Source: a virus. From it: a stretch of 38,848 nt of DNA. Positions within the stretch are counted from its first letter, which is position 1, and the number at the start of each line of letters is the position of its first letter. Under the pieces are notes generated by a model. That model was not told the origin of the DNA and ran no database searches. It worked only from the letters and a program-made list of their open reading frames with translations. Of this stretch, positions 1 to 38,848 are shown in pieces. Both the position numbers and the translations under genes were made by a program. The stretch is from IMG/VR virus record IMGVR_UViG_3300031565_000140, positions 1 to 38,848 of that record. One strand, given 5' to 3'.

Positions 1-214
1 CTTTGACAACGGTTTCCATAGATTTTTGGAGTTGTTCTAAAGCGATTTCCATTTTATGGATGTTTTCACTGAAAACAAACCATTGATTGTTTTTTATCTT
101 GGCTTCACCATAAAAATGAATTTTTTCAGCCATTGGGTTGAATGCTATTCTGATTCTCTGGTCCTTTTCGGTTTCAATTTCCGGGTTTTTTTCTATTTTA
201 ACTATCCATTCCAT
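1..214 (-). CDS. Hypothetical protein, partial at the window edge
   Basis: An open minus-strand frame runs from an ATG at 212-214 off the left edge, giving at least 71 residues that begin MEWIVKIEKN. The visible part is mixed alpha/beta with a central beta-like stretch (KIHFYGEAKI) and a charged helical end (ALEQLQKSME). It starts two bases downstream of the stop of the preceding gene, the tight spacing used throughout this operon, which supports it as real. I recognise no domain. The C-terminus lies outside the window. Confidence 0.6.
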   Translation of the reverse strand, partial: MEWIVKIEKNPEIETEKDQRIRIAFNPMAEKIHFYGEAKIKNNQWFVFSENIHKMEIALEQLQKSMETVVK

Positions 215-216
215 AT

Positions 217-474
217 CTAATGTTCATTTATTATATATATTTGTTGATTACGATATATTTCAGCAACATCCTGTTCCCAATTCTTCATTAAATCATCCTT
301 CATTTGTTGGGAGACAATCATAAGGGTTGCTTTATATTTCTTATTATAATCCGTGTACATAACAAAGGAACTATCTCCCAAAACCGTGTCACCACGTCTT
401 CTAATTCTTCTGTAAGCACACCATTTCCTATACTTTAGATGTAGTTCAGCACACCATTTTCTCTTAAATCTCAT
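217..474 (-). CDS. Small basic hypothetical protein
   Basis: An 85-residue protein with a strongly basic, Cys/Trp-containing N-terminal third (MRFKRKWCAEL, then KYRKWCAYRRIRRRG), suggesting nucleic-acid contact, and a neutral to acidic C-terminal half. Two similar RKWCA segments about 14 residues apart form a short internal repeat. It lies between two tightly packed genes of the same strand (gap of 2 bases on each side), so it is probably co-transcribed with them. No family is recognised. The start is the only early Met. Confidence 0.6.
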   Translation of the reverse strand: MRFKRKWCAELHLKYRKWCAYRRIRRRGDTVLGDSSFVMYTDYNKKYKATLMIVSQQMKDDLMKNWEQDVAEIYRNQQIYIINEH

Positions 475-476
475 AA

Positions 477-1025
477 TTATTGAGTTGTTACATCTGCAAT
501 TTCAAAATAAATCACGGTGACTTCATTACTGACATCTAAATCGGGATAGTATTTCTTCATGTCTTCGTAGAAATCAGTCCAATCATTAAAACCTTCGGCT
601 TTAATGACATCATCATCCACATTCACCACTTGAACGTATCTGACCTCGGTTACTCCGACTTCATATCTTAATCCAATGTCTTTTGAGCCAATGAATAAGA
701 GTCGTCCGAGTTGAATATCTCGTCTACCTAACCTAACAGTTACTCGCTCACCATCACCACCAATTATTGCCAACAACAAATCATCATCTAATTTGAGAAA
801 TTGTAGTGGTGTTGCTGGAATAGGCACATCGTTTTCATCAACTAGTCCAGCATCTCGCCATTTTTTGAGGGTTTTCAGTTTTTCAATTTCCTTTTGAATC
901 GCAGTTTCTTTACCAATCATATCACCAGCACAGAGTTCACTTCCATACATATCCCATGATGCTTTATTGCTTGCTTTTAATTCTTCGAGTTCCTTTTCAA
1001 GTTCTTCAATTGTCTTGTCTTTCAT
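477..1025 (-). CDS. Hypothetical protein with C-terminal ASCH-like domain
   Basis: A 182-residue protein. Residues 1-55 form a charged helix (EELEKELEELK). The last ~65 residues carry the pattern VIKAEGFNDWTDFYEDMKKYYP followed by a final VTVIYFEI beta strand. This resembles ASCH domains, PUA-like folds proposed to bind RNA or modified nucleotides, where an EGF-x(4)-eF segment and a terminal strand are typical. That assignment is from pattern only. The gene overlaps the SLOG-family gene upstream by 20 bases. A role in nucleotide or RNA metabolism is inference. Confidence 0.6.
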   Translation of the reverse strand: MKDKTIEELEKELEELKASNKASWDMYGSELCAGDMIGKETAIQKEIEKLKTLKKWRDAGLVDENDVPIPATPLQFLKLDDDLLLAIIGGDGERVTVRLGRRDIQLGRLLFIGSKDIGLRYEVGVTEVRYVQVVNVDDDVIKAEGFNDWTDFYEDMKKYYPDLDVSNEVTVIYFEIADVTTQ

Positions 1026-1368
1026 AATACAATATTCTTATTTCAATTAATTCTTTTTTTGCTATGTCTATCATGTGTTGTGTTCCCCGGCTCTCACCAT
1101 CCCAGAACGCAATCAGGGCATCGGCATAATCAGCCATTTCTTCATTTCTTAGGTATCCCGCACTTTTTCCGTGACTTCCCCAATCTGCCGGGAACCTTTT
1201 AACAGGATATCCACGTTCAGCAGCATAGTGTTCACCGAGCTTATCCGCACCCCTTGCAGTACCACTAACGATTTCGATATTATCTTTGTTCTGTAAAAGA
1301 TAATCACAATAACTACGAAGTTTTTCATAATCATCAAAATCTCTACCGCCAGCAATTATTACTTTCAT
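1006..1368 (-). CDS. SLOG-family protein (DUF2493/YspA-like)
   Basis: A 120-residue protein with the signature of the DUF2493/YspA branch of the SLOG superfamily: N-terminal MKVIIAGGRDF with the glycine-rich nucleotide-binding turn, then SGTARGADKLGEHYA (residues ~36-50), and a later DALIAFWDGESRGT segment near residue 86. SLOG proteins bind nucleotides or related ligands through a Rossmann-like fold and occur widely in phages. The actual ligand cannot be read from sequence. It is full length for the family and overlaps the upstream gene by 4 bases (ATGA-type coupling). Confidence 0.85.
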   Translation of the reverse strand: MKVIIAGGRDFDDYEKLRSYCDYLLQNKDNIEIVSGTARGADKLGEHYAAERGYPVKRFPADWGSHGKSAGYLRNEEMADYADALIAFWDGESRGTQHMIDIAKKELIEIRILYYERQDN

Positions 1369-1727
1369 TTTACTGTTTCAGGTTTCTCGTTTTTGTTCAT
1401 ACCTTTTGCTATTCCCAAACCGATTTCAACACGTAACAACTGTGCTTTTAAGATTTTCATCCTTCTTTCGGTTCGTTTGATATAATTCGTCATGGCTTCT
1501 TCCTTGGTTGGATAAGCATAACGTTTCTTAGCGGTTTTCGAAACCCATCTTGAATCTCCATGAAAACTATCGAGAGTCCCATAACCAATCCAATATCCTT
1601 TAGGTGTTTCTCTATGAAGATTAAACTCACTAAGTACAATATTCACGTTTGGTATTCTTGGTGAATAATATTCGCCATCATGGTCCATACTCGCATAACT
1701 AACCGCTTCGTATCTATAAAATTTCAT
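1365..1727 (-). CDS. Hypothetical protein
   Basis: A 120-residue protein beginning MKFYRYEAVSYAS, rich in aromatic residues in its N-terminal two thirds and ending in a basic helical segment (KRTERRMKILKAQLLR). I chose the ATG at 1727 because it follows the helicase stop (1738) after a short gap. In-frame ATGs at 1748, 1760 and 1766 overlap the helicase gene by 11, 23 and 29 bases, so the start is uncertain. The segment WVSKTAKKRYAYPTKEEA suggests a conserved globular phage protein, but I can name no function. Confidence 0.65.
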   Translation of the reverse strand: MKFYRYEAVSYASMDHDGEYYSPRIPNVNIVLSEFNLHRETPKGYWIGYGTLDSFHGDSRWVSKTAKKRYAYPTKEEAMTNYIKRTERRMKILKAQLLRVEIGLGIAKGMNKNEKPETVK

Positions 1728-1737
1728 AACGTCATAT

Positions 1738-3219
1738 TTAGGTGTCATCAGTCCACTCATTATCAAAAATCAAATCAAGTCTAGCTCTGGTATATGCAAC
1801 ATACTGGAGATTCTTTTCCTGAATTGCTTGCCAAGGCTTCGAAACTTGCATTGGTAATAGGTCCGGGCGTATAATAAATACCCTGTTGGCTTCTAAACCC
1901 TTTATTTTATGTACCGTACTCAGTACAATACCCTGTATTTCATCGGTAAATATAGATTTTATCTTATATTTCAAGTCCAGAATGCTGTCAGCAAGTCTGG
2001 CAAGAAACAATAATGTGTCTACTTTATCTTCAAGAGTTGTATATCCACTATGTTCTTTTGGGTTTAGAATGCCTTCTTTTTTCAAGTCGTGTCGATAGGT
2101 TTGGAGTTCGGCTTCCCAGAACCGGATTAGAGCGTCAATATTGTTGATTTTGCCGATTAATTCAATCAAGTGGACCCCAATGTCACTTCCCTTGATAATT
2201 GCCTTCTTACGCTGCGTAAGGTACTCGAAAAAGAGTTTTACGAGTGGCATAGTTGTTCGACACAGAACAAAATCACCACTCTGTGCTTCTTCGAGAACAT
2301 TACCTTCTCTAACACTACCTTCTGGTGCGTCTGGAAGTGCTTTTATGTCGGGAACGATTTCCTGTGCTTTCCTGATTACTGCTTGTGAACACCGGAATGA
2401 AACTGAAAGTGGTAATGTTTTAGTGTTGGGAAATTTCTCAAACCATTCAAATGATTTTTCATCGGCAGCATTAAACCCATAGATGCCCTGAAAGAAATCA
2501 CCAACACATATTAATCTACCCTGAAGTTTTTTGGTTTTCCTGTCATGCTTCAATACTTTTTCAATGATTCTGATTTGACAACGGTTCAAATCCTGTACTT
2601 CATCAACAAACACATAGTCTTGTGGAAAGAACCAGATGCTGTTATCAATTGCTGGTAGAAATATCATATCGGTAAAATCATATGTTTTCCTATCAGTACT
2701 CATTACATCCAAAACCTTAAGTACTCGTTTAATATCTTTGGGTTTGTTAATTGGAATGTCGTATCGGTCTGCGACATAAGATACATATTCCGGTTTAAGT
2801 GTAAGGGTTAATCGGCAGAGGTTAGCGAGTTTCTTGATGTCGTTGAGATAAAAGAAAATATCCTCTTCTTTCATTTCTTCATCGAGTTTCCAGTTCTTGG
2901 CTTTCTTCTGGATAATCTTATCGGCTTTGAATTCATCGAACTGTATTCTATCTCCGTATTTCCTCTTAATTGCTGATACTCCAAGACCATATGTAGTATA
3001 ACATCTCACTCCTTCCGGTAATTTGGTTTTGAGTTCTTCTTGAATGTGCTTATTAAATGCCAGAAACATTATGGATTTATCCATAGGTAGTTGTTTTACT
3101 GCTTCAACGATGGTGGTGGTTTTACCTGCACCAGCATATGCTTTAATTAAAACGTTTTCCTGTCTTTTCTTCGTGAATAAAAAAATTCTCTCCTGTTCTT
3201 TTGTTGGTTTGAAACTCAT
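1738..3219 (-). CDS. Superfamily 1 (UvrD/Rep-like) DNA helicase
   Basis: A 493-residue helicase with the SF1A motifs in order: TKEQ Q-motif (6-9), Walker A AYAGAGKTT (27-35), motif Ia FLAFNKHIQ (52-60), Walker B DEVQD (206-210), motif III GDFFQGIYGFNAAD (240-253), motif IV SFRCSQAV (274-281), motif V STVHKIKGLE (434-443) and motif VI YVAYTRAR (473-480). All catalytic elements, including the motif VI arginine, are present, so it should be an active 3'-5'-type ATP-dependent translocase or helicase. It is short for UvrD (~720 aa) because the 1B/2B insertions are reduced, closer to T4 Dda in size. It probably acts in phage replication or recombination. The next gene downstream starts within or just after its 3' end. 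Confidence 0.92.
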   Translation of the reverse strand: MSFKPTKEQERIFLFTKKRQENVLIKAYAGAGKTTTIVEAVKQLPMDKSIMFLAFNKHIQEELKTKLPEGVRCYTTYGLGVSAIKRKYGDRIQFDEFKADKIIQKKAKNWKLDEEMKEEDIFFYLNDIKKLANLCRLTLTLKPEYVSYVADRYDIPINKPKDIKRVLKVLDVMSTDRKTYDFTDMIFLPAIDNSIWFFPQDYVFVDEVQDLNRCQIRIIEKVLKHDRKTKKLQGRLICVGDFFQGIYGFNAADEKSFEWFEKFPNTKTLPLSVSFRCSQAVIRKAQEIVPDIKALPDAPEGSVREGNVLEEAQSGDFVLCRTTMPLVKLFFEYLTQRKKAIIKGSDIGVHLIELIGKINNIDALIRFWEAELQTYRHDLKKEGILNPKEHSGYTTLEDKVDTLLFLARLADSILDLKYKIKSIFTDEIQGIVLSTVHKIKGLEANRVFIIRPDLLPMQVSKPWQAIQEKNLQYVAYTRARLDLIFDNEWTDDT

Positions 3220-3482
3220 GCTTTAATCGTTATTTTCGTTTCTTTAATACTGAAATCATTCTCATCATATGACATATCTGGATACTGAATGCTTGAAGGA
3301 TGAAACTTGAGTTTTTCCAGTGGAATAACTTCATTAATCTCTTTAAATGACAAACCTTCAGGATTTCTTGTTTTCATTTGTGTTTCGATAACATCCATAA
3401 TTTCAGCATATTGCTCGTCTCGCAATGTATTTGTTTCGATATCGATTTCGAAATTGATTTTATGTATCATATCTTTACCCAA
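3216..3482 (-). CDS. Hypothetical protein
   Basis: An 88-residue acidic protein with no recognisable domain. The N-terminal half has an alternating beta-like segment (KINFEIDIETN) followed by a helix. The C-terminus ends with KETKITIKA. It overlaps the helicase by 4 bases and the upstream gene by 16 bases. A second in-frame ATG (3470, MIHKINFE) would reduce the upstream overlap to 4 bases and is an equally likely start. Position within the tightly overlapped minus-strand operon is the main support. Confidence 0.6.
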   Translation of the reverse strand: MGKDMIHKINFEIDIETNTLRDEQYAEIMDVIETQMKTRNPEGLSFKEINEVIPLEKLKFHPSSIQYPDMSYDENDFSIKETKITIKA

Positions 3483-3964
3483 TGTTCGTTTGTAATTCCA
3501 TCAACTAACTCATATATCTCATCTATAAGATAAGGTCTTCCTGTGAGTTTGTTTTCTTCTGGGACAATCCCTACTCTTAATCTCTCGACTCTTTTAAAAA
3601 GTTTATCACCATAAAGAATATTGATGTCGGGAAGTGCATCTCGTTCCTCAATAGATTCAACATGGAGGTGACAAGCATTTCCAGCCATCATCAAAGCAAG
3701 TTCCCCTTGCACAGTCATACCCTCATATAAGATTGCTGCGACTTCATCACCGAATTGACCAAGTAGTCTTTCGGCTTCATCTATCGCAACACTGGTCTGA
3801 TTGTCGAGTTCATCCTTTTTACGATTCAATAAGTCCTGAAGCATCCATCTAGTGACTTCGAGTGCGAAAAAGCGGTCTTCTGGTTTCTGTTCGTAATCAT
3901 CTGGCAGTCCAATGTAGGGTCTCCCCTGTTCATTTAAACCAATCTCATATTCAATTTTATACAT
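3467..3964 (-). CDS. Hypothetical protein
   Basis: A 165-residue acidic protein. It starts MYKIEYEIGLNEQGRPYIGLP, has a long helical centre (residues ~30-75, rich in E/L/R), and ends with a compact segment around GRPYLIDEIYELVDG. The phrase GRPYI/GRPYL occurs twice (residues 14-18 and ~142-146), in N- and C-terminal regions that may be structurally related. It overlaps the upstream metallopeptidase-like gene by 8 bases, so the two are likely translationally coupled. No function recognised. Confidence 0.65.
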   Translation of the reverse strand: MYKIEYEIGLNEQGRPYIGLPDDYEQKPEDRFFALEVTRWMLQDLLNRKKDELDNQTSVAIDEAERLLGQFGDEVAAILYEGMTVQGELALMMAGNACHLHVESIEERDALPDINILYGDKLFKRVERLRVGIVPEENKLTGRPYLIDEIYELVDGITNEHWVKI

Positions 3965-4715
3965 GTTCTAAGTTTTTAGGGTCATACCAGCCAATTTTTA
4001 GGTCTTTCTGACAGTTTAGACAATATTCTTTACCATCGCTAATACACCAAGCATCTATTGTCATACACATCGCTGTTTCCACCCCACATTTAGCGCATTT
4101 ACACAAATCTTTTGATTTTGGTACTAATCGCTTAAGGGTTTCCTCTGTTATTGAAAATTTAGAATTTGGGTATTGGATATCCAGAATTTCACATGCAAAT
4201 GTATTGGCTTCGACTTCCAGAGGGTCTACTTCATGAAAAACGTGTTCAACACTCCTGAGTGTATACGGATATTGATTCAACCACATCTCCCGGTTTTTAT
4301 TATCAAGACATGATAATATTTGGGGATTATGGGATTGTACGTGGTGTCTGAATTCGTGGAATAATAACCATAAGAATGCCACGACTTTATGGTCTTCCTC
4401 TAAATCGAGATGAAGCGTTAACACACCTTTCTCTTCATCATAGATTCCGAGTTTTTTGGTTTTCTTTAACCAAGGGTTATCACCTCTCACCAATTCCTTT
4501 ACAACTATTTTAAATGGTAGATATTTAAGTAGGTCCGGTCTTTTCTGAACCAGAATTTGGGAAAACAAGTGACAGGGTATGGCGATGTTGTCTTTATATG
4601 GTGTTTCATAACTGATGTCCAGCACATTCATCACAAACAAGTCCTCACTAACTTTCTCATTTAACTTTTGATACTTCTTAATATCGGCTTTCCTATATGC
4701 AACGTCTTTTCTCAT
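3957..4715 (-). CDS. Zinc metallopeptidase-like protein with C-terminal zinc ribbon
   Basis: A 252-residue protein with HEFRH (120-124), a perfect HExxH zinc-binding and catalytic motif on a hydrophobic helix (VAFLWLLFHEFRHHVQ). A downstream EVEANTFACEIL (167-178) can supply the third zinc ligand (E169), as in ImmA/IrrE-type gluzincin peptidases. The C-terminal 50 residues add Cys pairs CAKC (207-210) and CLNC (232-235), a likely structural zinc ribbon. It is the first gene of the minus-strand operon that reads to the left edge, with a host-type promoter directly upstream. ImmA-like peptidases cut repressors in mobile elements; whether this one has a host or phage target is unknown. Confidence 0.7.
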   Translation of the reverse strand: MRKDVAYRKADIKKYQKLNEKVSEDLFVMNVLDISYETPYKDNIAIPCHLFSQILVQKRPDLLKYLPFKIVVKELVRGDNPWLKKTKKLGIYDEEKGVLTLHLDLEEDHKVVAFLWLLFHEFRHHVQSHNPQILSCLDNKNREMWLNQYPYTLRSVEHVFHEVDPLEVEANTFACEILDIQYPNSKFSITEETLKRLVPKSKDLCKCAKCGVETAMCMTIDAWCISDGKEYCLNCQKDLKIGWYDPKNLEHV

Positions 4716-4733
4716 ACCTTATTGAGTTAACTA

Positions 4734-4764
4734 CAAATATATAACAATCTTTTGAGAATGAAAC
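4734..4764 (-). promoter_or_regulatory. Host-type (Bacteroidetes sigma-ABfA-like) promoter
   Basis: On the minus strand TATATTTG (plus 4741-4734) matches the Bacteroidetes -7 element TAnnTTTG. Nineteen bases upstream (plus 4764-4761) is GTTT, a partial -33 match. The start codon at 4715 follows after 18 bases. It would drive the metallopeptidase/helicase operon. Confidence 0.55.
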
Positions 4765-4786
4765 CATTTTTTAAAAAAACTTTCAA

Positions 4787-4794
4787 GTATTTAT
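4787..4794 (+). promoter_or_regulatory. Late promoter box GTATTTAT
   Basis: GTATTTAT followed by TAGAAAAC, ending 16 bases before the ATG of the neck-like gene at 4811. It is identical to the box upstream of ten other virion genes in the window. It sits back to back with the minus-strand host-type promoter. Confidence 0.75.
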
Positions 4795-4810
4795 TAGAAA
4801 ACATTGCAAT

Positions 4811-5935
4811 ATGGCTTTAATTACCGTAGCAGAAAAAAACAAATTATATCTCAAAGTCAAGCATGAGTTAGGGTATCCCATGAGACCACTTGTGTTACCG
4901 GATGAGAATCTTGATTCTTATTTAGAAATGGCTGTTGAGGATTATTCAGCATTTCTTAACCAATGGATAATTCATCAACAATGGACTAATCTTGAGGGTA
5001 TGAGCAAAGAAACCGGAGATTTCCTTGCAGCATTTACAACCAAATCAAATACTTATATGGAATCATTCACCTATGCGTATAGTCGTCAGGTGGGTATGGG
5101 AACAAATGCTCCAGCAGCACGTGGCTGGGAACTCAAAAGAGATTTTATCACAACTTTAGCACATACTCAACATTATATCATCCCGGCAGGTCGTGAGGTA
5201 AACGAAGTACTATGGGAAACCCCACCACAAATCGATGGTGGACTCGTTGACCCATTTGCATTAAACGCTTGGAGTGCTGGTATGATGGGTATGTCATATC
5301 TTGGTCGTCCCGCATTATATGTACAGCCGACTTTCTCGACTCTGTTAAGCGCACAGGACCGTAGAATGAAACAAAGGGTGTTGCAGTCAATACTAACGTA
5401 CCGCATCACTGGTCTGGCGACTGGTGAAAAGATGTTGCATCTCTATCCGGTTCCTAATGACCGTCATGAAATTGCTGCATCGTGGGGCAAACATTACGCA
5501 GGTAGAAAAGTATGGTATTGGTACTACGACACCGATGGAAGCGAAGAAGACAGAGATAATTGTCTTGAAGAAAATAACGATGTCGTAAAACTACCTTCAG
5601 ACCCACCAACAACTATATTACAATGGGGAAATATGAATGATGTTGCTCGTCAGCAAATAAGAAATTTACTTATCGCCAAGGTGAAAATTGTAATTGGTGG
5701 TGTCAGGGGATTTTATAGTGGTGAACTTGGCGTTGCTGATAAGCAATTAACAATGGATTATCGTCACCTACTCGATGAAGGAGAAAAACTAAAGGAAGAA
5801 ACTGAGAAACTTATTCTTGAGCAATTGGAGAAAATGAGTCAAGCTAATCTAGCTAAAGAACGTGCTGATATTGCAGAAGCGGTTAACAGAGAACGTGGTT
5901 ACCAGCCACCTATGTACCCAATAATTCCGATTTAA
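4811..5935 (+). CDS. Neck / head-tail connector protein, T4 gp13-like
   Basis: A 374-residue protein whose ends follow the plan of T4 gp13, the neck protein that closes the filled head and docks the tail. Near the N-terminus, a short helix is followed by LGYPMRPLVLPDENL, then a helix with DYSAF, comparable to the gp13 segment with LGAP. Near the C-terminus, RQQIRNLLIAKVKIVIGG is followed by DKQLTMDYRHLLDEG and a long E/K-rich helix. The family is usually ~300 residues, so this is longer in the middle. The assignment is by pattern, supported by the adjacent gp14-like gene and an upstream late promoter. It starts at the first ATG after the late box, with no Shine-Dalgarno sequence. Confidence 0.6.
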   Translation: MALITVAEKNKLYLKVKHELGYPMRPLVLPDENLDSYLEMAVEDYSAFLNQWIIHQQWTNLEGMSKETGDFLAAFTTKSNTYMESFTYAYSRQVGMGTNAPAARGWELKRDFITTLAHTQHYIIPAGREVNEVLWETPPQIDGGLVDPFALNAWSAGMMGMSYLGRPALYVQPTFSTLLSAQDRRMKQRVLQSILTYRITGLATGEKMLHLYPVPNDRHEIAASWGKHYAGRKVWYWYYDTDGSEEDRDNCLEENNDVVKLPSDPPTTILQWGNMNDVARQQIRNLLIAKVKIVIGGVRGFYSGELGVADKQLTMDYRHLLDEGEKLKEETEKLILEQLEKMSQANLAKERADIAEAVNRERGYQPPMYPIIPI

Positions 5936-5937
5936 GA

Positions 5938-6285
5938 ATGAAAAATTACGACAAACAACGACTTTTTGAAGTCATGGGTAAATTAGACAATACATTTAAA
6001 CCACATATTATTAATTGGAAACTGTTACACGACCAATTAATGTTGAATACCGAAATTATTAAAGAGGGGTGGAGAAGTGTAAGAAAAAATGAGGCAGCAA
6101 GTGTTAGCAATTTAACCCATGAATATGGATTATTAACACCAGATGAATTACAGCGTCTTAAAGATTCTGGATTAATTAAATTTGGTAGTTTTTCGAATCT
6201 TATGTCTTCATTTCCAATTATTGATGATGAAAAATATTTTAATTTCGATACTTTTAAAATGAAGGGTACTGAAATATTAAATTAA
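5938..6285 (+). CDS. Small virion-region protein with KQRLFEVM N-terminal motif
   Basis: A 115-residue protein starting 2 bases after the neck gene. Residues 6-22 (KQRLFEVMGKLDNTFKP) match the N-terminus of the 283-residue protein at 6892 (KQRLLEVMRKVNPEFKP), although the remainders of the two proteins are unrelated. A shared short N-terminal tag on different bodies suggests a targeting or processing signal rather than a domain. The body contains LTPDELQRLKDSGLIKFGSF, a helix-turn segment. Function unknown; location in the late neck operon argues for a virion or head-internal role. Confidence 0.65.
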   Translation: MKNYDKQRLFEVMGKLDNTFKPHIINWKLLHDQLMLNTEIIKEGWRSVRKNEAASVSNLTHEYGLLTPDELQRLKDSGLIKFGSFSNLMSSFPIIDDEKYFNFDTFKMKGTEILN

Positions 6286-6287
6286 TG

Positions 6288-6332
6288 ATGAAAATAATTG
6301 ATGTAATTAACGAGGAAACGTGGGAACAATGA
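6288..6332 (+). CDS. Possible 14-residue peptide ORF before the gp14-like gene
   Basis: ATG at 6288 (with a second ATG directly upstream at 6285) opens a 14-codon frame, MKIIDVINEETWEQ, whose TGA overlaps the ATG at 6329 as ATGA. It fills the only gap between the two genes. It could be a leader peptide coupling translation or a remnant of an N-terminal tag. It could equally be chance. Confidence 0.15.
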   Translation: MKIIDVINEETWEQ

Positions 6333-6886
6333 AAAAGAAGAAACAATTAATCGACCTTGAGGATAATAGGATGGGGATGTTCATGAGTGAGAACTCATTT
6401 GATTTGGATGTGATGTATGGTAGAAACTTTCTTCAAACCGACAATGCTCAGACGGTTAAAATCCATAAAATTAATATCGTGGAAACCAAAGTGCATAGTT
6501 TATACGGACAGGCGAAAACCAAGGATAAGAAGTTTATGGCTCCTGTCGAACTAAGTGTTATGGTTACCATTGAGGATGGTAAACAAGAATATTATGGTGG
6601 TACTCTGGGTGGTATCAGTCGTGATGACAGTGGGAATATTAGTTTTGGGGTCTATCTCAAGGAACTCGAAGAAAAAGAAATTGAAATCGATAGAGGTGAT
6701 ATTATTGAATACAACATGAGTGGTACAAAGAATAGATATTATGAAGTTGAAAGTGCGAACAATGTTACTGATGAAACAAAGAAAACCATAGGAGGTTTCA
6801 AACCATATTGGAAGAGAGTAACCGGAGTTCCGGTGAAAGAAGATGTTGTGCCGTTCTTGAGCGAAACCAAAGGATTTAATATTTAA
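6329..6886 (+). CDS. Probable neck / tail-connector protein (T4 gp14-like)
   Basis: A 185-residue protein. The order of segments recalls T4 gp14: YGRNFLQTDNAQTVKIHKI early, a beta-rich centre, then DRGDIIEYNMSGTKNRYYEV near the C-terminus, comparable to gp14's GDLIYF...FEI strand pair. gp14 joins gp13 to finish the neck. The similarity is weak and rests on position next to a gp13-like gene as much as on sequence. I use ATG 6329 rather than the in-frame GTG at 6320 because ATG overlaps the preceding small frame as ATGA and is followed by a lysine-rich start (MKKKKQ). Confidence 0.5.
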   Translation: MKKKKQLIDLEDNRMGMFMSENSFDLDVMYGRNFLQTDNAQTVKIHKINIVETKVHSLYGQAKTKDKKFMAPVELSVMVTIEDGKQEYYGGTLGGISRDDSGNISFGVYLKELEEKEIEIDRGDIIEYNMSGTKNRYYEVESANNVTDETKKTIGGFKPYWKRVTGVPVKEDVVPFLSETKGFNI

Positions 6887-6891
6887 TTAAA

Positions 6892-7743
6892 ATGGAAAAA
6901 AAACAAAGATTATTAGAGGTTATGAGGAAAGTTAATCCAGAATTCAAACCTAGATTAACAGAAACTGTTGAGTTGAAAAACTTCAGACTTACTGAAGGTG
7001 TTAGTAAATCAAAAACATTCATATTAAACCTTTGGGGGCAAGACGAAGAACTATATTTCGATTTTAATCAATATGGAAATAATGGTGCGTTAGCTGTGCA
7101 GTTAATGTCACCAACAGAAGGTCCATATGCAATGATAAGTGTGAATTTGGATGATTCTGCTGAATTATCACCCGATGAATTCTTCATGAAAGCATGGAGT
7201 GAAAATCAGGAGATTGCCGAACAATTAATTGAAAAGGGCATTGTTCAACCAACAGGTAAACAGGCATCTAGTGGTTTCGTGAATGCACAATCATACAAAT
7301 TAAATCCAATATATAGTAATACCGGAATTGGAGACGTTAGTCTTAATGAAGACCGTGAGAATTTCAAACGTATGAAAAGTTATTTAGTTTATGGTCGTAA
7401 CGGTGAATTTCATGGTCAAACAGACCCAATAGATGAAGAAGAAAGTTATCATATTGAAACCGTTGATGATGTTGTTGCCACACCAGAATTCCAGAAATTC
7501 GCACAGGAAAACAATATCACTAGAGACCAAGTTGGTCGTATGCGAACAGAAACAGTATATATGATGAATGGTGTTGAATTGAGTAAGGAATATTACTCAC
7601 CAAGCCAATCACAAGAACTATATGATACCAAGAACAATATCTGGTATAATTTGAGTGGGCAGCAAATGCGTGACCCTTCAGAGTATGACCAAAGTGGCGA
7701 GGGTTATACACCCTTTGGTGATGAGGGGAATTACGACTATTAG
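6892..7743 (+). CDS. DUF4313-like protein with KQRLLEVM N-terminal motif
   Basis: A 283-residue protein. Residues 4-20 (KQRLLEVMRKVNPEFKP) form the tag shared with the gene at 5938. Residues ~43-137 resemble DUF4313, a domain of Bacteroidetes and Firmicutes mobile elements. The matching elements are NGALAVQLMSPTEGPYAMISVNL, then a helix, then VQPTGKQASSGFVNAQSYKLN. The rest (140-283) is polar, acidic and aromatic, with a low-complexity C-terminus ending in GDEGNYDY. It is the last gene of the neck operon, before a strong terminator. DUF4313 has no settled function; a head-internal, co-injected protein is a hypothesis. Confidence 0.65.
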   Translation: MEKKQRLLEVMRKVNPEFKPRLTETVELKNFRLTEGVSKSKTFILNLWGQDEELYFDFNQYGNNGALAVQLMSPTEGPYAMISVNLDDSAELSPDEFFMKAWSENQEIAEQLIEKGIVQPTGKQASSGFVNAQSYKLNPIYSNTGIGDVSLNEDRENFKRMKSYLVYGRNGEFHGQTDPIDEEESYHIETVDDVVATPEFQKFAQENNITRDQVGRMRTETVYMMNGVELSKEYYSPSQSQELYDTKNNIWYNLSGQQMRDPSEYDQSGEGYTPFGDEGNYDY

Positions 7744-7749
7744 GCTGAC

Positions 7750-7778
7750 AAAAAAAGAGGGTAAGACCCTCTTTTTTT
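7750..7778. terminator. Bidirectional rho-independent terminator
   Basis: Perfect hairpin: A7-GAGGGT, loop AAG, ACCCTC-T7 (13 bp counting the A/T pairs). It lies between convergent genes ending at 7743 (+) and 7777 (-) and has a T-run on both strands, so it can stop transcription from either side. Confidence 0.9.
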
Positions 7779-8052
7779 ATTCATTAAGAAAATCATCATC
7801 TACCCAAATCGGTGTTTTTTCACCCACATACGCACCACTGACGTTATAATCGAAAAATTCTATCGCTTCCTCATAATCCATGCCGTCCCGTTCCATTAGG
7901 ATTTCAATACATTTACTTTTGGAGTATGCAATTCGTGGTTCGGAATTAAAATCAGTTACAACTCCAAGAATTGCATCATCAAAACCATCTGCCGTTAGTG
8001 TCGTTATTTCCTGTTCTTCGAGATAAGCATTAATTTCTTCTAATTTATTCAT
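7777..8052 (-). CDS. Small conserved-type phage protein, unknown function
   Basis: A 91-residue acidic protein with a central SKSKCIEILMERDGMDYEEAIEFF segment and a C-terminal YNVSGAYVGEKTPIWVDD. This RDGM-xYEEA-x3-F-x2-N-x2-GAYVGE layout is one I associate with widespread small phage proteins of unknown function, so it is probably a real conserved family. It is the last gene of the 11848-7777 minus operon and overlaps the membrane-protein gene upstream by 8 bases. Its stop codon lies inside the terminator stem. Confidence 0.75.
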   Translation of the reverse strand: MNKLEEINAYLEEQEITTLTADGFDDAILGVVTDFNSEPRIAYSKSKCIEILMERDGMDYEEAIEFFDYNVSGAYVGEKTPIWVDDDFLNE

Positions 8053-8287
8053 GTTTCAAGTGTTTCGTTTTTATTTTTTCCAGTTCATCTACTAATTTCT
8101 TATGTTGTTCTTTGGATTGGATGCCCAAGTCATCTCCGTACTCAGCAAAAATATCGATAATGAAAACAATAAACTCCTTTTCCTTATCGGACATATACGT
8201 ACTTTTCTTAATTAAAATACGTTGCGTTCCGACAAGAACGAGTATTACTGCAATCAATAATATTATCGCTATATAAAATCCCCACAT
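8045..8287 (-). CDS. Small single-pass membrane protein
   Basis: An 80-residue protein with one N-terminal hydrophobic segment (residues ~4-21, IAIILLIAVILVLVG) preceded by MWGF and followed by the positive RILIKKS. This predicts N-out/C-in insertion with a ~55-residue cytoplasmic, charged and partly coiled C-terminal part ending KIKTKHLKHE. There is no lipobox or cleavage site. Possible roles such as spanin or lysis component are not supported by context: the neighbours are nucleotide-metabolism genes. Confidence 0.65.
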   Translation of the reverse strand: MWGFYIAIILLIAVILVLVGTQRILIKKSTYMSDKEKEFIVFIIDIFAEYGDDLGIQSKEQHKKLVDELEKIKTKHLKHE

Positions 8288-8293
8288 TCAACT

Positions 8294-8509
8294 CTATTTC
8301 TTTTCTTTTTCCTGTACCCCCTTATGAACAGCAATAACTTCAAGCATCGTCTCAACTTGTTTATTCACTCTCAGTACTCTATCAAGTGCATTATGTAGTT
8401 CTTCATCAGGAAGTAGATGACTTTTAACTATGTTATTAAATTGCCCAAGAGCATCATCACGTTTAGTCGTGAGATATTCCAAATCCGTTTCCATTGTTCT
8501 TAATTCCAT
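8294..8509 (-). CDS. Small coiled-coil hypothetical protein
   Basis: A 71-residue, mostly helical protein with heptad-like spacing of L/V (LEYLTTKRDDALGQF, LDRVLRVNKQVETML). It sits one base after the thymidylate synthase stop and 6 bases before the membrane-protein gene, so it is in the same operon. An alternative ATG at 8494 (METDLEYL) is possible. No function recognised. Confidence 0.6.
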   Translation of the reverse strand: MELRTMETDLEYLTTKRDDALGQFNNIVKSHLLPDEELHNALDRVLRVNKQVETMLEVIAVHKGVQEKEKK

Positions 8510-8510
8510 T

Positions 8511-9590
8511 TTATTTCTTTTTTAATCCTGTAAATAATTCGGCTTTAATTGCATCCTGAGACTCGTAATCCTTCAGGATAATGTCATTCGTTGTGAGGTT
8601 ACAGATATCCGCAAGAGTTTCAATACGTCTGACAATTACAACCTTTGGTAATTTGGTTGGTATTCTGCTTAGTTGTTCTTTAACTGCGTCAATATGACTT
8701 ACATAGAGATGTGTGTCACCACCAATCCAAAACGATTCCCCGGCTATCATATTATTGGCTTTCGCAACAAGTATTAATAACAGTGACATGCTTGCAATAT
8801 TGAAGGGCACGCCTAAAAATGTATCACAACTACGTTGATACATGTTCAGGTCAAGGAAATATTTTGGGATGTTGTGATTGTCACATACGCTATGAAGTGT
8901 CTCATCACTGGTATCCTTCATGTTAAGTGGAAGTTCCCATTCAACATTTTGAAATAAATCCCATCGTTCTTCAGCAGTCATTGGTCTTACAATAAACTGA
9001 TAAAGCAAGTGACATGGGGGTAAAGCCATTTCTGGAAAATCTCTTTTATTCCATCCATCAATGATTTTATATCTACCATATGGATTATTCTTCAAATCAT
9101 CAAACACATCCTGTACTTGGTCAACACCATTCTGGTTTCTCCACTGGTGACCATATACTTTCCCTAAGTCACCAAGTTTATATTTCTTATCACCTTGACT
9201 TCCAATGCTCCACTGACGTTCCTTTAAGTTTCCTCTTTTTATTTCTTCAACAAATTCTTCTTGAGATAACTCTTTTTCATCATCAAGATAATGACTATTA
9301 TTTCCTCGCCACTTTAAATACCAACGATATGCGTCACCATTCCAGATGTTCACGTTATTGTCTACCAAGTACTTAATATTGGTTTCGCCACGCAAAAACC
9401 ATAGGAGTTCGCACACGATTCCCTTCCAATACATCTTCTTTGTAGTGAGTAATGGAAACTTTTCGGACACATCTTTCATTAAAATTGTTGCATGTGATAA
9501 TCCAATTGTATTGGGCATGTTTTCTCTCCCACTTTCTTTCTCTCGTCCATTGTCGAGTATATCCTGTAATACGTCTTGATATTCTTTCAT
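8511..9590 (-). CDS. thyA: Thymidylate synthase (ThyA family)
   Basis: A 359-residue ThyA-type enzyme that converts dUMP to dTMP using methylene-tetrahydrofolate. Recognisable elements are FPLLTTKKMYWKGI (45-58), ELLWFLRGETNI (61-72), GDLGKVYGHQWR (140-151), the nucleophile Cys193 in LPPCHLLYQF, QRSCDTFLGVPFNIAS (252-267; Asn264 selects dUMP over dCMP) and GGDTHLYVSHID (290-301). It is ~95 residues longer than the E. coli enzyme, with insertions at ~91-138 and ~203-247. In the usual RRI-x2-SAWN phosphate-binding segment it has RYKIIDGWN, so the second arginine is replaced. Its neighbours include MazG and HAD genes, fitting phage nucleotide supply. Confidence 0.95.
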   Translation of the reverse strand: MKEYQDVLQDILDNGREKESGRENMPNTIGLSHATILMKDVSEKFPLLTTKKMYWKGIVCELLWFLRGETNIKYLVDNNVNIWNGDAYRWYLKWRGNNSHYLDDEKELSQEEFVEEIKRGNLKERQWSIGSQGDKKYKLGDLGKVYGHQWRNQNGVDQVQDVFDDLKNNPYGRYKIIDGWNKRDFPEMALPPCHLLYQFIVRPMTAEERWDLFQNVEWELPLNMKDTSDETLHSVCDNHNIPKYFLDLNMYQRSCDTFLGVPFNIASMSLLLILVAKANNMIAGESFWIGGDTHLYVSHIDAVKEQLSRIPTKLPKVVIVRRIETLADICNLTTNDIILKDYESQDAIKAELFTGLKKK

Positions 9591-9952
9591 TTGTTTTTAA
9601 ATTTATTGTCGCTTTCCAATTTATTAAACAATTCAGTGAGTTCGGCTGCTTTTCCTTCACCCAAAGGATAATAAAATGTTGGTTTGATGTTATATATGAT
9701 TTGGGGTATTTCTTCGTTTCGATATGCGTTTTCTGTAGTAATTGCATCATGAAAAGATACTCCACAAAGATGTATTGCTTTTGTAATACAAAAATATGTG
9801 GCTTTATCCGTTATAACCCTTCTACCGTTTGAACGCCTATCGAATGAATAATCACCAAACAGTTTGATGATTTCCGACCTGAAATCATTAATATTCTCTG
9901 AAATAACGGCAATAATCTGTTTTTCCACAGTCTTATTTTTCGGTCTACTCAT
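9587..9952 (-). CDS. Hypothetical protein
   Basis: A 121-residue basic protein, beginning MSRPKNKTVEKQIIAVI. It contains a central ITDKATYFCITKAIHLCGVSFHDA segment and a C-terminal YNIKPTFYYPLGEGKAAELTELFNKLE that looks globular and helical. It overlaps the thymidylate synthase start by 4 bases and abuts the gene upstream, so it is part of the nucleotide-metabolism operon. No family is recognised. Confidence 0.65.
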   Translation of the reverse strand: MSRPKNKTVEKQIIAVISENINDFRSEIIKLFGDYSFDRRSNGRRVITDKATYFCITKAIHLCGVSFHDAITTENAYRNEEIPQIIYNIKPTFYYPLGEGKAAELTELFNKLESDNKFKNK

Positions 9953-10314
9953 TATCGGTTCTTTAATTGTTCTAATTTTCTATCAACAAATTCAGCAGTA
10001 AATTCTGCTTCAACATCAATAGATGAATAACCATTAAATTGGTTGAAGTCATATGTTTTAGTTGCGGTTTCCACTTCTTTACAGATTTCCAAGACTTCTT
10101 TATCTGTCATTTCAACACTGCGAATAACTCTACTAATCACCATTAACGGCAAGAGTTCAAATTGTTCCGATTTACCTTCTTCACGCTTATCATACATGTA
10201 TAGAAATGCAACATTCATTGCTTTGGTTGCTTTCTCTTCGAATTCTTCACTTGTTCCATCGAAGAATCCCATTTCTTTCCATTGATTTCTGGTAAATCCT
10301 TTTCTATCTTTCAT
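9952..10314 (-). CDS. Hypothetical protein
   Basis: A 120-residue acidic, mainly helical protein (DGTSEEFEEKATKAM; DKEVLEICKEVETATK) with no recognised motif. It overlaps the HAD-like gene upstream by 4 bases and the next gene by one, typical of translational coupling. Context alone places it in the nucleotide-metabolism operon. Confidence 0.65.
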   Translation of the reverse strand: MKDRKGFTRNQWKEMGFFDGTSEEFEEKATKAMNVAFLYMYDKREEGKSEQFELLPLMVISRVIRSVEMTDKEVLEICKEVETATKTYDFNQFNGYSSIDVEAEFTAEFVDRKLEQLKNR

Positions 10315-10622
10315 TTATAAGGTTGATTTGTTTGTCTTTTATGTAAATAAACTGGTGAATCATCATAAACGATTCGTGGAGATTTGACTCCGAAAAGAAT
10401 TCGATACATAACACCCAAGTCGTCAAGGTCTTTTAATATTGTGTTTTTAGTGTTCTCTATGCTCCATATAGTTCCCTCATCTTGTTCACCACGCATTGTG
10501 ATGAAAATGATTTGTTCACCAGCATTATGCAGTGCAATTAATGCTTCTTTAGCACCTTCAAGCCATTCGCTTGTGTGATAATTAACGATTGTTCCGTCTA
10601 TGTCAAAAATATGTGCTGCCAT
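10311..10622 (-). CDS. Small HAD-superfamily hydrolase
   Basis: A 103-residue minimal HAD protein with motif I FDIDGTIV (nucleophile D7, acid/base D9), motif II FITMRG (T42), K80 in FGVKSPR as the likely motif III lysine, and motif IV IVYDDSP (D87/D88). The cap is reduced to a short loop, as in capless C0-type HAD phosphatases of phages. A phosphatase on nucleotides or on DNA/RNA 3' ends is plausible given the neighbours, but the substrate cannot be read. Coupled by short overlaps to both neighbours. Confidence 0.85.
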   Translation of the reverse strand: MAAHIFDIDGTIVNYHTSEWLEGAKEALIALHNAGEQIIFITMRGEQDEGTIWSIENTKNTILKDLDDLGVMYRILFGVKSPRIVYDDSPVYLHKRQTNQPYK

Positions 10623-10852
10623 TAATGTTGATTCTTCTTGAATTTTGCACTATATGCGATAATGTCCTTCACATCGTATTTTTCAAATACGTCTTCAATG
10701 AACGTGTCAGTTGCGGGATAAATGAAATCATCTTCATTTCGATGAATAAATACATCTTCTTCAACATGAATTGTTGTACCCTCTGGTTTAAATTGACTCC
10801 AAAGAGCATCATAAATATGCAGGTTTCCGTCAATTAATATTTCTTTTTCCAT
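10622..10852 (-). CDS. Hypothetical protein
   Basis: A 76-residue acidic protein starting MEKEILIDGNLHIYDAL. An upstream in-frame ATG at 10933 would extend it into the MazG gene by 77 bases, so I use the ATG at 10852, 4 bases after the MazG stop. It contains repeated acidic loops (VEEDVFIHRNEDDFIY) and ends SAKFKKNQH. No domain recognised. Confidence 0.65.
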   Translation of the reverse strand: MEKEILIDGNLHIYDALWSQFKPEGTTIHVEEDVFIHRNEDDFIYPATDTFIEDVFEKYDVKDIIAYSAKFKKNQH

Positions 10853-10856
10853 TTTA

Positions 10857-11228
10857 TTACCTATAATCTCCACTCCCACCAAGAACACCTCTCTTCTGGC
10901 GGTCATGAAGTTTTTCGATGTTGGCAACTGCAACGTCTTCTAAAGTAATACCCAGATTTTCGCACATCGATGTGATGTACCATAAGGTGTCTCCGAGTTC
11001 TGATTTTATTTCTTCGGTGGCTTCTGGTGTTATGATTCCACCGTTGTCCCTAATTACTTTTTTTATTTTTCCCTGTGCTTCCCCGGCTTCACCTAGACCT
11101 AGACCATCATAAACAACAGCAATTAATTTAATTACGTCATCATTCATGTTTGGAAAGATTTTCTGGAACTTATCAAGACTAATCTTGAGAGCCACGGCTT
11201 CCTTCTGATATTCGTTAAACGTCTCCAT
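10857..11228 (-). CDS. MazG-like nucleoside triphosphate pyrophosphohydrolase
   Basis: A 123-residue single-domain MazG-like protein. The metal-binding pattern is visible as GLGEAGEAQGKIKK (E47, E50) and EIKSELGDTLWYI (E77, D80), the ExxE and ExxD pairs on two helices of the all-alpha NTP pyrophosphatase fold. These enzymes hydrolyse (d)NTPs to NMPs plus PPi and, in phages, are thought to tune dNTP pools or (p)ppGpp signalling. It lies in the same operon as thymidylate synthase and a HAD hydrolase. It overlaps the upstream gene by 14 bases. Confidence 0.9.
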   Translation of the reverse strand: METFNEYQKEAVALKISLDKFQKIFPNMNDDVIKLIAVVYDGLGLGEAGEAQGKIKKVIRDNGGIITPEATEEIKSELGDTLWYITSMCENLGITLEDVAVANIEKLHDRQKRGVLGGSGDYR

Positions 11229-11526
11229 TACCCACTTTTTTTATTTCTTCAATTAGTCTTAGAATGTTTTCAGGTGGTGTATTACTCTCGATTTTCTCCC
11301 TAATTTCCTTTAGGTATTCATCTTCCATTTCTTGATTAAGGTTAATGGTTTCTTGTAATCTCTGGAGAGCGAATCTGGCTTGTGAGCCAGCATCTATTTC
11401 AATAAATGAAATCAATTCATTCACTAGGGGTTGGTTGACTTCATAATTTTTCGCATCGGCATAAAATAAAAGTGCTTGTTTTAGTAGTTCGATTTGATTT
11501 ATATAATCTTCTGTGCTATTCGTCAT
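11215..11526 (-). CDS. Hypothetical helical protein
   Basis: A 103-residue helical protein beginning MTNSTEDYINQIELLKQALLFYADAKNY. A longer frame from 11577 would overlap the KTSC gene by 62 bases. The ATG at 11526 overlaps it by only 11 and gives a natural N-terminus, so I prefer it. Residues ~45-60 contain FIEIDAGSQARFAL, the most conserved-looking part. Function unknown. Confidence 0.65.
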   Translation of the reverse strand: MTNSTEDYINQIELLKQALLFYADAKNYEVNQPLVNELISFIEIDAGSQARFALQRLQETINLNQEMEDEYLKEIREKIESNTPPENILRLIEEIKKVGNGDV

Positions 11527-11848
11527 CTTCTTCGGGGGTATTATTCTCCACAATATCCTTAAGTTCTTGAACTTCATGGGGATAGTAAGTGTATTCCTTA
11601 TAACAAGGATAATTTAATTTTATTCTTTTATGAAAGAATTTGCCATGTGATTCGGCTTCTTCAAATTCCATATAGAAATCTAAAGGAATATTAAGGTATA
11701 GATACGTGTGACCACGACTGAATGTAATGTAAAGTTTTTCAGTATCAGCAAAATATACTGTTTTTAGTATGTTATCTGATTTAAAAACGGACTCCACATA
11801 TCCCAGACTCTGGTCTTCATTCAGTACTTCTTTTCGTTCTACGAGCAT
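11516..11848 (-). CDS. KTSC-domain protein
   Basis: A 110-residue protein whose residues ~20-80 follow the KTSC domain plan: FKSDNILKTVYFADTEKLYITF, then SRGHTYLYLNIPLDFY, then EEAESHGKFFHKRIKLNY. KTSC domains (~60 residues, named after lysyl-tRNA synthetase C-terminal fusions) are common in phages; an RNA-binding role has been suggested but is not established. This is the first gene of the 11848-7777 minus operon, directly downstream of a well-formed host-type promoter. The acidic tail (NNTPEEDDE) is probably disordered. Confidence 0.75.
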   Translation of the reverse strand: MLVERKEVLNEDQSLGYVESVFKSDNILKTVYFADTEKLYITFSRGHTYLYLNIPLDFYMEFEEAESHGKFFHKRIKLNYPCYKEYTYYPHEVQELKDIVENNTPEEDDE

Positions 11849-11866
11849 AACATGTTATTGGTTGAG

Positions 11867-11897
11867 CAAATATAGGCAATAAATAATTAAAATCAAA
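11867..11897 (-). promoter_or_regulatory. Host-type (Bacteroidetes sigma-ABfA-like) promoter
   Basis: On the minus strand TTTG (plus 11897-11894), exactly 19 bases, then TATATTTG (plus 11874-11867) match the Bacteroidetes -33/-7 consensus perfectly. The ATG at 11848 lies 18 bases further on. It should drive the nucleotide-metabolism operon early, using unmodified host polymerase. Confidence 0.8.
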
Positions 11898-11899
11898 GA

Positions 11900-11907
11900 G
11901 TATTTAT
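11900..11907 (+). promoter_or_regulatory. Late promoter box GTATTTAT
   Basis: GTATTTAT followed by GTAAAAAG, ending 14 bases before the ATG of the gp15-like gene. It is separated by only 2 bases from the -33 element of the oppositely directed host-type promoter, so the two may compete. Confidence 0.75.
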
Positions 11908-11921
11908 GTAAAAAGATTTAG

Positions 11922-12689
11922 ATGGCACTTCCTAAGAAGAAAGTTAAATTAACACTAGATACCAATCCACCGGATATCGGAACTAAGTATTTGAAATATA
12001 GTTTTGATAGAATTGCAGAACTAATGGCAGCAACGGATATCGATACTAAATATCTCCCAAGAACTATTTTGCTCGAAGACCTTGACAGCTCACTTTTTGA
12101 TTACGTCAACACAAAAGGTATGCAATTGACTCTGGATAATAAGCTCGTTCCTGCTTTTTATCTCGATAATGACCGTTGGGGTGAGTTCAGCAAAACTTGG
12201 AGATTCATGGATAACGACAAAAACGTCCCAACACCATATATCACGGTAAGACGTATTGATAAACAAGCTGGAACCAGACTTGGTACAAAGTACAGAATTC
12301 CACAACCCCGTAAATTCAGATACATAAATGTGCCGATACTCGATGAGGGTCAGGAAATCTTTTTACAATTCAGAATGCCCGAACCCGTAAATGTAGATAT
12401 GATTTATGAAGTCGCACTTTTTACTAAATATCGTGTTGATGTTAATGCTTATGATGAACAGGTTCTGAAGAACTTCGCTTCAAGACAGGATTATGTTTGG
12501 ATAAACGGAAATCCACTGGTATTGTTATTCGAAGGTTTTGCCGAGTCAAACCCAATTGAGAATATTGATGGTGATAGATTCTTTGTATCGAAATACGCAT
12601 TGAAAATCCTCGGATTCATTCAAGACGAAAAGGAATTTGAAATCGTTAAGACAATCAGAAGACCAAGAATTGGTATTAGTGTGGTTTAA
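11922..12689 (+). CDS. Tail terminator / tail completion protein, T4 gp15-like
   Basis: A 255-residue protein. The C-terminal half follows T4 gp15: MIYEVALFTKYRVDVNAYDEQVL aligns with the gp15 segment IYELSIFTRYEDDM. It is followed by a PLVLLFEGFAESNPIENIDGDRFF segment corresponding to gp15's strand plus DGDNLSRR loop, and a final strand (YALKILGFI). gp15 caps the sheath and tube and binds the neck. The N-terminal ~90 residues are not recognisable. It is a single-gene unit behind a late promoter. Its stop overlaps by 3 bases the stop codon of the convergent minus-strand gene, with no terminator between them. Confidence 0.72.
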   Translation: MALPKKKVKLTLDTNPPDIGTKYLKYSFDRIAELMAATDIDTKYLPRTILLEDLDSSLFDYVNTKGMQLTLDNKLVPAFYLDNDRWGEFSKTWRFMDNDKNVPTPYITVRRIDKQAGTRLGTKYRIPQPRKFRYINVPILDEGQEIFLQFRMPEPVNVDMIYEVALFTKYRVDVNAYDEQVLKNFASRQDYVWINGNPLVLLFEGFAESNPIENIDGDRFFVSKYALKILGFIQDEKEFEIVKTIRRPRIGISVV

Positions 12690-13510
12690 TCATATTTACC
12701 GTCTTTAGTATCAAAAACATTTCCATCAGGATAATCCTGCTTTTCATTATTGAAATTATCTACTCTGTTATTTACCCTATTAACATAGGCATTGGTTGGT
12801 GGATACTCGAACATTGTTACGTTATCTGAAGTGAATTGCCATTCCATTGTTTGTGGATATAGACGGGCTTCAATATACATTTTTTTCGGTGTACTTAAAC
12901 CCGCATTTGCTTGGTTATAAAATAACGATATCTTACCTTTCTTTGCGTTATAAAAACTAATTTTAACATATGCTTGAATCGTAGTATAGCCACTGTAAAT
13001 GTATGGGGCAAGATATGATTCAGGAATATACCAGCTATAAAACTGATTTATATTTGTGTTACTGATTTTATATATGGGTACTGGAATATCGTCTTCAGTG
13101 GGGTCAGTTTCACTATCTAATATTTTTGTGTTGTAGATTGTAAATATTTTATTCTGGGTGTAATCATCAAAACTATCATAAAAGTCCAGAATAAAGAAAC
13201 TATTACGTATTACATTGGCGTTATCATTAATTTCTGTTGTGGTGAAACCTGCTCCGGTAGAACCAAAAGAATCATTTGCTGAACTACCGTTGGGTGTGAA
13301 AAAGAAGGTCAATGTCGTCTCAGTAGTTTCCTTTTTATATTTATATTTACGTACCTCATAGTCAATAACCGGATTAATTAGCTCTTCTTTGGCTTTCTCA
13401 TTCAAATTGTCAATTTGTTGTTGGTAATCAACAAACTCATCACTAATTTTTAGAGGTAACTTTATGAAAGTATCAGCACCATTAAATTTTATCGTCTCTT
13501 TTATTGACAT
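12686..13510 (-). CDS. Probable virion surface / tail protein
   Basis: A 274-residue protein with a helical N-terminal stretch (residues ~25-45, QQQIDNLNEKAKEEL), then a beta-rich body rich in aromatic, Thr and Asn residues (FSWYIPESYLAPYIYSGYTT; KKMYIEARLYPQTMEWQF). It is coupled by a 10-base overlap to the larger gene upstream, which is behind a late promoter, so it is expressed late with structural genes. Composition and layout suggest a tail fibre or baseplate-associated protein. No catalytic motif or named fold is visible. Confidence 0.65.
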   Translation of the reverse strand: MSIKETIKFNGADTFIKLPLKISDEFVDYQQQIDNLNEKAKEELINPVIDYEVRKYKYKKETTETTLTFFFTPNGSSANDSFGSTGAGFTTTEINDNANVIRNSFFILDFYDSFDDYTQNKIFTIYNTKILDSETDPTEDDIPVPIYKISNTNINQFYSWYIPESYLAPYIYSGYTTIQAYVKISFYNAKKGKISLFYNQANAGLSTPKKMYIEARLYPQTMEWQFTSDNVTMFEYPPTNAYVNRVNNRVDNFNNEKQDYPDGNVFDTKDGKYD

Positions 13511-15114
13511 GGTTTATCTACGTTATTTAAATCATCTTTTGTTGGTGTAATATCCAATGTGGTGGCATCAGGACTAAACCAAATTTCTTCAAACACCAGA
13601 TTTGTGGGGTCGTGTTTAAAATTAACATCTTCCGTTAAATTAGGAATAACATTCAATATGACGGGTGAAAATAAATATCTTCTTTCATTAAAAAACGGAT
13701 AATCAACACCAACGCCAGTTAGGGGTTCCACATATCCTTGTGGATTTATATCACGCCACACAAGCCTTCCTTCAGTTGTGAGAATTGTTGCATAATCTGG
13801 TATTGTTTCTACTTTTCTTTCTCCGGGGTTCGGAATTAATTGGACTCTGACTCTAATTCGATTACCACTGAGATATGCTTTACTGAAATTCACAGATTGT
13901 TCCGGGTCATCATTTGAGAAGTATTTTCTTGTGGTTCCTACAATAGTAACCCACATACCTCCAACATATTCTTGCATATCTGTTTGAGCAATATATTGGT
14001 CAGTACCTTCGGGTAAATATATTTTTGTTTTGAAACTAATGTTATAGAAAGTATTGTTTTGAAATTGTAAATAACCATCTTCTTCATCCCAACTAAAATA
14101 TGTTGTGGTATTAGCATCCCAATTCTCGATTACATTAGCGGTTGTTGTTAATGTTTGCTTTTGTGATTTGGTCCCATTAAATTCATTAGAGGGGCTATAT
14201 ATTGGTATGACATCAAGAGTTGTTGTATTCTCAATAACCTGACTTGCTTTAGTACTATCCAAATCATCACTAAGATATCTTAACCTAAAAGGAATAAATG
14301 GGTTATATTTCCACTCCAACCATTTATTTCCACCATCATTATATCTGGTTCTGATGTAAAAAAATTGTTCTTCTAATTGTTGTTGATAAAAATCTTCTCT
14401 TTGGTATTCGATTATATCGTGAATATTACTACCATTATAGTCTTCAACATCGTCACCAACATTCAGGTCTTTTGTTGTGAATGTGTTATTTTTACTTTTA
14501 ACACCATAGCTTGTCCATGTAGTTCGTGACATCTGTTCGACAATATTAGATGACTTTATATATTGAGCATATAAAAACAATTCAGTTACCGGGAAACCAA
14601 AATAGTCGAAGAGATTACTGACATCAATATCTGATTTGAAACTAAATGAATATACTTGTTCACCATAAACATTATTACTAAACCCAGCATTATATATTTC
14701 AATATCGTCCATACCCGCAATTACAATAAAACTTCTTATACGTTGGGTTCCAGCAGTGCCAACAATAGAACCATAAGAATCAGTTGGGTGTGGGGCTACG
14801 AGATAAAACTGGAACGAATTGAGAATGTTCTTTGAATTTCCGGTATATATTGGATTGAAAAAATCTTCTAAATCATTATGTCCTTGTTTAATTCCATTTA
14901 ATAACGACATCCATTCAATCCTACCATATATTCTATAGATGGGATTATCTTGTCTTTCGTTATCAAACACCAATGTGGAATCCACAATATCATTAATAGC
15001 GAATTCCATGATTTCCGACTTATTACTTGATAATTCAATCTTATCATATGAGTCAGTATTAATAGAATTGATGTTTTTCTGGTTACCGAGTAATATTTCA
15101 ATCTTTTTATCCAT
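13501..15114 (-). CDS. Large probable virion surface / tail protein
   Basis: A 537-residue, beta-rich protein starting MDKKIEILLGNQ, dominated by Thr, Asn and aromatic residues. Segments such as MQEYVGGMWVTIVGTTRKYFSN and NRIRVRVQLIPNP suggest stacked beta domains typical of tail fibre or baseplate appendages. I chose the ATG at 15114. A frame start at 15156 would add 14 hydrophobic and basic residues but lies upstream of the late box at 15127-15120, whose transcript could not include it. With 15114 the leader is only about 5 bases, so the mRNA may be leaderless. Function inferred from context only. Confidence 0.65.
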   Translation of the reverse strand: MDKKIEILLGNQKNINSINTDSYDKIELSSNKSEIMEFAINDIVDSTLVFDNERQDNPIYRIYGRIEWMSLLNGIKQGHNDLEDFFNPIYTGNSKNILNSFQFYLVAPHPTDSYGSIVGTAGTQRIRSFIVIAGMDDIEIYNAGFSNNVYGEQVYSFSFKSDIDVSNLFDYFGFPVTELFLYAQYIKSSNIVEQMSRTTWTSYGVKSKNNTFTTKDLNVGDDVEDYNGSNIHDIIEYQREDFYQQQLEEQFFYIRTRYNDGGNKWLEWKYNPFIPFRLRYLSDDLDSTKASQVIENTTTLDVIPIYSPSNEFNGTKSQKQTLTTTANVIENWDANTTTYFSWDEEDGYLQFQNNTFYNISFKTKIYLPEGTDQYIAQTDMQEYVGGMWVTIVGTTRKYFSNDDPEQSVNFSKAYLSGNRIRVRVQLIPNPGERKVETIPDYATILTTEGRLVWRDINPQGYVEPLTGVGVDYPFFNERRYLFSPVILNVIPNLTEDVNFKHDPTNLVFEEIWFSPDATTLDITPTKDDLNNVDKPCQ

Positions 15115-15119
15115 ATATA

Positions 15120-15127
15120 ATAAATAC
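15120..15127 (-). promoter_or_regulatory. Late promoter box GTATTTAT (minus strand)
   Basis: On the minus strand GTATTTAT followed by TATATATG, where the final ATG is the start at 15114. The 5-base distance to the start codon is unusually short compared with 14-16 at the most similar sites. Confidence 0.6.
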
Positions 15128-15143
15128 CTGCAAATTTTTTTCT

Positions 15144-15160
15144 GAAATTGTAACAATTTC
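15144..15160. repeat. Perfect inverted repeat, possible operator
   Basis: GAAATTG-TAA-CAATTTC is a 7-base perfect dyad with a 3-base spacer. CTGAAATT occurs at 15142-15149 and again at 15163-15170, so half of the dyad is directly repeated. It lies between the divergent late box and the lipoprotein gene, where a regulator could bind. Confidence 0.45.
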
Positions 15161-15189
15161 TGCTGAAATTCGTATAATGAGTATGTTTA
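15159..15189 (+). promoter_or_regulatory. Possible host-type promoter of the lipoprotein gene
   Basis: TCTG (15159-15162), 19 bases, then TATGTTTA (15182-15189) fits the Bacteroidetes -33/-7 pattern with one mismatch in each element. The ATG at 15200 follows 10 bases later. If used, the lipoprotein is expressed independently of late transcription. Confidence 0.35.
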
Positions 15190-15199
15190 ACTAAAAATT

Positions 15200-15628
15200 A
15201 TGATGATGAAAAAAGTAACTTATTTATTGACGATTATGTTTGCTGTTGTTCTGATGAGCACCAGTTGTTGCGAAGACGACCCGGTTGTTCCCGACCTGAC
15301 ACTCGAAGAACAATATTCTGAATGGTCGAACCTCTCATGGGTATCAACCAATGGTAATGATGTCAATTATCAACCAGTTGAAGAAACCTATCCCCGCCTT
15401 TACATTAGAATTGAAGGTAATGTGGCGACTGTTACAGATTCTCTTGATGAAAATATTAGAAGAAAATATCAATTCGAGGAAATTATACTTGATGATGCAT
15501 TTATTACTTTTACCGATTCAAAACAAGTTAGTGGTGTGGAAAGAACATTTAAAATTCTTCTATATACTGGAAGCGGAGTGAAATTAGAAGATGTGGATTT
15601 CGATTTTGATGTTTTTATTTTACAATAA
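15200..15628 (+). CDS. Phage-encoded Bacteroidetes-type lipoprotein (moron)
   Basis: A 142-residue secreted lipoprotein. The signal peptide has a basic start (MMMKK), a hydrophobic core (residues ~6-19, VTYLLTIMFAVVLM) and a lipobox-like STSC, with C23 (or C24) as the lipidated Cys. The mature start CCEDD places acidic residues directly after the Cys, resembling the lipoprotein export signal that sends Bacteroidetes lipoproteins to the cell surface. The mature domain (~115 residues) is acidic and beta-rich (YIRIEGNVATVTD; DDAFITFTD). The gene is on the opposite strand to its neighbours with its own promoter region and terminator, the layout of a moron. Superinfection exclusion is a reasonable guess; a virion role is less likely. 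Three consecutive ATGs make the start uncertain by 6 bases. Confidence 0.8.
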   Translation: MMMKKVTYLLTIMFAVVLMSTSCCEDDPVVPDLTLEEQYSEWSNLSWVSTNGNDVNYQPVEETYPRLYIRIEGNVATVTDSLDENIRRKYQFEEIILDDAFITFTDSKQVSGVERTFKILLYTGSGVKLEDVDFDFDVFILQ

Positions 15629-15631
15629 ATT

Positions 15632-15660
15632 AAAACCCGCTCAACTGAGCGGGTTTTTTT
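15632..15660. terminator. Bidirectional rho-independent terminator
   Basis: AAAA-CCCGCTC, loop AACT, GAGCGGG-T7: an 11 bp stem with a GC-rich core and a T-run in the plus direction and A/T tract in the other. It separates convergent genes ending at 15628 (+) and 15659 (-). Confidence 0.9.
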
Positions 15661-17803
15661 ATATTATTCCGAGGTCTGCTAAAAAAGCAATGCAATTGGA
15701 TGGACCCCAACCCTTATAAAAATATTTGGTGTCATCAGGACCAGCAGTAGGGTCACCACCATCTTTCTGCCCATTCATTGGTGCTGCATCAGTTACAGTC
15801 CAATCAGGGGGAATATAATCACCATTACGATATTCAGCACCACTTAAAGTAATAATATCATCAGTAAATCCTTTTGAGGGAACATTATCATTCATTGTAA
15901 GTATATCGGTAACAGGAACCTCAATAATATCAGTCCAATGTGCATCAGAACGAGCAAACCATTTGGTGTTAAATTGTAATGCAGCTATTGTTTGTTGATT
16001 ACCCCCAACGAAATAATTGTTTAAATATCTAAATATTGTACCAAAAGTACCTTCTCTACTTTTTTGATGAGAAAAATTATCATTCGTTCTCACCCACCTC
16101 ACATCTTCCCAACCATCTGTACTATATCCCACCTGTGGAAGATGAACACATAGATTTAACCACGCTGCCCCAAACACATCAAGGTCACCATGACCAACTA
16201 GCGTTGCATTGCTTGGAAACTGATAATCACTATTAGGTTTTTCTCCACTGGTTTCAGTTATTAATATATTAACATTCCAATTTGGGTCTCTGGTAGCAAT
16301 ATTATTATCAGAAAATTCCATAAATCCATCTTCTTCAGTTTGGTCAGCATCATTTTCATGGTCATTATAGGTAAGTCCATGAAACTTAGCAACACTATAA
16401 AATTTTCCACCCTCAAAAGTTTTATGTTGAAGTCTCCATGCATTAGTATCGCTGGTGTCGTCTCCAGTTGATTCATTGGGTGGTTCAAGTCCATGATTTC
16501 TATTAGCGTATTGTGGGAATTTTAATTTATATCTAAGTGGTACGACAGTAAGATTATTACCTAACTCATAACTAAAATTCATTGGAACTACTTCATCACT
16601 AACTTCTAATGTCAAGAACCCCTTGAATTTTGTAAATATTCCCTGAACACTATCATTATCCACAGAAACCGGGTTTCCTAATTCATTGGTGATGATTTTA
16701 TCTCTGTTACAATTTATTATAACAACAAAATCACCATCACGTTTATATACGGAATACTCGCTTTTATCCAGAAGCACCATATCACTACCATCTTCTTCAA
16801 CATCACCAGTGTCAATTTTTTCATCGCTAACATTTGTTGGATAATAATAAATCTTTTCCGTAACTTCTCCAACTCGTTTATTCCAGACCCCAAATAAATT
16901 TTCCGATGGGTCTCTAGCTCTGAAGTATTCACGAATATGTTTGCCACCTTCCCAATCACTACTCCACATTGTATTATCACCATCAGTAAAGACACTACCG
17001 AAAATAACGAAAGTATTGGTCAATACTGAACGAATTCTGAAGTCCTGACGAGTGATTCCGATTTCAAAAATCTCCGCATCACCCCAGAATGGTCTAATAT
17101 CAACAGTTATTTCTTGTGTTTCGATGTTCGGTAAATCACCTAAATCTCTACTTGGTTTTATTCTGGTGTTATTATCGGTAAATAGATTTGGTGAATAACC
17201 AAGATTTGTTACCATAGATGCCGGGTTCATGCTGTATTCACCAATATCTGTGATATCACAACTCAGGTGAACGGTTTTTGTGCCAACTGGTACGCCAAAT
17301 ATCATGTAATCACCCGCTTTATTTGTAAGCGCAGTATATTTATAATATTTATTATATGCTTCTAAAAATGGTGGGTTTGCCACGACCTCTTCTTTAATTG
17401 GAAAGCTGCCAAATGGTTGTTTCGGTTTTATTATTTCGGTAATGGGGTCTTTCTTTGAAACTCGTGGAAGTAAATTATATCGTTTTCCCTCGTTATTTTC
17501 ATCTCTTGGTGTTTTATATGGATAAACGCTGTAGAGTTCAGGATTTAGTGCATCTTCGTCAGTAAGGGGGATAAATATACTTATTCTAGCATTTGGGATT
17601 CCAATTCCACCGTTAGCAATTACTCTACCAACTAAAACACCGTAATCCGCATTAAAATTCTGATACACATCCGCAGTACCAAGACTCATTGACATGAACT
17701 CAAGTGTTTCAACATCTTGTTCGAGTTTTACTTTCACGTATTTATCCAGATTCTGGTTTCCAGTGTAACCCGTACTAAAATAGATTCGTTGGGATTTATT
17801 CAT
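15659..17803 (-). CDS. Large virion protein with an N-terminal carboxypeptidase-regulatory/Cna-B-like domain
   Basis: A 714-residue protein starting MNKSQRIYFSTGYTG. A segment at ~residues 55-75 (VGRVIANGGIGIPNARISI) with a later partner YTALTNKAGDYMIFGVPVGTKTVHL (~155-180) matches the beta-sandwich pattern of carboxypeptidase-regulatory or Cna-B-like domains, with a long insertion between the two halves. Such domains are common in Bacteroidetes surface and phage adhesion proteins. The remainder is beta-rich, ending KGWGPSNCIAFLADLGII. The ATG at 17803 lies 16 bases after a late box, so it is preferred over the frame start at 17902, which is upstream of that box. Probably a tail or baseplate component; exact role unknown. 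Confidence 0.7.
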   Translation of the reverse strand: MNKSQRIYFSTGYTGNQNLDKYVKVKLEQDVETLEFMSMSLGTADVYQNFNADYGVLVGRVIANGGIGIPNARISIFIPLTDEDALNPELYSVYPYKTPRDENNEGKRYNLLPRVSKKDPITEIIKPKQPFGSFPIKEEVVANPPFLEAYNKYYKYTALTNKAGDYMIFGVPVGTKTVHLSCDITDIGEYSMNPASMVTNLGYSPNLFTDNNTRIKPSRDLGDLPNIETQEITVDIRPFWGDAEIFEIGITRQDFRIRSVLTNTFVIFGSVFTDGDNTMWSSDWEGGKHIREYFRARDPSENLFGVWNKRVGEVTEKIYYYPTNVSDEKIDTGDVEEDGSDMVLLDKSEYSVYKRDGDFVVIINCNRDKIITNELGNPVSVDNDSVQGIFTKFKGFLTLEVSDEVVPMNFSYELGNNLTVVPLRYKLKFPQYANRNHGLEPPNESTGDDTSDTNAWRLQHKTFEGGKFYSVAKFHGLTYNDHENDADQTEEDGFMEFSDNNIATRDPNWNVNILITETSGEKPNSDYQFPSNATLVGHGDLDVFGAAWLNLCVHLPQVGYSTDGWEDVRWVRTNDNFSHQKSREGTFGTIFRYLNNYFVGGNQQTIAALQFNTKWFARSDAHWTDIIEVPVTDILTMNDNVPSKGFTDDIITLSGAEYRNGDYIPPDWTVTDAAPMNGQKDGGDPTAGPDDTKYFYKGWGPSNCIAFLADLGII

Positions 17804-17819
17804 AATAAAAATGTTTCCT

Positions 17820-17827
17820 ATAAATAC
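17820..17827 (-). promoter_or_regulatory. Late promoter box GTATTTAT (minus strand)
   Basis: On the minus strand GTATTTAT followed by AGGAAAC, ending 16 bases before the ATG at 17803. This spacing equals that at 4811 and fixes the start of the 714-residue gene. Confidence 0.75.
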
Positions 17828-18092
17828 TAATACGAGAAAAACCAAACTTTTTTCATTTTTTTCAAAAAATTTTTTTCGGAAATCCAGACCAAAAAATTCC
17901 AATTATTTCCTAATTTATGAAAATTTGGGACATTTTAGGAAAAATCCACCGGAATTCAGATTTATGGATAAGAATAACAACGTGATATTAATTGCCTCAA
18001 AACACCTTTTCGATTATTTTTTAGTATTTATTTGAAAAGAATAGTCATCGGCTATAAACGAATAAATAATAAAAACTTAAATAATAGATAAT
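17828..18092. other. AT-rich divergent control region without genes
   Basis: 265 bases between the divergent 714-residue gene and the tail sheath gene. It holds runs of T and A (17845-17875), an inverted pair TTCCTAA...TTAGGAA separated by ~21 bases (near 17905-17940), the plus-strand late box at 18024-18031, and an unusually long A/T-rich leader before the sheath start codon. I see no convincing coding frame. Confidence 0.55.
18024..18031 (+). promoter_or_regulatory. Late promoter box GTATTTAT
   Basis: GTATTTAT followed by TTGAAAAG. It lies 61 bases before the sheath ATG at 18093, so the sheath mRNA would have a leader of about 50 bases, longer than at most other late genes. Confidence 0.7.
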
Positions 18093-20840
18093 ATGGCACA
18101 AGATTTTGTATTTACCTCTCCGGGTGTAAAATTTAAAGAAAGAGACTTGACTTACGTAACACGTAATGTTGGTATAACAACACTAGGTCTTGCTGGTGAA
18201 ACATTAAAGGGTCCAGCTTTCGAACCAGTCTTCATTCAAGACCAAACTCAGTTCTTCGAAAGATTTGGGGCACAAAGCACTAAAAGATTTCCAGACGGAC
18301 AACTTCAATATCAATTACCTTATGTTGCTAATGCCTTCCTTGAAGAAGCACAGCAACTTTGGGTAACTAGAGTATTGGGACTTAGTGGATATCAGGCAGG
18401 TAATGCTTGGAACATAACATTAAATGCTGGTGTTGACCTAGATTCAGTAACCGCAACTACGGTAACAACTGGAAACACACCATTTAGCGGTAGTTCATAT
18501 CTGGGTGTTTCATTAGGATTTCAAGGAGCAACTGGTGTATCTGATACTGGTTATACTAAAAACGTTATAACTGGTGTATTCACAAATTATGTTCACGAAT
18601 TTACTGCAACTACATATGTTGCTGGTGTCGGAATTGCTTATGATGAAGTGACACTATATACTGGTACATCATTAACTGAGTACGAGAATATGGTTCTGGC
18701 AGTAGTTAGAAGTAGAGGTGACTCAAACACTGCTGTTGATAGTGTTCCGGTTACTGAATTTACTACAACAAATCTTGATATTACAATTAATAATACACTC
18801 AGTGATACTGGTGACCTTTTTGCAACATTTACAATGGTTGCTTCAAGCACAGCAAATACCGGAACATATCAGGTTTCATTAAATCCTAATGACACCAGTT
18901 TCTTACCTAATGTTATTGGATATGGACCGAAAGACAAAACAACAATGATTTGGGTTGAAGCGATTTATCCCGACCTCATTAAGAAGCTCGATGATGACGG
19001 TTCTGCTTACGGTGTTAACACTGAACTGATTACTGGTAGTACTAGTGTATATAGTGATTATGAAACAACTTTCCAGACACCAGAAACACCTTGGGTTGTA
19101 TCTCAACTAAAGGGTAATAGTGTTGACAGATTGTTCAAATTTATCAGTATTTCAGATGGTAATGCTGCAAACCAAGAAATTAAAGTAACAATTGCAAACA
19201 TCGACCCATACTCAGGAGAATTCGATGTTGCTGTTCGTGCTTTCTACGATACTGACGCAAATCCAAGTGTACTGGAAACCTACCAAAAATGTACAATGAT
19301 TAAGGGTCAGTCAAATTATATTGGTCAGCGTATCGGTACAAGTGATGGTGAATACAGTCTATTGAGTAAATATGTTATGGTTGAAATGGGTGATGATATT
19401 CCTCTTGATGTATTCCCAGCAGGTTTTGAAGGGTACGTACAAAGTAATTACGCAATGTCAGCAACTGGTGACGGTAGTACTTCAGGTGTTGCACCAAAAA
19501 TTTTCTATAAGACTGGTTATACTGATACCGATAAAATAATTAAAACATATCTTGGTATTTCAGAAACCGCATATACTAATGACGGCATAAACCAAAACTT
19601 ATTTAATTTCATTAACTTCTATAGTGGACAAGACCCTGATGATTTCACAAAATCACATGGATTCCATATGGACTCTGGAGTTACTGGTATCGTTTTCTAT
19701 CCAGAAGGCGAATTTGATGGTGGTGCTGGTAAATTCCAGACATATAATGACACTGATGACCCAACAAATCCATATTATGACATCAAAACAAGGAAATTCA
19801 CACTGGTTCCTGCTGGTGGTTTTAATGGTTGGGATGTAAATAGGAGAGAGCGTTCATACGGTGATGGTTATGTACAAGGTGGAAGACAGAGTGGTCATCC
19901 GGGTCAACCATTGGTTGTTCCAACAAATGACTTCCAAGCATGGGAAATGGCAATCGATACTTTCAGTAATCCTGAGAATGTCACAATTAACCTTTTCTCA
20001 ACTCCCGGTATTAACTGGACAGACCAAACAACATTGGTTCAGAACACAATCGATATGATTGAACAGCAAAGAACCGATAGTTTATATGTAATTGATTCTC
20101 CTGAACTAGCTGGTGTTATTACACCAACAGTTGGTGGAAGCGGTAAAGAAGATGTTACTGTTTCAGAGGAAATCGTTAGATTACTTGAAGACACAGAAAT
20201 CGACAGTAGCTACACTTGTACTTACTTCCCTTGGATTCAGATGCGTGATACTCAGAATAACGTCAACGTTTATATTCCACCAACAGGTGAAGTTGTAAGA
20301 GCGATGGCATTTACCGATAACGTGAGATTCCCTTGGTTCGCACCTGCTGGTCTGAATCGTGGTGTAACTAACGCCAAGAAGTCAATGTATAAATTGTCTC
20401 TGGAAGCACGTGATATTATCTACGCAGGTAGAATCAACCCAATGGCTGATTTCGCTGATGCAGGTACTGCAATTTTTGGTCAGAAGACTCTTCAGGTTAA
20501 AGAAAGTGCACTTGATAGAATCAATGTTCGTAGATTACTGCTTCAAATCAAGGTTCTTATTGCTAATGTTGCAATCAGACTTGTATTCGAACAGAACGAC
20601 CAAGCAACTATTGACCAATTCTTAAATAAAGTAAACCCAATTCTTGATAGCATCAAGAGAGAAAGAGGTCTAACCGACTTCAGGGTTAAAATGGACAATA
20701 GTAATAACACTCCCGAAACTCGTGACAGAAACGAGCTATATGGTGAAATATTCTTGAAACCAACACGTGCTGTTGAATTCATCGGTATTACATTCACCAT
20801 CACACCATCTGGTGCATCATTTGATGACGTAGGTGGCTGA
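18093..20840 (+). CDS. Contractile tail sheath protein (T4 gp18 family)
   Basis: A 915-residue sheath protein. The N-terminus (residues ~5-40, FTSPGVKFKERDLT...GITTLGLAGETLKGPAF) is the conserved start of sheath proteins, where a strand donates to the neighbouring subunit. The C-terminal ~190 residues (from ~725) hold the sheath core: GEVVRAMAFTDNVRFPWFAPAG, SALDRINVRRLLLQIK, a helical FEQNDQATIDQFLNKV and the final VEFIGITFTITPSG strand. It is about 250 residues longer than T4 gp18 (659), with extra beta-rich, Thr/Gly-rich sequence at ~115-300 and beyond, probably surface-exposed insertions. The downstream order acidic protein-tube matches 18-19 adjacency. Own late promoter and terminator. 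Confidence 0.93.
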   Translation: MAQDFVFTSPGVKFKERDLTYVTRNVGITTLGLAGETLKGPAFEPVFIQDQTQFFERFGAQSTKRFPDGQLQYQLPYVANAFLEEAQQLWVTRVLGLSGYQAGNAWNITLNAGVDLDSVTATTVTTGNTPFSGSSYLGVSLGFQGATGVSDTGYTKNVITGVFTNYVHEFTATTYVAGVGIAYDEVTLYTGTSLTEYENMVLAVVRSRGDSNTAVDSVPVTEFTTTNLDITINNTLSDTGDLFATFTMVASSTANTGTYQVSLNPNDTSFLPNVIGYGPKDKTTMIWVEAIYPDLIKKLDDDGSAYGVNTELITGSTSVYSDYETTFQTPETPWVVSQLKGNSVDRLFKFISISDGNAANQEIKVTIANIDPYSGEFDVAVRAFYDTDANPSVLETYQKCTMIKGQSNYIGQRIGTSDGEYSLLSKYVMVEMGDDIPLDVFPAGFEGYVQSNYAMSATGDGSTSGVAPKIFYKTGYTDTDKIIKTYLGISETAYTNDGINQNLFNFINFYSGQDPDDFTKSHGFHMDSGVTGIVFYPEGEFDGGAGKFQTYNDTDDPTNPYYDIKTRKFTLVPAGGFNGWDVNRRERSYGDGYVQGGRQSGHPGQPLVVPTNDFQAWEMAIDTFSNPENVTINLFSTPGINWTDQTTLVQNTIDMIEQQRTDSLYVIDSPELAGVITPTVGGSGKEDVTVSEEIVRLLEDTEIDSSYTCTYFPWIQMRDTQNNVNVYIPPTGEVVRAMAFTDNVRFPWFAPAGLNRGVTNAKKSMYKLSLEARDIIYAGRINPMADFADAGTAIFGQKTLQVKESALDRINVRRLLLQIKVLIANVAIRLVFEQNDQATIDQFLNKVNPILDSIKRERGLTDFRVKMDNSNNTPETRDRNELYGEIFLKPTRAVEFIGITFTITPSGASFDDVGG

Positions 20841-20858
20841 TAATAAGGTTTAAGTAAG

Positions 20859-20887
20859 GAAAAGACTCACGATTAGTGGGTCTTTTT
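20859..20887 (+). terminator. Rho-independent terminator after the sheath gene
   Basis: GAAAAGACTCAC, loop GATTA, GTGGGTCTTTTTC: 11-12 bp stem with one G-T wobble, followed by a T-rich stretch. It ends 10 bases before the next late box, so sheath and downstream gene are separate units. Confidence 0.8.
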
Positions 20888-20896
20888 CATTTATGA

Positions 20897-20904
20897 GTAT
20901 TTAT
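20897..20904 (+). promoter_or_regulatory. Late promoter box GTATTTAT
   Basis: GTATTTAT followed by GTGAAATAA, 32 bases before the ATG at 20937 and immediately after the sheath terminator. Confidence 0.7.
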
Positions 20905-20936
20905 GTGAAATAATAATAACGATAAATTAGAATATT

Positions 20937-21347
20937 ATGACAAATAGAAGAGGAAGACCCACAAAAAGTGCTCTGGGTCAAACACCAGCACCTAAAGTAG
21001 AAGAAGTTGCAAAATTACTAGCACCAGAATTAGAATCTGTTGTTCCTATGGCAGAACCACCAGTGGTTGAAGAACCTGTGGAAGAAAAAGGATTTGTATA
21101 TGGTGAGGATTATGTTGACAATCCCGATATTGAAAGAGTGTTGGTGGAGAAAGTTTCACCACAAGTATTTGAAGAACCCGTTGAAGAAGTTTCTACTGAA
21201 GTTCCTTTACAAGATGAACTCCCAGATGATGAAGACGTTGATGACGGGGATTTTGAGGAAGAAGAAGAAAAGCCACCAAGGACTTTGAAAAGTCTTGGAA
21301 AAGCTGAACTAAGGTTATTTCAGAGAACAGGTATTATGCCAAAATAA
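20937..21347 (+). CDS. Acidic, proline-rich low-complexity protein
   Basis: A 136-residue protein with a short basic start (MTNRRGRPTKSALG, recalling an AT-hook-like GRP). The body is Pro/Glu/Val-rich and probably disordered, with several near-repeats of EEPVEE. An acidic run (PDDEDVDDGDFEEEEE) is followed by a compact C-terminal tail (KSLGKAELRLFQRTGIMPK) that may be the functional binding peptide. It lies between sheath and tube genes under its own late promoter. Function unknown; a chaperone-like or scaffold role in tail assembly is a guess from position and charge. Confidence 0.65.
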   Translation: MTNRRGRPTKSALGQTPAPKVEEVAKLLAPELESVVPMAEPPVVEEPVEEKGFVYGEDYVDNPDIERVLVEKVSPQVFEEPVEEVSTEVPLQDELPDDEDVDDGDFEEEEEKPPRTLKSLGKAELRLFQRTGIMPK

Positions 21348-21386
21348 TTTTGTTTGTTTTTATCGGTATGATTTTCAAATACCAGA

Positions 21387-21394
21387 GTATTTAT
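21387..21394 (+). promoter_or_regulatory. Late promoter box GTATTTAT
   Basis: GTATTTAT followed by TATTAAACGCAAAAA, 42 bases before the ATG of the tail tube gene. Confidence 0.7.
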
Positions 21395-21436
21395 TATTAA
21401 ACGCAAAAATAAGCAGAAAATTAACATTCAAATAAC

Positions 21437-21934
21437 ATGGCAGCAGAAGAAACAATGATAAGAACGATGCCGTTCGAATACGAACCAAAAAGAGTCAATA
21501 GATTCTTTGCCGTATTTGACGACTCATTAGGAATTCAGGTTTGGAAAGTTCAGAAGTTCAAAAGACCTTCGATGAAAATCAATAGTGTCCCAATTATGTA
21601 CATGAACGAACAAAACTATGTTGCTGGTAGATATACTTGGGATTCGATGTCAGTGACATTCCTAGACCCAATTGGTCCGTCTACTTCACAGCAACTTATG
21701 GAGTGGGTTCGTTTACATGCTGAATCTCTTACAGGACGTATGGGATACGCAGCAGGTTATAAAAAAGACATTACACTTAAATCATTAGACCCAACAGGTG
21801 TTGAGGTTGAAAAATGGTTCTTGGAGCAATGTCAAATCGTAAGTATTGACTTTGGTGATAACGATTATACAAATGATGAACTGACAAACATTACACTAGA
21901 AATTCAACCTTGGAGATGTATCCTTAACCTATAA
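21437..21934 (+). CDS. Tail tube protein (T4 gp19-like)
   Basis: A 165-residue protein, almost the length of T4 gp19 (163). Features of the family are a strand-rich start (RVNRFFAVFDDSLGIQVWKVQKFKRP), the polymerisation-loop region (NEQNYVAGRYTWDSMSVTFLDP, residues ~57-78), a helix (SQQLMEWVRLHAES) and the closing strands ENITLEIQPW-type (NITLEIQPWRC). It stacks as hexameric rings inside the sheath. Its gene lies downstream of the sheath gene, with a strong terminator after it. Confidence 0.9.
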   Translation: MAAEETMIRTMPFEYEPKRVNRFFAVFDDSLGIQVWKVQKFKRPSMKINSVPIMYMNEQNYVAGRYTWDSMSVTFLDPIGPSTSQQLMEWVRLHAESLTGRMGYAAGYKKDITLKSLDPTGVEVEKWFLEQCQIVSIDFGDNDYTNDELTNITLEIQPWRCILNL

Positions 21935-21955
21935 GATACACACACTACTAAATCT

Positions 21956-21984
21956 AAAGCCATCCGTTTCGGGTGGCTTTTTTT
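21956..21984. terminator. Bidirectional rho-independent terminator
   Basis: AAAGCCATCC, loop GTTTC, GGGTGGCTTT-TTTT: a 10 bp stem with one wobble and T-run. It lies between the tail tube stop (21934) and the convergent minus gene ending at 21983. Confidence 0.85.
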
Positions 21985-22171
21985 ATTGGAAGGTGCAGCC
22001 AGTGGGGGTCACTACGAAATCACACACGATGTATTGAAGAGATGTTTTTGGGAACACGTAGACGTTTATAATTCCATCTTCAACTTTAATTGTAAAATCT
22101 GAAATTTCACCATTTTCCTTTGATACTTCCATCTTTTTTTGAACGCATCTAATCTTATTATCTTCTGTCAT
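21983..22171 (-). CDS. Small hypothetical protein
   Basis: A 62-residue protein (MTEDNKIRCVQKKMEVSKE...) that reads as a small beta-rich domain: FTIKVEDGIINVYVF and YIVCDFVVTPTG strands, with three Cys. It lies downstream of the nuclease gene, separated from it by a near-palindromic 31-base element, and ends at a terminator. No function recognised. Confidence 0.55.
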   Translation of the reverse strand: MTEDNKIRCVQKKMEVSKENGEISDFTIKVEDGIINVYVFPKTSLQYIVCDFVVTPTGCTFQ

Positions 22172-22188
22172 CTTTGTTGGTTTTTACT

Positions 22189-22219
22189 AACATTAACCAC
22201 TAAATTAGGTGTTAATGTT
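22189..22219. repeat. Near-perfect inverted repeat, possible operator or RNA hairpin
   Basis: Arms AACATTAACCACTAA and TTAGGTGTTAATGTT are 15 bases each, with 13 of 15 positions complementary and a single central base. It occupies most of the 55-base gap between the nuclease stop and the small gene start. It lacks a T-run on the minus-strand exit side, so an ordinary terminator is unlikely. Confidence 0.6.
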
Positions 22220-22226
22220 GGGATTT

Positions 22227-23012
22227 CTATGCAGCTAATTCTGCGATTCTGTTGTTCATCATAATGTTGGTGTAATAACTTCTGTCTTTGGTCTCAATTA
22301 TTTCATAATTCTCGTTATTATGACTGAACCAAACAATATATGATTTTCCTAGTTTTATACCAGTATTTTTCTCAATAATCATTTTATACATGGCAAGTTG
22401 AAGCGAATAAATTTCCAAATCACTGTCTTCCAACATAAATAATTCATCATGAAAATGTCGGGACTTCATTTCCTTATCGAATTTCTTGTTGGTTTTCCAG
22501 TCCCAAATTTGGAACTGTTTCATTTTTACGTTATAAAATAGGATATCGAGCATTCCACCAATTAATGACTCTCTATCGTATATTATCATCTCTGTTCGTA
22601 TCGGAATGAGTTTTCCTTGAATATCGTTATAGAAATTATCAACATGTTTTTTCGTTATCTCGTATTCCGGTAAAACCGGGTCAAATCCGAATTCGTCAAG
22701 AATCTGTTGTTTCGGATAGGGGAATATTTTATTTAAAAACAATCTTTCTGCGTAGTCATGGATTGCCGAACCTTTCATTGTGCCCTTTTTGTTTATAAAT
22801 TCCCAAGCACGCAACACTTCTCTCTGAGTAAGAGTGTATTCATTGGCTTTATAATCTGACCAATAATCTTCGTCAAATTCTTCCTGATATCGATGGATTA
22901 ATGTAGTAACACTCACCAATTCTTTACCATCCACATAATATTTATGTGGTTCATCATGAAACGTGACTTCGTTAAATGAAGTGAAAAATTTATTGGGAAC
23001 CTCGATGTTCAT
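22227..23012 (-). CDS. PD-(D/E)XK nuclease, RecB/Cas4-like exonuclease family
   Basis: A 261-residue protein with the RecB-type nuclease core. GSAIHDYAERL carries H85, followed by E141 (RTEMIIYD), GGMLDILFY with D156, and IWDWKTNKK with D171 and K173 (the D-x-K). SLQLAMYK carries Q205 and Y209 of the trailing QxxxY motif. All catalytic residues are present. No Cys cluster for an Fe-S centre is seen, so it is closer to RecB/lambda-exo-type phage enzymes than to true Cas4. The N-terminal DEPHKYYVDGKELVSVTTLI is typical of this phage subgroup. Likely roles are DNA end processing in recombination or host DNA degradation. It has its own host-type promoter inside a structural block. Confidence 0.87.
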   Translation of the reverse strand: MNIEVPNKFFTSFNEVTFHDEPHKYYVDGKELVSVTTLIHRYQEEFDEDYWSDYKANEYTLTQREVLRAWEFINKKGTMKGSAIHDYAERLFLNKIFPYPKQQILDEFGFDPVLPEYEITKKHVDNFYNDIQGKLIPIRTEMIIYDRESLIGGMLDILFYNVKMKQFQIWDWKTNKKFDKEMKSRHFHDELFMLEDSDLEIYSLQLAMYKMIIEKNTGIKLGKSYIVWFSHNNENYEIIETKDRSYYTNIMMNNRIAELAA

Positions 23013-23017
23013 TGCAG

Positions 23018-23048
23018 CAAATATACAAAAATTTTAGTTCGTGACAAC
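23018..23048 (-). promoter_or_regulatory. Host-type (Bacteroidetes sigma-ABfA-like) promoter
   Basis: On the minus strand GTTG (plus 23048-23045), 19 bases, then TATATTTG (plus 23025-23018) match -33 TTG and -7 TAnnTTTG. The ATG at 23012 follows after 5 bases, so the transcript may be leaderless. The promoter overlaps the 3' end of the hub gene. Confidence 0.7.
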
Positions 23049-23927
23049 GTTTTTCTGTAGAATGGCTTCGAATTGTATTTCTTCGAGTTTTTTAATTATG
23101 GCTGCTCTATCTGCTGCTAAACCCGGATATGGATGAATGTGGTTTAGTAATGCAATTCTAATGACCTCTAGGGCTTCAATTAAGACATCTGCACGGGCTA
23201 ATGGGTGTCCTTCGGCAAATACCCTCACTCTATCCTCTGGAGTCATTCTAGCAGCTTTAAACTTGGGATTACCTTCATGTGTAATCAGGGCAATCTTATC
23301 ACTTTGAATAATGGTATTACTGTAAAAATCATCATTATTACCTTCAAGTGGCTCATAAACTAATCCTATATGTGCAGGATTCTTTACATTGAGACTTAAT
23401 ATATCACCATCTTCGTGTTTTCCTGCTCTGAGATGCAGTTCATTTACTTTGAGTATGATATCAGCATTAACTTTACCAATAATCGCCACATCTTCTTTTG
23501 TTGGAAACACGCCAACAGCATCGGGATATGTTGTAGGTGCTTTCTGGGGTTTAGTTAAACCGAGATTGGTTGTCGAAAGCGCACTGAATCTCGAATCGAA
23601 TCCGATTTTTTGTGGTTGTGAGATAATTGGACCTAACCAGAAACGACTTCTTTCTGGAAATTTATTGTCTTCAACAAAAATCCTAACCATTTCCCCAGCC
23701 TGTGGATATAGATGGAAAAATTTGGGTTGTAAAGGGTAGCAATCCGGTAAATCACTATCTCCTGTTCTGTTATCGAGTTCAGGAATTCTAACTTTAATTA
23801 TACCACCATCGGTTTCATCAACAATGCTTATAACCTCACCGTAGAAAATGGTTCTGTTTCTTTGAATGTTGGCATGTTCCTTTTTATTAGGATTGCTGGT
23901 TTGTATGATTGGCTTATCGTATGGCAT
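23034..23927 (-). CDS. Baseplate hub / spike protein with OB-fold (T4 gp5 N-domain / gpV-like)
   Basis: A 297-residue protein. Residues ~25-115 (TIFYGEVISIVDETDGGIIKVRIPELD...YPLQPKFFHLYPQAGEMVRIFV...RFWLGPII) fit the OB-fold that begins gp5/gpV/VgrG hub-spike proteins. The C-terminal part contains LNHIHPYPGL, a motif common near the end of phage spike proteins. No lysozyme domain like that of T4 gp5 is present and no long beta-helix is obvious, so cell-wall digestion must come from elsewhere. It is the last gene of the late minus-strand baseplate block behind the late box at 26536. Confidence 0.72.
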   Translation of the reverse strand: MPYDKPIIQTSNPNKKEHANIQRNRTIFYGEVISIVDETDGGIIKVRIPELDNRTGDSDLPDCYPLQPKFFHLYPQAGEMVRIFVEDNKFPERSRFWLGPIISQPQKIGFDSRFSALSTTNLGLTKPQKAPTTYPDAVGVFPTKEDVAIIGKVNADIILKVNELHLRAGKHEDGDILSLNVKNPAHIGLVYEPLEGNNDDFYSNTIIQSDKIALITHEGNPKFKAARMTPEDRVRVFAEGHPLARADVLIEALEVIRIALLNHIHPYPGLAADRAAIIKKLEEIQFEAILQKNVVTN

Positions 23928-24130
23928 TATGTACTTATTTTTTCAATGATTTCCACGTAATTTTTTTCAAGTTCTTCCAACTGTCGTGCCTTTTCGTTAA
24001 GATTTATTTCAAGTTCCTCCAATTTATAGGTATCGGCAATAATTTCCTTTTTCAAGGCTTCATGTTTCACACAGATATCATTACTTATTTTAAGTAACTG
24101 TGTTGGTGTATATCCACTTAAATTTTCCAT
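23927..24130 (-). CDS. Small coiled-coil protein of the baseplate block
   Basis: A 67-residue protein that is almost entirely helical with clear heptads (EALKKEIIADTYKLEELEINLNEKARQLEELEKNYVEI, split here by length). It overlaps by one base both the hub gene (TAATG) and the upstream gene, so translation is coupled. Likely an assembly chaperone or a helical baseplate piece; no family recognised. Confidence 0.65.
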   Translation of the reverse strand: MENLSGYTPTQLLKISNDICVKHEALKKEIIADTYKLEELEINLNEKARQLEELEKNYVEIIEKIST

Positions 24131-24540
24131 TATTGTATTACCCCATAACCTTTTGAAAATGTTATTGTTGACCCGAATACCGAAACGGGTCCAGTTGGTG
24201 AAATACCTGCTGCTGTCAACGTGATTCCCGGTGGAATTGCCACAGAAATAAGTGCATCTTGTTGAAGTGCTTTAACAATTTCTTCAATTCTGATTCTTTC
24301 CATTATTTCATCGGGACTAATTGCTCCCGAAGGCAGCGCACCAACAGGTAATCCAGCTTCAGATTTTCTCGCAATAATACGTGATGCTATTTTTGTTGGT
24401 GACAACCCAGCACGTAGGGGCACACCTATTAACATAAGTGGTGTGGGTACGGGTGGTGGACCACCAACTGATGAGAGGTTCAATATTTTATCGAATCCCC
24501 CAATAATTGCATCGATACTATTGAAATCAATCGCTGCCAT
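24130..24540 (-). CDS. Probable baseplate-associated protein, Gly/Pro/Ile-rich
   Basis: A 136-residue protein with an early GGPPPVPTP stretch, a helical middle (DEIMERIRIEEIVKALQQD) and a C-terminus of short strands and turns (IPPGITLTAAGISPTGPVSVFGSTITF). The end resembles the turn-rich repeats of spike-tip proteins, though no PAAR motif is visible. It is immediately upstream of the coiled-coil and hub genes. Structural role inferred from position and composition. Confidence 0.6.
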   Translation of the reverse strand: MAAIDFNSIDAIIGGFDKILNLSSVGGPPPVPTPLMLIGVPLRAGLSPTKIASRIIARKSEAGLPVGALPSGAISPDEIMERIRIEEIVKALQQDALISVAIPPGITLTAAGISPTGPVSVFGSTITFSKGYGVIQ

Positions 24541-24541
24541 A

Positions 24542-24718
24542 TTAATTTAGGCTCTTTAGTTTTTTAATACTAATCCATTCCCAACCCAAGAATAATCTTG
24601 TACATACTCTTCTAAAACCGTTAGGTTTTGAAGTTGTAGCAAGTTGTGTACCGTCAGTCGCTCCATCTATTAGATAAACGCCAAGGAATTTTTTGTTTAA
24701 TTTTTGGTCTACTATCAT
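24542..24718 (-). CDS. 58-residue small protein of the baseplate block
   Basis: ATG at 24718 to TAA at 24542 encodes MIVDQKLNKKFLGVYLIDGA...FLGWEWISIKKLKSLN. It fits exactly between two genes (5 bases after one stop, one base before the next ATG) with no other coding frame there. It is rich in aromatic and basic residues, with a compact beta/turn start (KFLGVYLIDGATDGTQLATT) and a tryptophan pair. It is easily missed for its size. Likely a small structural or assembly factor; no function known. Confidence 0.7.
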   Translation of the reverse strand: MIVDQKLNKKFLGVYLIDGATDGTQLATTSKPNGFRRVCTRLFLGWEWISIKKLKSLN

Positions 24719-24723
24719 GATTT

Positions 24724-26076
24724 TTATGTTATTACATTTGTAACTTTCCCTAACGCACCCGTTAGGCTTGTTATAATACCAGTATACTGGTTTATTTTTT
24801 CTTTAAGTACTCTTATAATTACTGGTTTCAGTAATTTTATTAAATAAGCAACAGCTAATGCGAAAATGAATTCAGCAATCAGCCTCATTATTTCCTTTGC
24901 CATACACTTAATACAGGTTTTGAAGTATTTCATGTCTTCACTTGCCTTATTAATTTTAACCTCACCATTATTTTGTAACGAACTCATCATACCCAATAAT
25001 ACTCGTACTTGTGGTGCAGTTGTCACGGCTTCCAACATTTTAATTGTGAGGGCATTGATGATTTTCTGAAAAAAACCGTCTTTAATTGTTTCCTTATTTT
25101 CTTTAGTCGCATCTTCTAATGTCGGGTCACCATTAGTACTTTCATCAATAGTTGCTTCGAATTGGTTAGCAACAAAAAATGGGTCCGTTGAACCTGATAC
25201 ATTTTGAATCATATTATCTAAGTCACCGAACTGAAGTTCTGGTGCTATTAATCCACAACCCAAGTCATATGTCACGATACCAGCAGTTAATTCACGTGCT
25301 TTTTTAAGTAACTCATCTAAATCCTCTGGAGGAATCTCAAAACTATCATCATTATTAAGTACTTGTTCAAGTTGTAAACTAACTTCTAGTTCTTCGTGGT
25401 TTTGTTCTACGGTTTTATTTTGTTTTTTTGCAAGTGTACCATAAAACGCATCCATTACTTTTGTCGTAATTTCTTTTTTATCAATAAGTACGGCATCATC
25501 AATATATTGTGTAAAGAAATCCCCAATTTTTAAAGATTTAGCAGCAGTCGTGGGTCTTATTTGCATTTCATCGGTTGTGCCGTTATATTTTAACGTAAAC
25601 ACACTGAAATTCACGTCACTACCTTCATTTAAAATAGCATTATAAGCACTTTGGTCAAAGTTTGGTGTTACTTTTTCATACAATAAACTGCCTTGGTCAG
25701 TAGCGGGGTTAACTTTTAACTTTCCACCAACATCTATGTCTTTTACTGGTAACGTAATACCGTTATCCTTGAAATTGCTTCCGGTTGTAGGCAATAAATT
25801 GTCGGCATTTGACTGAATGAATTGTTTTTTCAACACATCCTTTAATTGTGGCTCCACATTATCGATTAGGTCCGTAAACATACCACCAATAGTCTCTTTC
25901 AATGCATCGGTTCCAGCAACAGTTTTCATTACGTCAAGTAAAAAGGGCACGATGTCCTTTTTATTATTGATTGACGGGAATAAATCTGTCTGCAATGGCT
26001 TCTTACTTTCTTGAATTAAGGAAGTATAGGAACCAATTGTAGTAAAAACATTTCTTTTGTCGTCAGCTAAACTCAT
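24724..26076 (-). CDS. Probable baseplate/tail structural protein with C-terminal hydrophobic helix
   Basis: A 450-residue protein. The N-terminal ~100 residues are helical (FLLDVMKTVAG; LKETIGGMFTDLI), and the middle is mixed with an acidic segment. The C-terminal ~70 residues contain CIKCMAKEIMRLIAEFIFALAVAYLIKLL, a strongly hydrophobic helix of ~20 residues, followed by a basic amphipathic stretch. A hydrophobic helix in a virion-block protein could insert in the host membrane during ejection. It overlaps the first gene of the late minus-strand block by one base. No family recognised; the structural role is inferred from the operon. Confidence 0.65.
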   Translation of the reverse strand: MSLADDKRNVFTTIGSYTSLIQESKKPLQTDLFPSINNKKDIVPFLLDVMKTVAGTDALKETIGGMFTDLIDNVEPQLKDVLKKQFIQSNADNLLPTTGSNFKDNGITLPVKDIDVGGKLKVNPATDQGSLLYEKVTPNFDQSAYNAILNEGSDVNFSVFTLKYNGTTDEMQIRPTTAAKSLKIGDFFTQYIDDAVLIDKKEITTKVMDAFYGTLAKKQNKTVEQNHEELEVSLQLEQVLNNDDSFEIPPEDLDELLKKARELTAGIVTYDLGCGLIAPELQFGDLDNMIQNVSGSTDPFFVANQFEATIDESTNGDPTLEDATKENKETIKDGFFQKIINALTIKMLEAVTTAPQVRVLLGMMSSLQNNGEVKINKASEDMKYFKTCIKCMAKEIMRLIAEFIFALAVAYLIKLLKPVIIRVLKEKINQYTGIITSLTGALGKVTNVIT

Positions 26077-26468
26077 TATTCATTTTCTAATTCTTCATTA
26101 CTAACACCTGTGCCTCTGGCAACGATATCCAGTAATTCGCTTTGTCTTTCACTTGTCAACTCACCCTTTTCTTGTGCTTCGGTCTTACCAAAAACAGCAC
26201 CATCTTTCTTATCAAAGACAACCTCTTTTAAATACTTGAGAATCATAATTTTCTGCTCTTGGTTTTTGGCTTCGGCAGCAATCAATTTAATGATTTCACC
26301 ACCTATTGCCTGAACCTCACCGGGTTCTTTAACTTTGACTTCCCATTTATTATATAATCGGATAATTTTTGCTTTGATATTATGACTTTCATCATATATT
26401 TCCTGAAGAAGTTTATTTACACTTTCTTCATCGAATTTTAACTGTTTTCTCTTAGGACGTGGACACAT
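26076..26468 (-). CDS. Hypothetical helical protein, first gene of late baseplate block
   Basis: A 130-residue protein starting MCPRPKRKQLKFDEESV. It is mostly charged amphipathic helices (NKLLQEIYDESHNIKAKIIRLY; GEIIKLIAAEAKNQEQKIMILKYL) with an acidic C-terminus (SNEELENE). It is coupled to the next gene by a one-base overlap and lies 67 bases after a minus-strand late box. No domain recognised; an assembly chaperone or adaptor would fit the context. Confidence 0.62.
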   Translation of the reverse strand: MCPRPKRKQLKFDEESVNKLLQEIYDESHNIKAKIIRLYNKWEVKVKEPGEVQAIGGEIIKLIAAEAKNQEQKIMILKYLKEVVFDKKDGAVFGKTEAQEKGELTSERQSELLDIVARGTGVSNEELENE

Positions 26469-26535
26469 AAGTGTTTAATTTTATTCTTTTTCGGTTATTT
26501 ACTATTGTCTTAGCATAATTATAGTTTTAGTACAT

Positions 26536-26543
26536 ATAAATAC
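26536..26543 (-). promoter_or_regulatory. Late promoter box GTATTTAT (minus strand)
   Basis: On the minus strand GTATTTAT followed by ATGTACTAAAAC, 67 bases before the ATG at 26468. It would drive the 26468-23034 baseplate block. It lies just downstream of the shorter sigma-like gene. Confidence 0.65.
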
Positions 26544-26549
26544 GGGTTA

Positions 26550-26924
26550 TTATATTTCTGGATTGTCTTTATACCAGTCATCAAAACTAATATTTTTTCG
26601 TTGACGAGCATATTTAAGTTTCCAATCAGCCATCCAACTCCTAATTAAAACAATACAATATGACTTACCAGTTGCCTTCTTACCACTTGGATACACAGTG
26701 TCAGGCTTAAACCTACCCACATTCAGTACTAAGTGACTTAATATTGCAAGCCTCACGTCATCATCGACAAAATGAAGGCGATATCGTTCAAGAATAGCGT
26801 CAATAAGTTTTCTAAACGGAATAAAAAGATGATTATCAAAAATTTCATTCTTTTCAACGATATCTTCGGTAGTAACATATTCTGCAAGTTTTTCTTCAAC
26901 TTCTGGTGTCCAATATTCTTTCAT
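26550..26924 (-). CDS. Short sigma-factor-like protein, paralog of the gene at 27244
   Basis: A 124-residue protein clearly paralogous to the N-terminal half of the 290-residue protein at 27244-28116. Shared elements are VEKNEIFDNHLFIPFRKLI against EEKNKLYNEILIEPFRKMI, then IL-x-RY, then HLVLNVGRFKP against HLIDHMVKYKP, then KSYCIVLIRSWMADW against FSYCQTIIRNFYKDH, then a shared NISFDDW/NLSFDDY. The last blocks resemble sigma region 2 as found in phage late factors such as T4 gp55. The C-terminal extension of the larger paralog is absent. It may be an alternative late sigma, a partner subunit, or a decoy that modulates the longer one. Confidence 0.6.
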   Translation of the reverse strand: MKEYWTPEVEEKLAEYVTTEDIVEKNEIFDNHLFIPFRKLIDAILERYRLHFVDDDVRLAILSHLVLNVGRFKPDTVYPSGKKATGKSYCIVLIRSWMADWKLKYARQRKNISFDDWYKDNPEI

Positions 26925-26926
26925 AA

Positions 26927-27244
26927 TTATTTTAATTCATGTCCCTCATCCTGATAAACCCCACAAATACATGGTATGTTAAATTTAATGTGTTCAGACT
27001 TTCTAACGAAATATAGTGCTAATGCTGGTGAATAGACATCCCGAACCATTCTTACTCCCCGATATTTCATTCGTTCTTCTTGAAATTCATTCTTTTCTTC
27101 GTAGTCGGTATGTTCATAATATTCTCGAAAAGCAGCAAATATTTCAGGTGACACTATCATCATTCTGATATCATCCCGGTGTTCATCGATGTATTTATCT
27201 AGCTTCTCGATGTTTTCCTTATTCTTAATTAAAAACTTTTCCAT
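26927..27244 (-). CDS. Hypothetical protein between the two sigma-like genes
   Basis: A 105-residue protein beginning MEKFLIKNKENIEKLDKYI. It has a helical first half (SPEIFAAFREYYEHTDYEEKN), then a segment with MVRDVYSPALALYFVRKSEHI and a final FNIPCICGVYQDEG with two Cys. It overlaps the larger sigma-like gene by one base and precedes the shorter one by 2 bases, so all three should be made from one mRNA. No family recognised; involvement in transcription is a guess from neighbours. Confidence 0.6.
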   Translation of the reverse strand: MEKFLIKNKENIEKLDKYIDEHRDDIRMMIVSPEIFAAFREYYEHTDYEEKNEFQEERMKYRGVRMVRDVYSPALALYFVRKSEHIKFNIPCICGVYQDEGHELK

Positions 27245-28116
27245 TAATCTTCCATGTAATCCATTTTCTCCAGAAAATAAATTTCTTTGAATGGTTTAAT
27301 ACCGATTCGTATTTCTTTGGTGCTCAGACCAGTTTGTTCTTTCAGGTACAATAGAATTTTATTTTTAGCGAATTTATTTGTCACTCTTTTATTATACTTT
27401 CCTTCTGGACTGTCTTCCATAAACAAGACCTGCCAGTTCTTCAACACGTTTGCAATCGCATCACCAACAATAATTTCATTCTTTTTAATTATCGGGTCAT
27501 TATCTATCCGGTCTTCAATTTTTTCAATAACGCTTTGAATTAACATTTCGAGTTTTTGCTGTTCCTCATTTTCCATCTCATATGTGTATTCGATGTTTTC
27601 ATTGATTTCATCAACGTAATCATCAAAACTCAAATTAATTTTCTTTTCAGTATAACTCTTTTTACTATGGTCTTTATAGAAATTTCTAATAATTGTCTGA
27701 CAATAACTAAATGCTTTGGAGTTAAAGATTCTATATTTACATCCATCTTCACTTTCAATCATATTAGCCAATTTTTCATAGGCGTTTTCGATATGAATGA
27801 ACCTATAGGCATCACCCAATTTAGTCCATTTTTCAGTAGGGGGATTCTCACCTTTACGTTCAATTATAAATGGTTTATATTTAACCATATGGTCAATTAA
27901 ATGAGCAAGTGCGTTGGTTTCGACTTCTTCCATATTATAATTTCCAATATGGATTGGATATCGTCTTAAAATAGACTGTATCATTTTTCGAAAAGGTTCA
28001 ATCAGGATTTCGTTATAGAGTTTATTTTTTTCTTCCAGCGAATCAGAATGAATATAATCTAAAACTGCCTGTTCTTCCCTTTCAGCGAAATAAAGTGTGG
28101 TTGATTTAACTGCCAT
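27244..28116 (-). CDS. Sigma-factor-like protein, candidate late transcription factor
   Basis: A 290-residue protein. Residues ~25-85 (EEKNKLYNEILIEPFRKMIQSIL) and ~135-175 (NSKAFSYCQTIIRNFYKDHSKKSYTEKKINLSFDDYVDE, in pieces) recall sigma region 2 of phage late factors such as T4 gp55. There a KAFSY helix and a basic helix bind the polymerase and the melted promoter. The C-terminal ~70 residues (NKFAKNKILLYLKEQTGLSTKEIRIGIKPF) read as a helix-turn-helix that could contact promoter DNA. A second, shorter paralog lies 2 genes downstream. No other transcription factor is visible here, and a uniform late box precedes virion genes. The family call is by pattern only. Confidence 0.6.
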   Translation of the reverse strand: MAVKSTTLYFAEREEQAVLDYIHSDSLEEKNKLYNEILIEPFRKMIQSILRRYPIHIGNYNMEEVETNALAHLIDHMVKYKPFIIERKGENPPTEKWTKLGDAYRFIHIENAYEKLANMIESEDGCKYRIFNSKAFSYCQTIIRNFYKDHSKKSYTEKKINLSFDDYVDEINENIEYTYEMENEEQQKLEMLIQSVIEKIEDRIDNDPIIKKNEIIVGDAIANVLKNWQVLFMEDSPEGKYNKRVTNKFAKNKILLYLKEQTGLSTKEIRIGIKPFKEIYFLEKMDYMED

Positions 28117-28121
28117 TATTA

Positions 28122-28135
28122 TATTGTTAACAATA
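28122..28135. repeat. 14-base perfect palindrome before the sigma-like gene
   Basis: TATTGTTAACAATA is a perfect palindrome ending 6 bases upstream of the ATG at 28116, in the 22-base gap after the glycosyltransferase stop. It could be an operator or a short RNA hairpin near the start codon. Confidence 0.4.
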
Positions 28136-28138
28136 CAG

Positions 28139-28999
28139 TTATTTTACAACAACTTTTTGCATTTTACTTAGGTCGATTGGTCTATCGTTAGTAAAATTTG
28201 ATTCCTTAGTCGCTGTTTCAAACCAGAATTTTCTCTCATCGACAGACATTGTTTTCCCATAATTATCGAATAAGCTACCTTCACGTGTTGCAAGGTGTTT
28301 GTAACCAATTTTTGGAATGCTAAAGATTTTTGATGCATTATTTAATGCTCTGAGCAGAAACTCATACATAAAAGTCAACTTAATATTGACTTTATATCCA
28401 CCAAGATTCTGGAAATCAGATTTCTTAATAACAGCACCACTTAATTTAAAATCGGTATATTGTTTCAATGCGTTAGCATTTAGATAACCCATTTCTCCGT
28501 TCTCGCCAACAAATTGTTGCGCCCAAACCGTTTCATTTGTCAACTTAATTCCTTCATTCGCAGCGTTTACCTCAATCATCATTGTGAGAAACACATCGAT
28601 TTCTGGATAGACTTTAACATATTCGGTGGCTCTTTTAATATATGTGTCAGAGTATTCATCATCGAATTCAAGTACCGAAAAATAATCGGTAGTTACTGAT
28701 TTGACACCAAGATTGACTTGCGACTGATAACTCGTATCACCATCATTTTTAATTAAAACGAAGTTCTCGTGAGTGAGACTTTCATGTTTACGAATCATTG
28801 AGTCTCGCAACCCAATCATACTTTCGTCAAGTTCTGTTGGATATACAAGAACTATTGGTGTTAATGAATCGGGAACTTCCTGTTCATCAACAACGATAAG
28901 TGGTAATTCTTGTTTCTCGACACTCTCAACTGCTCTGGTAACCAATACAGACAACTCGTCATTATATTCGTGTATTGGTATGATTACTGATATATTCAT
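28139..28999 (-). CDS. Family 2-type glycosyltransferase (GT-A fold)
   Basis: A 286-residue protein. The N-terminus MNISVIIPIHEYN is the nucleotide-binding strand and loop of GT2 enzymes, followed by ESVEKQELPLIVVDEQ. A GVKSVTTDYFSVLEFDDEYSD segment (~100-118) carries the acidic DDE that stands for the metal-binding DxD. A later SGAVIKKSDFQNLGGYK is the usual acceptor-loop region. The enzyme would transfer a sugar from a nucleotide-sugar donor, possibly to phage DNA or a virion protein; which one cannot be told. It is paired with a second, GT-B-like gene upstream. No membrane anchor. Confidence 0.75.
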   Translation of the reverse strand: MNISVIIPIHEYNDELSVLVTRAVESVEKQELPLIVVDEQEVPDSLTPIVLVYPTELDESMIGLRDSMIRKHESLTHENFVLIKNDGDTSYQSQVNLGVKSVTTDYFSVLEFDDEYSDTYIKRATEYVKVYPEIDVFLTMMIEVNAANEGIKLTNETVWAQQFVGENGEMGYLNANALKQYTDFKLSGAVIKKSDFQNLGGYKVNIKLTFMYEFLLRALNNASKIFSIPKIGYKHLATREGSLFDNYGKTMSVDERKFWFETATKESNFTNDRPIDLSKMQKVVVK

Positions 29000-29031
29000 T
29001 TTATATTTTTCTTTAAAATTTCTTATTATTT

Positions 29032-30204
29032 TTACAATACTGGCGGTGGATTAAATACTTCGACAGGTGGCGGTTCGGGAGTAACGGCTTTGGTAAGTAA
29101 TTCCGTTCTGGCTTTAAGAACAGTTTCATAGATTTCAGTTAATCTAATTTCACTGTCTTTTTGATTGTATTTAACTACAATCTTATCCATGTTTTCATAA
29201 AGCTCATCTTTAATTCCATCATCTAGGAACTTAACTAATACTTCACCAGCCAATAATGGAAGGTCGTAGTAATTTTCAGTCCAAACTCCACCACCATCAA
29301 CAACTTTATCAATCTTGCCGTTTTCATCTCTTTCGACCATGTATTCTGGCATGATATCGGGTTTCAAACAAATAGGAATTGTGCCTGATTTCATACATTC
29401 CAGTGGGAAAGTACCAAAAGACGCAATTCTATCAATCCAGATTGCAGCAAAATTCTCTTTCAACCTCTTAGCGAAATCAACACGTCTCATTGGTTGTGGT
29501 GGTTTACTTTTTGTTACCATTGGGTCAAAAGTTATCCAGCTATATTGAGGATATTTACTGAAAAACAGTTTTACGAATTTCGAAATCTCGTTAGCATTTC
29601 TACCAATAACCGAAATTATTGGTTTTTGTGGTAGAGTAGATTTTTCGAAATAATCTGGAATACCAACATTATAGACCATGATATTATATTTACCCTCACC
29701 ATGAAAGGTTTCCACCCATGTTTTAAGAGTTTCTGAGGTAGTAATGATGTCATTAACACCAAATGCTGCCCAATCGGTTCCCGGTATCAGTGAGTTCATC
29801 ATGTAATCAACAGATTGTAATAATCCAACCCTTACACATGGTAGATTTTTTGTCTGCTCCATTACATTTGTGAAAACTTCAGGAATAACCATAACATCTT
29901 CGGGACCAACCATTAGTTTTGGGTCTGCCATTGGCATGTGTGGATGGTTAGTAAGTTCTTTTTCAATCCAAGCTGGTACGACATAATCGCCCTTTTCAAC
30001 CATCATAATAACTTCAAATCCCATATTTTTTGCAACACTTGCATGGAAATATATTTCATATACACTTGCAACAGGACTCATTGATTCCGGTACTGCAAAT
30101 AGAAATTTTGATTTTTTGGTTGCGATTTTATTGAGAGATACTTTAATTTTCTCAATCTTTTCTAATTCAGCTTGTTCGGCTGACTTCTGTAATTCTTCGC
30201 TCAT
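29032..30204 (-). CDS. GT-B-type glycosyltransferase-like protein
   Basis: A 390-residue protein. After a helical charged start (residues 1-30), it has KFLFAVPESMSPVASVYEIYFHASVAKNMGFEV, the N-terminal Rossmann half. The C-terminal half carries IDRIASFGTFPLECMKSGTIPIC (~255-278), comparable to the EGFGLPxLEAMAxGxPV donor-binding motif of GT4-type enzymes, although the first Glu is not obvious. The Pro-rich tail (TPEPPPVEVFNPPPVL) is unusual and may bind a partner. Adjacent to the GT2-type gene. A role in modifying phage components is plausible. Confidence 0.65.
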   Translation of the reverse strand: MSEELQKSAEQAELEKIEKIKVSLNKIATKKSKFLFAVPESMSPVASVYEIYFHASVAKNMGFEVIMMVEKGDYVVPAWIEKELTNHPHMPMADPKLMVGPEDVMVIPEVFTNVMEQTKNLPCVRVGLLQSVDYMMNSLIPGTDWAAFGVNDIITTSETLKTWVETFHGEGKYNIMVYNVGIPDYFEKSTLPQKPIISVIGRNANEISKFVKLFFSKYPQYSWITFDPMVTKSKPPQPMRRVDFAKRLKENFAAIWIDRIASFGTFPLECMKSGTIPICLKPDIMPEYMVERDENGKIDKVVDGGGVWTENYYDLPLLAGEVLVKFLDDGIKDELYENMDKIVVKYNQKDSEIRLTEIYETVLKARTELLTKAVTPEPPPVEVFNPPPVL

Positions 30205-30205
30205 T

Positions 30206-30946
30206 TTATTTACTTTTATATTTAATTATTTTTTGAAAATCTTTATTTTCGATTAAATCAACAACTTGTAGTGCATCCAGCGTACCTTCTTTTAAATCTA
30301 CGTTGTATGGTCGTTTTAATTTAATTAATTTTTTACCCCAAGGCGCACCAAGTTTTATGATTTCAGGGTCTGTGGTAATTAGGACATCCACGTGTTTCCA
30401 CATATCAACTGAATTATCGAGAAATTTATAGTCTCTAAATCTACTTGAAATCTTACTTAGGAAGAAAAGAGTTGGTGGGATACTGAAACGGTTTTCAATA
30501 GATATTACTGTAAAATCTACGGTGTCTTCATACTTTTGTAAGAAATTATTTACGTCTAAATCCAATTGGGGATAGAGTTTTGGTGCTGCTCCGTGGATTT
30601 CAAACAGATAATCTTCATACATGAATCTATTATAAACTTCTCTTGCTGTTAGTGTTACTTTTTCTGCTGGTTTGAACAACATAAAATCGGCAGGTGCTTC
30701 CCCGTTTTCATCAACCTGATAATCTATTGGATTGATTGTGTCTGGCGTTTCTTCGGGTTCACGCATTTCCTTAACTTCTTCTACAGTGTCTTTCCAACTA
30801 TACTTTTTCCAGAAATCATATATATATGGAACTGCTTCTTCTGGCATATTCTCTTCACCAAATTCTTCAAGATAGAATCTATCAAATGCTGCCCATCTAG
30901 CTCTTAGAACCTCATTTATATCTATCCCAACTTTTAATTTACCCAT
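30206..30946 (-). CDS. HAD-like protein with altered motif I
   Basis: A 246-residue protein with a HAD-type fold: strand and loop KVGIDINEVL (D9, but Asn11 where the second catalytic Asp usually stands), a long insert (30-125), motif II FTVISIENR (S149) and motif IV DVLITTDPEIIKLG (D193), followed by GKKLIKLKRPYN. The layout resembles phage 5'(3')-deoxyribonucleotidase-like HADs. The D-to-N change at the acid/base position suggests reduced or altered phosphatase activity, or a binding role. It lies 1 base upstream of the GT-B-like gene's operon partner and overlaps the preceding gene by 8 bases. Confidence 0.6.
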   Translation of the reverse strand: MGKLKVGIDINEVLRARWAAFDRFYLEEFGEENMPEEAVPYIYDFWKKYSWKDTVEEVKEMREPEETPDTINPIDYQVDENGEAPADFMLFKPAEKVTLTAREVYNRFMYEDYLFEIHGAAPKLYPQLDLDVNNFLQKYEDTVDFTVISIENRFSIPPTLFFLSKISSRFRDYKFLDNSVDMWKHVDVLITTDPEIIKLGAPWGKKLIKLKRPYNVDLKEGTLDALQVVDLIENKDFQKIIKYKSK

Positions 30947-31226
30947 TATTTTCTTCTTTTATTTGCTCCAACTGATTTTGGAGATGTTCTCTTAATTTTT
31001 TCATCATCTCAGTATGCTCATTAAGTAATTCAGCATCTGTGATATATTTTGGATTAATACATTCAATCCTCGTATCCGGTGATTGTGTTGGAATCATAAT
31101 TATCTCACCTTTTATACTGGTTGGTGCGATTCTTTTTGATAGCCTATGTACGAATTCCTCAATATCTTCACTTCGAATACCTTGCACCCCGGCATATACC
31201 ACAATTAATTTATATTCTTCTTCCAT
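30939..31226 (-). CDS. Hypothetical protein, first gene of the sigma/glycosyltransferase operon
   Basis: A 95-residue protein with a beta-alpha start (KLIVVYAGVQGIRSEDIEEFVHRLSKRI), then IIMIPTQSPDTRIECINPKYIT, and a charged coiled C-terminus (KKLREHLQNQLEQIKEEN). It heads the minus operon 31226-26550. No TAnnTTTG promoter is visible in the 109 bases upstream, so the control of this operon is unclear. No family recognised. Confidence 0.62.
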   Translation of the reverse strand: MEEEYKLIVVYAGVQGIRSEDIEEFVHRLSKRIAPTSIKGEIIMIPTQSPDTRIECINPKYITDAELLNEHTEMMKKLREHLQNQLEQIKEENNG

Positions 31227-31300
31227 AATAACAATTATTCTTATATATGGTAATACGAGTTTTAATTAAAAATCTTGAATGTCAAAAAATTTTTTTTCGA

Positions 31301-31308
31301 GTATTTAT
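31301..31308 (+). promoter_or_regulatory. Late promoter box GTATTTAT
   Basis: GTATTTAT followed by TAAAAAAG, 27 bases before the ATG at 31336. It drives the tail assembly chaperone genes. Confidence 0.75.
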
Positions 31309-31335
31309 TAAAAAAGTATAAAAAATTATAAATTC

Positions 31336-32271
31336 ATGGAAAACCAGAATCAAGAACAAGTCCCTGAGAAAAGACCGATTGGAGACGTATTAAATGAATA
31401 CAAAAAAATACACGGTACTGAAAAAACTCCATTAGCACCTCCATCACCACAACAGGTAATGACTGATGCAGTACCAGCAGCTAGTAGTTTTAATCCTCAT
31501 GATTATCAAGCAGCAATGTCACAGGAAACCGACCCAGATTTAATGACTTCATATGAAATCATCAAATTACCATCAAAAGGTAAGTTTTATAAAAACGGGC
31601 TTAAAGAACTTAGTGTTGAATATATGACATCGAAAGATGAAGATATTCTAACCACACCATCTTTAATTGAAAATGGTACGGTAATCGATGTGTTGTTAAG
31701 AAGAAAAATTAAAACTCCCGGTGTTAATGCCAACGATTTATTGGTTGGTGACCGAAGTGCTATTATTTTATTCCTTCGTAGTTCAAGTTATGGTTCTGAT
31801 TATGCAGTACAAGTACCGGACCCAAGAACAAATATTTTATTTAAAACAAAGGTTGATTTAAATAAATTGAAATATAAGAAAGTCAGTCAAGAACCTGATG
31901 AGAATGGGTTTTTCAGTGTTGAATTACCAATGCGTAAGAAAACTGTTAAATTTAAACTACTGACCAGTGGTGAAGAAAACATTTTATTTAAAAAAGCCGA
32001 AGCCTTTAAAGATGCTAGTGGTGAAGAATTTAGTGAATACAGTACACTTAAATTAAAATCACATATCGTCAGTATTGGTGAGAAAACCGATAGAACATAT
32101 ATTAGTAAATTCGTTGATGCGATGCCAGCAATGGATGCCTTAACTATTCGTAGAAAAGTTCTGGAAGTAAGTCCTGATGTTGATATGGCTTATGAATTCC
32201 AGACCAAAGATGGTTATAAATTTAAAGCTGATTTAAGTATAGGGATAGATTTTTTTTTCCCAAACACTTAG
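31336..32271 (+). CDS. Tail assembly chaperone, G-type product (T4 gp26-like domain)
   Basis: A 311-residue protein. After a disordered Pro/Gln-rich N-terminus (1-65), residues ~75-290 follow the plan of T4-type gp26/baseplate-chaperone proteins. It starts IIKLPSKGKFYKNGLKELSVEYMTSKDEDIL, then has VIDVLLRRKI, then DRSAIILFLRSSSYGSDY, and ends in a second half with beta segments. T4 gp26 is usually listed as a baseplate hub component. Position directly before the tape measure gene is that of lambda gpG. It ends SIGIDFFFPNT after a T8 run, where a -1 frameshift would extend it (next entry). Confidence 0.72.
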   Translation: MENQNQEQVPEKRPIGDVLNEYKKIHGTEKTPLAPPSPQQVMTDAVPAASSFNPHDYQAAMSQETDPDLMTSYEIIKLPSKGKFYKNGLKELSVEYMTSKDEDILTTPSLIENGTVIDVLLRRKIKTPGVNANDLLVGDRSAIILFLRSSSYGSDYAVQVPDPRTNILFKTKVDLNKLKYKKVSQEPDENGFFSVELPMRKKTVKFKLLTSGEENILFKKAEAFKDASGEEFSEYSTLKLKSHIVSIGEKTDRTYISKFVDAMPAMDALTIRRKVLEVSPDVDMAYEFQTKDGYKFKADLSIGIDFFFPNT

Positions 32272-32468
32272 CGGGTGAGTACAAAAAAATGGTCGATGAG
32301 GAAATCTACATCCTGACCAAACACGCTAAGTTTCAAGCAGATTATGTAGAAAAATTACCAATATATCGTAGACGACATTTCTTATTTCTCTTAGAAAAAG
32401 AGAATGATGAGATTGAGAAAATGCATGAGAAGGCACGAAACAAAAATAACTTTAGACCGGGACAGTAA
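31336..32468 (+). CDS. Tail assembly chaperone, GT-type product by -1 frameshift
   Basis: In the -1 frame, open from 32232 to TAA at 32466-32468, reading continues PKHLAGEYKK-MVDEEIYIL... through ...RNKNNFRPGQ. A -1 slip on T-TTT-TTC (32253-32259) fuses 308 zero-frame residues to 69 new ones (377 total). The extension is highly charged and helical (YVEKLPIYRRRHFLFLLEKE). The new frame does not need its own start, although an ATG exists at 32289 (59 residues). This matches the gpG/gpGT pair of long-tailed phages, where the fusion recruits tape measure and tube protein. See the frameshift signal entry. Confidence 0.75.
32250..32331 (+). promoter_or_regulatory. Programmed -1 ribosomal frameshift signal
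   Basis: Slippery T-TTT-TTC at 32253-32259 (within a T8 run; T-TTT-TTT also present at 32250-32256), a 6-base spacer, then an 8 bp perfect stem ACTTAGCG (32266-32273) with CGCTAAGT (32324-32331). The 50-base loop can hold an inner hairpin GGTC/GACC (32291-32294/32315-32318) plus GATG/CATC (32295-32298/32309-32312). Spacer and stem positions fit known -1 stimulators. Confidence 0.75.
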
Positions 32469-32483
32469 AAAACTCGGTCTTTT
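32454..32483 (+). terminator. Weak hairpin terminator before the tape measure promoter
   Basis: AGACCG (32454-32459) pairs with CGGTCT (32475-32480), followed by TTTT. Only 6 bp with a 15-base loop, so termination is probably partial. It overlaps the end of the frameshift extension and ends just before the next late box. Confidence 0.5.
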
Positions 32484-32491
32484 GTATTTAT
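32484..32491 (+). promoter_or_regulatory. Late promoter box GTATTTAT
   Basis: GTATTTAT followed by ATAAAACACG, 19 bases before the ATG of the tape measure gene and directly after the hairpin. Confidence 0.7.
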
Positions 32492-32510
32492 ATAAAACAC
32501 GGAAATAAAA

Positions 32511-35039
32511 ATGGCAACTGGTGACTCAGCAGATAGAATAAAAAATCTTAAACTTTTAAACGATTCAATTCAGAAACAGCTTGATTTGGCTAAATCGACT
32601 AATGATGTCGATAGAGAAAGAGCACTTCTTGGTGAAAAGATTAGTAACTACGAAAAAGTCATCACTGATTTAAAAAAAGAACAACTCGACAAAGGTATTG
32701 ATAATATTGCACAAATCGAGAAACTTCAAGTCGAACAGCAACAACTAGTTAAAACCGAAAAAGACCTTAATAAACAACTTGATGAAGGTATTAAAAGGAG
32801 AACGAGACAAGTCAATCTCGCCAAAGAATTAGGTGCTCAATTAAAAATTGGTTGGAAATATCTACAAGAGCAAGATAAGATTATAAAAACTACTAATCTT
32901 AATCTCGGTATGAGTGGAAATAAAGCCGTCATGATGCGTGACGCTTTTGAAAAATCTTCGAAATACGTTTTAAGATTAGGTGGAACTATTGGTGACATTC
33001 AAGGTGTAATGCAGGGTTATGCTGATGAAACTGGTCGTGCTCGTGTTATGACGGCAGAGATGGTTCAAGACATTACCGATATTGGTAAAGGTACTGGTCT
33101 CGGAATTGCTGAAGCAACCAGACTCGGAGCACAATTCGAACTAATGGGGTATAGTGCTAAAGGAATGGTAGATTATGTTCAAGGTGTCGTGGATACTAGC
33201 GAAAGAATGGGTGTTAATACTACGAAGGTTCTGAAAAATGTTAACGATAATTTCAAAAAATTAAACACATATACTTTCCAACAAGGTGTTAAGGGTTTTG
33301 CTCAAATGGCAATGTATGCCGAAAAATTTAAAATTGATATCGGAGATGCACTGAATGCTGCTGATGTTGCACGTACTCTTGAAGGTGCAATTGACTTATC
33401 AGCACAATTACAAGTTATGGGTGGTGAATTTGCTAAAACCGACCCTTTTGAACTCTTATATCTTGGTCGTAATGACCCGGCAAAAATGCAGGAAAAACTT
33501 GCTGATATGACTAAAGGTCTTGTGACCTTCAGAAAAAATTCAGAAGGTGTTATGGAAAAATTCATCAGTCCTGCTGACCGTGATAGAATGTTTGCTGTTG
33601 AGAAATCATTGAATATGGAAGCGGGTTCGATGGTAGTAATTGCTGAAAGACAGGCTGAAGTACAGAAAATGCGTCAACAAATGAGTGGTCTGGGATTAAG
33701 TGCTGAACAAAAAGAAGTTATTGAAGGTGCTGCGCTATGGGACCAGAAAGCAGGAAAATTCCAAGTCCAACTTGGTGAAACCATGTTAAATATAGGTGAA
33801 TTAACAAAAGACCAAGCCAAGGCATTTAAAACAGAACAACTTTTATTGAAAGACCGTGCAACTGAGGCTATGACATTCGATGAAACATTCAAAGCAACCA
33901 TCGAAATTCTAAAATCGGCATTACTTCCATTATTAAAAGGAGTTAATTGGATGCTTGATAAATTCATGAAACCAATCGCTAATTTTGCTGCTAAAGGATG
34001 GGGTGGTGCTGTTACGGCTGCTGCTGCATTAATGAGTGCTGGACTTTTATGGAAAGGTGTCACCAGTGGATTAGGTAGATTAGGAACAAAATGGATTGCT
34101 GAAGGTGGTGGAAAAGGTTTCTTAGGTGGTATGTTAGGTGGAAAGGGTTCTGCTGCTGGAAAGAGTGCTGGTGGTGCTATAATTGGGCGTGGAGCGGATT
34201 ACACCGGAACTGGTCAAATTCGTAAAGGTGCTGCTGGACTCCATAAAGCAAAAGGAATGAAAAGTCTGGCTACTGGTGGTGCTATTGGTGCTGCTGCTGT
34301 CGGTATGGGTGCAGGTGTTGGATTAGCTGCTGTCGGAATATCTAAACTTGCTGATTCAATGAGTAAATTAACACCAGAACAAGCAGAAATTCTAAAAAGT
34401 ATCGCTATGACATTAGCTGTTACATTTCCACTTGCAGCAATTGGTATTGGTATTGTAGCTGCGGTAGCAGCACCAGCAGCAATTCCACTTTTGGCTTTAG
34501 GTGCTGCTTTATTAATGATGGGTGGTGCTATTGGTATTGCTGCTGGTGGAATTGGATTCATGGCAAAAGGATTCGCCACATTATTTGATTCAATAAAAGG
34601 TGTTGAAAATATTGGTGAAGTTACTGCGGGTTTAGCGGGAATGATGGCAGTCCTAACAACAGCAACAATTGCCCTCCCTGCTGCAATAGGTCTGGGTTTT
34701 GCTATTAGTAAAATCGGAAAACATGCTGATGACCTCGTAAAAGTAGGTGCAGCATTTCAAAATATTCAAACAGTTATGTCCGGTAGTAGAGATGATTTTA
34801 TTGCGGTTCAAAATGCCGTTGAAAGTATATCGAATATGAATACCAAAGGTGGTGGAATGCTTGCAGACCTTGCAAGACTATTGAGAAAACCACTTCAAGT
34901 CGAATTTGCAAAGGGTAATGTTATGCTACATAACGATATTACACTAGATATCGATAAAACAACATTCATGCGTAAAATATATGACCCAGAAATTGCAATC
35001 CAAATGCAAGAAAGTCTAAGAATTGGAAAGGGAAGATAA
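32511..35039 (+). CDS. Tape measure protein
   Basis: An 842-residue protein with the usual tape measure build. The first ~115 residues are a long charged coiled coil (NLKLLNDSIQKQLDLAKS...). An extended helical region follows up to ~460, then several hydrophobic Ala/Gly segments at ~485-505, ~585-610 and ~630-690 (for example VTFPLAAIGIGIVAAVAA), which could form a membrane channel at DNA ejection. Directly downstream of the frameshifting chaperone pair and upstream of baseplate genes. T4 gp29 has 590 residues for a ~100 nm tail; proportional scaling predicts a tail of ~140 nm here (inference). No peptidase or lysozyme motif seen. Confidence 0.88.
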   Translation: MATGDSADRIKNLKLLNDSIQKQLDLAKSTNDVDRERALLGEKISNYEKVITDLKKEQLDKGIDNIAQIEKLQVEQQQLVKTEKDLNKQLDEGIKRRTRQVNLAKELGAQLKIGWKYLQEQDKIIKTTNLNLGMSGNKAVMMRDAFEKSSKYVLRLGGTIGDIQGVMQGYADETGRARVMTAEMVQDITDIGKGTGLGIAEATRLGAQFELMGYSAKGMVDYVQGVVDTSERMGVNTTKVLKNVNDNFKKLNTYTFQQGVKGFAQMAMYAEKFKIDIGDALNAADVARTLEGAIDLSAQLQVMGGEFAKTDPFELLYLGRNDPAKMQEKLADMTKGLVTFRKNSEGVMEKFISPADRDRMFAVEKSLNMEAGSMVVIAERQAEVQKMRQQMSGLGLSAEQKEVIEGAALWDQKAGKFQVQLGETMLNIGELTKDQAKAFKTEQLLLKDRATEAMTFDETFKATIEILKSALLPLLKGVNWMLDKFMKPIANFAAKGWGGAVTAAAALMSAGLLWKGVTSGLGRLGTKWIAEGGGKGFLGGMLGGKGSAAGKSAGGAIIGRGADYTGTGQIRKGAAGLHKAKGMKSLATGGAIGAAAVGMGAGVGLAAVGISKLADSMSKLTPEQAEILKSIAMTLAVTFPLAAIGIGIVAAVAAPAAIPLLALGAALLMMGGAIGIAAGGIGFMAKGFATLFDSIKGVENIGEVTAGLAGMMAVLTTATIALPAAIGLGFAISKIGKHADDLVKVGAAFQNIQTVMSGSRDDFIAVQNAVESISNMNTKGGGMLADLARLLRKPLQVEFAKGNVMLHNDITLDIDKTTFMRKIYDPEIAIQMQESLRIGKGR

Positions 35040-35418
35040 TTTTTTTTTATCTGATTTCTGAAAAATACTAGGAATTGTCATTTATTTTTTGTAACTTTGA
35101 AAAGTTTTTTCTCAAGTTCACAAACTCTTTATCGCTTCTGCGAATCAATCAACAAAGTCACAAGTTTGGTTCTTAACTTCTGCGAATCTAAGAAAAATCT
35201 CGACATTATGGGATAGTTATGTTTATTTCTGACGAAATAAAATAGACTATCTAATATTCTAATTAAATAGAGAAATTCAATAAACTTGCTATTCATAACC
35301 CAATAATGTTTTGATATAAAAGAATATTATCACGTTTTTGGGGATTGTCCGTATTTTCCCAAGGTAAAAATAGGTATTTCAAAATTAATCTGCAAGTATT
35401 TATTAAAAAAAGTTATTA
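35040..35418 (+). other. Non-coding gap of 379 bases with hairpin and direct repeat
   Basis: No convincing gene. It contains a T9 run after the tape measure stop. TAACTTTG at 35092-35099 matches the host -7 pattern TAnnTTTG, with no clear -33. A 12-base direct repeat CTTCTGCGAATC lies at 35135-35146 and 35177-35188. A large hairpin at 35212-35251 pairs GATAGT with ACTATC and TTTATTTC with GAAATAAA around a TGAC tetraloop. The late box at 35396 closes the region. It may hold a small RNA or a structured leader. Confidence 0.55.
35396..35403 (+). promoter_or_regulatory. Late promoter box GTATTTAT
   Basis: GTATTTAT followed by TAAAAAAAG, ending 15 bases before the ATG at 35419, with flanks nearly identical to the boxes at 4787 and 31301. 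Confidence 0.78.
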
Positions 35419-38400
35419 ATGGCTGACGAACCTTCAAGATTATCATCCGGTGACATCTATTATAAAGGTGGGTATATTCCCATTGAAGAATATCGAAGTA
35501 TGATATCTGCTCGTAATTTATATAATGCTTATAATGAGTATGAAAACACGAGTTTATTTTCAAAAAATAATGAAAGTAATGTTGCCAGTAGTATATCAAC
35601 GATATTAAACGTTATTCCTCAATACAACCGTCTTAACACCAGTGCAAATATTGTATTCAACACAATTGATGCTTTTGGAAGTGACCAGTCAGCACTTGCA
35701 AGAATAGGTTTGGTTATGTTGGGTAAACAAATGGCGTATAATTCGGCAAGTAATTTAGCAACCGAATTTCTCCCAAGTATTGATATATCTCAGGCACTTA
35801 AAGGTAATTTGAAAGGTATTTTTAAGAGAAATAAGGATTGGACCGTTACTGTAAAAGATAGTGCCGACAAAACTTTTTTAGAAAAGATTGGTGGATTTGC
35901 TAATAAATATCTGGGAATCGAAACATATGATGTATTTGGTGATGCCAATCCGTTTACAAAAAACCCGACACCCGGAGATTATATAAAAAATACTGGTCAA
36001 GCACAATTAACACGTTTCTTTCAGGCAGTTAATATGAATCCATATAAACCCATTAACCCGGAACGAAATGATAATTATACTACCGTGTTGCGTGAGCATA
36101 GTGAAGAGGTTGGTGTTCCATTATTATCATCAAATAATACTGTAATTGCAAACGGTAGAACATTCTTTAATTTCATGGATTACCGAGAGAGTCCATATTT
36201 TAGAAGACCGTTAACTATCAACCCAACAACTGCAATAGCGAATGCAAATGCAAATATGGTGTCGAGTTATCTTGGGAGTGGTGGAACTGTTCAGGAATAC
36301 GCCCCATATTATCAATATATTAAAGATAATTTTGGTGATGTCGTGAAACCAGATGCTGATAGAACTGAAATCGATAATCAGGTTGGTTTAAAATCAATAT
36401 TTACTGAAGATAATAGTGATAAGAGGTTGGTTTGGGGTAGAGATGGTCTGGGTACTGAAGCAACAACATATATTAGTAATCTGCGTGGTGATGACGATTC
36501 AATGAATGACAATCCTGATAATCAAATATTTAGTGAATTAAATATAAAAACCGGATTATTGGAATATACTAGAAATCTATTAAATGCAAGTGAAGGTAAC
36601 TTTGTTGACATAACAAGAAAAGTATTTAAAGACGGTGATAATTATGTTGGGTTCAACGGTTCTCCACTTTGGAGAGGAAATAATACCACGTATTCAAGAG
36701 CAAGTCTAAACGCTAATAAGACCGGAGTGAGACAACACACGGTTTTAGACCCATATGATAATTTTACTAAGTCAATTAGATTTAAAGGTAATTATGTGTA
36801 TAAAGGTCCAACGGAATCTGTGGTTAATAAAACAGTTTTACCTAGAATTCACCCAACTATGCAAAATGGTGTACTTGATAACAAGAACCTGATGTTTAGT
36901 ATCGAAAATCTTGCTATTGGTACAATTAAAAGAGAAACATATGGTGTTATTGATGATGAATATGCAACAGCCATTCCATTAAGTGAAGTTGGTCAGTTTG
37001 GTGGACGACAGATGTGGTTCCCACCATATGATATACAAATTAATGAAGTAGCAATAGCTAAATACGAGTCAACTGTTATGGTTGGTAGAAATGAACCAAT
37101 GTATAACTACATGAATTCAGAAAGAACGGCTGTTCTTGCTTTTACCTTACTTATTGATTATCCTGAACAACTAAGAAATAAATATTTAAGGGGTGAGGAT
37201 AGAAATAAAGTGATTGCGGACTTCTTCGCATTTGGTGGTGAGGCATTACCTGATGCAGCAAATATTGATATCTGGGAAAAACAAATCCAAGACCTTGAAA
37301 ATCAAAAACCGGAAATCGAAGGTCCGGTTGACCAAGCAGAACCTGCACCAATAAAAAGAAAACCTGTTACTATTTTCTTCCAAAATGACAGACCAACTGA
37401 AAGCGAAGTCGATACGATTATCCAAACCATGTATGATAATCCAAATCATTACGAAATTATTACTGGTTTGGAATCAGCACAGGATGGAAATGGTTTTGGA
37501 TTAAATGGTAATATATACTTTAGAACAGGTCTTACTGGAACTTCTGTAATTACCGGATTCGGATTAACTGGTATTTCAGACCAATATAATTCTGTAGGTA
37601 CTATTGACCAAATAGGTTTTAGTACTTTAAATAAGGATTTATTTGATATCTATAGTAATCCCGATAATAGAAAATATTATAAAATTACCATTACTGGTGA
37701 GGCATCGAAACTATATTTAAGTGCTAACGAGAAAGCCTATAACGAAGCACTTGGTAACAGACGTGTTCGAGCAGCAGCAAAACTGATTCGAAGCAGATTA
37801 ACGGCAATGTTTCCCGATTTAAATGTTAGTGACATCGAAATAATAGAAGTGACTAGTACTGGTAGTGCGGGTAATAGTGATGCTGGTGCTTTGTCAGTTA
37901 ATATGCATGAAAAAAGCGTTAAAGAAGAAAGAAGTGCAACAATAGCGATTGAAAGAAGTACTAAAGGTGTTGAAAATAAAGTACAAGATACAAATCAGAA
38001 ACAAAAAGATGACCTTGCTGAAATTCAGAGACAAATTCAGGTATTGGAATTAAAAATTAAAACAGCAAAACAACTTAATGTTGTGAATGATAATGTTTTA
38101 AATCAAAGAGATAGAGCAATTTTAGAGGGTTTTGAATCAATAAGTGGTGATAAATATTATCCGTTATTTCATAGTCAAACACCCGAAGATTTCCATCGAA
38201 GACTGACTTTCTTACAACAATGTACCAGACAGGGTTCTGCGAAGCGTTACGACATGAAAGCGGACCAATATGGAACACTTAGAGCAAGAAACAGTGTTTT
38301 CGGAAAACAACCGATTTGTATTTTAAGGGTTGGTGATTTCTTCCACACGAAAGTAGTTATTGAAAACGTTACTATCGACTATAATGATACGACTTGGGAT

Positions 38401-38691
38401 ATGAACCCGGAAGGTTTTGGTATGCAACCCATGATTGCCAAGGTAACGTTACAGATGAAGTTAATAGGTGGTCAATCACTTAAGGGACCAATTGATGCAC
38501 TTCAGAACGCAACTACGTTCAATTATTATGCGAATTCAAATTTCACAGATAAGGGTCTGTATAATAGACCAGCAGAAGAAGCAAGTAAACAAGCTAGTTA
38601 TATTAAGGGTATTCTAACTAAAAAAAGTGATACATTAACTGCTGCGTATTTACAAACAGAACCATATAAATTAAGAGAAGGAGATAAATAA
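35419..38691 (+). CDS. Large baseplate protein with inserted OmpA-like domain
   Basis: A 1090-residue protein. Residues 1-640 are mixed, with many Asn/Asp/Tyr-rich loops. At ~649-825 lies an OmpA-C-like fold: VTIFFQND as first strand, a helix, a ~70-residue Gly-rich insertion, then YKITITGEAS, then NEALGNRRVRAAAKLIRSRL (the N-x-LGxRR helix) and a final VTSTGSAG. A coiled coil follows at ~862-890 (DLAEIQRQIQVLELKIK). The C-terminal ~110 residues (from ~936: GKQPICILRVGDFFHTK, NVTIDYNDTTWDMNPEGFGMQPMI, GGQSLKGPIDALQNA) look like a baseplate or tube-initiator core, as in T4 gp48/gp54-type positions. OmpA-like domains bind peptidoglycan. The stop overlaps the next ATG (TAATG). Confidence 0.72.
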   Translation: MADEPSRLSSGDIYYKGGYIPIEEYRSMISARNLYNAYNEYENTSLFSKNNESNVASSISTILNVIPQYNRLNTSANIVFNTIDAFGSDQSALARIGLVMLGKQMAYNSASNLATEFLPSIDISQALKGNLKGIFKRNKDWTVTVKDSADKTFLEKIGGFANKYLGIETYDVFGDANPFTKNPTPGDYIKNTGQAQLTRFFQAVNMNPYKPINPERNDNYTTVLREHSEEVGVPLLSSNNTVIANGRTFFNFMDYRESPYFRRPLTINPTTAIANANANMVSSYLGSGGTVQEYAPYYQYIKDNFGDVVKPDADRTEIDNQVGLKSIFTEDNSDKRLVWGRDGLGTEATTYISNLRGDDDSMNDNPDNQIFSELNIKTGLLEYTRNLLNASEGNFVDITRKVFKDGDNYVGFNGSPLWRGNNTTYSRASLNANKTGVRQHTVLDPYDNFTKSIRFKGNYVYKGPTESVVNKTVLPRIHPTMQNGVLDNKNLMFSIENLAIGTIKRETYGVIDDEYATAIPLSEVGQFGGRQMWFPPYDIQINEVAIAKYESTVMVGRNEPMYNYMNSERTAVLAFTLLIDYPEQLRNKYLRGEDRNKVIADFFAFGGEALPDAANIDIWEKQIQDLENQKPEIEGPVDQAEPAPIKRKPVTIFFQNDRPTESEVDTIIQTMYDNPNHYEIITGLESAQDGNGFGLNGNIYFRTGLTGTSVITGFGLTGISDQYNSVGTIDQIGFSTLNKDLFDIYSNPDNRKYYKITITGEASKLYLSANEKAYNEALGNRRVRAAAKLIRSRLTAMFPDLNVSDIEIIEVTSTGSAGNSDAGALSVNMHEKSVKEERSATIAIERSTKGVENKVQDTNQKQKDDLAEIQRQIQVLELKIKTAKQLNVVNDNVLNQRDRAILEGFESISGDKYYPLFHSQTPEDFHRRLTFLQQCTRQGSAKRYDMKADQYGTLRARNSVFGKQPICILRVGDFFHTKVVIENVTIDYNDTTWDMNPEGFGMQPMIAKVTLQMKLIGGQSLKGPIDALQNATTFNYYANSNFTDKGLYNRPAEEASKQASYIKGILTKKSDTLTAAYLQTEPYKLREGDK

Positions 38692-38848
38692 TGCCATATA
38701 AAGATTACGATAGATATCAGCCACTAAAAAATGATAATGGTACAATCAATATGATGCCATTTATCAACATAAGTATTAGTGTGAGCGATAAGTATGAGTA
38801 CTGGAACACGAATTTCAGTAGATTAGATAAATTAAGCATGAAATATTA
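38691..38848 (+). CDS. Probable baseplate wedge protein (gp53-like), partial
   Basis: Starts at the ATG overlapping the previous stop (TAATG), so translation is coupled. The 52 visible residues begin MPYKDYDRYQPLKNDNGTI and end NTNFSRLDKLSMKY. The RLDxLSxKY pattern, normally followed by Y-x-DP-x2-W-I, is one I associate with gp53/LysM-type baseplate wedge proteins of large phages. The remainder is beyond the window, so this is a moderate-confidence call. Confidence 0.55.
   Translation, partial: MPYKDYDRYQPLKNDNGTINMMPFINISISVSDKYEYWNTNFSRLDKLSMKY

Follow-up and report, generated by a model that had tools for sequence, protein, structure and literature searches.

Introduction

To our knowledge, detailed descriptions of superinfection-exclusion lipoproteins are confined to coliphages, where those that have been solved act from the periplasm. 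Bacteroidota have a dedicated route that places lipoproteins on the cell surface. The llp gene of phage T5 adjoins the receptor-binding gene pb5, coliphage exclusion lipoproteins adjoin gpJ, and T5 Llp works from the periplasmic face of its receptor (PMC9586334). In Capnocytophaga, the surface-export signal C-x-K-(D/E)2-x has been experimentally defined and suffices for surface display there, and functional counterparts exist in Bacteroides and Flavobacterium (PMC5080379). Ltp of Streptococcus phage TP-J34 is likewise a phage-encoded lipoprotein, which sits on the surface of the host and prevents superinfection (PMC3952083). Its host is Gram-positive, its phage is temperate, and the protein differs from the one studied here. 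No described case of a superinfection-exclusion lipoprotein from a Bacteroidota phage was found in the literature searched.

Here we analysed a virus contig of 38,848 bases (the window), which carries a lipoprotein gene inside a tail gene block. Like T5 Llp, Cor (T1, phi80) and Rtp45 (phage Rtp), it is an accessory gene for a predicted small phage outer-membrane lipoprotein, and it likewise lies beside a tail gene, here that of a '747' protein with a variable C part and a putative adhesin role. Llp is expressed early, and the cassette in the window has a separate promoter. Unlike Llp, Cor and Rtp45, whose fold is small and disulphide-bonded, the cassette protein is a predicted lipocalin-like barrel, and unlike Llp and Rtp45, which act at the periplasmic face, it carries a Bacteroidota surface-export motif. 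No sequence homology to Llp or Cor was detected: three members of the family gave zero tblastn matches in 50,697 phage records, and there was no PHROG match. We see an even chance that the gene encodes a surface-displayed lipocalin-like superinfection-exclusion protein, with its own pre-late promoter, that would block the receptor outside the cell.

A lipoprotein gene within the tail block

The lipoprotein gene runs antisense to both of its flanking genes, a layout that the sequence-only reading had reported and that the ORFs confirm (Table 1). The product of the ORF at 15200-15628 (+) begins MMMKKVTYLLTIMFAVVLMSTS/CCEDDPVVPD, with the cleavage context MSTS/CCEDD (the slash marks the cut); the true start is probably at 15206 (MKKVTYLL), because relatives begin at MKK. 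The protein has the basic n-region, the hydrophobic core and the lipobox with an invariant Cys expected of a bacterial lipoprotein. The signal peptide, the lipobox STSC and the CCEDD at the cut, all described earlier, were confirmed, the Cys being present in 34/34 relatives. For the upstream neighbour, listed as 551 aa, a TTG start was replaced by the ATG at 15114 on the evidence of relatives, so that the divergent intergenic region measures 85 bp. The window lipoprotein had no match in Pfam, PHROGs, PDB sequences, the 50,697 phage records or a bacterial genome collection, and Rfam and tRNA scans of the window returned nothing.

Table 1. Positions of the lipoprotein gene, its parts and its neighbours in the window (a slash marks the cut)
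Feature	Position	Strand	Remark
'551' tail-block protein, divergent from lipoprotein gene	13501..15114	-	537 aa from ATG; start from relatives
Presumed late promoter box GTATTTAT, 551 gene	15120..15127	-	box enrichment
-35-like element TTGTAAC, lipoprotein promoter	15148..15154	+	conserved in 32/34 relatives
-10-like element CGTATAAT, CGT of ECF-sigma type	15171..15178	+	conservation; CGT mark per PMC9723704
Conserved leader element TATGTTTAACTAAAA, ahead of start codon	15182..15199	+	conservation among relatives
Lipoprotein gene	15206..15628	+	140 aa from ATG 15206 (probable start); ORF opening at 15200 (142 aa)
Signal peptide and lipobox MKKVTYLLTIMFAVVLMSTS/C	15206..15268	+	Cys +1 = residue 21; kept in 34 distinct relatives
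Surface-export-like motif C-CEDDP, from lipidated Cys	15266..15283	+	family motif; defined in PMC5080379
Predicted mature lipocalin-like beta-barrel domain	15296..15625	+	model residues 31-140 (AlphaFold2)
Bidirectional terminator between convergent lipoprotein and 747-aa genes	15632..15657	.	stem -17.7 kcal/mol
'747' tail-block protein, convergent with lipoprotein gene	15659..17803	-	714 aa from ATG at 17803
Presumed late promoter box GTATTTATA, 747 gene	17819..17827	-	box enrichment

The terminator ascribed to the gene is indeed a strong stem, but it is bidirectional and common to the convergent 747-aa gene, so the gene does not own it alone. The inverted repeat GAAATTG-TAA-CAATTTC, which had been taken for an operator, exists but lies over the -35 element and is one of eight exact 7+3+7 inverted repeats within the window; other relatives have at most 4 paired bases at that place, and the repeat is a chance occurrence.

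Nearby genes encode a tail tube protein and a 915-aa tail sheath protein (phrog_23, E 2e-65). The carriers of the cassette are presumably large contractile-tailed phages of Bacteroidota. The only direct hint of the host is a related contig inside a Bacteroidota MAG, and no sequenced isolate was found for the phage group.

Occupancy of the site among relatives

The first relatives comprised one near-identical contig and then relatives found through the 747 protein, with a lipoprotein at the same place and in the same orientation. A conserved 254-aa protein of the tail block, used as bait, yielded 73 viral loci and the Bacteroidota MAG contig. Both flanking tail genes were present at 67 loci, and at 42 of these the lipoprotein gene lay between them in the same orientation. 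Another 24 were cleanly empty, with just 5-43 bp between the flanking genes, and the last held a decayed remnant (L059). At this remnant (9741-10007), the promoter and terminator are retained, and the bulk of the gene, signal peptide included, is deleted. As some contigs were near-duplicates, the set comprises 34 distinct lipoproteins.

The absence of the gene from 24 of the 67 loci shows that it is dispensable. On the tree of the 254-aa protein its presence changes 16 times, at least 4 of them on well supported branches, and presence and absence do not cluster on that tree (16 changes against 18.3 when shuffled). On this evidence, the cassette is a locus of this phage lineage that is repeatedly gained, lost or swapped. 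One locus (L103) has two tandem lipoprotein genes (10500-10913 and 11066-11545), each with the promoter described below, which share the same signal peptide and differ in their mature parts; another lipoprotein (L087) has an extra segment ahead of the barrel, and weak Ig/PKD-like Pfam matches occur within the set.

The gene had been called a moron, a term classically applied to prophage genes. Its promoter, the terminator and the absence from 24/67 loci fit that label; for the prophage sense, the sequences seen here give no indication, so that the word is a loose one. We favour a description as a self-contained accessory cassette that consists of its own promoter, the lipoprotein gene and a bidirectional terminator and that occupies one fixed place within the tail block.

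Promoter class and expected timing

That the gene has its own promoter was borne out by conservation, at sites other than those proposed earlier: sigma-70-like promoter sites numbered 8 against 10 expected from shuffles. The promoter block reads TTGTAAC-N16-CGTATAAT followed by TATGTTTAAC (15182-15191), and in the longer form TTGTAAC-N16-CGTATAAT-TATGTTTAACTAAAA it is conserved upstream in relatives despite their very divergent mature parts. Promoters of the ECF-like class TTGTAAC-N16-CGTATAA precede 32/34 distinct lipoprotein genes. A matrix trained solely on eight non-lipoprotein sites of a 200-kb relative (G001) recovered the element upstream of 32/34 lipoprotein genes, and in most cases its score exceeded the 99.9th percentile of shuffles. 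In flavobacteria, a CGT -10 box typifies ECF sigma factors (PMC9723704). All ten sister genomes carry at least one sigma factor gene, and some carry up to three. In G001, an ECF-like sigma factor gene (L017 13374-14030, -; G001 53374-54030) overlaps the end of a primase-like gene.

Both boxes recur about 8 more times in G001, all within 0.6-34 kb and mostly 20-60 bp upstream of a start codon. Among the products of the genes behind them are an ATP-dependent DNA ligase, a GmrSD_N protein, a 277-aa protein that is exported and, following a small ORF, a PurZ-like synthetase. Across ten large sister genomes, the exact pattern gave 92 matches in 9 of them, mostly clustered, and the reversed control gave 0. 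The next such promoter lies 111-157 kb from the lipoprotein site in 4 of the 5 genomes examined (G001, G008, G011, G012), and G006 has another copy, likewise with this leader, ahead of a small membrane ORF 3.7 kb away. This promoter class otherwise sits mainly in non-structural regions. In L054 (13491-13600), a second copy with a TGTTTAACTAAAAA leader lies beyond the 747 gene, before a small membrane ORF beginning MKYLYAWLVALLIFEAEG.

The neighbouring tail-block genes carry a different box, AGTATTTATA, which usually precedes the ATG by 22-28 bp and in the window is present ahead of both flanking genes. In G001 it stands ahead of 33/216 ORFs, against 1 antisense, and we presume from its position that it is the late promoter. 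The box is strongly strand-specific throughout the phage group and precedes many tail genes. The T4-type TATAAATA was rejected as a late promoter, since the box enriched on the coding strand is its reverse, GTATTTATA.

The lipoprotein promoter is thus distinct from that of the structural genes, which makes expression apart from the late genes plausible. Of the earlier proposal that a promoter and operator allow pre-late expression, the promoter stands and the operator falls with the inverted repeat. The data support a lipoprotein promoter that is separate from those of the structural genes and probably pre-late; because these phages encode their own sigma factor, 'early' could be 'middle'. The host sigma-A consensus TTTG-N19-TAnnTTTG was not found at the lipoprotein gene. 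In 148 Bacteroidota genomes, the strict promoter pattern gave 9 sites against 1 for the reversed pattern; the element is therefore uncommon in these genomes and led to no host regulon.

Export signal and mature domain

The signal peptide, the lipobox and the residues after the Cys are constant across the family, and the mature parts are highly divergent. The consensus from the Cys onward is C-E-K-D-D-D, with E at +2 in 12/34 proteins, K at +3 in 22/34 and D or E thereafter; 31/34 have at least two acidic residues within +2 to +7, and the net charge is negative in 28. The window protein, with CCEDDP, is acidic and has E in place of K at +3. The family consensus fits the C-x-K-(D/E)2-x signal (PMC5080379), so that scoring of the motif upheld the Bacteroidota surface-export type proposed from the sequence alone. 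Going by this motif, infected cells probably display the lipoprotein on their surface.

Among phages whose 254-aa proteins are at least 85% identical, the mature parts share a mean identity of 32%, against about 23% when shuffled. AlphaFold2 modelled both the window protein (pLDDT 80.6) and the L047 protein (pLDDT 86.2) as barrels. Compared with solved structures, the window model matched best with 4qrl (Z 10.5, rmsd 3.2 over 96 residues) and 5byp (Z 10.0), the L047 model giving Z 9.6 and 8.6 for the same entries. Potempin E of Tannerella forsythia, which belongs to a group of small protease inhibitors, was also among the matches of the window model (Z 7.3). Weak matches to Pfam Lipocalin_4 (PF13648; E < 0.1) were obtained for 6/34 proteins, the best at E 2e-4; the window protein had no PF13648 match, the family cut-off not being reached. 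We therefore assign the mature domain of these two modelled proteins to a lipocalin-like barrel with moderate confidence. The predicted fold and the presumed host phylum are those of the Bacteroides lipocalin-like lipoproteins (4qrl, 5byp; PF13648), from which the window protein differs in its low sequence identity (about 15%), its phage encoding and its phage promoter.

Co-variation with the 747 tail protein

Proteins of the 747 family combine an N part that is conserved (1-280) with a C part that is variable (281-713). With the 254-aa backbone controlled for, similarity of the mature lipoproteins correlated with that of the 747 C parts (partial Mantel r 0.54, p 0.001; 29 phages). Residues 1-100 of the 747 protein (r -0.13) showed no such correlation, nor did the 551 protein in its variable part (r 0.04) or over most of its length, and signal peptide similarity did not correlate with the 747 C part.

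The 747 C parts fall into two deep classes that match two lipoprotein classes. In the mature-domain tree, six distinct lipoproteins of 747 class I form one fully supported clade, and this lipoprotein type occurs in 8/9 class I and 0/24 class II phages (naive Fisher 6e-7, computed over rows with kinship ignored). The backbone tree calls for 6 changes of the 747 type and 5 of the lipoprotein type, but only one independent switch falls on well supported branches. When class II is taken by itself, the correlation is weak (r 0.27, p 0.04) and declines with distance from the shared 3' junction, so part of it may reflect co-transfer of adjacent DNA; for the full set it is 0.54 at 1 kb away and 0.61 at the junction. 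The lipoprotein type thus matches the 747 C part, and co-transfer of one DNA block is a possible cause.

Candidate function

In the exclusion reading, the lipoprotein would be produced ahead of the structural genes, in the early or middle phase of infection, then exported and lipidated at Cys21. The acidic export motif would flip it to the outer face of the outer membrane, where the lipocalin-like barrel would bind or cover the phage receptor, which the neighbouring 747-aa tail protein probably recognises through its variable half. Further particles would then be blocked from adsorbing to the infected cell and to debris, that is, superinfection exclusion. We infer here the timing, the surface display, the receptor binding, the exclusion and the role of the 747 protein as adhesin. 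Since Llp acts from the periplasmic face, masking at the surface would be a different mechanism from that of the model cited in the sequence-only reading. Receptor masking gains plausibility from the co-variation of the mature domain with the variable half of 747, and small lipoprotein genes beside receptor-binding tail genes are typical of coliphage exclusion (PMC9586334). Against it, searches of Pfam, PHROGs and PDB with the 747 protein returned no recognised adhesin domain (a weak CarboxypepD_reg match in 4/17), and the barrel could bind something quite different.

The fold could also suit a lipoprotein, at the surface or in the periplasm, that alters the cell otherwise, by binding a ligand (lipid, sugar or haem) or inhibiting a host protease or transporter; the infected cell or the progeny would be protected, and the diversity of the lipoprotein and of 747 would both follow the hosts. 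The Bacteroides lipocalin-like proteins and potempin E among the structure matches, together with the weak Lipocalin_4 hits, point in this direction, but the Z scores are middling, a common fold shows no function, and the lipoprotein-747 class match would have to arise solely through common host range; we judge this possibility unlikely. Action from the periplasmic face, as described for Llp and Rtp45 (PMC9586334, PMC12685063), is less probable still, because those proteins are small (Rtp45 about 6 kDa) and disulphide-bonded whereas the lipocalin barrels have about 110-120 residues, and because the acidic export motif favours the outside. The variable regions of the two genes abut at their 3' ends, and the weak class II decay with distance would fit a gene that has no fixed function and owes its match with 747 solely to exchange of one DNA block holding both. 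We give that account only a slight chance, as promoter, signal peptide and export motif have persisted across 34 distinct proteins and the full-set correlation 1 kb away about equals that at the junction. Its position between tail-block genes and its co-variation with 747 could also mark the lipoprotein as a virion or tail-assembly component, which is very improbable given the lipoprotein signal, the opposite strand, the non-late promoter and the loci that do without the gene.

Returning to exclusion by a surface-displayed protein, a wider proposal, to which we give somewhat less than an even chance, is that the family forms a new exclusion class of Bacteroidota phages. A constant promoter, leader, signal peptide and export tag would be combined with exchangeable lipocalin-like heads working from outside the cell, each swap of a head taking the receptor-reading half of 747 along with it, so that each phage type would carry a matching receptor blocker. 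If exclusion at the surface is correct, the cassette would offer a handle on Bacteroidota phage receptors, as the lipoprotein should pull down its own receptor; it would also predict which tail protein is the adhesin and define a phage promoter class for expression timing.

Further genes of the phage group

PurZ-like enzymes serve the synthesis of 2-aminoadenine (Z) DNA. The PurZ-like adenylosuccinate synthetase of G001 (phrog_1211, E 2e-49) is encoded at 3801-4955 (-) of L016, which covers G001 20001-40000. The G001 DNA ligase (L016 1301-2932, -) has an in-frame HNH/AP2 homing-endonuclease-like insertion at residues ~218-347. In two contigs, a 397-aa ORF beginning MLKAIKIRIYPNQIQDNYMVNLLGSSRFVYNN, apparently of the TnpB type, adjoins the tail block (L035 10696-11889, -; L036 8244-9437, -).
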